From assembly GCF_025642155.1 (NCBI RefSeq), contig NZ_CP106798.1:4650001-4714000 (forward strand): a stretch of DNA of 64,000 nucleotides. The letters are read 5' to 3'. Made by a program: the position numbers and the translations under genes. This document shows positions 1 to 64,000 of this stretch, piece by piece. Below the pieces are notes generated by a model, which saw only the letters and a list, made by a program, of their open reading frames with translations, was not told the origin of the DNA and did not search any database. Position 1 is the first letter of the stretch; the number at the start of each line of letters is the position of its first letter. Source of the DNA: Streptomyces sp. HUAS 15-9. GTDB lineage: Bacteria; Actinomycetota; Actinomycetes; Streptomycetales; Streptomycetaceae.

Positions 1-107
1 GCCTCGGGGCCGCTCTCGCCGCCCGTGACGGCCATGTACGCGCCCAGCACGGCCAGCGTCGCGGCGCAGGGCAACAGGACCCGGTTACGCACAGATCGGT
101 TCACCAC
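1..107 (-). CDS. N-terminus of an unidentified exported or membrane protein (partial)
   Basis: A reading frame on the minus strand starts with paired GTG codons (107 or 104) and runs off the window edge. The first residues read VVNRSVRNRVLLPCAATLA followed by more hydrophobic residues, which is a basic n-region and hydrophobic core of a signal peptide or signal anchor. Only about 35 residues are visible, so the family cannot be named. It is divergent from the thioredoxin-like lipoprotein that starts about 85 bases away. Confidence 0.45.
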   Translation of the reverse strand, partial: MVNRSVRNRVLLPCAATLAVLGAYMAVTGGESGPE

Positions 108-189
108 GTGATGAACCGTAAGGCAGCCGCCGAACCGTCAACTCACCGGGGCGCGAAGCCGCCAGGCCCGGAAGGGAGTCGAGACCGGC

Positions 190-768
190 TTGCCCTACTC
201 ACGTCCCATGACGATCAAACGGACCGGCTGGGCGGCCGCATGCGCAGCGGCCCTCGTCTCCGGCTGCACCAGCGCCCACTCCTCCACCAACGACGCAACG
301 GTGAAGGACGGCGTCAGCAGCTGGCCCGTATCGAGTCGCCAGGCCATGCCCGTACTCCAGGGCGACGGGGCTGATGGCCGTCCGGTACGGCTGGACGCGT
401 TCAAGGGGAAGGTCGTGGTGCTGAACGCGTGGGCATCCTGGTGCGGGCCCTGCCGTGTCGAATCACCCGGACTGGCCCGGATACAGAAGGCCCTGGGCAA
501 GCAGGGCCTTCAGGTCGTCGGCCTGGACGGCGGAGACTCGGCGTCCAACGCGCTCTCCTTCATCCGCGACCACGACCTGAACTATCCGACCCTCATGGAC
601 GAGCACGGCAAGCAGGCGCTGCGCATCCCCCGCGGAACGGTCAGCCAAGTCGGCCTCCCGTACACGGTGTTCCTCGACCGCAAGGGCCGTATCGCCGCCT
701 CCGTCTCCGGCGGCATCACGGAACAGCAGGTCAGGAAGATCGTCACGCCACTCCTTGCGGACCGATAG
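190..768 (+). CDS. TlpA/ResA-type thioredoxin-like lipoprotein
   Basis: An extracytoplasmic thiol-disulfide oxidoreductase of the TlpA/ResA group. The N-terminus is a lipoprotein signal peptide whose lipobox VSGC puts the lipidated cysteine at residue 26. The redox motif WCGPC lies at residues 84-88, and the conserved cis-proline segment GLPYTVFLD is near residue 157. Proteins of this kind reduce apocytochromes or copper-site proteins on the outer face of the membrane; no cytochrome-maturation genes are adjacent, so the partner is unknown. The TTG at 190 has a purine-rich site about 10 bases upstream; the ATG at 208 is the alternative start. It converges with the aminotransferase gene. Confidence 0.85.
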   Translation: MPYSRPMTIKRTGWAAACAAALVSGCTSAHSSTNDATVKDGVSSWPVSSRQAMPVLQGDGADGRPVRLDAFKGKVVVLNAWASWCGPCRVESPGLARIQKALGKQGLQVVGLDGGDSASNALSFIRDHDLNYPTLMDEHGKQALRIPRGTVSQVGLPYTVFLDRKGRIAASVSGGITEQQVRKIVTPLLADR

Positions 769-786
769 AACGTCCCATCGGTCCGC
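757..786 (+). terminator. Hairpin terminator overlapping a stop codon
   Basis: A perfect 10-bp stem (757-766 with 777-786, arm GCGGACCGAT) with a 10-base loop overlaps the stop codon of the thioredoxin-like gene. It has no T-tract, as is common in Streptomyces, and sits between two convergent genes, so it could stop transcription from both sides. Confidence 0.7.
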
Positions 787-829
787 ACGCGTCAGCCGAC
801 ATTCCTCAAGGGATACGCCTTGGGCTGGT

Positions 830-2029
830 TCAAGCCGCCAGGCGTTGCAGACGGTCGGCGGCTTCGTGGAGGACGTCGTCCTTCTTGCAGAAGGCGAAGC
901 GGACCTGGCTGCGTCCGGCGTCCGGGTCGTCGTAGAACACGGAGTTGGGGATGGCGACGACGCCGCAGCGTTCGGGGAGCGTGCGGCAGAAGGCGAGGGC
1001 GTCCTTCTCGCCGAGGGGGGTGATGTCGGTGGTGATGAAGTACGTGCCCTGGGGCTGGTAGACCTCGAACCCGGCCGCCCGCAGGCCGTCGCCGAGCAGG
1101 TCGCGCTTACGACGGTGGTCGGCACGGAAGGTGTCGAAGTACACGTCCGGCAGGCGCAGCGCTTCGGCGACCGCGTACTGGAAGGGGCCTGCGCTGACGT
1201 ACGTCAGGAACTGCTTGACGGTCCGGACGGCGGTCACGAGTTTCTGGGTACCGGTCACCCAGCCGACCTTCCAGCCCGTGAAGGAGAAGGTCTTGCCCGC
1301 CGAGCCGATCGTGACCGTGCGCTCGCGCATGCCGGGGAAGGACGCGAGGGGCAGGTGCTCGGTGTCGTCGAAGACCAGGTGCTCGTAGACCTCGTCCGTC
1401 ACCACCAGCAGATCCCGCTCCACCGCCAGCTCCGCGATCGCGGTCAGCTCGGCACGGGTGAGGACCGTGCCGGTCGGGTTGTGCGGGGTGTTGATCAGCA
1501 GCAGTCGGGTGCGGTCGGTCACCGCCGCGCGCAGCTCGTCGAGGTCGAGGCGGAAGCTCGCCCCCTGCTCACTCTGCGGGCGCAGGGTGACCGGGACACG
1601 GATGCCGCCCGCCATGGCGATGCTCGCGGCGTAGGAGTCGTAGTACGGCTCGAACGCGATGACCTCGTCACCCGGTTCGAGCAGCGCGAGCAGGGCGGCG
1701 GCGATGGCCTCGGTGGCCCCCGCCGTCACCAGGACCTCGGTGTCGGGGTCGTAGGACAGGCCGTAGCGGCGCAGCTGGTGCGCGGCGATCGCGGTGCGCA
1801 GTTCGGGGATGCCGGGACCGGGTGGGTACTGGTTGCCGCGGCCCTCGCGCAGGGCGCGTACGGCCGCCTCCCGGATCTCTTCGGGTCCGTCCGTGTCGGG
1901 GAAGCCCTGGCCCAGGTTGATCGCCCCGGTCTTCACCGCCAGGGCGGACATCTCGGCGAAGATCGTCGTGCCGAACTCGGCGAGCCGGCGGTTGAGGATC
2001 GGGCGTGCGCTGGAGGTCATGTCCGTCAT
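830..2029 (-). CDS. PLP-dependent class I/II aminotransferase
   Basis: A fold-type I aminotransferase of 399 residues, the usual length. Visible motifs are TPHNPTG (Asn184), TDEVY (Asp212, Tyr215) and SAGKTFSFTGWKVGW with the Schiff-base lysine at residue 246. The closest groups are the actinobacterial DapC-like N-succinyldiaminopimelate aminotransferases and the kynurenine/methionine aminotransferases; sequence alone does not decide the substrate. The kyn genes lie 10 kb away and are not in the same unit. A second in-frame ATG is at 2020. It is a single gene converging on the thioredoxin-like lipoprotein gene. Confidence 0.85.
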   Translation of the reverse strand: MTDMTSSARPILNRRLAEFGTTIFAEMSALAVKTGAINLGQGFPDTDGPEEIREAAVRALREGRGNQYPPGPGIPELRTAIAAHQLRRYGLSYDPDTEVLVTAGATEAIAAALLALLEPGDEVIAFEPYYDSYAASIAMAGGIRVPVTLRPQSEQGASFRLDLDELRAAVTDRTRLLLINTPHNPTGTVLTRAELTAIAELAVERDLLVVTDEVYEHLVFDDTEHLPLASFPGMRERTVTIGSAGKTFSFTGWKVGWVTGTQKLVTAVRTVKQFLTYVSAGPFQYAVAEALRLPDVYFDTFRADHRRKRDLLGDGLRAAGFEVYQPQGTYFITTDITPLGEKDALAFCRTLPERCGVVAIPNSVFYDDPDAGRSQVRFAFCKKDDVLHEAADRLQRLAA

Positions 2030-2178
2030 CCTGCGCCGAAGCTCTGGAGTTCCTCAACTCTGCTTTGGCGGACACGGCGGCCGGGCATCCCCGTGTCACG
2101 CGGCAGTCGTAGGGCGGCCGCGGGAGAGCGAGGCGCCCACGGGGGGCCGCTTCGGGGGAACGGAAGGAGGGTGACGCC

Positions 2179-2496
2179 ATGGTCATCGGCATCATCCTGG
2201 CGGTGATCGCCGCGGTCCTGTTCGTCGGGGCCGTGGCGAAGGGATCGCGCAAGAACCGGTACGGCAAGCGGTACCGGAGCGGCTCCCGCTCGTCGTCCTC
2301 GTCGTCATCGTCGTCGTACGACGGCGGCAGCAGCGGTAGCTGGTGGGCCGCGGGGGGCGCGGACGGGGGCTCGTCCGGGGGGCACCACGGGGGCCACTCG
2401 TGCGGCGGCGGTCACTCCTCGTGCGGGGGTGGCTCGTCCTGCGGCGGGGGCGGTGGATGTGGCGGTGGCGGGGGCGGATGCGGGGGAGGCGGCTGA
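2179..2496 (+). CDS. Small single-pass membrane protein with Ser run and Gly/Cys/His-rich tail
   Basis: A 105-residue protein of no named family. Residues 2-20 form one membrane segment, followed by a basic stretch (KGSRKNRYGKRYR), a serine run encoded by a TCG/TCC trinucleotide tract, and a C-terminal half almost entirely Gly with five Cys and several His in SCGGG-like repeats. The start has a strong ribosome site, GGAAGGAGG, 8 bases upstream, which supports translation despite the low complexity. The Cys/His tail suggests metal binding or disulfide cross-linking, but this is inference only. It is followed by a strong terminator hairpin. Confidence 0.7.
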   Translation: MVIGIILAVIAAVLFVGAVAKGSRKNRYGKRYRSGSRSSSSSSSSSYDGGSSGSWWAAGGADGGSSGGHHGGHSCGGGHSSCGGGSSCGGGGGCGGGGGGCGGGG

Positions 2497-2869
2497 CACG
2501 GGGCAGCCGAGCTCCGGGGAACAGGGGGAACCGTATCCGGGCCGCACACCGAGCGCCCGCCGGGAGAAGGCATCCGGCGGGCGCTCCGGCGTACGCGCGG
2601 GTCGCCAGGCGCACTTTGTTGTTGAACAGTTGAGCTGTGGAGCCCCCTGAGGGATGGAAACCCCACGAAGTTGGGTAAAAACGCTGTGGCGGCGCCACAG
2701 TTCATGATTCCCTCTAAATCACCAACGCAGCCCCTCGGACGCCCTGCAGACGCCTTTTCCCCGGCTGGGCAGGCGGGGCCCACCGGGCAGACGCGGCAGA
2801 TCTCCCGGTACCGACCGAGGTGCGCCGGACCACTCTCCCTTTCTCTTTGCGTGCCAGCGGAGCCGATCC
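2497..2869. other. Intergenic region with terminator and short dyad
   Basis: These 373 bases contain no supportable gene. They hold the terminator at 2551-2586 and an AT-richer stretch at 2615-2720 that is the likely promoter/leader zone for the DUF2617 gene, including a 7-bp inverted repeat, CTGTGGC/GCCACAG, at 2684-2700. No riboswitch class was recognised. Confidence 0.5.
2551..2586 (+). terminator. Strong hairpin terminator
   Basis: A perfect 13-bp stem (2551-2563 with 2574-2586, arm GAGCGCCCGCCGG) and 10-base loop sit about 55 bases after the stop of the Gly/Cys-rich protein. It has no T-tract. Confidence 0.75.
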
Positions 2870-3394
2870 ATGCTCACGACCCTGAACACCTCCTACACCG
2901 ATACGCGCGCGGCCGACCTAGCCTGGGCCCTGGGGCGCGAGCCGCTCCCCGCCCTGGCCACGCTCGACCTCGAATTAACCGGCGCGAAGCTCCAGTTGAG
3001 ACTTCTGGGAGCGTCCCACCAGGTACTTCTCGAGGAGGAGCGCGGAGGCTGTTCGGAGACGGTTGCGTGCATCCCAGGGTCCAGCACGCCCCTGCCGCTC
3101 GGCGTCGCCAAGCGGGCCGGCGACTGGGAGTACGAGTTCGCGGCCCGTGTGGAGGTGCTCTCGCCCGGATCGTTCGCGGGCCGCGCCCAGGAGTTGCTGG
3201 CCCTGGTCTCCGACCATCCGCACGGCCTCGCCGGCGTCTTCCCCGGCAGCCCGCACGCCTTCACGGCGATGCTCGCCCAGCGGCACGAGGGACAGGTGCA
3301 GTGGCGTACCTGGCACGCGTATCCGCAGGACGGCCAGCTGGTCGCGACCCGGACGAGGGTGGGCGTACGGGTGCCGGCGGCCCAACTCCGCTAG
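2870..3394 (+). CDS. DUF2617 family protein (contains a TTA codon)
   Basis: A 174-residue cytoplasmic protein matching the actinobacterial DUF2617 family, whose function is unknown; it has no signal peptide or membrane segment. It lies 87 bases upstream of the spermidine-synthase-like gene, a pairing I believe recurs in Streptomyces. Leu36 is encoded by TTA (2975-2977). In Streptomyces TTA is read only by the bldA tRNA, so translation is expected to depend on developmental stage. The ATG at 2870 is preceded by a weak purine-rich site. Confidence 0.8.
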   Translation: MLTTLNTSYTDTRAADLAWALGREPLPALATLDLELTGAKLQLRLLGASHQVLLEEERGGCSETVACIPGSSTPLPLGVAKRAGDWEYEFAARVEVLSPGSFAGRAQELLALVSDHPHGLAGVFPGSPHAFTAMLAQRHEGQVQWRTWHAYPQDGQLVATRTRVGVRVPAAQLR

Positions 3395-3430
3395 GCCGTC
3401 AAACACCTTGCGTGTCAACGTGCTTCAGAT

Positions 3431-3442
3431 CCACACGTGTGG
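3431..3442. promoter_or_regulatory. 12-bp perfect palindrome upstream of the polyamine-synthase-like gene
   Basis: CCACACGTGTGG is a perfect 12-bp palindrome 40 bases upstream of the GTG at 3482, in a gap of only 87 bases. Its position fits an operator. The binding protein is unknown, and chance cannot be excluded. Confidence 0.3.
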
Positions 3443-3481
3443 GTGACGAAGCGTACCGAGCGTGTGACGTAACGTCGCAGA

Positions 3482-5122
3482 GTGATCGAACCGCAGGCGC
3501 CCGCCCCACCCGGCACACCGCCGCCCTGGGGCCCTCCCGTGCGGCTGCCGGTGCGGCAGGCGACCGGTCGGTTCCTCGTCCTCGCGTGCGTCTTCGTCTG
3601 CGCGGCCTGCGGACTCGTGTACGAACTCGAACTCGTCGCCCTCGCCTCGTACTTGATCGGCGACTCGGTCACCCAGGCATCCGTCGTTCTGTCCGTCATG
3701 GTCTTCGCGATGGGCATCGGCTCCCTCGTCGCGAAACGGCTGCGCTGGCACGCCGCCGCAGGATTCGGCGCCGTGGAGGCGGGGCTCGCGCTCACCGGCG
3801 GATGCAGCGCGATGGCGCTCTACGCGGCCTTCGCCTGGACCGGTGGCTGGGGCGGCATGTGGGCCAACGGCCCCCGCTGCCTCCTGGTCGCCTTCTCCCT
3901 CGCCATCGGTCTGCTCATCGGCGCCGAAGTCCCGCTGCTGATGGAGCTGATCCAGCGCATCCGGCGCCAGGACGCGGGCGGCGCCGTGGCCGACCTGTTC
4001 GCCGCGGACTACGTCGGCGCGCTCGTCGGAGGCCTGGCCTTCCCCTTCCTGCTCCTGCCGTTCCTGGGCCAGTTGACCGGCACCCTGCTCACCGGTGCGG
4101 TCAACGTCGTCGCGGGCGGTGCCCTCGTGCTCGGGCTGTTCCGCCGCGACCTCACCCGGCGCGCCCGCTGGCTGCTCCTGATCACCAACGTCACCGTCCT
4201 CGGCGTCCTCGCCTCCGCCGCCGTACTCGTCGACGACTTCGAACGGGCCGCCCGGCACGCGGTGTACGGCAACGACGTACGCGTCGCCCTGCAGACCGGC
4301 GTCCAGGAAGTGGTCCTCACCGGCGGCACGCACGGCCGCCCGCTCGACCTCTTCCTGGACGGCCGGCTGCGGGTCGGCGGCCACGACGAACGCCGCTACC
4401 ACGAAGCGCTGGTCCATCCCGCGATGTACGGCGCCCACGCGCGCGTGCTGATCCTCGGCGGCGGCGACGGGCTGGCCGCGCGGGAGGTGCTGCGCCACCG
4501 CGACGTGCGGCGGGTCGACGTCGTCGAGCTCGACGCGGGCCTCGTCCGGCTGGCCCGCCACGACCCGGGACTCGCACACCTCAACGGGCACGCGTACGAC
4601 GACGGACGCGTCCACGTCACCACCGCGGACGCCTTCGGCTGGCTGCGCGGGGCGCCCCGGGCGGCGTACGACGTCGTGATCGCCGATCTGCCCGATCCCG
4701 GCATCACCGCCAGCACGAAGCTGTACTCGCAGGAGTTCTACGGCCTGGCCCGGCGGGCCCTGGCACCCGGCGGCCGCCTCGTCGTGCACGCGGGACCGGT
4801 CGCCGCCCGCCGCCATGTCTTCTGGACGGTGGACGCCACGCTGCGCGCGGCCGGCTTCGCCACGGCCCCCTACCGGGTCCCCGGCCACGACTCCGGCTTC
4901 GCCGCGGGCCCCGACCGCTCGGCCGGTGCGTCCCGGGCCCCCCACGACTGGGGCTTCATCCTGGCCTCCCCCGGCCCCTCGGCCCCTCCCCTCCGCCTGG
5001 ACCCCCACGGCCCCCGCCTCCGTACGCTCACCGCGAGGGCCCTCACGACGGATGCCGAGGAGGCGGCGCGCATGCGGCTCGGGGGGCTGGCGGCGTCGAC
5101 GCTGGTGCATCCGCGGTATTGA
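3482..5122 (+). CDS. Spermidine-synthase-like protein with N-terminal membrane domain
   Basis: A 546-residue two-part protein. Residues 20 to about 250 hold several hydrophobic segments (a membrane domain), and the C-terminal half is a Rossmann-fold aminopropyltransferase domain with the nucleotide motif ILGGGDGLA near residue 322, VVELD soon after, and ADLPDPG for the catalytic loop. Such fusions are annotated as polyamine aminopropyltransferases. The usual catalytic DxxD-type loop is only partly conserved (DLPDPG), so the transferred group and substrate are uncertain. The GTG start is favoured because it precedes the first membrane segment. It probably acts at the membrane and is co-oriented with the DUF2617 gene. 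Confidence 0.8.
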
Positions 5123-5127
5123 GTGGG

Positions 5128-5192
5128 GGTGGCAACCCCTGGTGACGGCGGGTGGCAACCCCCGGTGACGGTGGCCCCAACGCCGGGTGACT
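5128..5192. repeat. 23-bp tandem repeat just after a stop codon
   Basis: Two near-identical 23-bp copies (5128-5150 and 5151-5173, core GGTGGCAACCCC) and a degenerate third begin six bases after the stop codon of the spermidine-synthase-like gene and fill the gap up to the SRPBCC gene. They may be a mutational by-product or act as a processing or termination signal. Confidence 0.7.
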
Positions 5193-5245
5193 CACCAGTG
5201 CAGGGGAGGGTACGTACCGCCCCCTGCTGGGTAGGCTTCGCCGAC

Positions 5246-6061
5246 ATGGAGCACGAGGTCTTCGTTCCGGTCCCGGTCGAGCGGCTGCGGGAGGCGCTCG
5301 CCGACCCCGCGCGGGTCGGCCGGGCGGTTCCCGGGTTCCAGCAGGACGCCGGTGCCGAGCCGGTCGCGGGCCGGCTGAAGGTGCGCGTCGGCAGCCACTC
5401 CGTCACCTACCGCGGATCGGCCCGGGTCACCGCCAGGGACGACGGCTCGTACGCCGTCGAGGGCGAGGCCACCGAGGCCCGCGGTACCGGCTCCGTCAAA
5501 CTCGCCCTCACCCTCCGCCTCCGGGACACCGACGGCGGCACCACCGTCACCGTCGAGGGCACGGCCTCCGCGGACGGCCGCATCGCGGAACTGCCGACGG
5601 AGTCGGTGACTTCGGCGGCGACCCGCCTGCTCAACCGATTCGTGGAGGGGCTGGGCGAGGCGGCGCGGGAGCCGGAGCCGGAGCCGGAGCCGGAGCTGAA
5701 GCCCGAGTCCCTGCCTGAAGCAGAGGCGGGCCCCGAACCCGACGCCCAAGCCCCCGTCTTCGACACCGAGATCCCCCCGCCCCCCCTGGACCCGGGTGCC
5801 GACGACGACCTCCACGACGGACCCTCCGAAGACTTCGCGGAATCGCCCGAACCGCCCGCCGAGGCGGCCCACGCACGGCGCACCATGATCGGCCGCAGCG
5901 CCGAGGAGGTCGACCACGCCCCGCCGCGCGGCCGTTACGCCCCCGTACCGGCCCCGCAGACCGTCGCCGCGAGCAGCACGCTGCGCTGGGCGGCGCCCGC
6001 CGCGGCACTCGTCGTGGCGGGGGCGATCGTTCTGGGCCGGGCCCTGCGCAGACGCCGTTGA
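5246..6061 (+). CDS. SRPBCC-fold protein with acidic linker and C-terminal membrane anchor
   Basis: Residues 1 to about 135 resemble the SRPBCC (START-like) fold of the CoxG type, MEHEVFVPVPVERLREAL being typical. A Glu/Pro-rich linker with EP repeats follows (about residues 140-235), and the chain ends in one hydrophobic helix and an RRR tail, so the ligand-binding domain is probably tethered to the inner membrane face. The ATG at 5246 was chosen because the homologous domain begins there; an upstream GTG at 5123 would add residues encoded by the tandem repeat. The ligand is unknown. It lies 28 bases upstream of the aldose epimerase gene and may be co-transcribed with it. Confidence 0.75.
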   Translation: MEHEVFVPVPVERLREALADPARVGRAVPGFQQDAGAEPVAGRLKVRVGSHSVTYRGSARVTARDDGSYAVEGEATEARGTGSVKLALTLRLRDTDGGTTVTVEGTASADGRIAELPTESVTSAATRLLNRFVEGLGEAAREPEPEPEPELKPESLPEAEAGPEPDAQAPVFDTEIPPPPLDPGADDDLHDGPSEDFAESPEPPAEAAHARRTMIGRSAEEVDHAPPRGRYAPVPAPQTVAASSTLRWAAPAAALVVAGAIVLGRALRRRR

Positions 6062-6089
6062 TCCTTGATCACCCCAGTAGGGTCGTCCC

Positions 6090-6878
6090 GTGAGTAACAA
6101 AGAGATCACGCTGACCGCGGGCGACGCGGACGTCACCGTGCAGCCCGGCAACGGCGGCCGTATCGGAGGGCTCCGGGTCGGCGGCGTCGAACTGCTCCGG
6201 CAGGGCGACCGCTTCGGCTGCTTCCCGATGGTCCCCTGGTGCGGCCGGATCAGGGACGGCCGTTTCCTGGACGGCGCCACCGTCCACCAGATGCCGCTCA
6301 ACTCCCCGCCGCACGCCATCCACGGCACCGTTCGCGACGGCGCCTGGCGCACCGCCCGCTCCTCCGCCGACGAGGCGGTCATCACGTACGACCTGGTCGA
6401 CCCCTGGCCCTACCCCGGCCGCGTCACCCAGGTGGTCGCCCTCACCGAGGACAGCCTGACGCTGACCATGTCCGTGGAGACGTACGACTCCTCCTTCCCG
6501 GCGCAGATCGGCTGGCACCCGTGGTTCAACCGGAACCTGGGCGGCGAGGACGCGCGGCTCGACTTCAGCCCCGCCTGGCAGGAGGAGCGCGGCGACGACC
6601 ATCTGCCCACCGGCAACCGCATCGACCCGAAGCCCGGCCCCTGGGACGACTGCTTCGGCATGCCCGGCGGCGTCGACGTCACGCTCACCTGGCCCGGACA
6701 GCTGGAGCTGAAGGTCACCAGCCGCGAGCAGTGGGTCGTCGTCTACGACGAGCAGGAGGCGGCCGTGTGCGTGGAGCCCCAGACGGGCCCGCCGAACGGG
6801 CTGAACACCCTGCCGCGCCTGGTCACACCGCTGGAGCCGCTGGAGGCCACGACCATCTGGAGCTGGCGCCGCATCTAA
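6090..6878 (+). CDS. Aldose 1-epimerase family protein
   Basis: A galactose-mutarotase-like sugar epimerase of 262 residues. The family's catalytic histidines are seen in HAIHG (around residue 75) and GWHPWFN (about 141), and the catalytic glutamate in VCVEPQTGPPNG (about 228). It probably interconverts anomers of hexoses or hexose phosphates in the cytoplasm; the substrate is not determinable. The GTG start lies 28 bases after the SRPBCC gene and the stop is 10 bases before pyrE, suggesting one transcript. Confidence 0.85.
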   Translation: MSNKEITLTAGDADVTVQPGNGGRIGGLRVGGVELLRQGDRFGCFPMVPWCGRIRDGRFLDGATVHQMPLNSPPHAIHGTVRDGAWRTARSSADEAVITYDLVDPWPYPGRVTQVVALTEDSLTLTMSVETYDSSFPAQIGWHPWFNRNLGGEDARLDFSPAWQEERGDDHLPTGNRIDPKPGPWDDCFGMPGGVDVTLTWPGQLELKVTSREQWVVVYDEQEAAVCVEPQTGPPNGLNTLPRLVTPLEPLEATTIWSWRRI

Positions 6879-6888
6879 GCTGGTCGGC

Positions 6889-7437
6889 ATGACGGACGTA
6901 CGCGGCGCGCTGCTGCAGCAGATCAAGGACAAGGCCGTGGTGCACGGCAAGGTGACCCTGTCGTCGGGCAAGGAAGCCGACTACTACATCGACCTTCGCC
7001 GGATCACGCTGGACGGCGAGGCCGCGCCGCTGGTCGGTCAGGTCATGCTCGACCTGACCGCCGACCTGGACTTCGAGGCGGTCGGCGGGCTGACGCTGGG
7101 CGCCGACCCCGTCGCCACCGCGATGCTGCACGCGTCCGCCGCGCGCGGGAAGGTGCTCGACGCCTTCGTCGTACGCAAGGCGGGCAAGGCGCACGGCCTG
7201 CAGCGCCGGATCGAGGGTGCGGAGGTCAAGGGCCGCCGCGTCCTCGCCGTCGAGGACACCTCCACCACCGGCGGCTCCGTGCTGACCGCCGTCGAGGCGC
7301 TGCGCGAGGCCGGCGCGGAGGTCGTCGCCGTCGCCACGATCGTGGACCGGGCGACCGGCGCCGCCGAGGCGATCGCCGAACAGGCCGGGGTGCCCTACGT
7401 GTTCGCCTACTCGAAGGACGACCTGGGCCTCGACTGA
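6889..7437 (+). CDS. pyrE: Orotate phosphoribosyltransferase
   Basis: PyrE converts orotate and PRPP to orotidine 5'-monophosphate in pyrimidine synthesis. The PRPP-binding motif VLAVEDTSTTGGSVL is at about residues 116-130, and the length of 182 residues is normal. The gene starts 10 bases after the epimerase gene, away from other pyr genes, which is usual for Streptomyces. Degenerate 23-bp tandem repeats begin soon after the stop codon. Confidence 0.95.
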   Translation: MTDVRGALLQQIKDKAVVHGKVTLSSGKEADYYIDLRRITLDGEAAPLVGQVMLDLTADLDFEAVGGLTLGADPVATAMLHASAARGKVLDAFVVRKAGKAHGLQRRIEGAEVKGRRVLAVEDTSTTGGSVLTAVEALREAGAEVVAVATIVDRATGAAEAIAEQAGVPYVFAYSKDDLGLD

Positions 7438-7452
7438 CGCGCGAGGTTGCCA

Positions 7453-7522
7453 CACCGGTCGCCCCGGGGGTGACGCATCGGTCGACCCGCGGGCGGCGCA
7501 CCGGCTTGACCCGCGGGTGACC
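7453..7522. repeat. Degenerate 23-bp tandem repeat after pyrE
   Basis: Three diverged copies (7453-7475, 7476-7498, 7499-7522), each of the form CAYCGGTCGACCCGCGGG, begin 15 bases after the pyrE stop. They have the same period as the repeat at 5128 but a different sequence. The rest of the 217-base gap before fba holds its presumed promoter. Confidence 0.6.
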
Positions 7523-7654
7523 ACTCCTTGACCAGGAGCATCGAGCATCGGCTCAGGTCTGGAAAGATGGGGACGACGATGACGTCACCCCCAAGGTCTA
7601 GGTCAGGGCCGTAAGCACGCAGAACGCCGACCCGCACACTCAAGGAGCGGACAG

Positions 7655-8686
7655 ATGCCCATCGCAACCCCCGAGGTCTACAACGAGATGCTCGACCGGG
7701 CGAAGGCAGGCAAGTTCGCCTACCCGGCCATCAACGTCACCTCGACCCAGACCCTGCACGCGGCACTGCGCGGCTTCGCGGAGGCGGAGAGCGACGGCAT
7801 CGTCCAGATCTCCACGGGCGGCGCCGAGTTCCTGGGCGGCCAGTACAGCAAGGACATGGTGACCGGCGCGGTCGGTCTGGCCGAGTTCGCCCACATCGTC
7901 GCGGAGAAGTACCCGGTCAACGTGGCCCTGCACACGGACCACTGCCCGAAGGACAAGCTCGACGGGTACGTACGTCCGCTGATCGCGATCTCCGAGGAGC
8001 GCGTCAAGAACGGCCAGAACCCGCTGTTCCAGTCGCACATGTGGGACGGCTCGGCCGAGACCCTCGCCGACAACCTCGCCATCGCGCAGGAGCTCCTGGA
8101 GCGCACCCGCGCCGCCCGGATCATCCTCGAGGTGGAGATCACCCCGACCGGCGGCGAGGAGGACGGCGTCTCGCACGAGATCAACGACTCCCTCTACACC
8201 ACGGTCGAGGACGCCATCCGCACCGCCGAGGCGCTCGGCCTGGGTGACAAGGGTCGTTACCTGCTGGCCGCGTCCTTCGGCAACGTGCACGGTGTGTACA
8301 AGCCGGGCAACGTCGTGCTCCGCCCCGACTTGCTGAAGCAGCTGAGCGAGGGCGTCGCCGCCAAGTTCGGCAAGCCGGCCGGCTCGCAGCCGTTCGACTT
8401 CGTCTTCCACGGCGGCTCCGGCTCCACGCCGGAGGAGATCGCGACCGCGCTGGAGAACGGCGTCGTGAAGATGAACATCGACACGGACACGCAGTACGCG
8501 TTCACGCGCCCCGTGGCCGCCCACATGTTCCAGAACTACGACGGCGTCCTGAAGGTCGACGGCGAGGTCGGCAACAAGAAGACCTACGACCCGCGCACCT
8601 GGGGCAAGGCCGCCGAGGGCTCGATGGCCCAGCGCGTCATCCAGGCCACGCAGGACCTGCGGTCGGCCGGTACGAAGATCAAGTAA
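7655..8686 (+). CDS. fba: Class II fructose-bisphosphate aldolase
   Basis: This zinc-dependent enzyme cleaves fructose 1,6-bisphosphate to glyceraldehyde 3-phosphate and dihydroxyacetone phosphate. Class II features visible are HTDHCPKD (metal-binding His, near residue 93), the glycine-rich FHGGSGS and NIDTDTQYAF. The 343-residue length matches the long actinobacterial type. AAGGAGCGG precedes the ATG. It is followed by a perfect terminator and is probably monocistronic. Confidence 0.95.
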   Translation: MPIATPEVYNEMLDRAKAGKFAYPAINVTSTQTLHAALRGFAEAESDGIVQISTGGAEFLGGQYSKDMVTGAVGLAEFAHIVAEKYPVNVALHTDHCPKDKLDGYVRPLIAISEERVKNGQNPLFQSHMWDGSAETLADNLAIAQELLERTRAARIILEVEITPTGGEEDGVSHEINDSLYTTVEDAIRTAEALGLGDKGRYLLAASFGNVHGVYKPGNVVLRPDLLKQLSEGVAAKFGKPAGSQPFDFVFHGGSGSTPEEIATALENGVVKMNIDTDTQYAFTRPVAAHMFQNYDGVLKVDGEVGNKKTYDPRTWGKAAEGSMAQRVIQATQDLRSAGTKIK

Positions 8687-8713
8687 CCGGTCGCGGTACC
8701 CCGTACCCCTGGT

Positions 8714-8744
8714 GAGCCCGGCGCCTGTCTACGGCGCCGGGCTC
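8714..8744 (+). terminator. fba terminator
   Basis: A perfect 12-bp stem (8714-8725 with 8733-8744, arm GAGCCCGGCGCC) with a 7-base loop lies 28 bases after the fba stop and 17 bases before the next start codon. Confidence 0.8.
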
Positions 8745-8760
8745 GCTGTATACCTGGGAC

Positions 8761-10233
8761 ATGCCCGATGTCCGGCTGGCCTCGTCGCAGGGCAGGTGGA
8801 TCCTGCTCACCACGGTGCTCGGCTCCAGCATGGCCATGCTGGACTCGACCGTCGTCAACGTGGCCCTGCCGCGCATCGGTGAGGACCTGGACGCGAGCCT
8901 GGCCGCGCTCCAGTGGACGGTCAACGCGTACATGGTGACGTTGGCGGCCCTGATCCTGCTGGGCGGCTCGCTCGGCGACCGCTACGGCCGCCGGAAGATC
9001 TTCGTGCTGGGCGTGGTCTGGTTCGCCACGGCGTCCCTGCTGTGCGGGCTCGCCCCGAACGCCACGGTCCTCATCGCCGCCCGCGCCCTCCAGGGCATCG
9101 GCGGCGCCCTCCTCACACCGGGCTCCCTCGCCCTGATCCAGGCCTCTTTCCACCCGGACGACCGGGCCAAGGCCGTCGGCCTGTGGTCGGGGTTCGGCGG
9201 CGTCGGTGCGGCCGTGGGCCCGTTCCTGGGCGGCTGGCTGGTGGACGGTCCCGGCTGGCGCTGGGTGTTCCTGCTGAACGTCCCGCTGGCCGTCGTGTGC
9301 GCCCCCGTCGCCGTACGGCACGTGCCCGAGTCGTCCGACGGAGGCGGCCACGGCCGCTTCGACGTCCTCGGCGCGACCCTGGGCGCCCTGGCGCTGGCCC
9401 TGGTGACCTACGCGCTGATCGAGGCGCCGGGCGGGTCGGTCCTGGTAGCCATCACCGCAGTGGCGGGCGTGGCGGCCGCGGTGGCCTTCGTATACGTGGA
9501 GAAGCACCGCTCCGACCCGATGATGCCGCTCGACATTTTCTCGTCGCGCCAGTTCACGGCAGTCAACCTGGTCACCCTGTGCGTGTACGCGGCCTTCAGC
9601 GGCTTCTTCTTCCTCACCGCGCTCCAGCTCCAGGTCGTGGCCGGGTACTCGGCCCTGCAGGCCGGTACGGCACTGCTGCCGACCACGGTCCTGATGCTGC
9701 TGTTCTCGGCCCAGTCCGGCGCCCTGGCCGACCGCATCGGCCCCCGCATCCCGCTTACCGTCGGTCCGCTGCTGTGCGCCGTCGCGATGCTGCTGATGCT
9801 GCGGGTGGGCAAGGACGCGAACTATCTGACCGACGTGCTCCCCGCCCTGCTGGTCATGGGTACCGGCATGGTCACCCTGGTCGCCCCGCTGACCGCCACC
9901 GTCCTCGCCTCCGTGGACACCGCGCGGGCGGGCCTGGCCAGCGGCATCAACAACGCGGCGGCCCGCGCGGCCGGCCTGATCGCGGTGGCCGCGCTGCCCC
10001 TGCTGACCGGGATGGGCCCGGAGGCGTACCGCTCTGCGGACGCCTTCGAGACGTCGTTCCGCAGGGCGATGCCGATCTGCGCGGCGGTACTGATCGCCGG
10101 GGCGATCCTGGCCTTCACCCTGGTACGCCGACCACCCCCGGACTGCCGCCACCCCGAATGCCGCACCCACGGCTGCGTGACGGCACCCCCACTGGAACGG
10201 GGGCCGGCTTCATCCGGCCGGCTCGGTAAGTGA
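8761..10233 (+). CDS. DHA2-family MFS multidrug efflux transporter
   Basis: A 490-residue proton-driven exporter of the 14-helix DHA2 (EmrB/QacA) family. The family signature LDSTVVNVALPRIGEDL is at about residues 25-41, WTVNAYMVTLAALILLGG follows, then the loop motif GDRYGRRKIF. It probably exports drugs or a self-made metabolite; no adjacent regulator shows which. The ATG at 8761 leaves only a short leader after the fba terminator. The 3' side runs straight into a large repeat array. Confidence 0.85.
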   Translation: MPDVRLASSQGRWILLTTVLGSSMAMLDSTVVNVALPRIGEDLDASLAALQWTVNAYMVTLAALILLGGSLGDRYGRRKIFVLGVVWFATASLLCGLAPNATVLIAARALQGIGGALLTPGSLALIQASFHPDDRAKAVGLWSGFGGVGAAVGPFLGGWLVDGPGWRWVFLLNVPLAVVCAPVAVRHVPESSDGGGHGRFDVLGATLGALALALVTYALIEAPGGSVLVAITAVAGVAAAVAFVYVEKHRSDPMMPLDIFSSRQFTAVNLVTLCVYAAFSGFFFLTALQLQVVAGYSALQAGTALLPTTVLMLLFSAQSGALADRIGPRIPLTVGPLLCAVAMLLMLRVGKDANYLTDVLPALLVMGTGMVTLVAPLTATVLASVDTARAGLASGINNAAARAAGLIAVAALPLLTGMGPEAYRSADAFETSFRRAMPICAAVLIAGAILAFTLVRRPPPDCRHPECRTHGCVTAPPLERGPASSGRLGK

Positions 10234-10319
10234 GGAGGGGTGCGCGGGGTGGGGTGTGCGGGGTGGGGTGTGCGGCGCGGTGTGCGGTGCGGTGTCTGAG
10301 GCCGCTTGTCCGCGGACGA

Positions 10320-10862
10320 GGCATGCCGTCCCGATCCCCCACCCACCCGCAGGGGACGGCATGGCTCGGGCGAATCCAGCCTGTGCGGCGTCCGAGGATG
10401 AGGAGTGCCGTCCCGACCCCCACCCACCCGTGGGGGCGGCGTGGCTCGGCCGGTGCGGTGCTTGGGGACGAGATGTGCCGTCCCGAACCGCCACCCACCC
10501 GGAGGGGTGGGCATGGCTCGGGCGAATCCAGCCTGTGGGGCGTCCGAGGATGAGGAGTGCCGTCCCGACCCCCACCCACCCGTGGGGGCGGCGTGGCTCG
10601 GCCGGTGCGGTGCTTGGGGACGAGATGTGCCGACCCGAACCGCCACCTACCCGCAGGGGACGGCATGGCCCGGCCGAATCCAGCCTGTGGGGCGTCCGAG
10701 GATGAGGAGTGCCGTCCCGACCCCCACCCACCCGTGGGGGCGGCGTGGCTCGGCCGGTGCGGTGCTTGGGGACGAGATGTGCCGTCCCGAACCGCCACCC
10801 ACCCGCAGGGGACGGCATGGCCCGGCCGAATCCAGCCCGTCCGGCGTTTGAGGACGAGGCCG
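10320..10862. repeat. 152-bp tandem array of alternating hairpins, 3.5 copies
   Basis: The 731-base gap between the efflux pump and the DUF3151 gene is dominated by a tandem array with an exact 152-bp period. Each unit holds two hairpin modules. Module B (TGCCGTCCC pairing with GGGGACGGCA) starts at 10324, 10476, 10628 and 10780; module A (CCCCCAC pairing with GTGGGGG) starts at 10406, 10558 and 10710. The B-A spacing is 82 and the A-B spacing 70. Linkers resemble diverged copies of the element at 10826-10858 (core CCGTCCGGCGTTTGAGGAC), so the array looks like an amplified dispersed repeat. 152 is not a multiple of three and all frames stay open, so it is unlikely to encode protein. Bases 10234-10319 are GT-rich low-complexity sequence. 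Confidence 0.9.
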
Positions 10863-10882
10863 TTCAGGCCGACAGCGGGGTT

Positions 10883-10901
10883 CTGGGGGCGCAGCCCCCA
10901 G
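10883..10901. terminator. Hairpin at the end of the repeat array
   Basis: CTGGGGGC-GCA-GCCCCCAG forms an 8-bp stem with a 3-base loop just after the last array unit. Similar hairpins follow dispersed repeats in Streptomyces, and a related one is at 51357-51375. Confidence 0.55.
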
Positions 10902-10964
10902 GAAGTGGGCGGCACCCGCCGCTCCCACCTGCCGACCCCCGGAGGGATCCCGCAGACTTGGGGC

Positions 10965-11378
10965 ATGAGCATTCACGAGAACCTCCTCGGCGGCCCGCCC
11001 CCCACCCACCTCCCCGACGACCCGGAGCCCCGCGAGCTGCTCGCGCAGGGCACGGCGCCGGCGGATGTCGCCGCGAAGTACCCGACCTCCTCGCTCGCCT
11101 GGGCCCAGCTGGCCGACGACGCGTTCGAGCGGGGCTCGGTCGTCGAGTCGTACGCCTACGCCCGTACGGGCTACCACCGCGGCCTGGACGCGCTGCGCCG
11201 CAACGGCTGGAAGGGCCACGGCCCCGTCCCCTGGGAGCACGAGCCGAACCGCGGCTTCCTGCGCGCCCTGCACGCCCTCGCTCGCGCCGCACAGGCGATC
11301 GGTGAGCAGGAGGAGTACGAGCGCTGCACGCAGTTCCTGAAGGACTCGTCGCCGACGGCCGCCCAGACCCTGGGCTGA
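10965..11378 (+). CDS. DUF3151 family protein
   Basis: A 137-residue soluble protein of the actinobacterial DUF3151 family, function unknown. It is rich in helices (SSLAWAQLADDAFERGSVVESYAYARTGYHRGLDALR resembles a TPR-like helical pair, given here as a description rather than a domain call). The ATG at 10965 follows a GGAGGGATCC segment about 20 bases upstream. It is flanked by the repeat array and by a terminator, so is probably transcribed alone. Confidence 0.8.
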   Translation: MSIHENLLGGPPPTHLPDDPEPRELLAQGTAPADVAAKYPTSSLAWAQLADDAFERGSVVESYAYARTGYHRGLDALRRNGWKGHGPVPWEHEPNRGFLRALHALARAAQAIGEQEEYERCTQFLKDSSPTAAQTLG

Positions 11379-11394
11379 TCGGCCCACACGGTGT

Positions 11395-11418
11395 GGCCCG
11401 TCCGGCACTGGACGGGCC
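11395..11418 (+). terminator. Hairpin terminator after the DUF3151 gene
   Basis: A 9-bp stem, GGCCCGTCC with GGACGGGCC, and a 6-base loop are followed by TT, 17 bases after the stop codon. Confidence 0.7.
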
Positions 11419-11522
11419 TTGCCGTAGCCGGGGGGATTACAGAGGATGCCGGTGGGGACCGGGGCCCCCGTGCCGGAATCGGCAGGGGCGGACCGCTACC
11501 CGGAGTAACACAGGAGACAGCG

Positions 11523-12371
11523 ATGTCCCAACAGGCTCACCAGTCCCCCGAGGCTCAGGAGCCCGAGACCCCGCATCTCGACTTCGCCGGCACGACGCCG
11601 TACGAGGACTACGTCAAGGCGGACGTGCTCACCCACCTCCAGCACACCCTCTCCGACGATCCCGGAGAGATGGTCTTCCTGGTCACGACCCAGGTGATGG
11701 AGCTGTGGTTCACGGCCATCGTCCACGAGTGGGAGACCGCGGCCGAGGCACTGCGGGGGGACCGGGTCCCCGTCGCGATCGACGCGCTGAAGCGTTCCGT
11801 ACGGGAGCTGGAGGCGCTGAACGCCTCCTGGAGGCCGCTCGGCCAGCTCACCCCGGCCCAGTTCAACTCGTACCGCTCCGCCCTCGGCGAGGGCTCCGGC
11901 TTCCAGTCGGCGATGTACCGCCGTATGGAGTTCTTGCTCGGCGAGAAGTCCGTGTCGATGCTCGTCCCGCACCGGGGCGCGCCACGCGTCCACGCCGAGC
12001 TGGAGAAGGCGCTGCACGAGCCGAGCCTGTACGACGAGGTGGTACGGGTCCTCGCGCGCCGCGGCCACGCGATCCCCGCCTCCGTCCTGCACCGTGACGC
12101 GTCGCTGCGCCACGAGCCCTCGGAGGCCGTCGAGGCAGCCTGGACCGCCGTCTACTCCGGCGACCCGGACGACGAACTCGCCCGCCTGGGCGAGGCGTTG
12201 ACCGATGTCGGCGAGCTCGTCTGGCGCTGGCGCAACGACCACCTGGTCGCCACCCGCCGCGCGATGGGCGCGAAGCCCGGTACCGGTGGCTCGGCCGGAG
12301 TGGCCTGGCTGGAGAAGCGCGCGCAGAAGAACGTGTTCCCGGAGCTGTGGACGGCGAGGTCCCATGTCTGA
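11523..12371 (+). CDS. kynA: Tryptophan 2,3-dioxygenase
   Basis: A heme dioxygenase that opens the indole ring of L-tryptophan to N-formylkynurenine. The N-terminal signature TPYEDYVKADVLTHLQHT and the substrate-pocket segment ELWFTAIVHEWE are present; the heme-ligand histidine lies in WRNDHLVATRR near residue 239. Length 282 is normal. The ATG follows AGGAGACAGCG. It overlaps kynU by 8 bases, so the two are translationally coupled. Confidence 0.93.
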   Translation: MSQQAHQSPEAQEPETPHLDFAGTTPYEDYVKADVLTHLQHTLSDDPGEMVFLVTTQVMELWFTAIVHEWETAAEALRGDRVPVAIDALKRSVRELEALNASWRPLGQLTPAQFNSYRSALGEGSGFQSAMYRRMEFLLGEKSVSMLVPHRGAPRVHAELEKALHEPSLYDEVVRVLARRGHAIPASVLHRDASLRHEPSEAVEAAWTAVYSGDPDDELARLGEALTDVGELVWRWRNDHLVATRRAMGAKPGTGGSAGVAWLEKRAQKNVFPELWTARSHV

Positions 12372-13617
12372 CCTCGTCGCACGCGCGGAGCTGATCGCAC
12401 GCGCGGAGAAGCTGGACGCCGAGGACGAACTCGCGTACCAGCGGGAGCGGTTCGTCCTCGACGACGTTGTCTACCTGGACGGCAACTCGCTCGGCGCGCT
12501 CCCCGCGAACGTCCCCGGACGGGTCGAGGATGTCGTCCGCCGCCAGTGGGGCGAACTCCGCATCCGCTCCTGGGAGGAGAGCGGCTGGTGGACAGCGCCC
12601 GAGCGGATCGGCGACCGCATCGCCCCGCTGGTCGGTGCGGCGCCGGGGCAGATCGTCGTGGGCGACTCCACAAGCATCAACGTTTTCAAGGCACTTGTGG
12701 CCGCCGTACGGATGGCGGGGGAGGACCGGGACGAGATCCTGGTCGACGCCACGACCTTCCCCACGGACGGGTACATCGCCGAGTCGGCCGCCCGGCTGAC
12801 CGGCCGTACGCTGCGGCCGGTGACGCCGGCCGAGGTGCCGGGCGCGCTGTCCGGCCGTACCGCCGCGGTGCTGCTCAACCACGTCGACTACCGCACCGGC
12901 CGCCTGCACGACCTGCCCTCGCTCACTTCGGCGATCCATGCGGCGGGCGCCATCGCGGTGTGGGACCTGTGCCACAGTGCGGGCGCGCTACCGGTGGGTC
13001 TGGACGAGCACGGCGTGGACCTGGCGGTCGGCTGCACCTACAAGTACCTGAACGGCGGCCCGGGTTCACCGGCATACCTGTATGTGCGCAGCACACTGCA
13101 GGACTGCTTCGACTCGCCCCTGCCCGGCTGGAACTCCCACGCCGACCCCTTCGGCATGCGCACGGACTACGCACCCGCGCCGGGTGCCCTGCGCGGCCGC
13201 GTCGGCACGCCGGACATCCTGTCCATGCTCGCCCTGGAGGCCGCGCTGGAGGTCTGGGACGGGGTCTCGGTGCGGGCGGTGCGCGCCAAGTCGCTCGCCC
13301 TGACGGACTTCTTCCTGGAGTGCGTGGGGTCGTACGTCCCGCAGGGCGTCGTCGAGTCGCTGACCCCGTCGGCCCACGAGGAGCGTGGCAGCCAGGTCGC
13401 GCTGCGCTGCTCCCCCAAGCTCTCAACCTCGTTCGAGCAGGGAGGTGCCCCCGTCGCCGGGGACGTGATGAAGCGGCTGATCGAGCTGGGTGTGGTCGGT
13501 GACTTCCGGCATCCCGACGTCCTCCGCTTCGGCTTCACACCGCTGTACGTCGGGTTCGGGGACGTGGAGCGGGCGGCGCGGGTTCTGGGTGAGGTGCTCG
13601 GGGAGTTGTCCCGGTAG
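12364..13617 (+). CDS. kynU: Kynureninase with repeat-derived insertion
   Basis: A PLP enzyme that cleaves kynurenine to anthranilate and alanine. The PLP lysine is in CTYKYLNGGPGSPA (about residue 227), and LDGNSLG and DLCHSAGA are typical. The 417-residue protein contains SPKLSTSFEQGGAPV at about residues 349-363, between conserved blocks SQVALRC and DVMKRLIELG. Other kynureninases, as I recall them, have only a short join there, and the DNA matches a dispersed repeat also present at 39005-39053. The insertion keeps the frame and sits next to the conserved C-terminal domain, so activity may be kept or altered. It is coupled to kynA and followed by a terminator. Confidence 0.92.
   Translation: MSDLVARAELIARAEKLDAEDELAYQRERFVLDDVVYLDGNSLGALPANVPGRVEDVVRRQWGELRIRSWEESGWWTAPERIGDRIAPLVGAAPGQIVVGDSTSINVFKALVAAVRMAGEDRDEILVDATTFPTDGYIAESAARLTGRTLRPVTPAEVPGALSGRTAAVLLNHVDYRTGRLHDLPSLTSAIHAAGAIAVWDLCHSAGALPVGLDEHGVDLAVGCTYKYLNGGPGSPAYLYVRSTLQDCFDSPLPGWNSHADPFGMRTDYAPAPGALRGRVGTPDILSMLALEAALEVWDGVSVRAVRAKSLALTDFFLECVGSYVPQGVVESLTPSAHEERGSQVALRCSPKLSTSFEQGGAPVAGDVMKRLIELGVVGDFRHPDVLRFGFTPLYVGFGDVERAARVLGEVLGELSR
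13406..13452 (+). repeat. Dispersed hairpin repeat copy inside kynU
   Basis: These 47 bases share the 15-mer CTCCCCCAAGCTCTC and then TCGAGCAGG with the reverse complement of the intergenic element at 39005-39053, at roughly 80 percent identity by eye. Here the element is read in frame within kynU. Confidence 0.75.
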
Positions 13618-13630
13618 ACGCTGGGGCGGC

Positions 13631-13681
13631 TGCCTCGGTGGGTGCCTTGGTTGGTGCTCAGGCAACTGCCTCGGTGGGTGC
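13631..13681. repeat. Two copies of a 36-bp-spaced repeat after kynU
   Basis: TGCCTCGGTGGGTGC occurs at 13631-13645 and 13667-13681, starting 14 bases after the kynU stop, with related sequence between them. Confidence 0.6.
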
Positions 13682-13714
13682 TCGGGCGGCTGCCCCTGCG
13701 GCCGCCGGAATCCG

Positions 13715-13746
13715 CTGCCCGGCCCGTGCGCACGCGGGCCGGGCAG
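13715..13746 (+). terminator. Terminator of the kyn operon
   Basis: A perfect 12-bp stem, CTGCCCGGCCCG with CGGGCCGGGCAG, and an 8-base loop lie about 100 bases after kynU. Confidence 0.75.
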
Positions 13747-13892
13747 CCGTACGCCAGGGGAGGAGAACCGTTTAACCTCACCCAGCGTGACATCCCCGTG
13801 TCCCCGCATGTCATCGGCCTGATACCGTCCCCGCCAACGGCCGATTTCCCACCTGGTCCGCCAAACCCGTTACACCGCTGAGAGGTTGGAGC

Positions 13893-14783
13893 ATGCCGGA
13901 CGACGCCGCAGCAGCCCGCGCCGCCGCCGAAGAGGAGTCGGCCTTCTCACACCCGCCGGTCGACCCCGACGTCACAGCGACGTACGGCGACCATCCCGAC
14001 CAGGTGATCGACTTCTACACCCCGCGCGGCGCCGAGCCCTCGGAACCGGCCTCCCTCGCCCCTCTGGTCGTGGTTCTGCACGGTGGGGCCTGGCGCGCAC
14101 CGTACGACCGCCGCCACATCACCCCCTTCGCCGACTACCTGGCCCGCCGCGGCTTCGCCGTGGCCAACGTCGAGTACCGCCGCGGCAGCGCGATCCCGGC
14201 CCAGGGCGGTGCCGGCCCGGTCGCCGGTCGCTGGCCGGACACCTTCGACGACGTCGCCGCCGCGCTGGACGCCCTGCCCGCGCTCGTCCACGAGCTGCTT
14301 CCGCAGGCCGACCCGCGCCGCACCGTGCTCACCGGCCACTCGGCGGGCGGCCAGCTGGCCCTGTGGGCGGCCGCCCGGCACGTCCTGCCCGCCGACGCCT
14401 CCTGGCGCACGGACCGGCCCACCCCCCTGCGCGGTGTGGTCGCCCTCGCCCCCATCGCGGACTTCGCGGTCGCGGAGAAGCTCGATGTCTGCGGCAACGC
14501 GTCACTCCAACTCCTGGGTGGGGAGGAGAAGTTCGCGGAACGTCAGCCGTACGCGGACCCGGCCCTCCTGCTGCCCACCGGTATCGCGACCACGCTCGTG
14601 CAGGGCCGTACGGATGTAGTCGTGCCGCAGGCGGTGGCCGAGTCGTACGCGGAGGCGGCGGCCAAGGCGGGGGAGGTCGTGGGGCTGACGCTCCTGGAGG
14701 ACGTCGGTCACTTCCCGCTGATCGATCCCGCGGCGGACGCGTGTGCGGTGGTGGCGGAGGAGATTGCGCAGCTGGCGTGGTGA
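13893..14783 (+). CDS. Alpha/beta hydrolase, probable N-formylkynurenine formamidase
   Basis: A 296-residue alpha/beta hydrolase with the oxyanion motif HGGAWR (about residue 64), nucleophile elbow GHSAGG (Ser near 149), acid Asp in GRTDVVVP (about 242) and His in DVGHFPLID (about 273). This is the esterase/lipase-like arylformamidase architecture. Lying directly after kynA-kynU, it would supply the missing step from N-formylkynurenine to kynurenine; that assignment rests on family and context. It is separated from kynU by a terminator, so it has its own promoter. The ATG follows AGAGGTTGGAG. Confidence 0.75.
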   Translation: MPDDAAAARAAAEEESAFSHPPVDPDVTATYGDHPDQVIDFYTPRGAEPSEPASLAPLVVVLHGGAWRAPYDRRHITPFADYLARRGFAVANVEYRRGSAIPAQGGAGPVAGRWPDTFDDVAAALDALPALVHELLPQADPRRTVLTGHSAGGQLALWAAARHVLPADASWRTDRPTPLRGVVALAPIADFAVAEKLDVCGNASLQLLGGEEKFAERQPYADPALLLPTGIATTLVQGRTDVVVPQAVAESYAEAAAKAGEVVGLTLLEDVGHFPLIDPAADACAVVAEEIAQLAW

Positions 14784-14840
14784 CAGGGCCTGTGACAGCG
14801 CCTGTGCCGGCGCCTCCGAGGAGGCGACCCGGTCATACCC

Positions 14841-14853
14841 GTAGTACCTGAGA
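14841..14853 (+). promoter_or_regulatory. Candidate response-regulator box, copy 1
   Basis: The 13-mer GTAGTACCTGAGA occurs here, 111 bases before the first gene of the hydrolase-acyltransferase-kinase-regulator operon, and again at 19433-19445 before the second kinase-regulator operon. Within this copy CGTAG and CTACG also form an inverted repeat (14840-14858). Sharing by two paralogous two-component operons suggests an autoregulatory operator. Confidence 0.45.
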
Positions 14854-14963
14854 GCTACGCAGGAGAAGAGTTCCCTGGCGGGACGCGAACGACGTGTCCC
14901 GATCCGTAATTTCCCATCCAGACGAGCCCGACGACCGGGCGGGGGACTGGAGGGGACGGTGCC

Positions 14964-16022
14964 ATGGGGCAGGTGACGGGGGCTGCGGGGGAGCGAACCG
15001 AGCGCGAACGGCCCGCAGACGAAGGAACCGGCAAGAGGCGCCGAGGCTCAGGAACGATGCGCCCCGCCGCCCACCGATGGCCCCGCGCCCTCCTCGCCGT
15101 GCTCATCACCGCCGCCGTCGTGGTCCCCCTCTCCGCCGCTGCCCGACCGGAGGTCCCCGCCCCGGCCCCGGCCGTCCTCGCCCCGCCGACGGCGGCCACG
15201 CTGGGGGAGGCGTACGCAGCCAACCGTGCCAACGCCGCCGAAGCCGCCGGTATGGCGGCCGCGCACGCCGACCGTCACCGCGCCGCCGCGGACCGCGCGC
15301 TGGCCGCCCCGTCCCGGCAGCTGCTCGTCTTCGACGGCCGCGGCTCCGGCCGGGCCACGGAGGTCCTCGGGGACCTGGCCCGTGCCGAGCGCATCGCGAT
15401 CCTGGTCCCCGGCTCCGACACCTCCATAGACACCTACGACCGCTTCCACAGAGCCGCGGCCGCCCTGTACACCGAGCTCACCCGCCGCGCGCCCGCCGGC
15501 AGCCGGGTGGCGGTCGTCGCCTGGCTCGGCTACGACACCCCGGGCACGATCAGCACCACGGTCACCACCACGAGCTGCGCCGAACAGGCCGCGCCCCAAC
15601 TACGCGCGTTCATACGAGAGGTGCGCGACGTCGTGGGCGAGGAGCCGCGCGTCTCCGCCGTGTGCCACTCCTACGGCTCGGTCGTGTGCGGCCGCGCCGC
15701 CGCCGGCCTGGACATCGACGACCTCGTCCTCGTCGGCAGCCCCGGCACCGGCGCCGGCTCCGCCGCCGCGCTGAACACGCCGGCCCGTATCTGGGCGGCC
15801 CGTGGTTCCGACGACTGGGTGGCGGATGTCCCGCACGTCAGCACCGAACTGTTCGACACCACCATCGGCTTCGGCACCGACCCGGTCTCCCCGGCCTTCG
15901 GCGCCCGCGTCTTCGACGCCGCTGACGCCGACCACAGCAGCTACTTCACTCCGGGCTCGACCGTCCTCGCCAACCTGGCCCGGATCACCCTCGGCGAGAC
16001 CTCAGAGGTGACCCATGCGTGA
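14964..16022 (+). CDS. Secreted alpha/beta hydrolase, DUF1023-like
   Basis: An exported hydrolase-fold protein of 352 residues. A hydrophobic signal segment lies at about residues 43-60 after a basic N-terminus, and the nucleophile elbow reads CHSYGS near residue 234, with late Asp and His (DADHSSYFT) that can complete a triad. The family is the DUF1023-type alpha/beta hydrolases with no established substrate. The ATG at 14964 gives a long N-terminus; the ATG at 15057 would start closer to the signal peptide. It is the first gene of a four-gene run with overlaps of 8, 8 and 4 bases, pointing to co-regulation with a two-component system. Confidence 0.75.
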   Translation: MGQVTGAAGERTERERPADEGTGKRRRGSGTMRPAAHRWPRALLAVLITAAVVVPLSAAARPEVPAPAPAVLAPPTAATLGEAYAANRANAAEAAGMAAAHADRHRAAADRALAAPSRQLLVFDGRGSGRATEVLGDLARAERIAILVPGSDTSIDTYDRFHRAAAALYTELTRRAPAGSRVAVVAWLGYDTPGTISTTVTTTSCAEQAAPQLRAFIREVRDVVGEEPRVSAVCHSYGSVVCGRAAAGLDIDDLVLVGSPGTGAGSAAALNTPARIWAARGSDDWVADVPHVSTELFDTTIGFGTDPVSPAFGARVFDAADADHSSYFTPGSTVLANLARITLGETSEVTHA

Positions 16023-17244
16023 GCCGACCCTGCGCCGCGCGCCGACAGGGATGCTGAACGGGATACGGCAGGGCGCCCGCCGTGTGGACACCGCCACGCC
16101 CGCCTCCCGGGACCGTGCCGTCGACGCCCTGCGCGCCATGGCGATCCTCGGTGTCGTCCTCGGCCACTGGCTGGTCACGGCCCTGGTCGCGGACGACGGC
16201 TCGCTGCACGCGGCAAGTCCGTTGCAGCACATGCCCTGGCTGGCGCCAGTCTCCTGGGCCTTCCAGACTCTCGCCGTCTTCTTCCTGGTGGGTGGCCATG
16301 TGGCGACCCGCGGCCATGCCTCCGCCCGGGCACGCGGAACGACCTACGGCGAGTGGCTGCGCGGCCGCCTGTCCCGGCTGTTCGGGCCGGTGGCCGCGCT
16401 GCTGACCCTGTGGACGGCGGCGGCGGCGGGCCTGCTCGTCTCGGGCGCCCGGTTCGAAACGATCCACACCCTCGTCAAACTGGCCCTGTCCCCGCTGTGG
16501 TTCCTGCTGGTCTTCGCGGCCCTGACGGCGGCGACCCCGCTGGTGACCCGACTCAACCCGCTGTGGCCCCTGGCCGTCGTCATCCACGTGGACCTCCTCC
16601 GATTCGGGTTGGGCGGCGTCCCGTCCTGGCTCGGCTGGGTGAACGTGGCGGCGGGCTGGCTGGTGCCCTACACCCTGGGCGCGGCCTGGACCCGCGGCGA
16701 GCTGGAGGGCCGCAGAGCGGGCTGGGTCCTGTTCGCGGGCGGTACGGTGGTCACCGCGGTGCTGGTCGTGTGGGCGGGCTATCCGGCGTCGATGGTCGGC
16801 GTCCCCGGCACGGCGATCTCGAATCTCAACCCCCCGACCCTGGCGGCCGTCACCTTCGGACTGGCCCAGTGCGGCCTTGCCCTGCTGCTCCGCGACCGGC
16901 TGCGCCGTGCGATGGCCCGCCCGGTGACCTGGGCCGCGGTGGCGCTGGTCAACCTCTCCGCGATGACGATCTTCCTCTGGCACCAGACGGCGCTCATGGC
17001 CACGACGGCCGCGACCCTCCCGGCCGGCCCGCTGCCCGGCCTGCACACCGTCCCCGACCAGCTGACCTGGGTGGCGGCCCGGCTGGCCTGCCTCCCCTTG
17101 TTCGCCTTGTCCCTGACCCTGTGCTGGACGGCCTTCCGCTCCTACGAACAGGGCCCGCGCCGCCCCAGGAACCGCCCTTCCCGGGTGATCCGCCGCCACT
17201 CCCACCCGCACCGAGCGGAACCGAAGAAGTCCCGCCATGCCTAA
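16015..17244 (+). CDS. Acyltransferase family 3 membrane protein
   Basis: A multi-pass membrane acyltransferase of the Acyl_transf_3 family (OafA/NodX group), 409 residues. The N-terminal signature RDRAVDALRAMAILGVVLGHW includes the catalytic histidine of the GHW motif, and about ten hydrophobic segments follow. Such enzymes O-acylate cell-surface sugars or exported metabolites. Its start overlaps the upstream hydrolase gene by 8 bases and its end overlaps the kinase gene by 8, so the product is probably part of the same cell-envelope response. Confidence 0.82.
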   Translation: MREPTLRRAPTGMLNGIRQGARRVDTATPASRDRAVDALRAMAILGVVLGHWLVTALVADDGSLHAASPLQHMPWLAPVSWAFQTLAVFFLVGGHVATRGHASARARGTTYGEWLRGRLSRLFGPVAALLTLWTAAAAGLLVSGARFETIHTLVKLALSPLWFLLVFAALTAATPLVTRLNPLWPLAVVIHVDLLRFGLGGVPSWLGWVNVAAGWLVPYTLGAAWTRGELEGRRAGWVLFAGGTVVTAVLVVWAGYPASMVGVPGTAISNLNPPTLAAVTFGLAQCGLALLLRDRLRRAMARPVTWAAVALVNLSAMTIFLWHQTALMATTAATLPAGPLPGLHTVPDQLTWVAARLACLPLFALSLTLCWTAFRSYEQGPRRPRNRPSRVIRRHSHPHRAEPKKSRHA

Positions 17245-18730
17245 GGTGGCCGAGATGACCCCCACGGACCCGACGGCCGCAGACGGCGAGACGCCACCCC
17301 ACCCGGCCGAAGTCCCGGCGCCCACCCCCGAACCCGGACCCGAAACCGCAGGCGAACCCGCCCCCGCACCCAATCGCGCACCCGAACCCGCGCGCGAAAC
17401 GCTCCTCAACCGCCTGCGCACCCGAACGCGCCGCTGGCTCCACATCCTGAAGTACCTGATCGCCACGTGGATCGCCCTGGGCATCACCCTGGCCGGTGGC
17501 GACGAACTCTCCACCTCCTACGGGTTCAACACGGAGGACGGTCTCCTGGCCGGCTTCGCCCAGGGCCTGGCCGTCGTGCTGTCCCAGTCGCGCCCGGTCC
17601 CCGCCTGGGGCATCTCCCTCGCCGCGATGGTCGCCACGGCCACAGCGGCCCGCCCCGCCCTGGCCGACGCCCCGCAGCCCGGCCCCGACTGGCCCTGGGC
17701 GACCCCTCAAGTCCTGGCCCACGCCTTCGTGTTCTTCGTTCTCGCCCTACGGCTCCCGATCCGCAGGGCGGTCGCCGCACTGGCGGTGTCCGGTCTGGCG
17801 ACCTTCGTCGTCGAAGGTGTCATCGGCGGGGTGGGATACAGCGCGACCGGCCTGGTCGCGGTCGCCGTCTTCTCCGTGGCCGTTCTGGTGGGCACTGCCC
17901 TGCGCGCCCGCAGCGAGGCCCGTACCCAGCTGGTCGAGCAGGAGACGATCACCGCGGAGGAGCGGGCCCGCCGCACCCTGCTGGAGGAGCGCAGCCGTAT
18001 CGCGCGCGAACTGCACGACGTGGTCGCGCACCACATGTCGGTGATCTCCATCCAGGCTCAGGTGGCCCCGCACCTGGTGGAGAACCCCTCCGAGGAGCTG
18101 AAGGAGAACCTGGCCGGCATCCGCCAGAACGCCTTGGAGGCACTCACCGAACTGCGCCGGGTGCTGGGCGTCCTGCGCTCGGAGAACCCGGACGAACCGG
18201 CCCCGGACTCCCCGCAGCCCACCCTCGACCGGCTCGACGCCCTCATCGAGAACACCCGGGCCGCCGGCCTGGACGTGGTCACCGACATCGCCGGCGAACC
18301 GTGCCCCTACCCGCCCGGCGTGGAACTGTCCGCGTACCGGATCGTCCAGGAGGCCCTCAGCAACGTCCTGCGCCACGCACCGGGTTCCAAGGTCAGGGTG
18401 GAGGTCAGCCACTTCTCCGAGGGCGTTCACCTGGGAGTCATCAACTCCCGCCCCGACCGGCCGGTTCCCCCTTCCCCGGGCACGGGCCACGGCCTGCTGG
18501 GCATGAGGGAACGTGCGACGATGCTGGGCGGCCATGTCACGGCGACCCCCACCCTGCACGGTGGCTTCATGGTGACGGCTTTCCTGCCCAAGGACGCATG
18601 CGTGGCCCGGCCGCCCCTGCCTCCCACTGACCCGGCGGCCGCCGACGGCGGAATCCCCCCACAGAAGCCACCCGCCCCCGCGACCGAAGGCCACGTGCCC
18701 ACCCCCGACGAAGGAGCCCAGACCCCATGA
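17237..18730 (+). CDS. Two-component sensor histidine kinase, NarL-partner type
   Basis: A 497-residue membrane kinase. A Pro/Glu-rich N-terminal tail (about residues 1-60) precedes four or more hydrophobic segments (about 70-215), then the HisKA_3 dimerisation helix with phosphoacceptor His in RIARELHDVVAHHMSV (about residue 258), and an HATPase domain ending in GHGLLGMRERATMLGG. A further Pro-rich tail of about 50 residues follows the catalytic domain. ATGs at 17237 and 17255 are both possible. Its stop overlaps the regulator start (ATGA), as in cognate pairs. Confidence 0.88.
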   Translation: MPKVAEMTPTDPTAADGETPPHPAEVPAPTPEPGPETAGEPAPAPNRAPEPARETLLNRLRTRTRRWLHILKYLIATWIALGITLAGGDELSTSYGFNTEDGLLAGFAQGLAVVLSQSRPVPAWGISLAAMVATATAARPALADAPQPGPDWPWATPQVLAHAFVFFVLALRLPIRRAVAALAVSGLATFVVEGVIGGVGYSATGLVAVAVFSVAVLVGTALRARSEARTQLVEQETITAEERARRTLLEERSRIARELHDVVAHHMSVISIQAQVAPHLVENPSEELKENLAGIRQNALEALTELRRVLGVLRSENPDEPAPDSPQPTLDRLDALIENTRAAGLDVVTDIAGEPCPYPPGVELSAYRIVQEALSNVLRHAPGSKVRVEVSHFSEGVHLGVINSRPDRPVPPSPGTGHGLLGMRERATMLGGHVTATPTLHGGFMVTAFLPKDACVARPPLPPTDPAAADGGIPPQKPPAPATEGHVPTPDEGAQTP

Positions 18731-19410
18731 CACCCGTCGGTCCGGACCCCATCCGCGTGCTGATCGCCGACGACCAGCAAATGGTCCGCCAGGGCTTCAC
18801 GGTGCTGCTCAACACCCAGCCCGACATCGACGTGATCGGGCAGGCGGTGGACGGCAGGGACGCCATCGCCAAGGTGTCCGAACTGACCCCGGACGTCGTC
18901 CTGATGGACATCCGCATGCCCGAAATGAGCGGTATCGAGGCCACCCGCCGCATCACCACCGACGACCCCGCCGTCAAGGTCCTGGTCCTCACCACCTTCG
19001 ACCTGGACGAGTACGTCTACGAGGCGCTCCGTGCCGGCGCCTCCGGCTTCCTGCTCAAGGACGCCTCCGCGGACCAACTCGCCGAGGCGGTCAGAGTGGT
19101 GGCCGCCGGAGACGCCCTGCTCGCCCCCGGCATCACTCGCCGTCTGATCGCCGAGTTCTCCCGCCTGGACGGCCCCCGTCGCGCCCCGCTGAGGCAACGC
19201 GTCGGCGACCTGACCGAGCGCGAGACGGAGGTGCTGGCCCTGATCGCCCAGGGCCTGTCGAACGCGGAGATCGCCGAACGGCTGGTGGTGGCCGAGCAGA
19301 CCGTGAAGACCCACGTCGGCCGCATCCTGGTGAAACTGGGCCTGCGCGACCGCACTCAGGCGGCGGTGTTCGCCTACGAGTCGGGCCTGGTCCGCCCCGG
19401 TACCCGCTGA
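18727..19410 (+). CDS. LuxR/NarL-family response regulator
   Basis: The cognate regulator of the preceding kinase, 227 residues. The receiver domain has the acidic pair DD15-16, phosphoacceptor Asp61 in VVLMDIRMPEMSG, and Lys in LLKDAS. The C-terminal helix-turn-helix reads LTERETEVLALIAQGLSNAE onward. It ends the four-gene operon and is very similar to the regulator at 20899, suggesting tandem duplication. The shared 13-mers at 14841 and 19433 are candidate binding sites. Confidence 0.9.
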   Translation: MTPVGPDPIRVLIADDQQMVRQGFTVLLNTQPDIDVIGQAVDGRDAIAKVSELTPDVVLMDIRMPEMSGIEATRRITTDDPAVKVLVLTTFDLDEYVYEALRAGASGFLLKDASADQLAEAVRVVAAGDALLAPGITRRLIAEFSRLDGPRRAPLRQRVGDLTERETEVLALIAQGLSNAEIAERLVVAEQTVKTHVGRILVKLGLRDRTQAAVFAYESGLVRPGTR

Positions 19411-19432
19411 GACCGCCCGTGGCCTGCCCCGA

Positions 19433-19445
19433 GTAGTACCTGAGA
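19433..19445 (+). promoter_or_regulatory. Candidate response-regulator box, copy 2
   Basis: An exact copy of GTAGTACCTGAGA lies 66 bases before the second kinase gene, within a 100-base gap. An inverted CTGAGA/TCTCAG pair also starts here (19440-19467). Confidence 0.45.
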
Positions 19446-19510
19446 CGGATTCCCAAGGACCCTCTCAGAGGTGACGACCGCGACCCCGGCCGCCGCATAC
19501 CGTTTTCATC

Positions 19511-20902
19511 GTGACCGAGACGACGCACATGCAGACGACACCGCCGGGCGCAGCCGCCAGGCCGCGCAGCCCGGAGTTCCGGCTTGTCGCGGACGCCCTG
19601 CGGGGGCTGCGGCAGGACCTGTTCCACGACGCGTTCGCGTATGTCCCGCTGCCCCGGATGCGTGTCGACGGCCGGCTGACCCGCCGTCTCACCGGTCGCG
19701 CCCGGGAGTACTCGGCGTGGAGAGCGCACATGCTGGTGGCCGCCGCGGGCGCGCTGGCGATGCTCATCGGGTTCGTGGGCAGTGGTACCGGCGGCGGGGC
19801 AGCCGTGCTGTGCGGTCTCCTCGCACTGCTTCCGGTCCTGCTGACCCTGGCCCGTCCGGTGGGAGCCTTCTGGCTGTCCCTGGCGGCGACGGCGGCCGGC
19901 TCGATCGTGGGCTCGTCCTGGATGGACTGGCCGTGGCTGCCGGGCAGCTTCCTCGCCCATCTCGTGGTGCTCACGGTGGTGGCGATACGGACCCGCCCGC
20001 GTGCGGCGGCCTGGATGTGGGTGCTGACCGCGGGCTACGGCTTCGTGGTCGAGGCCACCCTGGGCGGGGGCCATCTCAACACCAACGCCGGACCGATGCT
20101 CGTGCTCTCGGCGATAATCCTGCTGGCCGTCACGGTCTGGCACATACGCCGGGACGCCGTGCAGGAGGTGACCGCCCAGCAGACGGTGACCGCGCACGAG
20201 CGCTCCCGCCGCACGCTGCTGGAGGAGCGCACCACGATCGCCCGCGAACTGCACGACGTGGTCGCCCACCACATGTCGGTGGTCGCCATCCAGGCGGAGG
20301 CGGCGCCGTACCGGGTGGAGAACCCGCCGCCGGAGCTGGAGAAGGCCTTCGCCACGATCCGGGAGAACGCGGTCGCGGCACTGACCGAGCTCCGCCGTGT
20401 CCTGGGAGTGGTCCGCGCCGAGGACTACGAGGCACCGGACGCCCCCCAGCCCACCCTCGCTGATCTGGACTCCCTGCTCGACAATGTGCGGGAGGCCGGG
20501 CTCGAAGTGGAGAAGACGGTGACCGGCGCGGTGCGCGAACTCCCGCAGGGCGTCGAGCTGTCGGCGTACCGAATCGTGCAGGAGGCACTGAGCAACTCGC
20601 TGCGGCACGCGCCGGGGGCGAAAGCGCGCGTCGAGATCGGGTACGTCCTCGGCGGGCTCGGTCTGCGCATAGTCAACGGCCCGCCGCCCGCGCCGGACCT
20701 GGTGAAGCCGTCACCGGGCGCCGGACACGGGATCACCGGGATGCGGGAGCGGGTCTCCATGCTGAACGGCGAGATGACGGCAGGGCCGGCCGAGGACGGG
20801 GGTTACGAGGTGACGGTGTTCCTCCCGGTCGCTCTCGAGCCCGACCGGGACGACCGCGGTAACGACCGACGCGACGGGCACGACCACAGGAACGGTGCAT
20901 GA
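19511..20902 (+). CDS. Two-component sensor histidine kinase, paralogue
   Basis: A 463-residue membrane kinase parallel in layout to the one at 17237: hydrophobic segments at about residues 75-210, His in TIARELHDVVAHHMSVVAIQ (about residue 248), and an HATPase domain with GHGITGMRERVSML. It lacks the long Pro-rich tail, and its N-terminal region differs, so it probably senses another signal. The GTG start is followed by a second in-frame ATG seven codons later. Its stop overlaps the next gene (ATGA). Confidence 0.88.
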   Translation: MTETTHMQTTPPGAAARPRSPEFRLVADALRGLRQDLFHDAFAYVPLPRMRVDGRLTRRLTGRAREYSAWRAHMLVAAAGALAMLIGFVGSGTGGGAAVLCGLLALLPVLLTLARPVGAFWLSLAATAAGSIVGSSWMDWPWLPGSFLAHLVVLTVVAIRTRPRAAAWMWVLTAGYGFVVEATLGGGHLNTNAGPMLVLSAIILLAVTVWHIRRDAVQEVTAQQTVTAHERSRRTLLEERTTIARELHDVVAHHMSVVAIQAEAAPYRVENPPPELEKAFATIRENAVAALTELRRVLGVVRAEDYEAPDAPQPTLADLDSLLDNVREAGLEVEKTVTGAVRELPQGVELSAYRIVQEALSNSLRHAPGAKARVEIGYVLGGLGLRIVNGPPPAPDLVKPSPGAGHGITGMRERVSMLNGEMTAGPAEDGGYEVTVFLPVALEPDRDDRGNDRRDGHDHRNGA

Positions 20903-21573
20903 CGACTCGCACGATCCGCGTACTGATTGCGGACGACCAGATGATGGTGCGTGAGGGCTTCTCGGTCCTGCTGAACGCGATGCCGGACATCGAGGTCGTC
21001 GGCGAGGCCGTCAACGGTCGTGAGGCCGTCGAGCGGGTGCGGGAACTCGCCCCGGACGTCGTACTGATGGACATCCGGATGCCCGAGCTGAACGGCATCG
21101 AGGCGACGCGGGAGATTGTCGCCGCGGACGGTACGGCGAAGGTGTTGGTGCTGACCACGTTCGACCTCGACGAGTATGTGTACCAGGCGCTGCGGGCGGG
21201 GGCCTCCGGCTTCCTGCTGAAGGACGCCTCGGCGCGCCAGCTCGCCGACGGGGTGCGAGTGGTGGCCTCGGGTGAAGCGCTGCTGGCCCCCACGGTCACC
21301 AAGCGACTGATCACGGAGTTCTCGCGGCTGTTCGAGGCACCGCGGCCGGCCCCCACCGGACAGTCGGCGTACGGGGACCTGACCGAGCGGGAGACGGAGG
21401 TGCTGGTCCTGATAGCCCAGGGCCTGTCCAACGCGGAGATAGCCGAGCGGCTGGTGGTCGCCGAGTCCACGATCAAGACCCATGTCAGTCGCATCCTGGT
21501 GAAGCTGGGCCTGCGTGACCGCACCCAGGCGGCGGTGTTCGCCTATGAGGCGCGACTGGTCACGCCGGGGTGA
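20899..21573 (+). CDS. LuxR/NarL-family response regulator, paralogue
   Basis: The partner of the preceding kinase, 224 residues. The phosphoacceptor is Asp58 in VVLMDIRMPELNG, and the HTH segment LTERETEVLVLIAQGLSNAE is almost identical to that of the regulator at 18727. Near-identical recognition helices (VVAEQTVKTHVG against VVAESTIKTHVS) make overlapping DNA targets likely, which raises the possibility of cross-talk. Confidence 0.9.
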   Translation: MTTRTIRVLIADDQMMVREGFSVLLNAMPDIEVVGEAVNGREAVERVRELAPDVVLMDIRMPELNGIEATREIVAADGTAKVLVLTTFDLDEYVYQALRAGASGFLLKDASARQLADGVRVVASGEALLAPTVTKRLITEFSRLFEAPRPAPTGQSAYGDLTERETEVLVLIAQGLSNAEIAERLVVAESTIKTHVSRILVKLGLRDRTQAAVFAYEARLVTPG

Positions 21574-21617
21574 GAGACCCCTGGTCATGGAGGGAGGAAC
21601 CGGGCTAGCGTCCGTCC

Positions 21618-22838
21618 ATGGCAGCTGTTTCCGATCTCGCCTTCGACCCCTGGGACCCGGCGTTCCTCGCCGATCCGTACCCGGCCTACGCCGAGCTGCG
21701 GGCGAGGGGCCGCGTGATCCACTACGAACCGACCGGCCAGTGGCTGGTCCCGCATCACGCGGACGTCTCGGCGCTGTTGCGGGACCGCCGCCTCGGTCGC
21801 ACGTATCAGCACCGGTTCTCGCACGAGGACTTCGGCCGCACGGCGCCCCCGCCGGAGCACGAGCCGTTCCACGTCCTGAACGACCACGGGATGCTCGACC
21901 TCGAACCGCCGGACCACACCCGTATCCGGCGCCTGGTGTCGAAGGCGTTCACCCCGCGCACGGTGGAGCGGCTCAAGCCGTACGTCGGTGAGCTGGCCGG
22001 GGAACTGGTGTCGGCCCTCGTGGCGGTGGGCGGCGGCGATCTGCTGAAGGACGTCGCGGAGCCGCTGCCGGTCGCGGTGATCGCGGAGATGCTGGGCATC
22101 CCCGAGTCGGACCGTGCCCAGCTGCGCCCCTGGTCGGCGGACATCTGCGGGATGTACGAGCTGAATCCCTCCGAGGACACGGCGGCGAAGGCGGTCCAGG
22201 CGTCGGTGGAGTTCTCGGACTACCTCAGGGAGCTGATCGCGGCGCGCCGCAAGGAGCCCGGCGAGGACCTCATCTCCGGCCTGATCGCGGCTCACGACGA
22301 GGGCGACCGGCTGACCGAGCAGGAGATGATCTCCACGGCGGTCCTGCTCCTCAACGCGGGCCACGAGGCCACGGTGAACGCGACGGTGAACGGCTGGTGG
22401 GCCCTGTTCCGCAACCAGGCCCAGCTGGCCGCCCTGCGCGCGGACCACTCCCTGGTCCCCTCGGCCATCGAGGAGCTGATGCGCTACGACACCCCGCTCC
22501 AGCTCTTCGAGCGCTGGGTGCTGGACGAGATCGAGATCGACGGCACGACGATCCCCAGGGGCGCGGAGATCGCCATGCTCTTCGGCTCCGCCAACCACGA
22601 CCCGGCGGTGTTCACCGCCCCCGAGACCCTCGACCTCACCCGCGCGGACAACCCCCACATATCCTTCAGCGCGGGCATCCACTACTGCATCGGCGCCCCA
22701 CTGGCCCGCATCGAACTGGCGGCCTCGATGAAGGCGTTGCTGGAGCAGGCCCCGAGTCTGAGCCTGGTGGCGGAGCCGGAAAGGAAGCCGAACTTTGTGA
22801 TCCGGGGATTGGAGGGGTTGAGCGTCGAGGTCGGGTGA
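21618..22838 (+). CDS. Cytochrome P450
   Basis: A soluble bacterial class I P450 of 406 residues. The I-helix motif AGHEAT (about residue 253), the ExxR core and the heme loop FSAGIHYCIGAPLAR with the thiolate Cys near residue 357 are all present. It needs ferredoxin and a reductase; neither is adjacent, and no biosynthetic genes flank it, so the substrate is unknown. Its TGA and the stop of the convergent ABC permease gene abut with no gap, together forming TGATCA. Confidence 0.92.
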   Translation: MAAVSDLAFDPWDPAFLADPYPAYAELRARGRVIHYEPTGQWLVPHHADVSALLRDRRLGRTYQHRFSHEDFGRTAPPPEHEPFHVLNDHGMLDLEPPDHTRIRRLVSKAFTPRTVERLKPYVGELAGELVSALVAVGGGDLLKDVAEPLPVAVIAEMLGIPESDRAQLRPWSADICGMYELNPSEDTAAKAVQASVEFSDYLRELIAARRKEPGEDLISGLIAAHDEGDRLTEQEMISTAVLLLNAGHEATVNATVNGWWALFRNQAQLAALRADHSLVPSAIEELMRYDTPLQLFERWVLDEIEIDGTTIPRGAEIAMLFGSANHDPAVFTAPETLDLTRADNPHISFSAGIHYCIGAPLARIELAASMKALLEQAPSLSLVAEPERKPNFVIRGLEGLSVEVG

Positions 22839-24440
22839 TCACGTCGTGATGTCCCGCCTCCGCAACGCCGCCAGCCCCGCGCCCACCAGGAACACCGCCA
22901 GTCCCGCGAGGGTCAGTACCGGGGTCCACTGCATCTCGCCGCCCGGCAGCTTCGGGAGGTGGCCGAAGGGGGAGAGGTCCAGGATGATCTGGGGGGCGTT
23001 CAGGGCCGGGCCCACCCAGCCGATCAGGAGGACGGCGACCGCCACTCCCCAGGCTGCTGCTGCCGCTCGGGGTGCGATGCCGTAGAGCAGGACCGCCACC
23101 CCGCCGATCACCCATACCGCCGGGAGCTGGAGGAGGCAGGCGCCCAGGATCGGGGCAATCTCCTTGCCGTAGCCGACGGCGAAGCCCAGGCCCGCCAGGA
23201 GCATGATCAGGGCCGAGCCGCCGAAGGCGATGGCCAGATGGCCCGCGGCCCAGCGCAGGCGGCCCACTGCGCAGGCCAGTACCGGTTCCGCGCGGCCCGA
23301 GGTCTCCTCGCTGTGCAGGCGCAGTACGGAGGCCACGACGTACAGGGAGGCGATCAGGCCGAGCATGCCGACCATCGCCGCGAGGAACGCGTTCGTGAAC
23401 GCGCTCTGGCCGCCCATCCGCTCGAAGATCTCCCGTGCCTGGTCGTTGCCGCGGACCAGATCGGCCGCGCCGTCGGTCAGACCGCCGTAGACGACCCCGG
23501 CCAGGAAGAAGCCGATCGACCAGCCGAGGACGCTGCCCCGCTGCAGCCGCCAGGCCAGCGCGCCCGCCGTGCCCATGCGGCCGTTCGCCGGACCGGGCCG
23601 CGTGGGCAGGAAGCTCATGCCGACGTCCCGGCGCCCGGCGAGCCCGTAGGCCAGCGCGCCCTGGGCGGCGATCGCGGCCGCGAAGAGAAGCAGCACCCAC
23701 CAGCGTTCGCTCGCGAAGGACCGCTGGTTCTCCAGCCAGCCGAGCGGCGACAGCCACGTCAGCACCGAGGAACCGTCGTCGGACGCCGAGTCGCCCGCCG
23801 CGCGCAGGACGAAGGCCGCCCCGAGGACCCCCGAGGTCAGCCCCCGGGCGAGCCGTGCGCTTTCCGTCAGTTGGGCGACGATCGCCGCCATGGTGGCGAA
23901 GAGCATGCCGACCCCGGCGAGGCCGAGCCCGAAGGACACGGCGCCCGAGGTTCCCTGTCCGGCCAGACCGGCCGTGACCAGCAGCGCCAGTACGGCGTTC
24001 GCGACGGCCGCCGCCAGCAGCGCTGCCGTGAGGGAGGCCCGGCGGCCCACCATCCCCGACGCCACCAGCTCCTGCCGGCCGCTCTCCTCCTCGTCCCGGG
24101 TGTGCCGTACGACGATCAGCAGGCTCATCACGGCCACGAGCTCGGCCGCGGTCACTCCCACGCGCCAGGCCGTCAGCGCGCCGATCGAGGTGTCGAAGAC
24201 CGGGCCGATCAGGGCGCGGAACGAGGCGTTGGTCTCCATCTGCCGTGCCAGGTCGGCACGTTCGGCGGTGGTGTCGTACAGGGACTTCAGGGTGCCCGGC
24301 ATGGAGAGGATCATGAGCGCGTTCACCGCGACGAACACCGGGATCATCACCCGGTCGCGGCGCAGGGCGAAGCGCAACAGGGTTCCGGTGCCGGCCAGTT
24401 GGCGGGTGCCGCCAGGCGCCCGTACCGCGAGGGTGGTCAT
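22839..24440 (-). CDS. ABC exporter permease (two-domain ABC-2 type)
   Basis: A 533-residue integral membrane protein with about 12 hydrophobic segments in two similar halves, as in fused ABC-2 permeases paired with a single-domain ATPase. The ATG at 24440 overlaps the ATPase stop (ATGA), so the pair is co-translated. Much longer upstream open sequence in this frame belongs to the opposite reading of the ATPase gene and is rejected. It probably exports a drug or antibiotic-like compound under control of the divergent MarR-type regulator. Confidence 0.82.
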
Positions 24441-25330
24441 CGCGGCACCTCGTCCTGGTAGTGGCGCAGGAACAGTTCCTCCAGTGTGGGCGGGGTCGAG
24501 GTCAGGGACCGTACGCCCGACTCGCTCAGCTGCCGCAGCACGGCGTCCAGCTTGTCCGTGTCCACCTGGAGGCGCACCCGGCGGCCCTGTACGTCGAGGT
24601 CGTGGACGCCGGGGAGGTGGGACAGGCCGTTGGGCGGTCCCGCGAGTTCGGCGCTGACGCTGGTGCGGGTGAGGTGGCGCAGGTCGGCCAGCGAGCCGCT
24701 CTCGACGGTGCGGCCGTTGCGGATGATGCTCACCCGGTCGCAGAGCTCCTCGACCTCGCTGAGGATGTGCGAGGACAGCAGGATCGTGCGGCCGCGGGCG
24801 CGCTCCTCCTCCACGCAGCGCTGGAAGACCTCCTCCATCAGGGGGTCCAGGCCCGAGGTCGGCTCGTCCAGGATCAGCAGGTCGACGTCGGAGGCGAAGG
24901 CGGCGACGAGGGCGACCTTCTGCCGGTTGCCCTTCGAGTAGGTGCGGCCCTTCTTGGTGGGGTCCAGCTCGAACCGCTCGATCAGCTCGGTCCGGCGCGC
25001 CTTGTCGAGGCCTCCGCGCAGCCGGCCGTACAGGTCGATGACCTCGCCGCCGGAGAGGTTGCGCCACAGGGTGACGTCGCCGGGGACGTAGGCGATCCGG
25101 CGGTGCACCTCCACGGCGTCCCGCCACGGGTCGCGGCCCAGTATCTGCGCGGCGCCCGAGTCGGCGCGCAGCAGGCCGAGCAGGACCCGGATGGTGGTGG
25201 ACTTCCCGGAGCCGTTGGGGCCGAGGAAGCCGTGGACCTCTCCGGTCTCGACGTCCAGGTCGAGGCCGTCCAGGGCGTGTGTCCGCCCGAAGGACTTGTG
25301 CAGTCCGGAGACGGTGATTGCCTTCGTCAT
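24437..25330 (-). CDS. ABC exporter ATP-binding protein
   Basis: A 297-residue ATPase. Walker [10 protein letters not shown] (residues 37-45), Walker [14 protein letters not shown] and the switch histidine in LLSSHI are intact, while the signature loop reads YSKGNRQK instead of LSGGQ, as in some exporter ATPases. It drives the permease encoded immediately downstream. The start lies 73 bases from the divergent MarR-type gene with a palindrome between them. Confidence 0.9.
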
Positions 25331-25350
25331 GGCTCAGAACGTACGCTTCT

Positions 25351-25366
25351 TTCAGAAATTTGTGAA
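25351..25366. promoter_or_regulatory. Palindromic operator between the MarR-type and ABC genes
   Basis: TTCAGAAATTTGTGAA is a 16-bp palindrome (only one symmetric base pair fails) in an unusually AT-rich 73-base divergent promoter region. Its size and place fit a dimeric winged-helix repressor site controlling both directions. Confidence 0.6.
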
Positions 25367-25403
25367 GTTAAGGAAGGCTATGAAGCTCCGATAGGATGCG
25401 GTC

Positions 25404-25901
25404 ATGACGGAATCAGCCGATACGGAGCGTGACCCCGAGGCGGTGTCGAAGTTCGTCGAGTCCTTCGCGGCACAGCTCGTCGAAGCCGGGATGCAGCGCA
25501 TGCCGGCCCGGCTCTTCGCCGCGCTCCTGTCCTCCGACGAGGGCGCGATGAGCTCTGCCGAACTGGGTGAACAGCTCCAGGTGAGCCCCGCGGCGGTCTC
25601 CGGCGCGGTGCGGTACCTGGCCCAGCAGCACATGGTGTCCCGCGAGCGTGAGCCCGGCTCGCGGCGCGAGCGCTACCGGGTGCACAGCAACCAGTGGTAC
25701 GAGGCCCTGACCAACCGTGAGGCGGTCATCAAACGGTGGGAGGGCGCCCTGCGCGAGGGGGTCGTCAGCCTCGGGGCGGACACCCCGGCGGGCCGCCGTA
25801 TGGCCGAGACGCTGGCCTTCTTCGAGTTCGTCGACGGCGAGATCGCGGCCATGATGGAGCGCTGGCGGGTGCACCGGGAACAGCTGTTCGGGCAGGGCTG
25901 A
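25404..25901 (+). CDS. MarR/GbsR-type transcriptional regulator
   Basis: A 165-residue winged-helix regulator; the helix-turn-helix is in MSSAELGEQLQVSPAAVSGAVRYL as split segments at about residues 49-72, followed by a basic wing (REREPGSRRERYRV). It is divergent from the ABC exporter genes, a common arrangement for drug-responsive repressors, and probably binds the palindrome at 25351. The effector is unknown. It converges with the lipid-kinase-like gene. Confidence 0.85.
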   Translation: MTESADTERDPEAVSKFVESFAAQLVEAGMQRMPARLFAALLSSDEGAMSSAELGEQLQVSPAAVSGAVRYLAQQHMVSREREPGSRRERYRVHSNQWYEALTNREAVIKRWEGALREGVVSLGADTPAGRRMAETLAFFEFVDGEIAAMMERWRVHREQLFGQG

Positions 25902-25913
25902 ACCCGGCCCCTT

Positions 25914-26780
25914 TCAGGCCCCCGCCCGCTGGGGCACCGTGAGCCCCCAGGCACCCTCCACGACCCGCCACGTCCGCTTCCGTACCGGCCCCGCCACCCC
26001 GGCGTCCGCCCGGTACCGGAAGTCCGGTCCGGCCACGGTCACGGTCCGCCCGGAGGCCCGCAGCGGGCACGCCTCCGCGCCCACCGACGCCGGCCGCACC
26101 TCGACCTCGGCCAGCCCGGCGGAGCCGGTCGTCACCGAGACGCCCTGCACCGGCTGGTCCAGATCGACGAGCGTCACCCCGTCGACCTCCACCCGCAGCC
26201 GCGCGGGCCCGGGTGCGGGCACGGACGTGGCGAGCCGGGCGGGGCGGGCGCCCAGCGTCCGTACGAGGGACCGGTATGTCGTCCGCAGCCAAGGGCGGCC
26301 CGGAGCCACGGGCACCGGCTCCAGCGGTGCGGCCCGCCGCACCGGCACCGGCGGGATCCGCAGCGCGCCGAGCACCACTCCGTCACTGTCGTCGACCAGC
26401 AGGTCCATGCGCCGCTCCACCCCGTCGAGCACGGCCCGTGCCGCGGCCACCGCCCCCGTCGGCACCCCCAGGGTCTCCGCCAGCGCCAGCGCGCCCCCCA
26501 CCGGCACCACCGACAGCACACATCCGGCCAGCTCCCGCTGCCGGTGCAACAAGGACACCGCCCGGACCAGCGCCCGGTCGTCGCCGACCACCACGGGGCG
26601 CCGCGAGCCGCGCCGCGCCAGGGCGCGGGCGAATTCCTCCGGCCCCTCCGGCAGGCACACCTTGGTGGTCGCACCCGCGCTGAGCACGTCTTTCGCGATT
26701 CGTACGGACTCGCCGTCCGTCCGCCGGGCGACCGGGTCGATGACCACCAGCAGCTGATCGGACGTCGCGAAGGTCGCCAC
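25914..26780 (-). CDS. Diacylglycerol-kinase-family protein with degenerate motifs
   Basis: A 288-residue protein with the overall pattern of the DAGK catalytic family (nucleotide-binding N-terminal half, beta-rich C-terminal half). The expected GGDGT loop reads VGDDRA, and the usual GTGND segment is replaced by VPVGGALALAETLG, so kinase activity is doubtful. The GTG at 26780 was chosen because the domain begins just after it (ATFATSDQLLVVIDP). It is divergent from purA. Alternatives are a lipid-binding relative or an enzyme with a different nucleotide site. Confidence 0.65.
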   Translation of the reverse strand: MATFATSDQLLVVIDPVARRTDGESVRIAKDVLSAGATTKVCLPEGPEEFARALARRGSRRPVVVGDDRALVRAVSLLHRQRELAGCVLSVVPVGGALALAETLGVPTGAVAAARAVLDGVERRMDLLVDDSDGVVLGALRIPPVPVRRAAPLEPVPVAPGRPWLRTTYRSLVRTLGARPARLATSVPAPGPARLRVEVDGVTLVDLDQPVQGVSVTTGSAGLAEVEVRPASVGAEACPLRASGRTVTVAGPDFRYRADAGVAGPVRKRTWRVVEGAWGLTVPQRAGA

Positions 26781-26822
26781 CTCGGTCCTGCCTCGCTTCC
26801 TCGGGTAGCATCTTTGTGCAAG

Positions 26823-26850
26823 AGCCCCTTGCGCTATTGCGCCAGGGGCT
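26823..26850. terminator. Hairpin in the purA upstream region
   Basis: AGCCCCTTGCGC and GCGCCAGGGGCT form a 12-bp stem with one mismatch and a 4-base loop, 128 bases before the purA start and 43 bases from the divergent start codon. It could end transcription into either promoter or act in the purA leader. Confidence 0.5.
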
Positions 26851-26977
26851 TCGTCTATTCCGGGGCATCCGGTCCGACGGTTGTGCGACCAAAGGCGGTC
26901 GCGGTGGTACGCGGCGGTGAACCTTACGCCTACGCCCCTGACCTTGGACATGCCCCGCCCGGAAGGGGTGTACGCGC

Positions 26978-28261
26978 GTGCCCGCACTTGTGCTGCTCGG
27001 TGCTCAGTGGGGTGACGAAGGCAAGGGGAAGGCCACCGACCTGCTCGGTGGCTCGGTGGACTATGTCGTTCGCTACCAGGGCGGCAACAACGCCGGCCAC
27101 ACGGTGGTCGTCGGCGACCAGAAGTACGCACTCCACCTCCTCCCTTCCGGAATCCTCTCTCCCGGCTGTACGCCGGTCATCGGAAACGGCGTCGTCGTCG
27201 ACCCGTCGGTCCTGCTCTCCGAGCTGAGCGGTCTGAACGAGCGCGGCGTCGACACGTCGAAGCTCATGATCAGCGGTAACGCGCACATCATCACCCCGTA
27301 CAACGTCACCGTCGACAAGGTGACGGAACGCTTCCTCGGAAAGCGGAAGATCGGGACGACGGGGCGCGGTATCGGTCCGACCTACGCGGACAAGATCAAC
27401 CGCGTCGGGATCCGGGTCCAGGACCTGTACGACGAGTCGATCCTGCACCAGAAGGTCGAGGCGGCCCTCGACGTCAAGAACCAGATCCTCACCAAGCTGT
27501 ACAACCGCCGCGCGATCGCCGCGGACCAGGTGGTCGAGGAGCTGCTGGGCTACGCCGACAAGCTCGCCCCGTACGTCGCCGACACGGTCCTGGTCCTCAA
27601 CCAGGCCCTGGAGGAGAACAAGGTCGTCCTGTTCGAGGGCGGCCAGGGCACGCTCCTGGACATCGACCACGGCACGTACCCCTTCGTCACCTCCTCGAAC
27701 CCGACCGCGGGCGGCGCCTGTACCGGCGCCGGCGTGGGCCCGACGAAGATCAGCCGGGTCATCGGCATCCTCAAGGCGTACACCACCCGCGTCGGCGCCG
27801 GTCCGTTCCCGACCGAGCTGTTCGACGCGGACGGCGAGGCGCTGCGCCGCATCGGCGGTGAGCGGGGTGTGACGACGGGCCGCGACCGCCGCTGCGGCTG
27901 GTTCGACGCGGTCATCGCCCGCTACGCGACCCGCGTGAACGGCCTGACCGACTTCTTCCTCACCAAGCTGGACGTGCTGACCGGCTGGGAGCAGATCCCG
28001 GTCTGCGTGGCGTACGAGATCGACGGCAAGCGTGTCGAGGAACTCCCGTACTCGCAGACCGACTTCCACCACGCGAAGCCGGTCTACGAGAACCTCCCGG
28101 GCTGGTCCGAGGACATCACCAAGGCGAAGTCCTTCTCCGACCTCCCGAAGAACGCCCAGAACTACGTCAAGGCGCTGGAGGAGATGTCCGGCGCCCCGAT
28201 CTCCGCGATCGGCGTGGGCCCGGGCCGCGACGAGACGATCGAGATCAACTCGTTCCTGTAG
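26978..28261 (+). CDS. purA: Adenylosuccinate synthetase
   Basis: PurA joins IMP and aspartate with GTP hydrolysis to make adenylosuccinate, the first committed step to AMP. The N-terminal signature [18 protein letters not shown] and the GTP-binding loop are clear, as is [20 protein letters not shown]. Length 427 is normal. The GTG start has GGAAGGGG upstream. A 21-bp tandem repeat begins at the last base of the stop codon, followed by a terminator. Confidence 0.97.
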
Positions 28262-28302
28262 TCATCATCCGGGACTTACAGGTCATCATCCGGGACTCAC
28301 GG
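28261..28302. repeat. 21-bp tandem repeat at the purA stop codon
   Basis: Two 21-bp copies (28261-28281, 28282-28302; core GTCATCATCCGGGACT) begin with the last base of the purA stop codon. Confidence 0.8.
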
Positions 28303-28333
28303 GTCGTCGGCCGGACCAATCTCCGGCGACCAG

Positions 28334-28369
28334 GGGCCGGTCATGGACATGAACATCCTTGACCGGCCC
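28334..28369 (+). terminator. purA terminator
   Basis: A perfect 10-bp stem, GGGCCGGTCA with TGACCGGCCC, and a 16-base loop are followed by TT. Confidence 0.75.
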
Positions 28370-28465
28370 TTGGGCTGTTCCTGGTTCCGCGCGGAACCGG
28401 CGCAGGGCAAGCATCTACGCGGGTAGTTGCCGTTTCTCGCCCCTCTCCCGTTCCAGGAGCCCCGA

Positions 28466-30283
28466 ATGCCCGTCCAGCCCATGAACCGCCGGCAGTTCAT
28501 GCAGAAGTCGGCCGTCACCGGTGCCGCCGCCGTCGCCGCCGGAGCGGTCGGCACCGGTACCGCCGAAGCATCCGACCACGAGCCCGGACACACGCCCCGC
28601 ACCTGGTCGTTCTCCATCCTCGGCACCACCGACCTGCACAGCCACGTCTTCGACTGGGACTACTACAAGGACGCCCCCTACACGGACAAGGCCGGCAACT
28701 CCTGCGGTGTCGCCCGCGTCGCCACCCTCGTCAAACAGCAGCGCGAGGCCAAGGGCGAGGAGCATGTGCTGCTCGTGGACGCCGGCGACATCATCCAGGG
28801 CACCTCCCTGGCCTACTACTTCGCCCGCGTCGACCCGATCACCGGGACCGACGGCAAGCGGGGTCCCAAGCACCCGATGGCCGTCGCCATGAACCACATG
28901 CGCTACGACGCCGCCGCCCTCGGCAACCACGAGTTCAACTACGGCATCGAGGTACTGCGCAAGTTCGAGAGCCAGTGCCGCTTCCCGCTGCTCGGCGCCA
29001 ACGCCCTGGACGCCAAGACCCTCAGGCCCGCGTTCCTGCCGTACACCGTGAAGCGCATCTGCGTCCCCGGCGCCCCCGACATCAAGGTCGGCATCCTCGG
29101 CCTCACCAACCCCGGTATCGCGCTGTGGGACAAGGACAACGTCAGCGGGAAGATGGTCTTCCCCGGCCTGGTCGAGCAGGCCAAGAAGTACGTCCCACGG
29201 CTGCGCGCCCTCGGCTGCGACGTCGTCTTCCTCACCGACCACTCCGGCCTCGACGGCTCCTCCTCCTACGGCGACTCGCTCCCGTACGTCGAGAACGCCT
29301 CCAACCTCGTCGCCGAGCAGGTCCCCGGCATCGACGCCATCCTCGTGGGCCACACCCACGTCGAGGTGCCGTCCTACACCGTCAAGAACGAGGAGACGGG
29401 CGAGGAGGTCCTCCTCTCCGAGCCGTACTGCTGGGGCTACCGGCTCAGCGTCTTCGACTTCGAGGTAGAGCTGCACCACGGCCGTTGGAAGGTCACGAGC
29501 AAGACGGCCCAGACCCTCAACCCCAACAACGTCGAGGAGGACCCGGAGATCACCCGGCTCCTCAAGACCGACCACGACCTCGTCGTGAAGTACGTCAACA
29601 CCCCCGTCGGCACCTGCACGGCGGACCTCTCGGCAGCCGAGTCCTGCTGGAAGGACGTCCCCATCATGGACTTCATCCACGAGGTACAGATGAAGACGGT
29701 CGGGGCAGGCCTGTCCGCCGCCGACGCCGCGCTCCCGCTCATCTCCGTCGCCGCGCCGTTCAGCCGCACGGCCGACATCCCCCAGGGCAGCGTGACCATC
29801 AAGGACATCGCCGGGCTCTACATCTACGACAACACCCTCTACGGCAAGAAGCTCACCGGCGCCCAGCTCAAGGACTACCTGGAGTACGCGGCGAAGTACT
29901 ACCACCAGGTCCCGGCGGGCACGGCGGTGGACACCTCCACCCTCACCAACGCCAACAGCTTCTGGGACTACATGTACGACACCGCGGCGGGCGTGTCCTA
30001 CGAGATTGACATCGCCCAGCCGGAGGGCTCCCGCATCAAGAACCTCACCTACAAGGGCGCCGCGGTCGCCGACGACCAGGTCTTCGTCGTCGCCGTCAAC
30101 AACTACCGGGCCAACGGCGGTTCGGGCTACCCGCACATCGCGTCCGCCGACATCGCCTACAGCTCCACCAACGAGATCCGCCAGCTGATGATCGACTACG
30201 TGGTGTCCAAGGGCAGCCTCGATCCGGCGGACTTCGCTGTCGCCAACTGGAAGCTGACGCAGGCCGGGACACCGGTGTTCTGA
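28466..30283 (+). CDS. Tat-exported 5'-nucleotidase/metallophosphatase
   Basis: A 605-residue secreted UshA-type enzyme that dephosphorylates nucleotides outside the cell. The twin-arginine signal NRRQFMQKSAVTGAAAVAAG is at residues 6-25. Metal-ligand motifs DLHSH, DAGD, GNHEF and GHTHVE mark the N-terminal metallophosphoesterase domain, and the C-terminal 5'-nucleotidase domain follows with N-x-RANGGSGYP. The ATG at 28466 after CCAGGAGC is preferred to an in-frame upstream start at 28427 because it places the RR motif correctly. It sits downstream of purA but has its own promoter after the purA terminator. Confidence 0.9.
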   Translation: MPVQPMNRRQFMQKSAVTGAAAVAAGAVGTGTAEASDHEPGHTPRTWSFSILGTTDLHSHVFDWDYYKDAPYTDKAGNSCGVARVATLVKQQREAKGEEHVLLVDAGDIIQGTSLAYYFARVDPITGTDGKRGPKHPMAVAMNHMRYDAAALGNHEFNYGIEVLRKFESQCRFPLLGANALDAKTLRPAFLPYTVKRICVPGAPDIKVGILGLTNPGIALWDKDNVSGKMVFPGLVEQAKKYVPRLRALGCDVVFLTDHSGLDGSSSYGDSLPYVENASNLVAEQVPGIDAILVGHTHVEVPSYTVKNEETGEEVLLSEPYCWGYRLSVFDFEVELHHGRWKVTSKTAQTLNPNNVEEDPEITRLLKTDHDLVVKYVNTPVGTCTADLSAAESCWKDVPIMDFIHEVQMKTVGAGLSAADAALPLISVAAPFSRTADIPQGSVTIKDIAGLYIYDNTLYGKKLTGAQLKDYLEYAAKYYHQVPAGTAVDTSTLTNANSFWDYMYDTAAGVSYEIDIAQPEGSRIKNLTYKGAAVADDQVFVVAVNNYRANGGSGYPHIASADIAYSSTNEIRQLMIDYVVSKGSLDPADFAVANWKLTQAGTPVF

Positions 30284-30342
30284 ACGTCGGCTGCGCGGTG
30301 GCCGTAGGGACCGCCCGCTTCTCGGCCATTGTCGGGCTTCCG

Positions 30343-30412
30343 CGAGGCGAGTCAAGGGCGCTACGCGTCGCCTGACGGCGATGGCCCTCCGGGCCACCCT
30401 TGACACGCCTCG
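30343..30412. repeat. Three-way-junction inverted-repeat element
   Basis: A 16-bp outer stem (30343-30358 with 30397-30412, one mismatch, arm CCCTTGACACGCCTCG) encloses two small hairpins, TCGCC-TGAC-GGCGA (30368-30381) and TGGCCC-TCC-GGGCCA (30382-30396). It lies 60 bases after the nucleotidase stop and can serve as its terminator. The compact cloverleaf shape resembles dispersed repeats seen in Streptomyces. Confidence 0.7.
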
Positions 30413-30822
30413 CTCCAGCCCGGGTCAGAAGCGAGCGAGCGGCCCGGAAAGACGGGTGGCCAACAGAGTTCACGGGCAACCGTCGGCTGCGTCCCGGGAC
30501 CGGGGCGATGGGGCGCGGCGGCGGGGTGGTGGCACGCCGGGTGGGCTCAGCGGCTTGAGGCCGGTGGGCGCGGGGGCACGCCGGGTGGGTTTGGCGGCTT
30601 GCGGGTGGTGGGTGGGGTGGGGTGGGCGTCGGGTGGGCTCAGCGGCTTGAGGCCGGTGGGCGGGGACGCGACAACCGGGGCCGGGGCACCGGGTCGGCTC
30701 GGCGGGTCATGGCCGGTGGGGGTGGGGTGCGGGGGCTGGGTGGTGCCACCACCGCGCTGACGCGCGCCCCGCCCCCACCGGCCGCAAGTCGCTGAGCCGG
30801 CCCGGCGTGAACGCCACTCGCC
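30413..30822. repeat. G-rich intergenic region with 30-bp direct repeats
   Basis: This stretch without a convincing gene is strongly G-skewed on the plus strand. A 30-bp segment starting GTGGGCTCAGCGGCTTGAGG occurs at 30541-30570 and 30633-30662, with diverged versions between and after. Runs of three or four G separated by one or two bases at 30603-30627 could form a G-quadruplex. It probably includes the promoter for the gene at 30823. Confidence 0.7.
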
Positions 30823-31146
30823 TTGCCGCGCCCCACCGCCCACCGGGGTCGTGACCTCGCCGACCGGCTGGCGAAGATGACCGGCGGTGACCCGGGGCCG
30901 GTCATCGAGGCGGTCACCGGGCGCCGCTGCGTCTACTTCCTCGTGGCGGCCGGGAGCACCGCCTGTCACGCCTGGCCGGAGGAGGTGACCAGACTGACCT
31001 GCGGGCCGGACCGGGTGAGCTACATCCCGGTGCCCGCGCTGTACGGCCCGACCTGGCCACTGGGCCGGCGCCATCCGCCCCCCGCCCCCGACCGTCTCGT
31101 GCACACACTGCTGCTGCGTACGGTTCTCGCCGAGGTGGCGGTCTGA
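30823..31146 (+). CDS. Hypothetical protein
   Basis: A 107-residue soluble protein of no recognised family, beginning with TTG; an internal ATG at 30877 would give MTGGDPG. Codon use is normal for Streptomyces. A GTG-initiated frame 17 bases upstream (30806) reads a plausible N-terminus but meets a stop after 15 codons, so the true start may be hidden by a frameshift. It converges with the gene at 31150, three bases away. Confidence 0.55.
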   Translation: MPRPTAHRGRDLADRLAKMTGGDPGPVIEAVTGRRCVYFLVAAGSTACHAWPEEVTRLTCGPDRVSYIPVPALYGPTWPLGRRHPPPAPDRLVHTLLLRTVLAEVAV

Positions 31147-31149
31147 CGG

Positions 31150-31800
31150 TCAGCTGAAGACGATCATCGACCCCTGGGCCAGGCTCCTGGTCGCGGCCGC
31201 GTGCAGACCGAGCCAGACGTGCCGTTCGCGAGCGAAGGGGCTGGGGTCGTACGGCGGTGGGACCGCCGGCTCCTCCAGCTCCGTGGGGCCACGCGGAGGT
31301 TCCGGTGCCGCCGGGGGGTTGGCCGGATCGATGCCGATCGACGGGGCGACGAACTCCAGTTCCCGCAGCAGCGTCTGGGAGGAGCCCAGCGGGCCGCCGC
31401 TCGCCAGCAGCTCCTCGTTGGACAGCGGGTTGGGGAAGTCGACCGGGACGTAGGCGCCCGCGTGGTCGTAGTGCCAGACCAGGTGCGACTGCTGGGCGGT
31501 GGACTCGAACATCTCCAGGAGCTGCTCGTAGTCGCCGCCCAGTTCGTCCACCGGCGTCACCGGCAGCCCGCACATCTGGAGGAGATAGACCCGGCGCAGG
31601 AAGTGCAGCGCGTCGTAGTCGAAGCCGGCCACCGGGGCGACCTCGCCGGACAGGCCCGGCATGTACTGGTACACCGGCACCGGTGGGAGCCCGGCCTCGG
31701 CGAGCACCTTGTTGTATTGCGCGAGTTCCTCGGCGAAGGGGTTGTCCGGGGTGTGGCACAGGACGTCCACGAGCGGCACCAGCCACAGGTCACAGGCCAA
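31150..31800 (-). CDS. Hypothetical protein (conserved-looking)
   Basis: A 216-residue protein without signal peptide or membrane segment and with no family I can name. The N-terminal part (ACDLWLVPLVDVLCH) and two-thirds of the chain look globular; the last third is Pro-rich before a final FARERHVWLGLHAAATRSL segment. The TTG start is supported by AGGAG six bases upstream. It ends three bases from its convergent neighbour. Confidence 0.7.
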   Translation of the reverse strand: MACDLWLVPLVDVLCHTPDNPFAEELAQYNKVLAEAGLPPVPVYQYMPGLSGEVAPVAGFDYDALHFLRRVYLLQMCGLPVTPVDELGGDYEQLLEMFESTAQQSHLVWHYDHAGAYVPVDFPNPLSNEELLASGGPLGSSQTLLRELEFVAPSIGIDPANPPAAPEPPRGPTELEEPAVPPPYDPSPFARERHVWLGLHAAATRSLAQGSMIVFS

Positions 31801-31906
31801 AGAGAGCTCCTCGCATCAGCACGCGTACACGCATTGCAGGGTAGTCAGGGAAGGGTAGTCCGTGCGGCGCAGGCCCAGGGCCTGCCCGGCGGATCCTGCC
31901 GGAGAC

Positions 31907-32004
31907 GCGGGGTCTGGCACGCGCATCTGCGGCGTTGTCGTCGGTTGCCGACGCTCCGCGTCGACGCCCTCCTCCGCCTTGCAGCTGCACACACCAGACC
32001 CCGC
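31907..32004. repeat. Structured inverted-repeat element at a stop codon
   Basis: An 11-bp outer stem, GCGGGGTCTGG (31907-31917) with CCAGACCCCGC (31994-32004), flanks two competing inner hairpins, GTCGG-TTG-CCGAC (31940-31952) and GACGC-TCC-GCGTC (31950-31962). Its right edge abuts the stop codon of the glycosyltransferase gene, so it may be that gene's terminator. Confidence 0.65.
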
Positions 32005-34488
32005 TCACCTTCGCTGATCCGTTGCCGTTGGATTTCTCCGGCCTGATCCGCCGGACAGGCCCTGGCCTCCCTCGTGCAGGTCCCATACCCACACACCGTG
32101 CGTCCACTTTCCGGCACGGCCGGTCAGCTTGTGCAGGGCCGTGCGCAGCTTGTCGTCATTCGGCTGGGGCACGACCACCAAGGCGCCCGCCTTCCAGTAG
32201 GCGAAGTCCCGCTCGGCCTGCGCCTGCCAGTTCTTGCCGATGATCGGGACCACGCCCGTCCAGCGCACGTCCCGGAGCATGTTGGAGGTGTAGCGCGGAG
32301 AGGCGCCGTAGATGCCGATACGGTCCTCGCCGTACGGGCCGTTGAAGTAGCCGCCGGGGATCCTGAAGCCCAGATGGGCCGCCGTCTGCCAGTGCAGGGC
32401 CTCCGCGGAGCCGGAGTCGGGCAGCGGCACGGGCACGAGGGACTCGCCCTCGCGGACGTACGACTTCCAGGTCCCGTCCGTGAAGAACGCCGGCACCTCG
32501 GCCCGCTCCTCGGCCTTCAGCGGCGCCGGGACCAGCGGGGCCAGGGCGAGCAGGACGCCGAGGAAGCCGAAGTACATCGTGCCCACGGCACGGGTCGCCG
32601 CCAGCTTGTCCACCGTGATCGCCAGCATCATGCCCAGTGCCGGGGCGCAGACCATCGCCACCCGGCCCTCGATCACCGACTCGAACAGCGGCTTGTCGGC
32701 CAGCAGGGCCCAGGGGCCGGGGTAGACGGTGTCGGTGAGCGGGAAGCGGATCTTCGGGCCGAGGGAGAGCACCGCGGCGGCCACCGCGGTGAACGCCAGC
32801 GCCCTGACCAGGGCCTGCTCCCACAGCCGTACGAGAATCGCGAGGGCCAGGGCGACCAGCGGCCAGCCGTAGAACGCGTTCTGCTCGGTGGGGTTGAGGG
32901 AGAGCGAGTTCGCCGTCTGTGCGTCACCCGCGAACAGCGAGCGCTCGGCGAAGGCGACCAGGGACAGGGGGCTGTTGCCCGCGTTGTCGCCGTGCAGGAC
33001 ACTTCGATAGCTCTGCGGGCCGGTGAACTGCCAGTACAGGGGATAGGCGACGAGGGGGAGACAGACCGCCGCGCCGATCAGCAGGCCCTTCAGCAGCGGA
33101 CGCCAGGCCTGCCGCGCCACGTCCCGCCGTACGACGGCGTAGGCGGCCGCGAACAGGGTCATGCCAAGTGCGGCGAGCAAAAAGGGTTCCTCGCCCAGGA
33201 AGACCTGGTAGGCGGCCATCAGGCCGAGCACGACCCCGTCCCGCACCACCCGCGTGCCCGCGCACAGCCGCAGGGCGCGGTCGATGATCAGCGGGATCAT
33301 GAAGAGGATCACGAAGTTGGGGTGCGCGTTGGCGTGGCTGACCATCGGGGGCGCGAAGGCGGCCAGTGAGGCGCCCAGGAAGGCGGCCGCCCGCTGCCGT
33401 ACGACCCGTTTCACGATCAGCCAGTACCAGGCGGCCGCGGTCGCGGCCAGGCCCAGCGTCATACAGACGCTCAGCGCGATGGCGGGGCCCGCGACGAGGG
33501 TGAGCGGCGCGAAGGGGACGGACAGGCCCAGCATGACCGTGTTGGCCATCAGGTTCACGCCGTCGGGGAAGCCCTGGAGATCGGTGAAGAGGGGGTTGCG
33601 CAGATGGGCGACGTTGTCGGCGGTCACCGCGAAGAACCACTCCCACTGGTTCTGGTCCTGGAGGGAGTCGGGGAGATAGCGGTGGTCCGGGTCGAGGACA
33701 CGGCCCGAGTAGAGGGCCACCGCCATCAGCAGGAAGAGGACGGTGACCAGGAGGTCGGCGGGCCGCACGGCGCGGGCTCTGAGCCGGGCCAGGTCGGTGA
33801 GGACGCGGGCGTAGTCGAGGGGGCCGACCTTCGAGCCGGGCTGATGGCTCCAGCGGACCGGGACCTCGGCCACGGACCAGTCGCTCCGGTGGAAGTGCTG
33901 GAGCACCTCCACGTCTATGCCCCAGCCGTCGAGCCGGGAGGCGGCGAAGGCCTCACGGGCCCGGTCGCCCTCGAACAGCTTGAAACCGCACTGGGTGTCC
34001 CGTATGCCCGGCACGGCCGTCGCGCGTATCAGGAAGTTCCCGGCACGGCCGAGCAGTTCGCGCACCCGGTGCTGGTGGTTGTCGATCGCCGCACCCGGCA
34101 CCGAACGCGAGCCGATCGCCGCCGTGTGCCCCTCGCTGAGCGCCTTGTCGAGCCGCTCCAACTCGGTTATCGGGGCCGCCAGGTCGGCATCGGTGACCAG
34201 CACCCGGCGGCCGCGCGAGGCCGCCACCCCGAGGCGCAGGGCATTGCCCTTGCCGCGGTTGCGGTCACTGGTGACGAGCTGGACCCGTGGGTGCCCTAAG
34301 GCCGACACCTCCCGGGTGCCGTCGGTCGACCCGTCGTCGGCGACGATCACCTCCCACTCGCCCCAGCGGCCCGCGTTGTCGCTCAGATAGGCCGTGACGG
34401 CCTCGAGGGTGGGGCCGAGACGCTCTTCCTCGTTGTAGGCGGGGATGACCACGGAGAGGTCGACCACCTCGGTGCGGCGGCCGCTCAT
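32005..34488 (-). CDS. Family 2 glycosyltransferase fused to a polytopic membrane domain (TTA codon)
   Basis: An 827-residue fusion. Residues 10-240 form a GT-A glycosyltransferase of the dolichyl-phosphate sugar-synthase type (VVIPAYNEEERL, DDGSTDG at 51-57, TDADLAAP). The rest holds about ten membrane segments and an extracytoplasmic C-terminal domain, as in GT-C-type enzymes, suggesting that a lipid-linked sugar is made and then transferred outside. Leu64 is a TTA codon (34297-34299), predicting bldA-dependent translation. The ATG overlaps the GntR gene stop (ATGA), linking its expression to that regulator gene. Confidence 0.85.
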   Translation of the reverse strand: MSGRRTEVVDLSVVIPAYNEEERLGPTLEAVTAYLSDNAGRWGEWEVIVADDGSTDGTREVSALGHPRVQLVTSDRNRGKGNALRLGVAASRGRRVLVTDADLAAPITELERLDKALSEGHTAAIGSRSVPGAAIDNHQHRVRELLGRAGNFLIRATAVPGIRDTQCGFKLFEGDRAREAFAASRLDGWGIDVEVLQHFHRSDWSVAEVPVRWSHQPGSKVGPLDYARVLTDLARLRARAVRPADLLVTVLFLLMAVALYSGRVLDPDHRYLPDSLQDQNQWEWFFAVTADNVAHLRNPLFTDLQGFPDGVNLMANTVMLGLSVPFAPLTLVAGPAIALSVCMTLGLAATAAAWYWLIVKRVVRQRAAAFLGASLAAFAPPMVSHANAHPNFVILFMIPLIIDRALRLCAGTRVVRDGVVLGLMAAYQVFLGEEPFLLAALGMTLFAAAYAVVRRDVARQAWRPLLKGLLIGAAVCLPLVAYPLYWQFTGPQSYRSVLHGDNAGNSPLSLVAFAERSLFAGDAQTANSLSLNPTEQNAFYGWPLVALALAILVRLWEQALVRALAFTAVAAAVLSLGPKIRFPLTDTVYPGPWALLADKPLFESVIEGRVAMVCAPALGMMLAITVDKLAATRAVGTMYFGFLGVLLALAPLVPAPLKAEERAEVPAFFTDGTWKSYVREGESLVPVPLPDSGSAEALHWQTAAHLGFRIPGGYFNGPYGEDRIGIYGASPRYTSNMLRDVRWTGVVPIIGKNWQAQAERDFAYWKAGALVVVPQPNDDKLRTALHKLTGRAGKWTHGVWVWDLHEGGQGLSGGSGRRNPTATDQRR

Positions 34489-35177
34489 CCGGCCGCCAGC
34501 CGCTCGATGAGGGCGAGGGCGTGCGCGTTGTACCCGGCGACGATCGCTCGGGCGCCCGCGGGGTCCCGGCGGGCCAGGGCGTCCACCAGTTCGGTGTGCC
34601 CGGACCACAGGCGGCCGCGCAGATCGGGCAGGCGGCGCAGGTGCTGCACCGCGCACACCCAGGACTGGACGCGCAGCCGGTTCAGGAAGTCGGCGAGATA
34701 GGGGTTGCCGAACAGGGCGCCCAACTCCCGCCAGAAGCGCAGGTCGTAGCCGATCAGCACGGTCAGGTCACCGGCGGCGGACGCGCGCTGGGCCTCCTCG
34801 CCGCGCCGCCGGACCGCGGCGAGGGCTTTCGCCGTACGGGGCTCCTCGGGGTCGGCGAACGGCTTGCGGCCGTCGACGAGGGCCTGGAACATGCTGTCGG
34901 TGACCAGGCTGCGCGCCTCGATCATGCCGCGGTAGTCGTCGAGCGAGTACTCCGGGACGCGGAAGCCGCGGTGCTGGTCCGCCTCCAGGATGCCCTGCGC
35001 GGACAGGTCGACCAGCGCCTCACGGACCGGCGTCGCCGAGACCCCGTACTGGTCGGCGATCTCCTTGACCGTGAACGCCCGGCCCGGCTGGAGCCGGCCG
35101 GCCAGCACCTCGTCACGAAGCGCGTCCGCGATCTGCTGCCGCAAGGTACTGCGGGTCACGGCACCGTTGCCGGGCAT
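34485..35177 (-). CDS. GntR-family regulator, FCD subfamily
   Basis: A 230-residue metabolite-responsive repressor: winged HTH at about residues 25-75 (TVKEIADQYGVSATPVREAL) and an all-helical FCD effector domain after residue 85. It lies downstream of a class III aminotransferase gene in the same direction and is translationally coupled to the glycosyltransferase gene. FCD regulators usually sense organic acids, so the aminotransferase is a plausible target. Confidence 0.87.
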   Translation of the reverse strand: MPGNGAVTRSTLRQQIADALRDEVLAGRLQPGRAFTVKEIADQYGVSATPVREALVDLSAQGILEADQHRGFRVPEYSLDDYRGMIEARSLVTDSMFQALVDGRKPFADPEEPRTAKALAAVRRRGEEAQRASAAGDLTVLIGYDLRFWRELGALFGNPYLADFLNRLRVQSWVCAVQHLRRLPDLRGRLWSGHTELVDALARRDPAGARAIVAGYNAHALALIERLAAG

Positions 35178-35203
35178 GGTCGGGGGCTCTCCTCACGCGT
35201 ATG

Positions 35204-35239
35204 GGTGACGTGCTCGTCCATATCTACGAGCACGTCACC
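35204..35239. terminator. 14-bp inverted repeat upstream of the GntR gene
   Basis: GGTGACGTGCTCGT and ACGAGCACGTCACC form a perfect 14-bp stem with an 8-base loop, between the aminotransferase stop (35288) and the GntR start (35177). It can be a terminator for the aminotransferase or an operator for autoregulation; ACGCGTA-like flanks on both sides extend the symmetry. Confidence 0.6.
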
Positions 35240-35287
35240 TTACGCGTTCGAGTTCCCCCTGGTGAGCTTCGGTGTTGCGGTCGTCAC

Positions 35288-36643
35288 TCACACCGTGTAT
35301 TCGTCGGCCACGCTCAGCGCGACGTCCAGGGCCGCGAGGCCCTCCTTCAGCTCGGCCTCGCTCACGTTGCAGGGAGGCACGATGTGCGTGCGGTTCATGT
35401 TGACGAAGGGCCACAGGCCGTTCTTCTTCGCGGCGGCACCGAAGGCGGCCATCGGCGCGTTCGCTTCGCCCGCCGCGTTGTACGGCACCAGCGGCTCCCG
35501 GGTCTCCCGGTTCTTCACCAGGTCGAGGGCCCAGAACATGCCCACGCCGCGCACCTCGCCGACGCTCGGGTGCCGCTCGGCCAGCGCGCGCAGGCCGGGT
35601 TCCACGACGCTCGCGCCCAGGTTCTTCGCGTTGGTGACGACACCGTCCTCCGCCATCACATTGATGGTGGCGACGGCGGCGGCGCAGGCCAGCGGATGGC
35701 CGGAGTACGTCAGACCGCCCGGGTAGGCCCGCTTGCCGAAGGTCTCCGCGATCTTCCCGGAGATGGCGACACCGCCGAGCGGCACATATCCGGAGTTCAC
35801 GCCCTTGGCGAAGGTCATCAGGTCGGGCACGACATCGAACAGGTCGGACGCGAACCACTCACCGGTGCGTCCGAACCCGGCCATGACCTCGTCCAGGACG
35901 AACACGATCCCGTACGTGTCGCACAGCTCCCGCACGCCCGCGAGATAGCCGGGCGGCGGAACCATGATCCCCGCGGTGCCCGGAATCGTCTCCAGGACGA
36001 TCGCGGCGATGGTGCCGGGACCCTCGAAGGCGATCGTCGTCTCCAGGTGCTCCAGGGCCCGCGCGCACTCCTGCTCCTCGGTCTCCGCGTAGAAGCGGGA
36101 GCGGTAGAGGTAGGGCGCCCAGAAGTGGACGACACCGGCGGTGGCGCTGTCGGAGGGCCAGCGGCGCGGGTCACCGGTGATGTTCACCGCCTGCTGCGTA
36201 CCGCCGTGGTACGAGCGGTACGCCGACAGCACCTTCGCGCGGCCCGTGTGCAGCCGGGCCATGCGCACCGCGTGCTCGACGGCGTCCGCGCCGCCGTTGG
36301 TGAAGAAGATCTTGTCCAGGTCGCCCGGCGTCCGCTCGGCGATCAGCCGGGCCGCCTCCGAGCGCGCCTCGACGGCGAAGGCGGGCGCGAAGGTGGTCAG
36401 GCGTGCGGCCTGCTCCTGGATCGCGGCGACGACCTTCGGGTGCTGGTAGCCGATGTTGGTGTAGACGAGCCCGCTCGTGAAGTCGAGGTAGCGCTTGCCG
36501 TCGTAGTCCCAGAAGTACGACCCCTCGGCGCCGGCCACGGCGAGCGGGTCTATGAGCTCCTGGGCGGACCAGGAGTGGAAGACGTGTGCACGGTCCGCGG
36601 CCTTCACGGCGGCGCCGGCTTCGGGATTCGGCTGAGGGGTCAT
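35288..36643 (-). CDS. Class III PLP-dependent aminotransferase
   Basis: A 451-residue omega-type aminotransferase. Visible are the NGGADAVEHAVRMAR cofactor segment, VLDEVMAGFGRTG (Asp contacting the pyridine nitrogen) and TFAKGVNSGYVPLG with the Schiff-base lysine. The nearest groups are taurine/beta-alanine:pyruvate or 4-aminobutyrate-type enzymes; the substrate cannot be fixed from sequence. The following GntR-FCD gene suggests inducible amine catabolism. It is divergent from the Ser/Thr kinase gene. Confidence 0.88.
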   Translation of the reverse strand: MTPQPNPEAGAAVKAADRAHVFHSWSAQELIDPLAVAGAEGSYFWDYDGKRYLDFTSGLVYTNIGYQHPKVVAAIQEQAARLTTFAPAFAVEARSEAARLIAERTPGDLDKIFFTNGGADAVEHAVRMARLHTGRAKVLSAYRSYHGGTQQAVNITGDPRRWPSDSATAGVVHFWAPYLYRSRFYAETEEQECARALEHLETTIAFEGPGTIAAIVLETIPGTAGIMVPPPGYLAGVRELCDTYGIVFVLDEVMAGFGRTGEWFASDLFDVVPDLMTFAKGVNSGYVPLGGVAISGKIAETFGKRAYPGGLTYSGHPLACAAAVATINVMAEDGVVTNAKNLGASVVEPGLRALAERHPSVGEVRGVGMFWALDLVKNRETREPLVPYNAAGEANAPMAAFGAAAKKNGLWPFVNMNRTHIVPPCNVSEAELKEGLAALDVALSVADEYTV

Positions 36644-36715
36644 GCGGGCGAGCGTAAATGTCCGCGCAGCGAACGCGGTATCGGCGACCTGTTCCCTGGT
36701 AGGGGGGTTTCCACG

Positions 36716-36740
36716 ACAGATTGTCTGTTACGGAACCGTA
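36716..36740. promoter_or_regulatory. Two adjacent perfect dyads between divergent genes
   Basis: ACAGATTGTCTGT (36716-36728) and TACGGAACCGTA (36729-36740) abut, about 75 bases from the aminotransferase start and 80 from the kinase start. Adjacent palindromes midway in a 177-base divergent promoter region suggest operator sites. Confidence 0.45.
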
Positions 36741-36820
36741 GACACCGCCCCGCGCGACCACCCTCACGACCGCACTATTCTCGGTTCGTTGCACACCTAC
36801 GGGGGGAAGGCGGCGCAGCC

Positions 36821-38323
<1,503 letters not shown>

Positions 38324-39004
38324 TCGCGCTGGTCGTCGCGCTCGCCGCGGGCGGCTCGGTGTACGCCCTGATGAAGGGCGGCGGCAGCGACGACAAGGGC
38401 GGGGGCACCAATTCCCCCGGCCCGACCACCGGCGCGCCCACGACCGCCGGCCCGACCACCTCCGGGCCCGACCCGACGACCTCGCAGCCCACCTCCTCGG
38501 CACCGTCGGACGGCACGATCCCGGCCGGTTACCTGGGGACCTGGGAGACGTCGATCGACAACGCCACCGGGCACAACACCCGCCAACTGACCATCGAGCA
38601 GGGCGACGTGGGGGACACGGTCCTGACACTGGTCGCCGACGGGCCCGTCGCAGGCGGCGGCAGCTACCACTGTGTCTTCACCGCGGAGCTGGCCGAACAG
38701 CCCAGCGGCAACGGCCCGTTGGAGATCGGCCCGTCCACCGTCTCCTCCGGCGAGCCGCTCTCGTCCTGCTCGCCCGGCGAGGCCACCGAGGTCACGCTGC
38801 TGTCGGACGGACGGCTGCGGCGGGCGAAGCAGGGCAACGGGGAGAGCCTGACCTACACGAAGCAGTGATGTGGTGAGGGCCAACTCCCTTTATCCGCGAG
38901 CTCGTTGAACGCCCAGCGAACTTCAGCCGACGAGACCGGATTGTCCCTCCGGGCGCCCGTACGGTGACCCCACCGGGACCCCCAGGGCGGCACGGGTGGG
39001 CGAT

Positions 39005-39053
39005 GGGGGTCCCCCCTGCTCGAGCGAAGCCGAGAGCTTGGGGGAGGCACCCC
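39005..39053. repeat. Dispersed hairpin repeat, intergenic copy
   Basis: This 49-base element, with the core GAGAGCTTGGGGGA, has paired G and C runs at both ends and lies in the 258-base gap between the convergent kinase and SLATT genes. Its reverse complement matches the segment inside kynU. I recall this sequence as common in Streptomyces intergenic regions. It may act as a terminator. Confidence 0.75.
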
Positions 39054-39126
39054 GCAGCGCCGGGCTGCGCGACCCACCCCCGCCCAGCCCCAGCACAGGG
39101 CACCTCATCAGCACCGGACGTGAAAC

Positions 39127-39879
39127 CTATCGCGGCTCCGGCGGCCGCTGCCGAGGCATGTTGGGCCGGGCGCCGGCCCCCGGCGGCAACGGGAACCGCC
39201 CAGGCAACCCCCCCGACTCCCCCCGCCCCCCGGACCCGGCCACGGCCGCCTGGATCCCCAACGGCGCGGACCCCGTCCGGAACTCCACCATCCAGTCGGC
39301 AGTCTCCACCCGCACCAACTCCGTCACGTCCTCGGAGAACCTCCGCAGCACCCCCAGACACCGCTCGGTGGCCTCACTCGCCGTGCCCTCGGCCGGCCCC
39401 AGAACCTCCCGCACACACTCCGACGCCCAGTCGAACTGCAACACCTGCAACCGCCGCTGCACGGCCTGCGCGGTGGCCACGTCCCTTATCCACCCCGACG
39501 TGACCCCGAAGAACCGGTCGACACCGGCACACGCCACCGCGACCATCAGCGCCAGATACCCCCACGGCGCACCCCCACCGAGCACCCCGGTCAGATCCAG
39601 CAGCGGCAGCACGCTCCCGCACACGGCCCCCGTGGCCGTCCCCGCCCGCAGCGCCCGCGCCCCGCGCCGCTTCCACACCCGGTCCGCGAGGTACCAGGCC
39701 GCCGTCTCCAGAGCCCCCCGCTCCACCCACCGGTACAGCTCGTCCAGCCGCTCGGCCGGCTCCCCCCAGTCCCCGGGCGGAAACATCCGCCCGGTCAGAT
39801 CGCCCGGCCGCAGCCCGGCCGCCCCCTCGCCCCGCCCGTCCTGAGGCGGACCCTCGGGCTGCATCTCCGGCTGACCCAC
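39127..39879 (-). CDS. SLATT-domain membrane protein (orphan)
   Basis: A 250-residue protein whose middle part matches the SLATT layout: an amphipathic helix (YRWVERGALETAAWYLADR), two membrane segments at about residues 80-100 and 106-125, and a long helical cytoplasmic region. SLATT domains are predicted membrane-acting effectors of nucleotide-signalling conflict systems, but no SMODS, SLOG or other sensor gene is adjacent. The GTG at 39879 has GGGAG upstream. It might instead be a housekeeping membrane protein. Confidence 0.6.
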   Translation of the reverse strand: MGQPEMQPEGPPQDGRGEGAAGLRPGDLTGRMFPPGDWGEPAERLDELYRWVERGALETAAWYLADRVWKRRGARALRAGTATGAVCGSVLPLLDLTGVLGGGAPWGYLALMVAVACAGVDRFFGVTSGWIRDVATAQAVQRRLQVLQFDWASECVREVLGPAEGTASEATERCLGVLRRFSEDVTELVRVETADWMVEFRTGSAPLGIQAAVAGSGGRGESGGLPGRFPLPPGAGARPNMPRQRPPEPR

Positions 39880-39971
39880 CCGGCACTCCCTACTGATCGC
39901 GACCGGTCACGTTGAGTGACATCTGCATGCTGACGCGCGCGGCACCTTTCCTACCGCCCAATGGGTGGCGA

Positions 39972-39988
39972 AGGCGAAGCTTTCGCCT
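39972..39988 (+). terminator. Small hairpin with T-rich tail upstream of ybaB
   Basis: AGGCGAA-GCT-TTCGCCT is followed by CTTTTCC, an intrinsic terminator shape rare in this GC-rich sequence. It lies about 140 bases before the YbaB start and may attenuate or end a short upstream transcript. Confidence 0.5.
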
Positions 39989-40128
39989 CTTTTCCGCTCG
40001 GAAGGGGGCCTTGATCAGGTATAGGACTCACGGCAATCTCACTCGAAAGAGTGGCGGGGCGATGCCTGCGTGGACCACGTAGGCTCGTGCACAACGGAGA
40101 ACAACGAGAACCGAACCAGGAGCTGATC

Positions 40129-40473
40129 GTGATCCCCGGTGGTGGCCAGCCCAATATGCAGCAGCTGCTCCAGCAGGCCCAGAAGATGCAGCAGGACCTG
40201 GCGAAGGCCCAGGAAGAACTGGCGAACACGGAGGTCGACGGTCAGTCGGGCGGGGGTCTCGTGAAGGCCACGGTCACCGGCTCCGGCGAGCTGCGCGGAC
40301 TCGTGATCGACCCGAAGGCCGTGGACCCGGAGGACATCGAGACCCTCGCCGACCTGATCGTCGCGGCCGTCCAGGCGGCCAACGAGAACGCGCAGACCCT
40401 CCAGCAGCAGAAGCTCGGCCCGCTGGCCCAGGGTCTCGGCGGCGGCAGCGGCATCCCCGGCCTGCCTTTCTAA
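40129..40473 (+). CDS. YbaB/EbfC nucleoid-associated protein
   Basis: A 114-residue DNA-binding dimer of the YbaB/EbfC family. The N-terminal coiled coil ([20 protein letters not shown]) and the central [17 protein letters not shown] strand pair are characteristic. The GTG at 40129 is supported by AGGAG six bases upstream; open sequence before it has no homologous features. Its place directly before recR is conserved across bacteria, implying a role in recombination or nucleoid structure. Confidence 0.92.
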
Positions 40474-40528
40474 GACAGGCCGCGGCCAACTACGGTACGT
40501 ACAGGAAGACTCCAGGAAGGGCAGTCCG

Positions 40529-41128
40529 TTGTACGAAGGCGTGGTCCAGGACCTGATCGACGAGCTGGGGCGGCTGCCCGGCGTCGGTCCCAAGAGCGCG
40601 CAGCGGATCGCCTTCCACATCCTGCAGGCCGAGCCGACGGACGTACGGCGCCTGGCCCAGGCGCTCCTGGAGGTGAAGGCGAAGGTCCGCTTCTGCGCGA
40701 CCTGCGGCAACGTCGCGCAGGAGGAGCTGTGCGCGGTCTGCCGCGACCCCCGCCGCGACCAGTCGGTCATCTGCGTGGTCGAGGAGCCCAAGGACGTCGT
40801 CGCGATCGAGCGCACCCGTGAGTTCCGGGGCCGCTACCACGTCCTCGGCGGCGCGATCAGCCCGATCGAGGGCGTGGGCCCCGACGATCTCCGGATACGG
40901 GAACTCCTGGCCCGCCTGGCCGACGGAACGGTCACCGAACTGATCCTGGCCACGGACCCCAATCTCGAAGGCGAGGCGACGGCCACGTACCTCGCCCGCA
41001 TGATCAAACCCATGGGCCTCAAGGTCACCCGCCTGGCCAGCGGCCTCCCGGTGGGTGGCGACCTGGAATACGCGGACGAGGTCACGCTCGGCCGCGCCTT
41101 CGAGGGGAGACGACTCCTAGATGTCTGA
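40529..41128 (+). CDS. recR: Recombination protein RecR
   Basis: RecR works with RecF and RecO to load RecA at gaps. The 199-residue protein shows the helix-hairpin-helix [18 protein letters not shown], a four-cysteine zinc motif (CATC and CAVC, about residues 55-70) and a Toprim domain with [10 protein letters not shown]. The start is TTG, with GGAAGG upstream. It overlaps the DUF5063 gene by 8 bases. Confidence 0.95.
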
Positions 41129-41780
41129 CGCCACGCTGCACGCCACGACGCAGAACCCGGACGACTTCGCGGTCCAGATCGCGGATCAGGTCGAGAGTTT
41201 CCTGGTGGCCGTCTCGGAGGTCGCGAGGGGCGACGAGCCGGACTCGGCGGTCCCCTTCCTCCTGCTGGAGGTCTCGCAGCTGCTCCTGGCCGGCGGCCGG
41301 CTCGGCGCGCACGAGGACATCGTCCCCGACGAGCGCTACGAGCCCGATCCCGGTTTCGAGCCGGACGTGGACGAACTCCGGGAGAACCTGGCCCGCCTCC
41401 TGGAGCCGGTCGACGTCTACTCGGAGGTCTTCGACCCCTACGAGCCCCGCAAGGCCTCCGTCCCGGCCCGTATCTCCGACGACCTCGCCGACGTCATCAC
41501 CGACCTCCGCCACGGCATGGCCCACTACCGCGCGGGCCGCACCACCGAGGCCCTGTGGTGGTGGCAGTTCTCCTACTTCTCCAACTGGGGCTCCACGGCC
41601 TCGGCCACCCTGCGCGCCCTGCACTCCGTCCTCGCCCACGTCCGCCTCAACCAGCCCCTGGAGGAGCTGAACGGCCTGGACACCGACCAGAGCATGGGCG
41701 ACGACACCCTGGAGTTCGAGGCGGGCAAGGTGATGGAGCAGGAGATCGCCGGCCCCCTGGGCATGCGCCAGGGCCAGTGA
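41121..41780 (+). CDS. DUF5063 family protein
   Basis: A 219-residue acidic cytoplasmic protein of the actinobacterial DUF5063 family, function unknown. It is mainly helical, with a [12 protein letters not shown] aromatic cluster near residue 150 and no membrane segment. The 8-base overlap with recR and fixed order suggest co-expression and possibly a role linked to DNA repair. Confidence 0.82.
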
Positions 41781-41948
41781 GATCCGTGAGGTCCGTGTGA
41801 AGCGCAGATCACAGCCATCACTTGCCTGACATTGGGCAAGAGGAGTCACGAAGCGGGTTGCCGGATCTCACGATGCGGTTCCCCGAGGGCAAAATTCGGA
41901 CGCTCGTTAGACTGAGCGGGCAATCGACGGACTGAGCGAGGAGCGCAC

Positions 41949-43226
41949 GTGGGCCTTGTCGTGCAGAAGTACGGAGGCTCCTCCGTAGCCGATGCCGAGG
42001 GCATCAAGCGCGTCGCCAAGCGGATCGTGGAAGCGAAGAAGAACGGCAACCAGGTGGTTGTCGTCGTTTCCGCGATGGGCGACACGACGGACGAGCTGAT
42101 CGATCTCGCCGAGCAGGTGTCTCCGATGCCTGTCGGGCGTGAGTTCGACATGCTGCTGACCGCCGGAGAGAGGATCTCCATGGCCCTGCTGGCCATGGCG
42201 ATCAAAAACCTGGGCCACGAGGCCCAGTCCTTCACCGGCAGCCAGGCAGGCGTCATCACCGACTCGGTCCACAACAAAGCCCGGATCATCGACGTCACGC
42301 CGGGCCGGATCCGGGACTCCCTGGACAAGGGCAACATCGCGATCGTCGCCGGGTTCCAGGGCGTCAGCCAGGACAAGAAGGACATCACCACGCTCGGGCG
42401 CGGCGGGTCCGACACCACGGCGGTGGCCCTCGCGGCCGCGCTGGACGCCGAGGTCTGCGAGATCTACACCGACGTCGACGGCGTGTTCACCGCCGACCCC
42501 CGTGTGGTGAAGAAGGCGAAGAAGATCGACTGGATCGCCTTCGAGGACATGCTGGAGCTCGCCGCCTCCGGCTCCAAGGTGCTGCTCCACCGCTGCGTGG
42601 AGTACGCGCGCCGTTACAACATCCCGATCCACGTCCGCTCCTCGTTCAGCGGGCTGCAGGGCACGTGGGTCAGCAGCGAGCCGATCGAGCAAGGGGACAA
42701 GAAGGTGGAGCAGGCCATCATCTCGGGTGTCGCGCACGACACCTCCGAGGCCAAGATCACGGTTGTCGGTGTGCCGGACAAGCCCGGCGAGGCCGCCTCC
42801 ATCTTCCGCGCGATCGCCGACGCCGAGATCAACATCGACATGGTCGTGCAGAACGTGTCCGCCGCCTCCACGGGCCTGACGGACATCTCCTTCACGCTGC
42901 CGAAGACCGAGGGCCGCAAGGCCATCGACGCCCTGGAGAAGAGCAAGGCCGGCATCGGCTTCGACTCGCTGCGCTACGACGACCAGATCGGCAAGATCTC
43001 CCTGGTCGGCGCGGGCATGAAGACCAACCCGGGCGTCACCGCCTCCTTCTTCGAGGCGCTGTCCGACGCGGGGGTGAACATCGAGCTGATCTCCACCTCG
43101 GAGATCCGTATCTCGGTCGTCACCCGCGCCGACGACGTGTCGGAGGCGGTCCGGGCCGTGCACACCGCCTTCGGGCTCGACTCCGACACCGACGAGGCGG
43201 TCGTGTACGGAGGCACCGGCCGCTGA
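41949..43226 (+). CDS. ask: Aspartokinase, alpha subunit
   Basis: This enzyme phosphorylates aspartate, the first step to lysine, threonine, methionine and diaminopimelate. The N-terminal KYGGSSVA motif marks the kinase domain, and two ACT domains after residue 260 ([32 protein letters not shown]) provide feedback control. The 425-residue length and internal start match the alpha2beta2 class. GTG start with GAGGAGCGCAC upstream. It overlaps asd (TGATG), so the two are coupled. Confidence 0.95.
42705..43226 (+). CDS. Aspartokinase beta subunit from internal in-frame start
   Basis: An in-frame GTG at codon 253 of ask is preceded by AAGGGG nine bases upstream and begins [20 protein letters not shown], exactly where the separate beta subunit starts in alpha2beta2 aspartokinases such as that of Corynebacterium. 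The 173-residue product would hold only the two ACT domains. Its existence here is inferred from the ribosome site and family precedent. Confidence 0.6.
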
Positions 43227-44293
43227 TGGCCGCGACCGGTCCGGCCGTACGTCCGACGCTCGCGGTCGTGGGAGCGACCGGGGCCGTCGGTACGGTCATG
43301 CTCCAGATCCTGTCCCAGCGCAAGGACGTCTGGGGCGAGATCCGCCTGATCGCCTCCCCGCGCTCGGCCGGCCGCAAGCTGGCCGTGCGTGGCGCGGAGG
43401 TCGAGGTGGTGGCCCTGTCGGAGGAGGCCTTCGACGGGGTCGACGTCGCCATGTTCGACGTGCCCGACGAGGTCGCCGCGCAGTGGGCGCCGATCGCCGC
43501 GGCCAAGGGCGTGGTGGTGGTCGACAACTCCGGCGCCTTCCGGATGGACCCGGAGGTGCCGCTCGTGGTGCCCGAGGTCAATCCGCACTGCGCGCGTCGC
43601 CGGCCGCGCGGCATCATCTCCAACCCCAACTGCACGACCCTGTCGATGATCGTCGCCCTGGGCGCGCTGCACGCCGAGTTCGGGCTGCGCGAGCTGGTGG
43701 TGTCGTCGTACCAGGCGGTGAGCGGGGCGGGGCGCGCCGGTGTCGAGACGCTGCGGGCCCAGCTGTCCCTGGTGGCCGGTACGGAGCTGGGGACCAGCCC
43801 CGGTGACGTACGCCGGGCCGTCGGGGAGAACACCGGGCCGTTCCCGGAGCCGGTCGCGCTGAACGTCGTACCGTGGGCCGGGTCGCTCAGGGAGGACGGC
43901 TGGTCGTCGGAGGAGATGAAGGTGCGGGACGAGTCCCGCAAGATCCTCGGACTGCCGAAGCTGCCGGTGGCCGTGACCTGTGTGCGCGTGCCGGTGATCA
44001 CCACGCACTCCCTCACCGTCCACGCCCGCTTCCAGGAAGAGGTCACCGTCGACCGCGCCCGCGAGATCCTCGCCACGGCGCCCGGTGTCGTCCTCTTCGA
44101 CGATCCGGCCGCCGGTGAGTTCCCCACCCCCGCCGATGTGGTGGGGACCGACCCGACCTGGGTCGGGCGGCTGCGGCGGGCGCTGGACGACCCCACCGCG
44201 CTCGAACTCTTCGTATGCGGGGACAACCTGCGCAAAGGTGCCGCGCTGAACACCGCGCAGATCGCGGAACTGGTGGCGGCGGAGTTCTCGTGA
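43226..44293 (+). CDS. asd: Aspartate-semialdehyde dehydrogenase
   Basis: It reduces aspartyl phosphate, the product of Ask, to aspartate semialdehyde with NADPH. The nucleotide motif VVGATGAVG is at residues 14-22 and the active cysteine in SNPNCTT near residue 135. Length 355 is normal. The ATG overlaps the ask stop codon. A 21-bp tandem repeat spans its own stop codon. Confidence 0.95.
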
Positions 44294-44345
44294 CGCCCGC
44301 GCGGGGTGTCGTGACGCCCGCGTGGGGTGTCGTGAGGCCCACACC
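44288..44345. repeat. 21-bp tandem repeat spanning the asd stop codon
   Basis: Two 21-bp copies, TCGTGACGCCCGCG followed by YGGGGTG, at 44288-44308 and 44309-44329 and a partial third start on the last sense codon and stop of asd. Confidence 0.8.
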
Positions 44346-44462
44346 TCACCGGAAAACCGGTGGATGGGAGCGCATCCATTTGTAGGATCTGTGTAAGACG
44401 CAAGGGGTCGGATTAATGGTCCGTACCACTTGATCCGGGCCTCTCGGCGTCCGAAGATTTTT

Positions 44463-44497
44463 CTCCCCGCCCCCGCAACCGCGCGAAGGGCGGGGAG
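44463..44497 (+). terminator. ask-asd terminator
   Basis: A perfect 10-bp stem, CTCCCCGCCC with GGGCGGGGAG, and a 15-base loop lie 170 bases after asd. Between the repeat and this hairpin, 44346-44462 holds a TGGATG/CATCCA dyad and a TAGGAT hexamer that could be a promoter; no gene is visible there. Confidence 0.65.
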
Positions 44498-44611
44498 CGT
44501 CTTTGCGGACGCCCTTGCGGGGCGTGGGACGCGATGGTCAAGGCGTGGGGACGCCGCGATCTGGGCGTGGGGACGCTCGTTCATATGGGACATAGGGGAA
44601 GAGCGGGACGC

Positions 44612-44854
44612 ATGACGGCACTTGAGGTTCCGTCGGGTGTACTGCCGGCCGCGGAGACGCCGTCGGCCGTGCCATCCGACGCGTCTGACGCAAAAGTGAT
44701 GCTCGGCGCGTACAACCCCGGAGGGGGTGAGCGTGTCCAACTGGCGTGGCAGAGGTACTCGAACTCAGTGCGGCGACCCGCGGTACGGCCCTTCGGCCGC
44801 CCCGCGCGGTGTTGCGGCCCCGCATGCCCGGTGCGCCCGGCGGCATGCCGGTGA
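44612..44854 (+). CDS. Possible upstream leader ORF of the sigma factor gene
   Basis: An 80-codon frame starts with ATG after GGGGAAGAGCGGG and overlaps the sigma-factor start by 109 bases in another frame. GC at third positions is lower than in neighbours and no family is recognised. It may control sigma-factor translation by coupling or may not be expressed. Confidence 0.3.
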   Translation: MTALEVPSGVLPAAETPSAVPSDASDAKVMLGAYNPGGGERVQLAWQRYSNSVRRPAVRPFGRPARCCGPACPVRPAACR

Positions 44855-45420
44855 TCGCGCCCATGCCCGCAGCGCGGCCCGCCCGCATACCCGACCAGCG
44901 TGACGGCGCCGACGAGTCCGCGGTGGCCGGCACGACCGTCGACCACCTCACCGAGACCTACCGGGCGCACTACCGCTCGCTGCTCGGCCTCGCCGCGCTC
45001 CTCCTCGACGACACCGCCTCCTGCGAGGACGTCGTCCAGGAGGCCTTCATCCGCGTCCACTCGGCCCGCAAGCGCGTCCGGGACCCGGAGAAGACCCTCG
45101 CCTATCTCCGCCAGACGGTCGTCAACCTCTCCCGCTCGGCCCTGCGCCGCCGCATCCTCGGCCTGAAGATCCTCTCCAAGCCGATGCCGGACATGGCGAG
45201 CGCCGAGGAGGGCGCCTACGACCAGCTGGAGCGCGACTCCCTCATCAAGGCGATGAAGGGCCTGCAACGCCGCCAGCGCGAGGTCCTGGTCCTGCGCTAC
45301 TTCGCGGACATGACCGAGGCGCAGGTCGCCGAGACGCTCGGGATATCCCTGGGCTCGGTCAAGGCGTACGGCTCGCGCGGCATCGCGGCGCTGCGCGTGG
45401 CGATGGAGGCACCGGCATGA
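44746..45420 (+). CDS. SigE-family ECF RNA polymerase sigma factor
   Basis: A 224-residue group IV sigma factor of the actinobacterial SigE-type family. Region 2 (YRSLLGLAALLLDDTASCEDVVQEAF as adjoining segments, about residues 75-100) and region 4 (QREVLVLRYFADMTEAQVAE onward) are clear; the first 60 residues are a Pro/Arg-rich extension. The GTG at 44746 lacks a good ribosome site, and the ATG at 44824 is an alternative. Its stop overlaps the next gene (ATGA), so the downstream membrane protein is its likely regulator. Confidence 0.85.
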   Translation: MAEVLELSAATRGTALRPPRAVLRPRMPGAPGGMPVIAPMPAARPARIPDQRDGADESAVAGTTVDHLTETYRAHYRSLLGLAALLLDDTASCEDVVQEAFIRVHSARKRVRDPEKTLAYLRQTVVNLSRSALRRRILGLKILSKPMPDMASAEEGAYDQLERDSLIKAMKGLQRRQREVLVLRYFADMTEAQVAETLGISLGSVKAYGSRGIAALRVAMEAPA

Positions 45421-46583
45421 GAGAAGATGCCGAAGGGCGGGACTCCCATGATCGCCACGAGCCCTACGCCTGGCACGAGCCGATGGAACGGCCTGAGCAA
45501 GAGCACACGCAATCGCACGCTGGGAACGGAACTGTGAACGACAGCCCCGACGACAAGGGCCCCGAGGGGCTCGGCTCGGACGAGCTGGCACTGCGCCGGA
45601 TGCTGCACTCGGCCGTCCAGGACGTCGAGCCGCGCGACGGCACGCTGGAACACCTGCGGCGCGCGGTACCCGCCCGGCGGGCCCGCAAGCGGCAGGCCGC
45701 CGTCGGCATGGCCGCCGCCGCCCTGTTCATCGGCACCGCCGTCCCGGCCCTCGTGCACGTCTCCAACTCCGGCGGCTTCGACCCCAACACCTCCAACGCC
45801 GGCCAGGCCTCGCAGGCCCAGGGCGGCGTGGGCCAGGGCAAGAACCCGGACGGGGGCACCAGCACCTCGGGCGGCTCCGGCGGCAAGACCTCGGGCACGG
45901 GGCAGGACGGCAAGAAGGAGTCCGGCAAGGGCAAGACCGGCGGCAACGGCACCGGCTCGACCGGTGGCACCGACCCCGCGGCCTCCGCGGGCACCAGCGC
46001 CCCGGTGTGCACGGCGGCCCAGCTGGGCTCGGCCACGGGGACCGTGAACACCCCCGACTCCGCCGGCGTCGTCTACGGCACCTTCCGGGTCACCAACATC
46101 TCCACCAGCAGCTGCACCGTCGACGGCGCGGGCAGCGTGAGCACCCTCGCGCAGGGCGCCGCGGACGCCACCAAGATCGGTGCGGCGCGGCATGTGTCGG
46201 GCGACGCGGCGGCCGGCCTGCCCGACCCGTCCCTGGAGGCGGCCGCGCTGGTCCTGCAGCCCGGCTCGGCCTACGAGGAGAAGTTCGCCTTCGTGCCCTC
46301 GGCGGCCTGCCCCACCACCGGCGGCAACAACGGCGGCACGGACCCCACCGGCCCCTCTCCCTCGCCGACGCCCAGCCAGGACGCCAGCGCGAGCGGCGGC
46401 ACGGACGGCGGCGGCAGCACGTCCTCGGGCGTCACCACCCAGCTGCTCACCGAGGACGGCCCGGCCGACGGCAGTGTCGTGGTGACCCACACTCCGCAGG
46501 CGGGCTCGCCCGCGGTCTCGGCGACGGTGTCCAACGCGTGCGCCGGGACGGTCTACTGGACCGGGGTGCTGTCGGCGTCGTAG
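45417..46583 (+). CDS. Membrane partner of the sigma factor, possible anti-sigma factor
   Basis: A 388-residue protein: acidic cytoplasmic N-terminus (about 1-95), one membrane helix (about 98-118), a long Gly/Ser/Thr/Lys low-complexity stalk, and an outer domain with paired cysteines (PVCTAAQLG and SSCTVDGAGS) resembling DUF4232-like folds. The ATGA overlap with the sigma gene and the topology suggest an anti-sigma or sensor role, although no zinc anti-sigma motif is seen. It converges with the SURF1 gene. Confidence 0.75.
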   Translation: MREDAEGRDSHDRHEPYAWHEPMERPEQEHTQSHAGNGTVNDSPDDKGPEGLGSDELALRRMLHSAVQDVEPRDGTLEHLRRAVPARRARKRQAAVGMAAAALFIGTAVPALVHVSNSGGFDPNTSNAGQASQAQGGVGQGKNPDGGTSTSGGSGGKTSGTGQDGKKESGKGKTGGNGTGSTGGTDPAASAGTSAPVCTAAQLGSATGTVNTPDSAGVVYGTFRVTNISTSSCTVDGAGSVSTLAQGAADATKIGAARHVSGDAAAGLPDPSLEAAALVLQPGSAYEEKFAFVPSAACPTTGGNNGGTDPTGPSPSPTPSQDASASGGTDGGGSTSSGVTTQLLTEDGPADGSVVVTHTPQAGSPAVSATVSNACAGTVYWTGVLSAS

Positions 46584-46634
46584 CCGGTCTGCCGATCCGT
46601 CTCGGCGGCGGGGGACGCCGTCGGTGCGCCCGAC

Positions 46635-47426
46635 TCAGACGCCGGACGGGGCGGAGACGCCCTCCTCGTCCGGTACCAGGCCCAGCGCCGCGTCCCGGGC
46701 GAACTCCAGCTCGCGGCGCAGCAGCCGGAACCACATGAAGACCACGAAGCCCGCGAAGACGAACCACTCACCGGTGTAGCCGAGATTCTGGAACGCCTTC
46801 AGGTCCAGCCCGGTGTTGTCCGGGGCGGTCGCGGGCACGGCCTTCATCCCGGAGTCGCCCTTGTCGAGCGTGACCCACGCGTCGTACACCCGGTACGGCA
46901 CGAGGTTCACCAGTGACGCCGAGCTGATCGCCGCCGTCTGCCCGGACGGCAGCCCGCCCTGGGCGCTGACGCCGTTGTCCCCCGGCGTCTCGGACGCCTG
47001 CAGCGCACCTGTGACGGTGACCTCGCCGGCGGGTGGAGCGGGTGCTTTCGCCGAGTCGGCTTCGCCCGGCAGCCAGCCCCGCACCACCGGCAGCGCCTTG
47101 CCGGAGTCGGTGCGCAGCAGCGTCATCACATAGAAGCCGCTCCTGTTGTCCAGTTCCCGGCCGGGCACCAGGAACTGCTTGTCGTACCGGCCGGTGGCGG
47201 TGGCCCGCTTGCCCGACGTGCTCTTGTCGACGGGCAGCAGCTCGGCCAGCGGCCGGGCCGCCTCCGACCTGCCCGAGGAGGCCTGCTCGGTGGCGGCCCG
47301 GTGGTCCTGCACCCGCGCCTCGAACCGGCCCAGCTGCCACGACCCCATGAAGATGCAGAAGGGGATGGAGAGCAGCACGAAGACGTTGATGCCCCACCAG
47401 CGGGGTGTCAGCAGAAACCGGTACAC
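46635..47426 (-). CDS. SURF1 family cytochrome oxidase biogenesis protein
   Basis: A 263-residue membrane protein with two terminal membrane helices (about residues 10-30 and 220-240) flanking an outer domain, the SURF1 pattern. GSWQLGRFEAR after the first helix is the family's signature. It assists assembly of heme-copper oxidase. A GTG-start alternative is not needed; ATG at 47426 places the helix correctly. It is isolated from oxidase genes here. Confidence 0.87.
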   Translation of the reverse strand: MYRFLLTPRWWGINVFVLLSIPFCIFMGSWQLGRFEARVQDHRAATEQASSGRSEAARPLAELLPVDKSTSGKRATATGRYDKQFLVPGRELDNRSGFYVMTLLRTDSGKALPVVRGWLPGEADSAKAPAPPAGEVTVTGALQASETPGDNGVSAQGGLPSGQTAAISSASLVNLVPYRVYDAWVTLDKGDSGMKAVPATAPDNTGLDLKAFQNLGYTGEWFVFAGFVVFMWFRLLRRELEFARDAALGLVPDEEGVSAPSGV

Positions 47427-47486
47427 GCCGTCAACGGTACGGGGCGATCGCGCGGTGACGGGCCCGGGGGTCCCGGCGGCGCCGGA

Positions 47487-49292
47487 TCAGCCGACGGTCA
47501 CGGTGAACGGTCCGGCCAGGACCGAGTAGCCGTCGTTCGCGAGGTAGTACGCGTCGTATGTGCCGTTGCCCTTGAGCTTGCCGGTGGAGAAGGTCAGGGC
47601 ACCGCTGGCATCAGGGGCGTAGGACCAGGTCAGCGAGGACTGCTGGCCCGGTCTGACGCCTGCCGGGTAGAAGCCGACCCAGTTCTTCGCACTCACCTGG
47701 GACGGGGACGGCACTGAATAGCGAAGGGTGACGTTGCTGCCGCCCGTGACCGCGTTCAGGTCGCCGGTGAGGGTCGGGGCCGTGGCGGTGGACGGTGCGA
47801 ACGCGGCGTTCAGCGGGGTCGCGTAGGCGTCGTTGCCGGTGAGGGCGGGCAGGCCGAGGGCCGACTCGATGGTGCGGGCGATGCCGTAGTGGTCGTAGTG
47901 CGCCGGGCTGCTGGTGCCGGCCGGGACGGTGCCCTGCGATCCGACGACCGTGGTGACGATGTGGTTGTAGGCCTCGCTGTTGCTCTCGTCCCAGGTCAGG
48001 ACGAGCAGCGAGCGCTCCTGGGTCCAGGCGGGGGAGGCCAGCACCGGGGCGAGGGTCTGCTTCAGCCAGCCGTCCTGCGTCCTCAGGCTGGTGGGACTGC
48101 CGTTGCCGGAGGCCTCGCCGTCGTAGTAGTCGTCGGCGGCGATCCAGGAGAAGTCCGGGGTGGTCGCGGCCGACCGGAGGTCGGTGGTCAGCTGCGAGGT
48201 GTCGAACAGGTGTGCGGCGCAGCGGGAGGCGTTGCCGCTGATGTCGGTGTAGTTGATGAACGGCGCGTCGTCGGGCTCGTAGTAGCGGTCGAAGTTGTCG
48301 CTGGTGTTGCAGGGTGTGCCCATGCCCTGCTCGTAGGCCTTCCAGCTCTTGCTGGCCGCCTCGACGGTGTCGCCCAGGTTGCGCTGCGGGGAGTTGATGT
48401 TGGGCCAGTACGTGGCGCCCTTGGCGTAGGTGTCGCCGCCGGCGACGGCGAGGTAGTTCTCGTCGCTCGGGTGGTAGACGCCGTGGAAGTCGGTCAGCGT
48501 GGCGCCCTGGTTCATCAGGCTGTGCATGTACGGCGTGTCCGCCGGGTCGTTCGTGATCGCGGAGTAGTCGGTGTTCTCCATCATGATCATGAATACGTGG
48601 TCGTAGCCGGGCACGCGCGACGCGGGCGGGGTGACCGGGGCCGGCGCGGTGACCGGGGTGTTCAGGGTCAGCGAGAGGTTGTCCAGGTAGCCGGTCTCGT
48701 TGGACGTCGACAGGAACTGCACCTCGACCTGGATGGAGCGGGTCCCGGCCGGGACCGGGCCGGTGGTGCTGCGGGAGAGGAACTTTGTGGCCAGCCCCCG
48801 GTCGCTCGCGGAGACCGCCGGCAGCTTGGCGGTCGTACCGATCGGGTGGCCGCTCGCGTCCTGGAAGTGCAGGCCGACCGAGACATAGCCGCCGTAGACG
48901 GTCCAGCCGCCGAGCCAGCCCGAGAGGTCGTAGCTCACCTGGCCGCCGTCGATGGCCCCGGCCGCCGAGGCCACGTCCACGGTCTGCGTCATCGCGCCGT
49001 CGCCGAAGTTGCCGGGCCCGAAGAAGGCCTTGCCGGGCGCCTTGCCGTCGCCGGGCAGCCCGAAGGACCCGGCGGTGTGGCACATGACGTCCAGCCCGCC
49101 CGCCTCGGTGGTCCAGCCGGGTACGGTGGATGCCGCACCCCAGTCATTGGTGCAGTACCCGCCGCTCTCCGCGTCGCCGTTCACGATCAGATTGCCGCTG
49201 CCGCCCGCCGCCCGAGCGGGACCGGGAGCGCAGACGATCAATGCACCGAGGAGGGCGACCAGCCCGCCGAAGGATCTCCAGCGCAGTCTCAT
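47487..49292 (-). CDS. Secreted phosphoesterase-family protein (acid phosphatase-like)
   Basis: A 601-residue exported protein. A cleavable signal peptide (ending near ARAAG, residue 30) is followed by a beta-rich carbohydrate-binding-like domain (about 30-210), a phosphoesterase-family catalytic domain starting YDHVFMIMMENTDYS (about 228-500), and a C-terminal beta domain. The family includes acid phosphatases and phospholipase C; DESNSEAYNH and HYDHYGI hold likely metal ligands. Two 18-bp operator-like palindromes lie 96-138 bases upstream. Confidence 0.8.
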   Translation of the reverse strand: MRLRWRSFGGLVALLGALIVCAPGPARAAGGSGNLIVNGDAESGGYCTNDWGAASTVPGWTTEAGGLDVMCHTAGSFGLPGDGKAPGKAFFGPGNFGDGAMTQTVDVASAAGAIDGGQVSYDLSGWLGGWTVYGGYVSVGLHFQDASGHPIGTTAKLPAVSASDRGLATKFLSRSTTGPVPAGTRSIQVEVQFLSTSNETGYLDNLSLTLNTPVTAPAPVTPPASRVPGYDHVFMIMMENTDYSAITNDPADTPYMHSLMNQGATLTDFHGVYHPSDENYLAVAGGDTYAKGATYWPNINSPQRNLGDTVEAASKSWKAYEQGMGTPCNTSDNFDRYYEPDDAPFINYTDISGNASRCAAHLFDTSQLTTDLRSAATTPDFSWIAADDYYDGEASGNGSPTSLRTQDGWLKQTLAPVLASPAWTQERSLLVLTWDESNSEAYNHIVTTVVGSQGTVPAGTSSPAHYDHYGIARTIESALGLPALTGNDAYATPLNAAFAPSTATAPTLTGDLNAVTGGSNVTLRYSVPSPSQVSAKNWVGFYPAGVRPGQQSSLTWSYAPDASGALTFSTGKLKGNGTYDAYYLANDGYSVLAGPFTVTVG

Positions 49293-49387
49293 TCGTGTAC
49301 CTCGTCCCGTCGATGAGGGTGCCTAAGGGGTGACATGAACGGGACATAGGTACCGGCGGCCGCTGTCGGGCGGAAGAACCGTGACCA

Positions 49388-49430
49388 AACTTGTTCATAC
49401 AAGTTGCGGCCTAACTTATTCATACAAGTT
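49388..49430. promoter_or_regulatory. Twin 18-bp operator-like palindromes
   Basis: AACTTGTTCATACAAGTT (49388-49405) and AACTTATTCATACAAGTT (49413-49430) differ at one base and are spaced 25 bases centre to centre, in the AT-rich promoter region between the divergent phosphoesterase and S9 peptidase genes. The form resembles GntR/HutC-type sites; no such regulator gene is adjacent. Confidence 0.65.
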
Positions 49431-49509
49431 CTGTGGCCGGGGCTGAGCCGTCCGTGCCCGCTCCGGACTTCCCCCGTACGACTTGGTGCTGATCGGGTTA
49501 CATAGAGGC

Positions 49510-51300
49510 ATGAGCGACGCAGCAGCCATGCCCGAGTGGGAGAAGCGGTTCCGGGCACCGCGTGTCTCCCTGCCCGACTGGGCGGAGGACGCCCCCGACC
49601 GCTCCCTGTTCGTGTCCAACGCGACAGGGACGTACGAGCTGTACGCCTGGGACCGTGCGACAGGGGCGCAGCGGCAGGTGACGGACCGGCCGAACGGCAC
49701 CACGGACGGTCTGGTGTCGCCGGACGGTGCGTGGATCTGGTGGTTCGACGACAAGGACGGCGACGAGTTCGGCGTATGGCGCCGGCAGCGGTTCGCGGGC
49801 GGCGAGGACGAGCTCGCCACACCGGGCCTGAAGCCCTCCTACCCCGCGGGACTCGCCCTCGCCCCCGACGGCCGCACCGCGGTCGTCGGCCGTTCGACGG
49901 ACGAGGAGGGCACCACGATCCACGTCTCCCGCGACGGCGAGGTACCTGTCGAGCTCTACCGCCACCGCGAGTCCGCGTACGTCGGCGGCCTCTCCCACGA
50001 CGGCACACTGCTCGCGATCGAGCACACGGAGCACGGCGACGCGATGCACTCCGCGCTGCGCGTCCTGCGCCAGGACGGCACACAGGTCGCCGAACTCGAC
50101 GACACCAAGGGCGGCGCGGAGGAACTGGGCCTGGAGGTGCTGGGCTTCGCGCCGGTCGACGGCGACACCCGGCTGCTCATCGGACACCAGCGCCGCGGCC
50201 GCTGGGAGCCGCTGGTGTGGGACGTGGCGACGGGCGAGGAGACCGACCTGGCGCTGGACCTGCCGGGCGATGTGGGCGCGGAGTGGTATCCGGACGGCTC
50301 CTCCCTGCTGATCGCCCACGGCTTCGAGGCCCGCAGCGAACTGTTCCGCTACGACCTGGCCACGCGCGAGCTGACGAGCATCCCGACCCCGACCGGCTCG
50401 GTCTCCGGCGCGACGGCCCGCCCCGACGGCAGCGTGGAGTTCCTGTGGTCCTCGGCCGCCGAGCCGCCGGCGGTCCGCTCGACGACCGGCAAGGTGGTCC
50501 TGGACCCGCCCGGGATGAAGTGCCCCGGTTCGGTGCCGGTGGAGGACGTGTGGGTCGAGGGCCCCGGCGGCCGCATCCACGCGCTGATCCAGAAGCCCGC
50601 CGGGGCCACCCGCCCGCTGCCGACGGTCTTCGACCTGCACGGCGGCCCGACCTGGCACGACAGCGACTCCTTCGCCGCGGGCCCGGCCGCCTGGGTGGAC
50701 CACGGCTATGCGGTGGTGCGCATCAACTACCGCGGCTCGACGGGCTACGGCAGGGCCTGGACGGACGCGCTCCGACACCGGGTCGGCCTGATCGAGCTGG
50801 AGGACGTGGCGGCGGTCCGCGACTGGGCGGTGTCCTCGGGCCTGGCCGACCCCGGCCGGCTGATCCTCACGGGCGCCTCCTGGGGCGGCTACCTCACCCT
50901 CCTCGGGCTCGGCACCCAGCCGGACGCCTGGACCCTGGGCATCGCGGTCGTCCCGGTCGGGGACTACGTCACGGCGTACCACGACGAGATGGAGACCCTG
51001 AAGGCGATGGATCGCACCCTGCTCGGCGGCACCCCCGAGGAGGTCCCGGAGCGCTACGAGGCGTCCTCCCCCCTCACCTACGTCGACCAGGTCAAGGTCC
51101 CCGTCTACATCTCGGCCGGCGTCAACGATCCGCGCTGCCCCATCCGTCAGGTGGAGAACTACGTCGACCGCCTTGCGGCGCGGGGTGCCACCCATGAGGT
51201 GTACCGCTATGACGCGGGGCACGGGTCGCTGGTGGTGGAGGAGCGGATCAAGCAGGTGGGACTGGAGATCGACTTCGCGAGGCGGCACCTGATCGAGTAG
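49510..51300 (+). CDS. Prolyl oligopeptidase family (S9) serine peptidase
   Basis: A 596-residue cytoplasmic S9C-type enzyme: an N-terminal beta-propeller (about 30-340) and a C-terminal alpha/beta hydrolase domain with nucleophile in GASWGGY (about residue 462), Asp in GVNDPRCP and His in DAGHGSLV. It cleaves short peptides or acyl-peptides. The ATG at 49510 follows ATAGAGGC and fits the propeller start; a slightly longer in-frame start exists at 49483. It is divergent from the phosphoesterase gene and shares its operator region. Confidence 0.88.
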   Translation: MSDAAAMPEWEKRFRAPRVSLPDWAEDAPDRSLFVSNATGTYELYAWDRATGAQRQVTDRPNGTTDGLVSPDGAWIWWFDDKDGDEFGVWRRQRFAGGEDELATPGLKPSYPAGLALAPDGRTAVVGRSTDEEGTTIHVSRDGEVPVELYRHRESAYVGGLSHDGTLLAIEHTEHGDAMHSALRVLRQDGTQVAELDDTKGGAEELGLEVLGFAPVDGDTRLLIGHQRRGRWEPLVWDVATGEETDLALDLPGDVGAEWYPDGSSLLIAHGFEARSELFRYDLATRELTSIPTPTGSVSGATARPDGSVEFLWSSAAEPPAVRSTTGKVVLDPPGMKCPGSVPVEDVWVEGPGGRIHALIQKPAGATRPLPTVFDLHGGPTWHDSDSFAAGPAAWVDHGYAVVRINYRGSTGYGRAWTDALRHRVGLIELEDVAAVRDWAVSSGLADPGRLILTGASWGGYLTLLGLGTQPDAWTLGIAVVPVGDYVTAYHDEMETLKAMDRTLLGGTPEEVPERYEASSPLTYVDQVKVPVYISAGVNDPRCPIRQVENYVDRLAARGATHEVYRYDAGHGSLVVEERIKQVGLEIDFARRHLIE

Positions 51301-51321
51301 GCCGCGGGGTTGCTGTTCGGC

Positions 51322-53304
51322 CTATCGAGACGGGTTGGCGGGTGGGAAAACGGGGTCCAGGGGCGGAGCCCCTGGCGGGGTCGGGGGCGGAGCGCCAGGT
51401 CGGCCGAGCAGCTCCGCCAGCCCCCTCCGAGTGGCGGCAAGCACCACCCGCTCCCCGGCACGCAGCACATGGTCGGCCGACAGCGACTGCCGTCCCTCCA
51501 GCGTCAGCACCCGCCAGGCACCGGCCCGGAACGCCCCGGCCACCGTCCGCCCCTCCAACTGGGGGTGCCCCTCGACGTCCACCGCGGCGAAGAGCAGTAC
51601 CCGGCGCTCGACGGGGATCGCCCCCAGGATCTGCCGGCCGAGCATCGCCCCGGCGAAGGCGGGCGCGGCCAGATGCGTCACGCTCCGGCTCCGGGTCAGC
51701 GCGCGCGGATGCGCTGCCCGGAGGGTGCGGTACACGGCGGTCGCGAAGTCGTCGTCGTACAGGCGCAGGACCACCCGTAGATCCGGTCGCACGGACCGCC
51801 CGTACAGCACGGCCTCCAGATTCGTCGTGTCCGCGCTGGTCACGGCGAGCAGCGCATGCGCCCGATGGATCTTGGCGGCCTCCAGGACCCCCTCCTGGGT
51901 CACGTCCCCGAGCACCACCGGCACCCGCAGCCGCCGTGCGGTGGCAAGTCCGCGGGCCTCGGGGTCGGCCTCGACGCACACCACGGGGATGTGCAGCTCC
52001 CGCAGCCGCGTCAGCACCCGTGTGCCGATCTTGCCCAGCCCGAGCAGCACCACATGTCCGCCGAGGCCCCGCGGGGGCTTGCGCAGGGCGGACGCGGTCC
52101 GGAAGGTGCCGAGCGCCTCCAGCACCGCGGCCAGCAGCACCGGCAGCAGCAGTAACCCGACCAGCCCGGACAGGAGTTGCAGGATCTGCCGCCCGAGGGA
52201 CGCCCCGATGGCCGGGTCGTCGATGGCGAAGAGGTCCAGAAGCGTCAGATAGAAGGCCTGCAGCGGATGGATGCCCGTCACCAGCCACAGGGCCACGGCC
52301 AGCGCCATCACACACCCCACGAGCCCGGCCAGCGACCACCGCAGCCGCCGGGAGAACAGCGAGGCGAACGGCGGTACGACCCCGGCGCGCCCCGCGGACA
52401 ACGGCGGTCCGGCGGCGTACGACACCTGCTCCAGTACGACCGTCCCGCGCCCGTCGGCCTCCCGTACCTCCGCCTCGTCGGGCAGCAGCCGCGGTCCGCG
52501 CTCCCCGCTGCCCTCGGCGCCGTCCGCGCCGGCCGGATCGCTGCTGGTCGCCGACAGCAGCGCCAGTGTGCACAGCCCGGGGTCGGCGATCTGCCCGGGA
52601 CGGGCCGGCGGCCGTTCCACCGCGCGCAGCAGCAGCCCGTCCGTCTGTACGACCTTGGTGGTGCCGGCCACCGCGGTCGCCGCCAGCGCGGGCGCGGCGG
52701 TGTCGGCGTCGGACAGCACGGTCGTCGAGGCGTCGCTCCCCGGCTCGCCGCTCTCGCCGTTCCCGGCCGCCAACGCGGCGGACTGGTCGAGGAGTTCCTC
52801 AATGTGCTGGCCCAACCGCCGGTTGTAGAGCCTGAGGACGAGCCGCAGGCGTGGGTTGAGGCGGCGGGCGGTGAGGGCGGCGCGGATGTTCGTCTCGTCG
52901 TCGTCGTACACGAGCGCCAGCGCGGTGGCCCGCTCCACGCCGGCCTCGGCGAGCACGGCTTCGGTCGGCTCGGTGGCCTCCAACAGCCGCTCACCACGGG
53001 CGGTTTCACCGGTGCCGGTGCCGGTGCCGGTGCCGGTGCTGCCCGCGCCGCCGTTGCCGCTGGTCGCGGTGCGTCCCACGGCCGCGTTCACCACCCGGTC
53101 CAGCAGCGCTGCCGAGGCCGCCCGGGCCCGCCCGACGACCGGCGGCCGTGCCGTGCGCACGTTCGGCGGTACGACGAGCGTCACCTGCTCGCCGTACACT
53201 CCGCGCAGTTCGGCGGACAGCCGGTGCGCGAGCCCGTCGTCGCCGCACACCACCATCCGGGCCGGCGCACCACCATGGCCACCCTGATACGGAACGCTCC
53301 CCAC
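51322..53304 (-). CDS. Two-RCK membrane protein resembling a potassium channel, lacking the filter motif (TTA codon)
   Basis: About 660 residues: an N-terminal TrkA-N/RCK domain (MVVCGDDGLAHRL onward), a variable linker, two membrane helices with a re-entrant segment (about 360-440), and a second RCK domain with the dinucleotide motif LGLGKIGTRVL. Where potassium channels carry TxGYG, this protein reads LLDLFAIDDPA, so ion selectivity is unclear. One Leu of the second helix is TTA (52153-52155). The last 25 residues (GAPPPTPPGAPPLDPVFPP) are encoded by a hairpin repeat. Start is GTG 53304 or ATG 53256; upstream open sequence is an antisense reading of the permease genes. Confidence 0.75.
   Translation of the reverse strand: MGSVPYQGGHGGAPARMVVCGDDGLAHRLSAELRGVYGEQVTLVVPPNVRTARPPVVGRARAASAALLDRVVNAAVGRTATSGNGGAGSTGTGTGTGTGETARGERLLEATEPTEAVLAEAGVERATALALVYDDDETNIRAALTARRLNPRLRLVLRLYNRRLGQHIEELLDQSAALAAGNGESGEPGSDASTTVLSDADTAAPALAATAVAGTTKVVQTDGLLLRAVERPPARPGQIADPGLCTLALLSATSSDPAGADGAEGSGERGPRLLPDEAEVREADGRGTVVLEQVSYAAGPPLSAGRAGVVPPFASLFSRRLRWSLAGLVGCVMALAVALWLVTGIHPLQAFYLTLLDLFAIDDPAIGASLGRQILQLLSGLVGLLLLPVLLAAVLEALGTFRTASALRKPPRGLGGHVVLLGLGKIGTRVLTRLRELHIPVVCVEADPEARGLATARRLRVPVVLGDVTQEGVLEAAKIHRAHALLAVTSADTTNLEAVLYGRSVRPDLRVVLRLYDDDFATAVYRTLRAAHPRALTRSRSVTHLAAPAFAGAMLGRQILGAIPVERRVLLFAAVDVEGHPQLEGRTVAGAFRAGAWRVLTLEGRQSLSADHVLRAGERVVLAATRRGLAELLGRPGAPPPTPPGAPPLDPVFPPANPSR
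51357..51375. terminator. Hairpin repeat between convergent genes
   Basis: CCAGGGGC-GGA-GCCCCTGG lies inside the last codons of the RCK gene and 57 bases after the S9 peptidase stop, so it can end transcription from both sides. Confidence 0.65.
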
Positions 53305-53428
53305 AAGGGCAAAGAGTGCCCCAACGGGACGGATGGTTCCAGCAACGGGCTGAACGCGCGTGCCGGGACCGCCGTACCGAAGGGGAGGCAGAACAGCGAA
53401 GCGCCCGTACGCCGGAGGTACCCGACCC

Positions 53429-54481
53429 GTGGCCATCACCGAAGAAGCCCCGCTCGGGCCTGTCGCTCGCGACGCGGCGCCGCCCGGTACCGGGTCCGAC
53501 CAGCGGCCTGACCGTCGGCCGGACAAGGAGGGCTGGCACCTCAACTCCCCGCTCGCCCTGACGATGTTGATGCTGCTGGTGGTGGTGGCGCAGGGGCCGA
53601 TCCGCGGTGCGCTGTCCACGCCGGTGATGCAGAGCTGGATGACGGTGTTCGTCGCGGTGGTCGTCCAGGCCCTGCCGTTCCTGGCCCTCGGGGTGCTGTT
53701 GTCCGCCGCGATCGCCGTCTTCGTACCGCCGTCGTTCTTCGCCCGCGCCCTGCCCGCCAGGCCCGGCCTGGCCGTACCGGTCGCCGGGGTGGCGGGCGCG
53801 GTGCTGCCGGGCTGCGAGTGCGCGTCGGTGCCGGTGGCCGGGGCGCTGGTCCGCCGGGGTGTGACCCCCGCGGCGGCGATCGCGTTCCTCCTCTCCGCCC
53901 CGGCGATCAACCCGATCGTGCTGACGGCGACGGCCGTCGCCTTCCCCCGGAACCCGGAGATGGTGCTGGGCCGTTTCGTCGCCAGCCTGCTGGTCGCGTG
54001 CGTGATGGGCTGGCTGTGGCAGCGCCTCGGGCGCACCGACTGGCTGCGCCTGCCGTCGCACGCCTCGCACGAGGGGCAGAGCAGGGGCGAGGCGTTCTGG
54101 GGGTCCGTCCGGCACGACATGATGCACGCCGGCGGCTTTCTGGTGCTCGGCGCGATGGCCGCGGCGACGCTGAAGGCGATGGCCCCGGCCGACTGGCTGC
54201 GTACGGCCGCCGACAACCCGGTGTTCTCCGTCCTCGCCCTGGCCGTCCTGGCCGTGGTGCTGTCGATCTGCTCGGAGGCGGACGCGTTCGTGGCGGCGTC
54301 GCTGACCCAGTTCTCGCTGACGGCGAAGCTGGCGTTCCTGGTCGTCGGCCCGATGATCGACCTGAAGCTGTTCGCGATGCAGGCGGGTACCTTCGGCCGT
54401 GGCTTCGCCCTGCGGTTCGCCCCCGCCACCTTCGTCCTCGCCGTCGTGGGCGCGGTCGTGACCGGGGCGGTGCTGCTGTGA
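53429..54481 (+). CDS. YraQ/UPF0718-type permease
   Basis: A 350-residue membrane protein with eight or more helices. The family hallmark cysteines appear in LPGCECASVPVAG (about residue 130) and ICSEADAF (about 280), each within a membrane segment and suited to binding a metal or thiol-reactive ion. The GTG at 53429 follows GGAGG. Its stop overlaps the next gene (GTGA), whose product is its usual partner. It is divergent from the RCK protein gene, 124 bases away. Confidence 0.83.
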   Translation: MAITEEAPLGPVARDAAPPGTGSDQRPDRRPDKEGWHLNSPLALTMLMLLVVVAQGPIRGALSTPVMQSWMTVFVAVVVQALPFLALGVLLSAAIAVFVPPSFFARALPARPGLAVPVAGVAGAVLPGCECASVPVAGALVRRGVTPAAAIAFLLSAPAINPIVLTATAVAFPRNPEMVLGRFVASLLVACVMGWLWQRLGRTDWLRLPSHASHEGQSRGEAFWGSVRHDMMHAGGFLVLGAMAAATLKAMAPADWLRTAADNPVFSVLALAVLAVVLSICSEADAFVAASLTQFSLTAKLAFLVVGPMIDLKLFAMQAGTFGRGFALRFAPATFVLAVVGAVVTGAVLL

Positions 54482-55230
54482 ACCGCCAGGCACAGGCGGC
54501 GGTCCTGTTCCTGACCGGTGCGGCCCTGCTGCACGCGGGCTTCACCGACCTCTATCTGCGCTATGTCAAGGCGGGCCTGCGCCCGCTGTTGCTGGCGGCC
54601 GGCGTCGTACTGATCGTGACGGCGCTGGCGACGGCCTGGTACGAGTGGAAGAACGCGCGGCGGAGGAAGGGGGCCGGCGCCGATGGTGCCGCCGCCGGTG
54701 AAGAGGGCCACGGTCACGTTCACCGGGAGCCCCGTATCTCCTGGCTCCTCGTCCTCCCGCTCTTCGCCCTCATCCTGGTCGCGCCGCCGGCCCTGGGCTC
54801 GTACAGCGCGATGCGCACCGGTACGGCCCTGCAACAGCCGTACGGCTACATGAAGTTGCCGACGGGCGACCCCGTGCCGGTCAATCTGGTCGACTACGCG
54901 GGCCGCGCGGTCTACGACCACGGCCGTTCCCTGGGCGGCCGCAGCGTCCGGATCACCGGCTTCGTCGCCGTGGACCGCGCGGGCACGCCCTACCTCGTCC
55001 GCATGGCCCTCAACTGCTGTGCCGCGGACGCCCAGCCGGTGAAGATCGGCCTGACCGGGAAGATCCCGCCGGTCCTCCAGCCGGACGCCTGGCTGGAGGT
55101 GACGGGCACGTACACCACGAAGCAGACCCGGGACCCGGTCAACAACGGCCCGATCCCGTTCCTGCGGCTCACCGGGTCCAGGCCGGTGCCGACGCCGCAC
55201 GACCCGTACGACGAGACCTGGAACAACTGA
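54478..55230 (+). CDS. TIGR03943-type permease partner subunit
   Basis: A 250-residue protein with two pairs of N-terminal membrane helices separated by a His-rich cytoplasmic loop (EEGHGHVHREP) and an outer domain containing a conserved CC pair (ALNCCAADAQPVKIG). This matches the DUF1980/TIGR03943 family, which is nearly always coupled to YraQ-type permeases. The Cys-Cys and His features suggest metal handling. GTG start overlapping the upstream stop. Confidence 0.83.
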   Translation: MNRQAQAAVLFLTGAALLHAGFTDLYLRYVKAGLRPLLLAAGVVLIVTALATAWYEWKNARRRKGAGADGAAAGEEGHGHVHREPRISWLLVLPLFALILVAPPALGSYSAMRTGTALQQPYGYMKLPTGDPVPVNLVDYAGRAVYDHGRSLGGRSVRITGFVAVDRAGTPYLVRMALNCCAADAQPVKIGLTGKIPPVLQPDAWLEVTGTYTTKQTRDPVNNGPIPFLRLTGSRPVPTPHDPYDETWNN

Positions 55231-55247
55231 GTGGGTTGCTGCGGCGG

Positions 55248-55916
55248 CTAGTTGATGGCCAGTGACACGGCGAGGGCGCCGAGCACCGTACCCATCAGAC
55301 AGCGCTGCACCCGGAGCCAGGAGGGGCGGCGGGCGAGGAAGGCCGCGATCGTGCCCGCCGCCAGCACGATCGTGAGGTTGACCGCGATGCTGACCAGGAT
55401 CTGGGCCGAGCCGAGGACGAGGCCCTGGAGCAGCACATGGCCCCGGTCCAGATCGATGAACTGAGGGATCAGCGACAGGTACATGATGGCGACTTTGGGA
55501 TTGAGCAGGTTCGTCATCAGGCCCATCGTGAACAGCCGGCGTGGCGGGTCGTGCGGCACGTCCTGCGGGGTGAACACGGAGATGCCGCCCGGCTTCAGGG
55601 CGCTCCAGGCCAGGAAGCCGAGGTAGGCGGCGCCCGCCAGTTTCACCGTGAGATACAGCTCGGGTACGGCGACGAAGACGACCGCCAGGCCCAGGTTCGC
55701 GGCGAGCAGGTACACCAGGAAGCCGAGGGCCACACCGCCGAGGGAGATGATCCCGGCGCGTCTGCCCTGGGTGATGCTGCGGGAGACGAGATAGATCATG
55801 TTCGGGCCGGGGGTGAGCACCATGCCGAGCCCCACCGCGGTCACGCCGAGGATCCCGCTCGGATCAACGACGACTGGATCAACGACGACTCGATCAACAA
55901 TGGCCAGATCGACCAT
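55248..55916 (-). CDS. LysE/RhtB-family amino-acid exporter
   Basis: A 222-residue six-helix exporter with the family signature LTPGPNMIYLVSRSITQGRRAG at about residues 35-56 (shown in two adjacent parts LTPGPNMIYLV and SRSITQGRRAG). The N-terminus is lengthened by a 15-bp tandem repeat encoding VVDP twice, so the ATG at 55916 may be earlier than in relatives. It is divergent from the MocR-type regulator and shares its operator region, suggesting regulated amino-acid efflux. Confidence 0.83.
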   Translation of the reverse strand: MVDLAIVDRVVVDPVVVDPSGILGVTAVGLGMVLTPGPNMIYLVSRSITQGRRAGIISLGGVALGFLVYLLAANLGLAVVFVAVPELYLTVKLAGAAYLGFLAWSALKPGGISVFTPQDVPHDPPRRLFTMGLMTNLLNPKVAIMYLSLIPQFIDLDRGHVLLQGLVLGSAQILVSIAVNLTIVLAAGTIAAFLARRPSWLRVQRCLMGTVLGALAVSLAIN

Positions 55917-55972
55917 GAAAGCGCCCCCTGCCTCGCACCGACACCGGTCGGCATCGGATTGCCTCGGAGCAT

Positions 55973-56021
55973 ATTGCAGTGCAATAACTCAGTGCAATGA
56001 GAATATTGCTCTCAGTGCAAT
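55973..56021. promoter_or_regulatory. Cluster of GCAAT/ATTGC half-sites between LysE and MocR genes
   Basis: A perfect palindrome, ATTGCAGTGCAAT (55973-55985), is followed by AGTGCAAT at 55991-55998 and 56014-56021 and an inverted ATTGC at 56004-56008, in a 147-base divergent promoter region. Clustered direct and inverted half-sites are typical of MocR-type regulators. Confidence 0.6.
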
Positions 56022-56063
56022 TCTGTGGTGGGATGAGGGACGCTGTCGGCCGAGGGGGAGAGC

Positions 56064-57404
56064 ATGGTGCGGGACTATCAGAGCGTCGCGGACGCGGTGG
56101 CCGAGGAGATCAGGTCGGGCGGGCTCCGCCCCGGTGACCGTCTGCCCCCGCAGCGCGAGTTCGCGCGGCGGCACGGCATCGCCAACTCCACGGCCACACG
56201 CGTCTACCAGGAACTGGCCCGCCGGGGACTGACGGCGGGCGAGGTGGGACGGGGCACGTTCGTCCGCGCGGCTTCCCCGGCCGCCGCCCCCGCACTCACC
56301 GAACCGGCCACCACCCGCGTCGACCTGGAGCTCAACTACCCGGTGGTCCCTGAGCAGAGCGCACTCCTGGCCGAGGGCCTGGCCGGACTCCTCCGCCCCG
56401 ACGCCCTGGCCCAAGCTCTGCGCCCCGCGGGCGCCGCCGCCCTCCCGGCGGTACAGGACTCCGCCGCCGACATCCTCGCCGCGGGCGGCTGGCGCCCCGA
56501 CCCGGCGCGGATCCTGTTCGCGGGCAACGGACGGCAGGCCATCGCGGCCGTCATCGCCGCCTTGGTGCCGCCGGGCGCGCGACTGGGAGTCGAGGAACTG
56601 ACGTACCCGGTCCTCAGGGCGATCGCGGCCCGGCTGGGCATCACGCTCGTCCCCCTGCCCATGGACGGCGAGGGACTGATCCCGGACGCCGTCGATGAGG
56701 CCCACGCCGCCGCCCCCCTGCACGCGGTCTACGTACAGCCCAGACTGCACAACCCGCTCTCGCTGACCATGCCCACGGCCCGCGCCGAGCGCCTGGCCGA
56801 GGTCCTGCGCAAGCTAGGCATCCCCGCGGTGGAGGACGCCATCTGGTCCTTCCTCCACAACGAACGGCCACCCCTGGCCGCCCACGCACCCGAGCACACG
56901 ATCCTGATCGACAGCCTGAGCAAGCGCGTCGCGCCAGGCCTGACGCTGGGTTTCGTGGTGGCGCCCGCAGCCCTGTCGGCCGGCATCAGCACCGCCCTGC
57001 GCGCGTCCGGCTCGGCACCGATGAGATTCGCCCTGGAGGCAGCCCACCGCTGGCAGCAGGACGGCACGGTGGCCGTGCTGGCCGAGGCCAAGCGGCGGGA
57101 CGCGGTGGTACGGCAGGAGATCGCGGCCCGGCACCTGGACGGTTTCGCGGTGCAGAGCGATCCGCGCTCCTACCACTGCTGGTGGCGGCTGCCCCACCCC
57201 TGGCGCGCGGACACCTTCGTCGCGGCTGCCGCCCGCCACGGCATCGGCGTGGTTCCGGCGGCCGCCTTCACCGTCGGCGACAACCACGCGCCGAACGCCG
57301 TCCGGCTGGGCCTGGCCACGCCCCGGCCGGACGCCCTTTCCCAGGCACTCGCCACCCTCGCCGAACTGGCGCGGTCCGCACCGGAGGACCTCGTCACGGA
57401 CTGA
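56064..57404 (+). CDS. MocR-type regulator (GntR HTH fused to aminotransferase domain)
   Basis: A 446-residue regulator. Residues 5-70 form a GntR winged HTH (PGDRLPPQREFARRHGIANS), and residues 90-440 a fold-type I aminotransferase domain with the PLP lysine in LIDSLSKRVAPGLTLG (about residue 291). Such proteins bind PLP adducts of amino acids and control transport or metabolism. It is divergent from the LysE exporter gene, its probable target, and ends at a strong terminator. Confidence 0.88.
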   Translation: MVRDYQSVADAVAEEIRSGGLRPGDRLPPQREFARRHGIANSTATRVYQELARRGLTAGEVGRGTFVRAASPAAAPALTEPATTRVDLELNYPVVPEQSALLAEGLAGLLRPDALAQALRPAGAAALPAVQDSAADILAAGGWRPDPARILFAGNGRQAIAAVIAALVPPGARLGVEELTYPVLRAIAARLGITLVPLPMDGEGLIPDAVDEAHAAAPLHAVYVQPRLHNPLSLTMPTARAERLAEVLRKLGIPAVEDAIWSFLHNERPPLAAHAPEHTILIDSLSKRVAPGLTLGFVVAPAALSAGISTALRASGSAPMRFALEAAHRWQQDGTVAVLAEAKRRDAVVRQEIAARHLDGFAVQSDPRSYHCWWRLPHPWRADTFVAAAARHGIGVVPAAAFTVGDNHAPNAVRLGLATPRPDALSQALATLAELARSAPEDLVTD

Positions 57405-57417
57405 GACGCGAAGGGGG

Positions 57418-57453
57418 CGAGGACAAGGCCTGCCTTCTCAGGCCTTGTCCTCG
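57418..57453. terminator. Bidirectional terminator
   Basis: A perfect 13-bp stem, CGAGGACAAGGCC with GGCCTTGTCCTCG, and a 10-base loop lie between the convergent MocR and carboxymuconolactone-decarboxylase-like genes. Confidence 0.8.
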
Positions 57454-57476
57454 GGCCTTCTCGGGTTCAGGCCTTC

Positions 57477-57833
57477 TCAGGACGAGCCACGGCTCTTCCC
57501 CTCGGCCTGGGCGATCGACTCGGCCTCGGCCTCCGCGATGGCGATGGCGAACCCGAACGCCTCGGCGATGTGCCCCGCGGCCGACATGACCCGCGCCGTG
57601 CCCACGACGGGGGCGATCGCGACGAGTACGTCCTGCACCTGCTCGGACGTCAGGTTGGCCTCCATCGCGGCGCCCGCGTGAGCGAGGTAGCTGACCGGCG
57701 GCGCATCCATCGCCACGAGCGCGGCGATACGCGTGAGGATCAGCGAGCCTTCATCCATTCCGCAACGCTCGATCGAGTCGACCGTCATGGCGGCGATCGT
57801 GTCCAGAACCGGAGTGTCCGACGTCGTGGCCAT
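57477..57833 (-). CDS. Carboxymuconolactone decarboxylase-like (AhpD-fold) protein
   Basis: A 118-residue helical protein of the CMD/AhpD superfamily. The redox CxxC motif of AhpD is absent, only one cysteine (ERCGMDEG) being visible, which favours a decarboxylase-like or non-redox role. The ATG at 57833 has AGGTGG upstream and begins the homologous region; a longer in-frame start exists at 57881. The substrate is unknown. Confidence 0.75.
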   Translation of the reverse strand: MATTSDTPVLDTIAAMTVDSIERCGMDEGSLILTRIAALVAMDAPPVSYLAHAGAAMEANLTSEQVQDVLVAIAPVVGTARVMSAAGHIAEAFGFAIAIAEAEAESIAQAEGKSRGSS

Positions 57834-58010
57834 CTCCGCACCACCTTCCCATTCCCGCACGGAGCCGACCGGTGCCCCCATACGTCGGCGACTTGCCCTT
57901 CAACGGTAGGAGGGGGGTGGGGTGTGCGCATTTTGGGCCGTGGGCAGGGACGCACGAAAGAACACACGGAGGCCGCCGCCCCCGTCCACGCAGAAGCCTG
58001 CGACCTCGCT

Positions 58011-58040
58011 TCAGACGGCTCAGTCGGCTCACTCGGCTCA
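58011..58040. repeat. 9-bp tandem repeat giving consecutive in-frame stops
   Basis: On the minus strand the VanZ-like gene ends with TGA, and a 9-bp unit TGAGCCGAS then repeats so that TGA recurs in frame at 58038-58040, 58029-58031, 58020-58022 and 58011-58013. The remaining 177 bases to the upstream gene show nothing else. Confidence 0.75.
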
Positions 58041-59384
58041 GTCGTCGTAGACCTCGCCGGTACCGGCGTCGACCGACGTCTGCGACGGTTCACAGACGAC
58101 GATCTCGTCGGGCTTGCACCGTGTGTCGGTGACGCTCACCGACCACACCACTCGCCAGGGGCCCTGCCAGCCCTTGGCCCGCTCGGCTTTCAGCACGTCC
58201 GCGCGGATCCGGAGCGCACGGAGATTGACGCCGCTCTTCCCCCGATCCTTCCTGACGATCCTCTCGGCCCGGTCGGCCGAGATCAGCCCGGCGGGGATCC
58301 TCACGTGCTCGGGGCCGAAGTCGACCAGCAACCGGGAGACGCGTCCGGCGCGGTTGATCTGCACGTCGAGGCTGCGCGGCATCTCCACGCCACGTTCCTT
58401 GAACCGCCACGACATGAGCCATCCCGACTTGGCCTTGTCGCCGACCGGTCGGGTCTCGTGCCAGGTGGCCGCCTCGGCCCACGGGTAGTGGGCCTTCATG
58501 TAGGTACGGGCGATGAGGTAGGCGCCCTGGGCGTCATCGGGCGTGGCCGAGCCCGGGACGGGGAAGCTCGCCCGGGTCGGAAGGTCGGAATCCTCGAAGC
58601 CGACGCTCAGTTGGCGGCCGCCCGGCCACATCAGCTGGGCGGGGAACCCACCCGCCATCTGGATGGACATCCAGCCGTTGTAGCCGTCGAGACCGGGGCT
58701 GACACGAAGCGCGCCGACCTGGTAGTGGTCACCGAAGGCCTCGCGGATGACACGCTCGGCGACTTGGCGCTCGTCGTCGTTCGCGTCCCGCACGGAAGAG
58801 CCGTCCACGTGGTAGGCGGTGATCGCGGTCTGGAAGACGGTCAGCCCCGCCACGGCGAGCGCTCCGGCCGCGATCAGCGTGGGCTTGGCCCAGGAACGCC
58901 ACGCGACACGGCCCCGCACCAGCGCGAGCCCACCGGCCACGCCGAGCACGCCGCCGCCTGCGTTCATCTCCACATCGGCGCTGTCACAGATCCCGCTCAC
59001 GAACGGCGCCAGGGCCTGGCCGAGTTCGATGACGCAGGGCAGCGCGAGGACGCCGGCCAGTACGGGAAGCGGACGGCGCAGTGCCAGCGCACCGAACAGA
59101 CCGAGCGGCACGAACATCGCCAGGTTCCACAGGCCCTGCGTGGTGTGCAGCGGCTCGGTGATCTCATGGTTGATCACACACTCGGCCCGCCCCGACTCAC
59201 CGCCCCGTAGTGCGAGGGTGACGCCGAGGACGCCGGTCAGGCAGAACGCCAGCGGCAACCACCAGAAGGAATGGGCTACTTGACGCCGACGGGCGACGGC
59301 CCACGCGCTCAGTCCTACGACGAAGGCGACAACGGTGAGCCCGATGAGGAACCCCGTTTCATCGCCGAAGACAGCGGCAAACAC
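58038..59384 (-). CDS. VanZ-family membrane protein with large C-terminal domain
   Basis: A 448-residue protein: five N-terminal membrane helices with the VanZ-type core (NLAMFVPLGLFGALALRR and IELGQALAPFVSG, about residues 85-140), another helix near 175-190, then a 250-residue outer domain of no named family. VanZ proteins are linked to glycopeptide tolerance, but no van genes are present. GTG start with GGGGGAG upstream. The stop codon is repeated by a 9-bp tandem array. Confidence 0.78.
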   Translation of the reverse strand: MFAAVFGDETGFLIGLTVVAFVVGLSAWAVARRRQVAHSFWWLPLAFCLTGVLGVTLALRGGESGRAECVINHEITEPLHTTQGLWNLAMFVPLGLFGALALRRPLPVLAGVLALPCVIELGQALAPFVSGICDSADVEMNAGGGVLGVAGGLALVRGRVAWRSWAKPTLIAAGALAVAGLTVFQTAITAYHVDGSSVRDANDDERQVAERVIREAFGDHYQVGALRVSPGLDGYNGWMSIQMAGGFPAQLMWPGGRQLSVGFEDSDLPTRASFPVPGSATPDDAQGAYLIARTYMKAHYPWAEAATWHETRPVGDKAKSGWLMSWRFKERGVEMPRSLDVQINRAGRVSRLLVDFGPEHVRIPAGLISADRAERIVRKDRGKSGVNLRALRIRADVLKAERAKGWQGPWRVVWSVSVTDTRCKPDEIVVCEPSQTSVDAGTGEVYDD

Positions 59385-59468
59385 AATCAGTCACTCCCCC
59401 GTGAGCCGCCACCGACCTTTACGGTGACGCACGCTCCGACAGCCTGGTCAGGGCCTCGGACCTCATGA

Positions 59469-60260
59469 TCACGTCACGATACCGAGAAGCCGGGCCGCTG
59501 TTCCTCCCAGCACCTGGTCGCGTACCTCACCTGGGCGGGTGACGCGCTCGACAGTGGCACGGGCGAGTGCCGGGTCACCGTATGGGGCGTCCGAGCCGAA
59601 CAGGGTGCGGTCCGGTATCTCCCGGACGGCCAGCCGAACGGCGAAGATCACGTTGGCCGTGGACAGTTCCAGGAACATGCTGGGCGTGTCCCGGACCAAC
59701 TCGATGGCGTCCATCCAGTTCAGGCCCCCGAGTTGGCCGATCACCACAGGCACGGACGGATACGCGGCTGCCAGTCGGGCCAGGGTTCGCAGGTCTTCGG
59801 CCGTGGTGGGCGCGAACCCGTGGACCACTACGGGCAGTTGGCTGTGGTCCGCGGCTGCCCGCAGCACGGGCTCCACCAGGTCCGCCCGGCCGGGTGGCGG
59901 CGTCAGTTCCCCGATTCCCCGCAGGCCACGACCGACCACGTCCCGGTCGATCAGCTCAGCGATCCGATGCGGGGCCAGGTCGAGCGGCACGCTCCTGAAT
60001 CCGATGAAGCGATCCGGGTAGGCCTCCAGCGCAGCGTCCAGTTCCTGCCATGCGGTCCGGTACCCCTCGATCCCATTGGCCCGGCCGCCGACCGCCTCGC
60101 CCAGTGCGGCCATCTCGCGCCGCAGCGACTCAAGGTCGGTCGCACGTTCCGGGTGAGGCCGGGTGCCGAAGAGAACCGCCCGGTCCACCCCGGCGCCGTC
60201 CAGCAGCATGATGTGCTCCTCGACCGGGTCGTGGACATGGCTGTGCGCGTCAATGATCAT
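59469..60260 (-). CDS. Amidohydrolase-2 family (TIM-barrel) metal-dependent hydrolase
   Basis: A 263-residue TIM-barrel hydrolase. Metal ligands appear as HSH at residues 6-8, a His in PVVVHGF (about 152) and Asp in LFGSDAPYGDP (about 224). Related enzymes are decarboxylases or lactonases of aromatic and keto acids. It is divergent from the MerR-type gene 98 bases away, so is probably its target. Confidence 0.82.
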   Translation of the reverse strand: MIIDAHSHVHDPVEEHIMLLDGAGVDRAVLFGTRPHPERATDLESLRREMAALGEAVGGRANGIEGYRTAWQELDAALEAYPDRFIGFRSVPLDLAPHRIAELIDRDVVGRGLRGIGELTPPPGRADLVEPVLRAAADHSQLPVVVHGFAPTTAEDLRTLARLAAAYPSVPVVIGQLGGLNWMDAIELVRDTPSMFLELSTANVIFAVRLAVREIPDRTLFGSDAPYGDPALARATVERVTRPGEVRDQVLGGTAARLLGIVT

Positions 60261-60322
60261 CTTCTGTCCCCATGTGAAAGCGGACGGCCAGGAATACGGC
60301 CGACCGGGTCAGCGTTGCGCCC

Positions 60323-60341
60323 TGACACCGTTGGAAGGTCA
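60323..60341. promoter_or_regulatory. Imperfect MerR-type dyad
   Basis: The segment TGACACCGTTGGAAGGTCA has TGAC/GTCA ends and resembles the long imperfect dyads bound by MerR-family activators. It is 18 bases before the MerR gene start and could serve both divergent promoters. Confidence 0.4.
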
Positions 60342-60358
60342 AGCCGAAGGAGGAGCGC

Positions 60359-60739
60359 GTGCTGATCGGGGAGTTGTCACGCCGTACCGGAGTCAGTGAA
60401 CGCCTGCTGCGCTACTACGAGCGCGTCGAGCTCATACGGTCGGACCGACGTGCCAACGGATATCGCGAATACGCCGACGACACCGTGGAGACCGTTCGGC
60501 AGATACGCGGACTGCTCGCCGCCGGCCTTCCCACACGGATCATCCGCCAGGTCCTCCCATGCGCCGCCGACGGCCTTGCCCTGCGTCCTTGCCCCGGCGT
60601 CCTCGAACGCCTGCGGGCCCAGTTGAATGCCCTGGACCGCCGTGCGGCCGACCTGGCCGCGGCTCGCGATCTGCTGCGCGAGACGATCGCCACGACAGAA
60701 GGCGCAGCAACCCCGGAACAGCCACCCGCGCGACCGTGA
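60359..60739 (+). CDS. MerR-family transcriptional regulator
   Basis: A 126-residue regulator with the N-terminal MerR winged HTH (LIGELSRRTGVSERLLRYYE, residues 2-21, then ANGYREY) and a C-terminal coiled-coil helix. Two cysteines (VLPCAADG and LRPCPGV, residues about 67 and 77) lie near the effector end and could sense a thiol-reactive ligand or metal. GTG start with AGGAGCGC upstream. It is divergent from the amidohydrolase gene. Confidence 0.85.
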   Translation: MLIGELSRRTGVSERLLRYYERVELIRSDRRANGYREYADDTVETVRQIRGLLAAGLPTRIIRQVLPCAADGLALRPCPGVLERLRAQLNALDRRAADLAAARDLLRETIATTEGAATPEQPPARP

Positions 60740-60963
60740 GGTGCCGGCCGCGACCATCTTCGTAGCGACCACGGGCGACACATGGACGCAGGCCCGGAGA
60801 GAATCGTATGCCTTTGCCGTACATCTTTGCTGAAGCAGTGGGGAGTTGACCTGATCACCGCCTCGGCCGAGGCGGCGTCAGTTCCGACGCTCCCGGTTCA
60901 CCCCGGTGAGGGCACCCTGCCTGATGGCGCCGATCAGTGACGTCCAGGCGGCAGCCCGGAAAA

Positions 60964-61617
60964 CTATCGAGCGCCCGCCCGGATCCTTCGAGTCACGTAT
61001 GGGCGCTTGCCCGGGCGGGGTGCGTCGGCCGTGTGCTCCCTCTCCGTGGCCGCGTGCGCGGCGGTGGCGAGTGCGTGCGCGGCGGCGAAGTCACCGCTGT
61101 CGTGGCTCTGGTCCCGCAGTCGGCGGACGATGGCCAGTGCCTCGTGGGCTGCCGGGCTCTTGGTCCCGTCGGCGCGGCGAAGCAGTGCGGTGGCATGGGG
61201 CAGGAAGAGACGGAGGGTCTGTGCGTCGACGTAGCGGCCTTCGGTGTCCGGAGCCGGGACGAGGAGCAGGGTCAGGAGTGTGGTTGCCGCGGTGAGGACG
61301 GCGTCGCGCTGGTCGAGTGGGGTGCGGGCGAACACGGTGTCGAGGAGCAGCGCGTGCGCCTGCACGCTGCGGACGGCGGGACGGCCCGCGTCGCCGGGGA
61401 CCTCCACGAGCGCCACCAGGCTCTGGGTGAGCAGCCCGTGGAGGGCTTGATCCGCTCGGTCCCGGGGCAGAGGCGGCTGGGCGTCGGACAGCTCGGTGGC
61501 ACTCGGCTGCTCCGGCGCGAGGATGCCGACAGGCAGCGGCTCGGGGGCGTAGCAGGCCAGCAGCCGCAGGAGCGTGGCGGCCTCGGGAAGCCCTTGGCCG
61601 CCGTAGGCGCGCGGGAA
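60964..61617 (-). pseudogene. Truncated C-terminus of an NB-ARC/TPR-type protein
   Basis: A 217-residue frame bounded upstream by a stop (61618-61620) with no start codon context. It reads as the tail of an NB-ARC/tetratricopeptide protein: LLRLLACYAPEPLPVGIL, LPRDRADQALHGLL, then QSHDSGDFAAAHALATAAH, where the ATPase and most repeats are missing. The break lies within 40 bases of the hairpin that follows tRNA-Pro, suggesting deletion or excision of a larger inserted segment. Short parts may still be translated from a GTG at 61416. Confidence 0.7.
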
Positions 61618-61653
61618 TCACCCGGGAATCGATAGTCACGCAGTTAGACACGC

Positions 61654-61704
61654 AGCAATGCCAGAGGGTCCATACCGATTCGGTATGGACCCTCTGGCAT
61701 TGCT
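61654..61704 (-). terminator. Very strong tRNA-Pro terminator
   Basis: A perfect 23-bp inverted repeat (61654-61676 with 61682-61704) with a 5-base loop starts 10 bases downstream of the tRNA 3' end. It is the longest perfect stem noted in the window. Confidence 0.85.
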
Positions 61705-61713
61705 ATTCAGCTG

Positions 61714-61787
61714 TCGGGGTGGCGGGATTTGAACCCACGACCTCTTCGTCCCGAACGAAGCGCGCTGCCAAGCTGCGCTACACCCCG
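61714..61787 (-). tRNA. tRNA-Pro (anticodon CGG)
   Basis: On the minus strand a 74-base cloverleaf is complete: acceptor CGGGGTG pairing with CACCCCG, D-arm AGCGCAGCTTGGCAGCGC, anticodon stem CTTCG/CGAAG with loop TTCGGGA (anticodon CGG), and T-arm GTGGGTTCAAATCCCGC. The 3' CCA is not encoded, as is usual in Streptomyces. Its 3' side faces a truncated gene, a common result of integration at tRNA genes. Confidence 0.95.
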
Positions 61788-61820
61788 ATGTCGCTGCTTG
61801 TCGCGGCGACGTCGTTTACT

Positions 61821-62612
61821 TTAGCCCACCGGTGGCCGGAGACGAAATCCGGTTTTGGCGCGGCGGCGGACGGGGTTCGGGCGGGCGTGGTCGACGGCGG
61901 TCAGGAGGACGGCGAGGCCGTAGGAGGCGAGGCCGAGGAGGAGGGCGTTGGCGAGGGCGCCGCGGTAGCCGTGCTGGTCGACGTTCAGGAAGGGATAGAG
62001 GTAGCGGTCGGGGGTGCCGGGGAGCAGGAGTTCCCCGCGGGCGAGGGAGAAGAGCAGGTAGGCCAGGGGGTAGACGAGCCAGGTCGTGGCCTGGCGCAGG
62101 TGCAGGCGGCCGGGGGCCGTGAGCAGGAGCCAGTCCAGTACCGCCGCGGCCGGGGCCGCTTTGTGGAGGAGCTGGGCGGCGAGCCACTCGCCGTGCCAGG
62201 GCGCCGGTGGCGTCGTCGCGCCCGTCATGGAGAACGGGGGCGTCGTGTGGGCCAGCAGCAGGTGGTAGGCGAGGGCCGAGATCACTGCGTAGAGGAGCAC
62301 GGCGCCCGTCACGGCGGACGGTATGGGGCGGCGGGCCGACCACGCGCGGCGGGCCGAGATCAGGAACACCAGCGCCAGTAGGACATTGGCCTGGACGCTG
62401 AAGTAGCTCATCGCCCGGGTCGGGCTGCCCAGGAGGAGCTCCAGGGTTACGCCCGTGGCCGCCGCCAGGGCCGTAAGGAGGCGGAATACCGCGGCCAGGG
62501 GGCGGGGGAAGGGGGGTACCACCGCCGTGGCCGGTACATGCGAGGGCAGCAGTCTGGGCTTGCGCGGGACCGCGGGGAGGTCCGGGATGTCCCTGGGTAT
62601 CGGGGCGGTCAT
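61821..62612 (-). CDS. Pr6Pr family membrane protein
   Basis: A 263-residue protein with six hydrophobic segments after a Pro-rich cytoplasmic N-terminus. The spacing of helices, FSVQANVLLALVF and WLVYPLAYLLFSLARG match the Pr6Pr (FAR-17a/AIG1-like) membrane family, function unknown in bacteria. The ATG at 62612 is the only good start. It begins 34 bases upstream-side of the tRNA-Pro promoter region and is transcribed in the same direction. Confidence 0.82.
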   Translation of the reverse strand: MTAPIPRDIPDLPAVPRKPRLLPSHVPATAVVPPFPRPLAAVFRLLTALAAATGVTLELLLGSPTRAMSYFSVQANVLLALVFLISARRAWSARRPIPSAVTGAVLLYAVISALAYHLLLAHTTPPFSMTGATTPPAPWHGEWLAAQLLHKAAPAAAVLDWLLLTAPGRLHLRQATTWLVYPLAYLLFSLARGELLLPGTPDRYLYPFLNVDQHGYRGALANALLLGLASYGLAVLLTAVDHARPNPVRRRAKTGFRLRPPVG

Positions 62613-62675
62613 GCCCTCACGCTAGGCAAAGCGTATAAAAGGGGCGATATGGGCGGGGCCGGGTGGGTTACTGGT

Positions 62676-62710
62676 TACGGACTACGGACTACGGACTACG
62701 GACTACGGAC
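62676..62710. repeat. Heptanucleotide repeat (TACGGAC) x5
   Basis: Five perfect copies of the 7-bp unit TACGGAC lie 21 bases after the stop of the minus-strand metallophosphoesterase gene and 64 bases before the Pr6Pr start. Perfect short tandem arrays tend to change copy number, so length may vary between strains. Confidence 0.9.
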
Positions 62711-62730
62711 TGCTCCCGGCCCCCGGCCGA

Positions 62731-63657
62731 CTACTCCCGGCCCACCAGCGTCAGCAGCGTCGCCTCCGGTGGGCAGGCGAACCGTACCGGCGTGTAGCGG
62801 TTCGTACCGCAGCCCGCCGACACGTGGAGGTACGACGTGCGGCCCTCCGCCGTGTGCGTGGACAGGCCCTTCACGCGGTCCGTGTCCAGGTCGCAGTTGG
62901 TGACCAGGGCGCCGTAGAAGGGGATGCAGAGCTGGCCGCCGTGGGTGTGGCCGGCCAGGACCAGGGGGTAGTCGTCCGCCGTGAACGAGTCCAGCACTCG
63001 CAGGTACGGCGCGTGCACCACGCCCATCGAGAAGTCGGACATACCCGAGGGACCGCCGGCCACCTGCAGATAGCGGTCGCGCTTGATGTGCGGGTCGTCC
63101 AGGCCCGTCAGCTCCACCGAGACGCCCTCGACCTTCAGCACACCCCGCGTGTTGGTCAGGTTCAGCCAGCCCGCCGCGTCGAAGCCGTCGCGGAGGTCCT
63201 CCCAGGGGTTGTGGATCGCGCCCACGACCGGCGGGTTGCCGTTGAGGCCGTGGTGGCCGCTGGCCTTCTCCAGCAGGTAGCGGGCCGGGTTGCGGAGGCT
63301 GGGGCCGTAGTAGTCGTTGGAGCCGAAGACGTACGCGCCCGGGAACTCCATCAGGGGGCCGAGGGCGTCCAGGACCTCGGGGACGCCCTCCTGGTCCGAC
63401 AGGTTGTCGCCGGTGTTGATCACGAAGTCCGGTCGCAGGCCCGCCAGCGAGCGCAGCCAGCGCTGCTTCTTGCGCTGACCGCTCACCATGTGGATGTCGG
63501 AGACCTGGAGGATGCGCATCGGGCGCATGCCCGCGGGCAGGACCGGGACGGTCACCCGTCGGAGCCGGAAGGAGCGGGCCTCGAACCCCGCCGCATACAA
63601 CACACCGGCGGCGCCGACCGCCGCGATTCCCAGGGGTACTCCGTATCGAGCGCGCAT
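62731..63657 (-). CDS. Membrane-anchored metallophosphoesterase
   Basis: A 308-residue phosphoesterase with an N-terminal signal anchor (about residues 5-25). Metal-site motifs are SDIHM, TGDNL, GSNDYYG (in place of the usual GNHD) and GHTHGGQLCIP. The YkuE-like group acts on cell-envelope phospholipids or similar diesters. It is co-oriented with the Pr6Pr gene and divergent from the YqeY gene. Confidence 0.87.
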   Translation of the reverse strand: MRARYGVPLGIAAVGAAGVLYAAGFEARSFRLRRVTVPVLPAGMRPMRILQVSDIHMVSGQRKKQRWLRSLAGLRPDFVINTGDNLSDQEGVPEVLDALGPLMEFPGAYVFGSNDYYGPSLRNPARYLLEKASGHHGLNGNPPVVGAIHNPWEDLRDGFDAAGWLNLTNTRGVLKVEGVSVELTGLDDPHIKRDRYLQVAGGPSGMSDFSMGVVHAPYLRVLDSFTADDYPLVLAGHTHGGQLCIPFYGALVTNCDLDTDRVKGLSTHTAEGRTSYLHVSAGCGTNRYTPVRFACPPEATLLTLVGRE

Positions 63658-63810
63658 ACAACCATCGTGTCAGACCGCACGGTGGCCCAGGGACCGCCTG
63701 TCGCCCAAGCCCCCGTCCGATTCGGCGGCGGGGGCGGTTCTCGTGACGCCGACCGGGTCCCGGCTAAATCGGCAGGCGTCCGGCCTTCCGTACCTGCGAC
63801 AATCGACGCC

Positions 63811-64000
63811 ATGACCACCACGCTCAAGTCGAAGCTGCACGACGACCTCAACGCCGCGATCAAGGAGCGCGACGAGCTCCGCTCCTCGACGCTGCGGCTG
63901 ACGCTCGCCGCGATCACCAAGGAGGAGGTCGCGGGCAAGGAGAAGCGCGAGCTCTCCGACGACGAGGTCCTCAAGGTGATCACCAAGGAGGCCAAGAAGC
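63811..64000 (+). CDS. GatB/YqeY domain protein (partial)
   Basis: The first 63 residues of a YqeY-family protein are visible (TLKSKLHDDLNAAIKERDEL, then RLTLAAITKEEV), a helical domain related to the tail of the GatB amidotransferase subunit. Family members are about 150 residues and have no settled function, although tRNA binding is likely. The gene runs off the window. Confidence 0.85.
   Translation, partial: MTTTLKSKLHDDLNAAIKERDELRSSTLRLTLAAITKEEVAGKEKRELSDDEVLKVITKEAKK

Follow-up and report, generated by a model that had tools for sequence, protein, structure and literature searches.

A polar tandem array beside a copy of a dispersed Streptomyces repeat, downstream of an efflux-transporter gene

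REP, REPIN and BIME sequences, as portrayed in excerpts of two papers, are short palindromic repeats that are dispersed, mostly extragenic and also found in tandem arrays, and in these respects they resemble the Streptomyces repeats described here (PMC3116915, PMC4681348). Arrays in P. fluorescens SBW25 contain two REP types in alternation, at 112 and 72 bp (PMC3116915, in part), a layout that recalls the 82/70-nt dimers of the array reported below, and RNA of S. coelicolor and E. coli contains short, abundant palindrome transcripts, many of them in 3' untranslated regions (3' UTRs), that are probable decay intermediates (PMC4681348, in part). MITEs and Rickettsia palindromic elements are comparable with the present family in length (about 100 to 250 nt), in residing in frame within genes and in being present or absent between relatives, as far as the excerpt of PMC10969869 goes. 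Term-seq of S. clavuligerus revealed 3' ends with a strong hairpin and no U tract ('HS-U-lack', I-shaped), and the same excerpt allows that such U-less hairpin ends may also be Rho-dependent transcript ends (PMC8269248).

The locus that we compare with these systems lies in a 64-kb window, the whole stretch of Streptomyces sp. HUAS 15-9 DNA that was analysed, and holds a 152-nt tandem array of 3.5 dimer units at 10324..10859 on the + strand. We give a probability of roughly 60% to the reading that this array arose by lineage-specific expansion of H-A units, repeated in tandem upstream of a dispersed A-T copy, which is itself probably a U-less terminator or 3'-end protector; H, A and T denote the sequence modules introduced below.

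Genes on the + strand run from a class II fructose-bisphosphate aldolase (7655-8686) through an MFS transporter (8761..10233) and the array to a DUF3151 gene (10965..11378; PF11349, 205 bits) and a tryptophan 2,3-dioxygenase, whose model score falls slightly below its cut-off. An initial sequence-only reading of this DNA had placed the array behind an efflux-pump gene, and rightly so, as the transporter, which is in the ORF list, scores 265 bits against NCBIfam TIGR00711 (DHA2/EmrB; cut-off 230) and also matches MFS_1. A G-rich 14-nt tandem repeat (10237..10286; TRF, 3.6 copies) sits directly between the MFS stop codon and the array. On the other side, the hexamer CAGACT (10953..10958, + strand) resembles a -10 element and stands immediately 5' of the DUF3151 start codon; it belongs to the best conserved stretch upstream of the gene, conservation being highest in the CAGACTGGA-like sequence, and YASACTK is found in the last 22 nt before the start in 58 of 79 orthologues. 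We infer that the DUF3151 gene probably has its own, near-leaderless promoter, in which case it would need insulation from the MFS transcript. Elsewhere in the window, TRF also lists a 44-nt unit repeated 2.9 times (30531-30662) and a perfect TACGGAC heptamer repeated 5.1 times (62676-62711).

The array has the order A1 B1 A2 B2 A3 B3 A4 and was recovered by TRF, by a repeat search and by self-identity. TRF gives a period of 152 nt, 3.5 copies, 94% matches, 0 indels and a score of 946; the repeat search finds 242-nt copies starting at 10314, 10466 and 10618, spaced 152/152; and self-identity at a shift of 152 is 0.943, whereas 200 dinucleotide shuffles, over all shifts tested, reached 0.446 at best. 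Two related monomers, A (82 nt) and B (70 nt), some 70% identical, make up the dimer of each unit, and the 82/70 sub-spacing is exact, so that both the 152-nt period over 3.5 units and the fixed spacing within the unit that had been read from the letters hold true. In every monomer a diverged A box comes after an H module, which is composed of CCGTCCCGAnCCCCCACCCACCC and a 3' arm that varies; this agrees with the earlier view that the linkers represent divergent versions of the dispersed element that lies at the array's right end. The A halves lie at 10324..10405, 10476..10557, 10628..10709 and 10780..10861 (A1 to A4) and the B halves at 10406..10475, 10558..10627 and 10710..10779 (B1 to B3), all on the + strand. 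In A4 the H module continues into a canonical terminal A box (10836..10858, + strand), an exact copy of the dispersed 23-mer with 0 mismatches, which runs on into GCCGTTCAGGCC and then the T hairpin at 10881-10903. Two smaller features of the + strand were read directly from the sequence, namely a shrunken A-box remnant at the left edge of the array (TTGTCC..GGACGAGG; 10306..10321) and a small GGCC..GGCC inverted repeat of the A-T module (10858..10870). A coding repeat was rejected because 152 is not a multiple of 3 and the reading frame is lost from unit to unit; the ORFs listed across the array are, in our view, those to be expected of GC-rich DNA.

No base differs among the three 70-nt B halves, which supports the proposed amplification in the form of a local multiplication of dimers, while among the four A halves 69 to 76 of the 82 bases (84-93%) agree. 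Identical B halves could in principle have been mis-copied by an assembler; an assembly artefact, or a collapsed or expanded repeat, is nevertheless hardly credible here, given that the A halves differ at 6 to 13 of 82 sites and that the genome consists of 3 contigs with 100% completeness.

The sequence-only reading had described seven hairpins. Seven H modules are present, but their stems differ: A1 and A4 carry a perfect 9-bp stem, TGCCGTCCC/GGGACGGCA (in A1 at 10324-10332/10353-10361), A3 has a 9-bp stem with one mismatch, A2 has lost the 9-bp stem and has a shifted 7-bp stem instead, and B1-B3, being the same sequence, have an inner 7-bp stem, CCCCCAC/GTGGGGG. The idea that the seven H hairpins do the work themselves, as a structured multi-hairpin RNA or a train of terminators, draws on the strong stems of A1, A4 and B1-B3 and on the folding of the whole array as RNA, which surpasses shuffles only slightly, with a z score of -1.86 on the + strand and -0.51 on the - strand. 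It is nonetheless very unlikely in view of how its parts behave. Folded singly, A1, B1, A2, A3 and A4 give z scores of -0.11, +0.24, -1.61, +0.78 and -0.90 (B2 and B3 equal B1), and thus four of the five separately folded units (A1, B1, A3 and A4, from 0.78 to -0.90) are no better than shuffles. Across 34 loci the H stems do not co-evolve, the module's own 3' arm giving a mean of -13.43 kcal/mol and swapped arms -12.88 (sd 0.49). The mean z score of 62 H sequences is -1.08 against simple shuffles, several copies elsewhere being almost without a hairpin, and no Rfam family was found in 10000-11100, where the best hit, Guanidine-III, scores 16.5 bits against a gathering score of 36 (E 0.97). On the folding of array and units and the non-coevolving stems, the multi-hairpin RNA was rejected as the main reading, and this part of the earlier interpretation found no support.

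What is conserved in H is the 23-mer (0.93 of consensus), itself the search probe, and not the 3' arm (0.55). Together with several BLAST matches of the 152-nt unit that span only about its first 30 nt, this would fit an array acting at the DNA level, with the 23-mer (complement GGGTGGGTGGGGGNTCGGG, four G tracts) as a putative G-quadruplex/i-motif or protein site whose seven copies would titrate or recruit something. We regard such a role as improbable, since H is not found in 57 of the 69 genomes that carry A boxes and the four C tracts are kept in only 4 of the 7 H modules of the window array; a G-quadruplex array was rejected on the latter count.

A search of other Streptomyces genomes, suggested along with the sequence-only reading, did find related units: 12 of 150 genomes contain H modules with no more than 1 mismatch, at 75 places by listed counts, and all 12 also carry the A box (chance 5e-5). 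A looser H pattern gave 71 matches in 278 loci, 62 of them with an adjoining A box (at most 5 mismatches), and the 152-nt unit as a BLAST query matched 16 of 100 genomes, its own included. Outside the genus this query had two matches, of 25 and 27 nt (E 2e-4 and 7e-4), which are too short and weak to count, and we claim the H-A family only within Streptomyces.

Thirteen arrays with at least two H modules, from seven genomes (our own, G000, and G001, G007, G011, G022, G049 and G160), are polar in the same sense. Thirteen is a lower bound, with at least one more listed array (G007, around 8688721) outside the count, and the H pattern used for it matches only the four A-type modules in the window. 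In 13 of 13 arrays the terminal A box has 0-1 mismatch to the consensus and is followed by a T match (pattern with at most 5 mismatches), while the 27 internal A boxes depart further from it, by 1-7 mismatches with a median of 5 (Mann-Whitney p 4e-7, with copies within an array non-independent); internal A boxes in L022 and L212 are one mismatch from the consensus and not degenerate. The preceding gene, as called by our own script, runs in the direction of the array in 12 of 13 cases, the exception being L021, where the array lies in a CobB frame, and flanking gene directions are '++' in 10 arrays and '+-', open-ended '+' and '--' in one each. Closure of a polar array by a single hairpin module distinguishes these arrays from REP/REPIN arrays. 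Identity of internal units averages 0.84 within arrays (7 arrays; lowest 0.70, in L021) and 0.66 between arrays (maximum 0.78), and the terminal 70-nt A-T stretch is on average 0.85 identical between arrays (0.73-0.99). Judging by these identities, homogenisation seems to act locally on the H-A units and genus-wide on A-T.

The A box reaches far beyond the arrays. At no more than 1 mismatch it was found at 1235 sites in 69 of 150 Streptomyces genomes, with 0-172 copies per genome, and a reversed-pattern control gave 0 in all 150. Our own genome has it at 10 places (at most 3 mismatches), one of them this array and 9 elsewhere. Genome G118 has 216 A boxes (at most 2 mismatches) in one 8.3 Mb contig, with close pairs, both direct and inverted, among the first 100 places listed. 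Since the H 23-mer and the A box served as search probes, part of their observed conservation is built in, which does not apply to T, the 3' arms or the gene context, none of which was used as a probe. A-T often comes with a further END module, GGGACGGGTAGGGGCGGCGGGGGCGA, which is missing at this array. In the open-licence literature we found no published name for the A-box/T/END family, and one may exist elsewhere. The A-T-END element of locus L036 gave one weak plasmid match and no phage match, and mobile-element cargo was rejected on this result.

With respect to genes, 123 of 142 distinct A boxes lie in gaps, 6 inside called genes and 13 unresolved at locus edges. The gaps are codirectional for 67, convergent for 53 and divergent for 3 of these 123, and the upstream gene has the A box's own direction in 96. 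When only gaps of 60 nt or more are considered, those with an A box are divergent in 3 of 90 cases and those without one in 26 of 79, and single elements in codirectional gaps show a mild orientation bias (43 vs 24). Because the loci were picked for A boxes and genes were called by a codon-usage script trained on the window, these data show avoidance of promoter regions and not a rate; the DUF3151 loci (L049-L128, L159-L188) were left out of the count, to which two genomes (G049, G118) contributed at least 60 loci. Avoidance of divergent gaps would equally follow from purging of insertions in promoters.

The T hairpin (10881-10903, + strand), found by folding and lying beyond the stretch to which the sequence-only reading applied, has a 10-bp GC stem, a 3-nt loop and no U tract; no canonical (U-tract) intrinsic terminator was found in 10150-11050. 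A T core, GGGGC-N2-6-GCCCC flanked by enough sequence for six further bases, follows 128 of 169 distinct A boxes at a distance of up to 75 nt; the other 41 have no usable core in that range, and the bare core occurs in 39 of 3000 random control stretches. Outward pairs 1-3 beyond the core, which played no part in selecting the copies, are paired in 123, 116 and 119 of the 128 (shuffle maxima 114, 97 and 113), while the fourth and sixth positions are at shuffle level and the fifth pairs less often than shuffles. As the copies are related by descent, the shuffles overstate significance, whereas two-sided changes are direct, and at the second outward pair these are T-A in 82, C-G in 19 and A-T in 7 copies. 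As judged from these sequences, the T stem covaries across the family. Folded alone, the T region surpasses shuffles only modestly, with a z score of -1.17 on the + strand and -0.34 on the - strand, and of -2.12 together with the A box.

A terminator or mRNA-end role, one of the proposals of the sequence-only reading, stays plausible, with the difference that the evidence points to this hairpin and not to the seven hairpins of the array. Like the U-less Streptomyces 3' ends, T is a strong GC hairpin near a gene's 3' end; unlike them, it is known from sequence only, while the S. clavuligerus ends come from Term-seq and are not described as a repeat family in the excerpt (PMC8269248). The palindrome-derived 3' UTR transcripts cited above are compatible with a role of T as a 3'-end hairpin, within the portion of that source used here (PMC4681348). 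Together with array polarity and the location of A-T mainly after stop codons, T covariation suggests that A-T probably works at gene ends. Against this stand the lack of a U tract, the modest folding of the T region, the mild orientation bias in codirectional gaps, the 41 A boxes with no usable T core, the near-consensus internal A boxes of L022 and L212, and the copies in open frames, where a terminator would be harmful.

Two genes illustrate such copies. In our own genome (G000:C1:690254-692116, L005), A-T-END lies in one open frame joining SoxD to Fer2_4/oxidoreductase domains, which presumably belong to a SoxA-type subunit, and G049 (L189) has the same SoxD-A-T-END-SoxA-type arrangement. 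The element would encode the peptide ARPAFEDEA...DGTGRGGGGE, which suggests a predicted, repeat-made fusion. In CobB (cobyrinate a,c-diamide synthase), the CbiA and GATase_3 domains are joined by a linker made of the element in several species (L141, L158, L131, L279-L308); A box and END are both in the linker in 10 of 30 loci by a strict script, the linker being undelimited in several others, and the element is there in more than 10 of the 30 by eye. Of 37 CobB proteins, 28 seem to carry the element (484-514 aa) and 9 to lack it (458-462 aa); some close relatives lack the element, and both kinds occur under the name S. coeruleorubidus. In G022 (L299) an H-A array of 510 nt lies in frame within the CobB linker, and the same stretch in G007 (L291), extracted as 298 nt, is not in frame, which may reflect a wrong boundary or a frameshift. 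In L283, L285 and L290, inspection by eye suggests a second palindrome (TCCCCC...GGGGGACCCCCA) nested in the A box of the linker with the frame kept.

In-frame insertion into coding genes, as in the CobB and SoxD-SoxA open frames with their predicted translation, likens the family to Rickettsia palindromic elements in behaviour only. An inverted form that recalls MITEs, in so far as the excerpt describes them (PMC10969869), can be made out by eye in L060 (END/T/A...A/T/END), but many copies, as well as this array, look one-armed. Unlike MITEs, the family lies mainly behind genes, no parent transposon was identified, and no target-site duplication is visible at the one pair compared, the filled CobB of G009 (L279) and the empty CobB of G162 (L280), which are 95% identical over the query part and in which about 39 nt of linker have been replaced.

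Y1 transposases (PF01797) are encoded in 47 of 150 genomes, 31 of the 69 with A boxes versus 16 of the 81 others (p 0.0014, kinship uncorrected), a profile that includes other Y1 transposases besides RAYT. They are absent from 8 of the 19 genomes with at least 20 A boxes, and despite the positive association RAYT is a doubtful candidate for the mover; we conclude that a Y1 transposase would not be needed to keep the family. The A-T family shares two REP features, being a short palindromic repeat dispersed in many copies (A boxes in 69 of 150 genomes, a covarying T stem) and predominantly extragenic (exceptions include the CobB and SoxD-SoxA frames). In view of these mixed RAYT counts we do not class it as a REPIN member; high-copy genomes without PF01797 and copies in open frames set it apart from REP/REPIN.

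It is possible, though we think it unlikely, that the family is a selfish or neutral REP/MITE-like repeat tolerated at gene ends and in linkers, and that the array is a by-product of recombination without effect on its neighbours. Patchy copy number, copies residing in frame within CobB and between the SoxD and SoxA-type domains, presence and absence of the CobB element within one named species and the weak transposase association all agree with this. T-stem covariation and array polarity, however, suggest that something maintains A-T, the high-copy genomes without PF01797 fit such a repeat poorly, and the filled and empty CobB pair shows replacement of part of the linker and not a clean insertion.

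At the locus itself, the order MFS-gap-DUF3151 is kept at 65 of the 80 named loci, and contig ends truncate some of the remaining 15; the gaps measure 2-2015 nt (median 162). Among these 65 syntenic gaps of named species, 8 contain an A box and none an array of H modules; L076 has a single H module flanked by A boxes, the only such case, and L066 one H-pattern match with no A box nearby. Thirty further loci, the closest by DUF3151-region DNA from 392 genomes (best 90% outside our own genome), have the MFS gene in reach in 28 cases, or 27 excluding our own genome, and of these 27 gaps, two contain an A box (at most 3 mismatches) and none an H module beside an A box. Conservation of the array at the locus was therefore rejected. 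Absence from other assemblies had been named beforehand as a possible sign of an assembly error, and the outcome is mixed: the array is absent from the 65 and 27 syntenic gaps, yet comparable arrays exist in six other genomes, which makes an assembly error unlikely. The gap looks repeat-prone, since unrelated tandem repeats occupy it in other species (L054, L066 and L168, by eye; L111, also by self-identity). Several copies of a GGTCGCGCAGTTCCCCGCGCCCCT-like repeat are visible by eye in the gaps of L054, L168, L121 and L050.

Our preferred reading of a tandem expansion beside A-T can be put as follows. At a gene end, RNA polymerase or 3' exonucleases would encounter A-T as a strong hairpin lacking a U tract. 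The H-A units upstream of A-T, free to duplicate because their exact form would matter little, may have multiplied by slippage or unequal crossing-over/recombination, first forming the 82+70 dimer and then the 152-nt copies, and would be homogenised locally, while the terminal A-T copy would stay similar to the genus-wide family. The array would then mainly lengthen the 3' region of the efflux gene, and A-T would stand as a boundary between the efflux transcript and the promoter-like sequence that belongs to the DUF3151 gene itself. As a tentative and rather doubtful extension, A-T might be an unnamed, widespread mobile gene-end cassette that supplies new genes with a terminator or 3'-end protector and can also serve as an in-frame linker, with H-A satellites that tune the length of the preceding 3' UTR.

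If A-T is a terminator or 3'-end protector, numerous sites in numerous Streptomyces genomes (1235 A boxes among the 150) would receive their gene-end signals from one dispersed family, in a genus of industrial importance. The polar arrays would form a natural length series for testing the effects of 3' UTR length, and in CobB and SoxD-SoxA there would be a high-GC parallel to the palindromic elements that Rickettsia carries in frame. Should nothing about the family prove functional, it would still explain many intergenic repeats of Streptomyces and advise caution in reading such arrays as structured RNAs.
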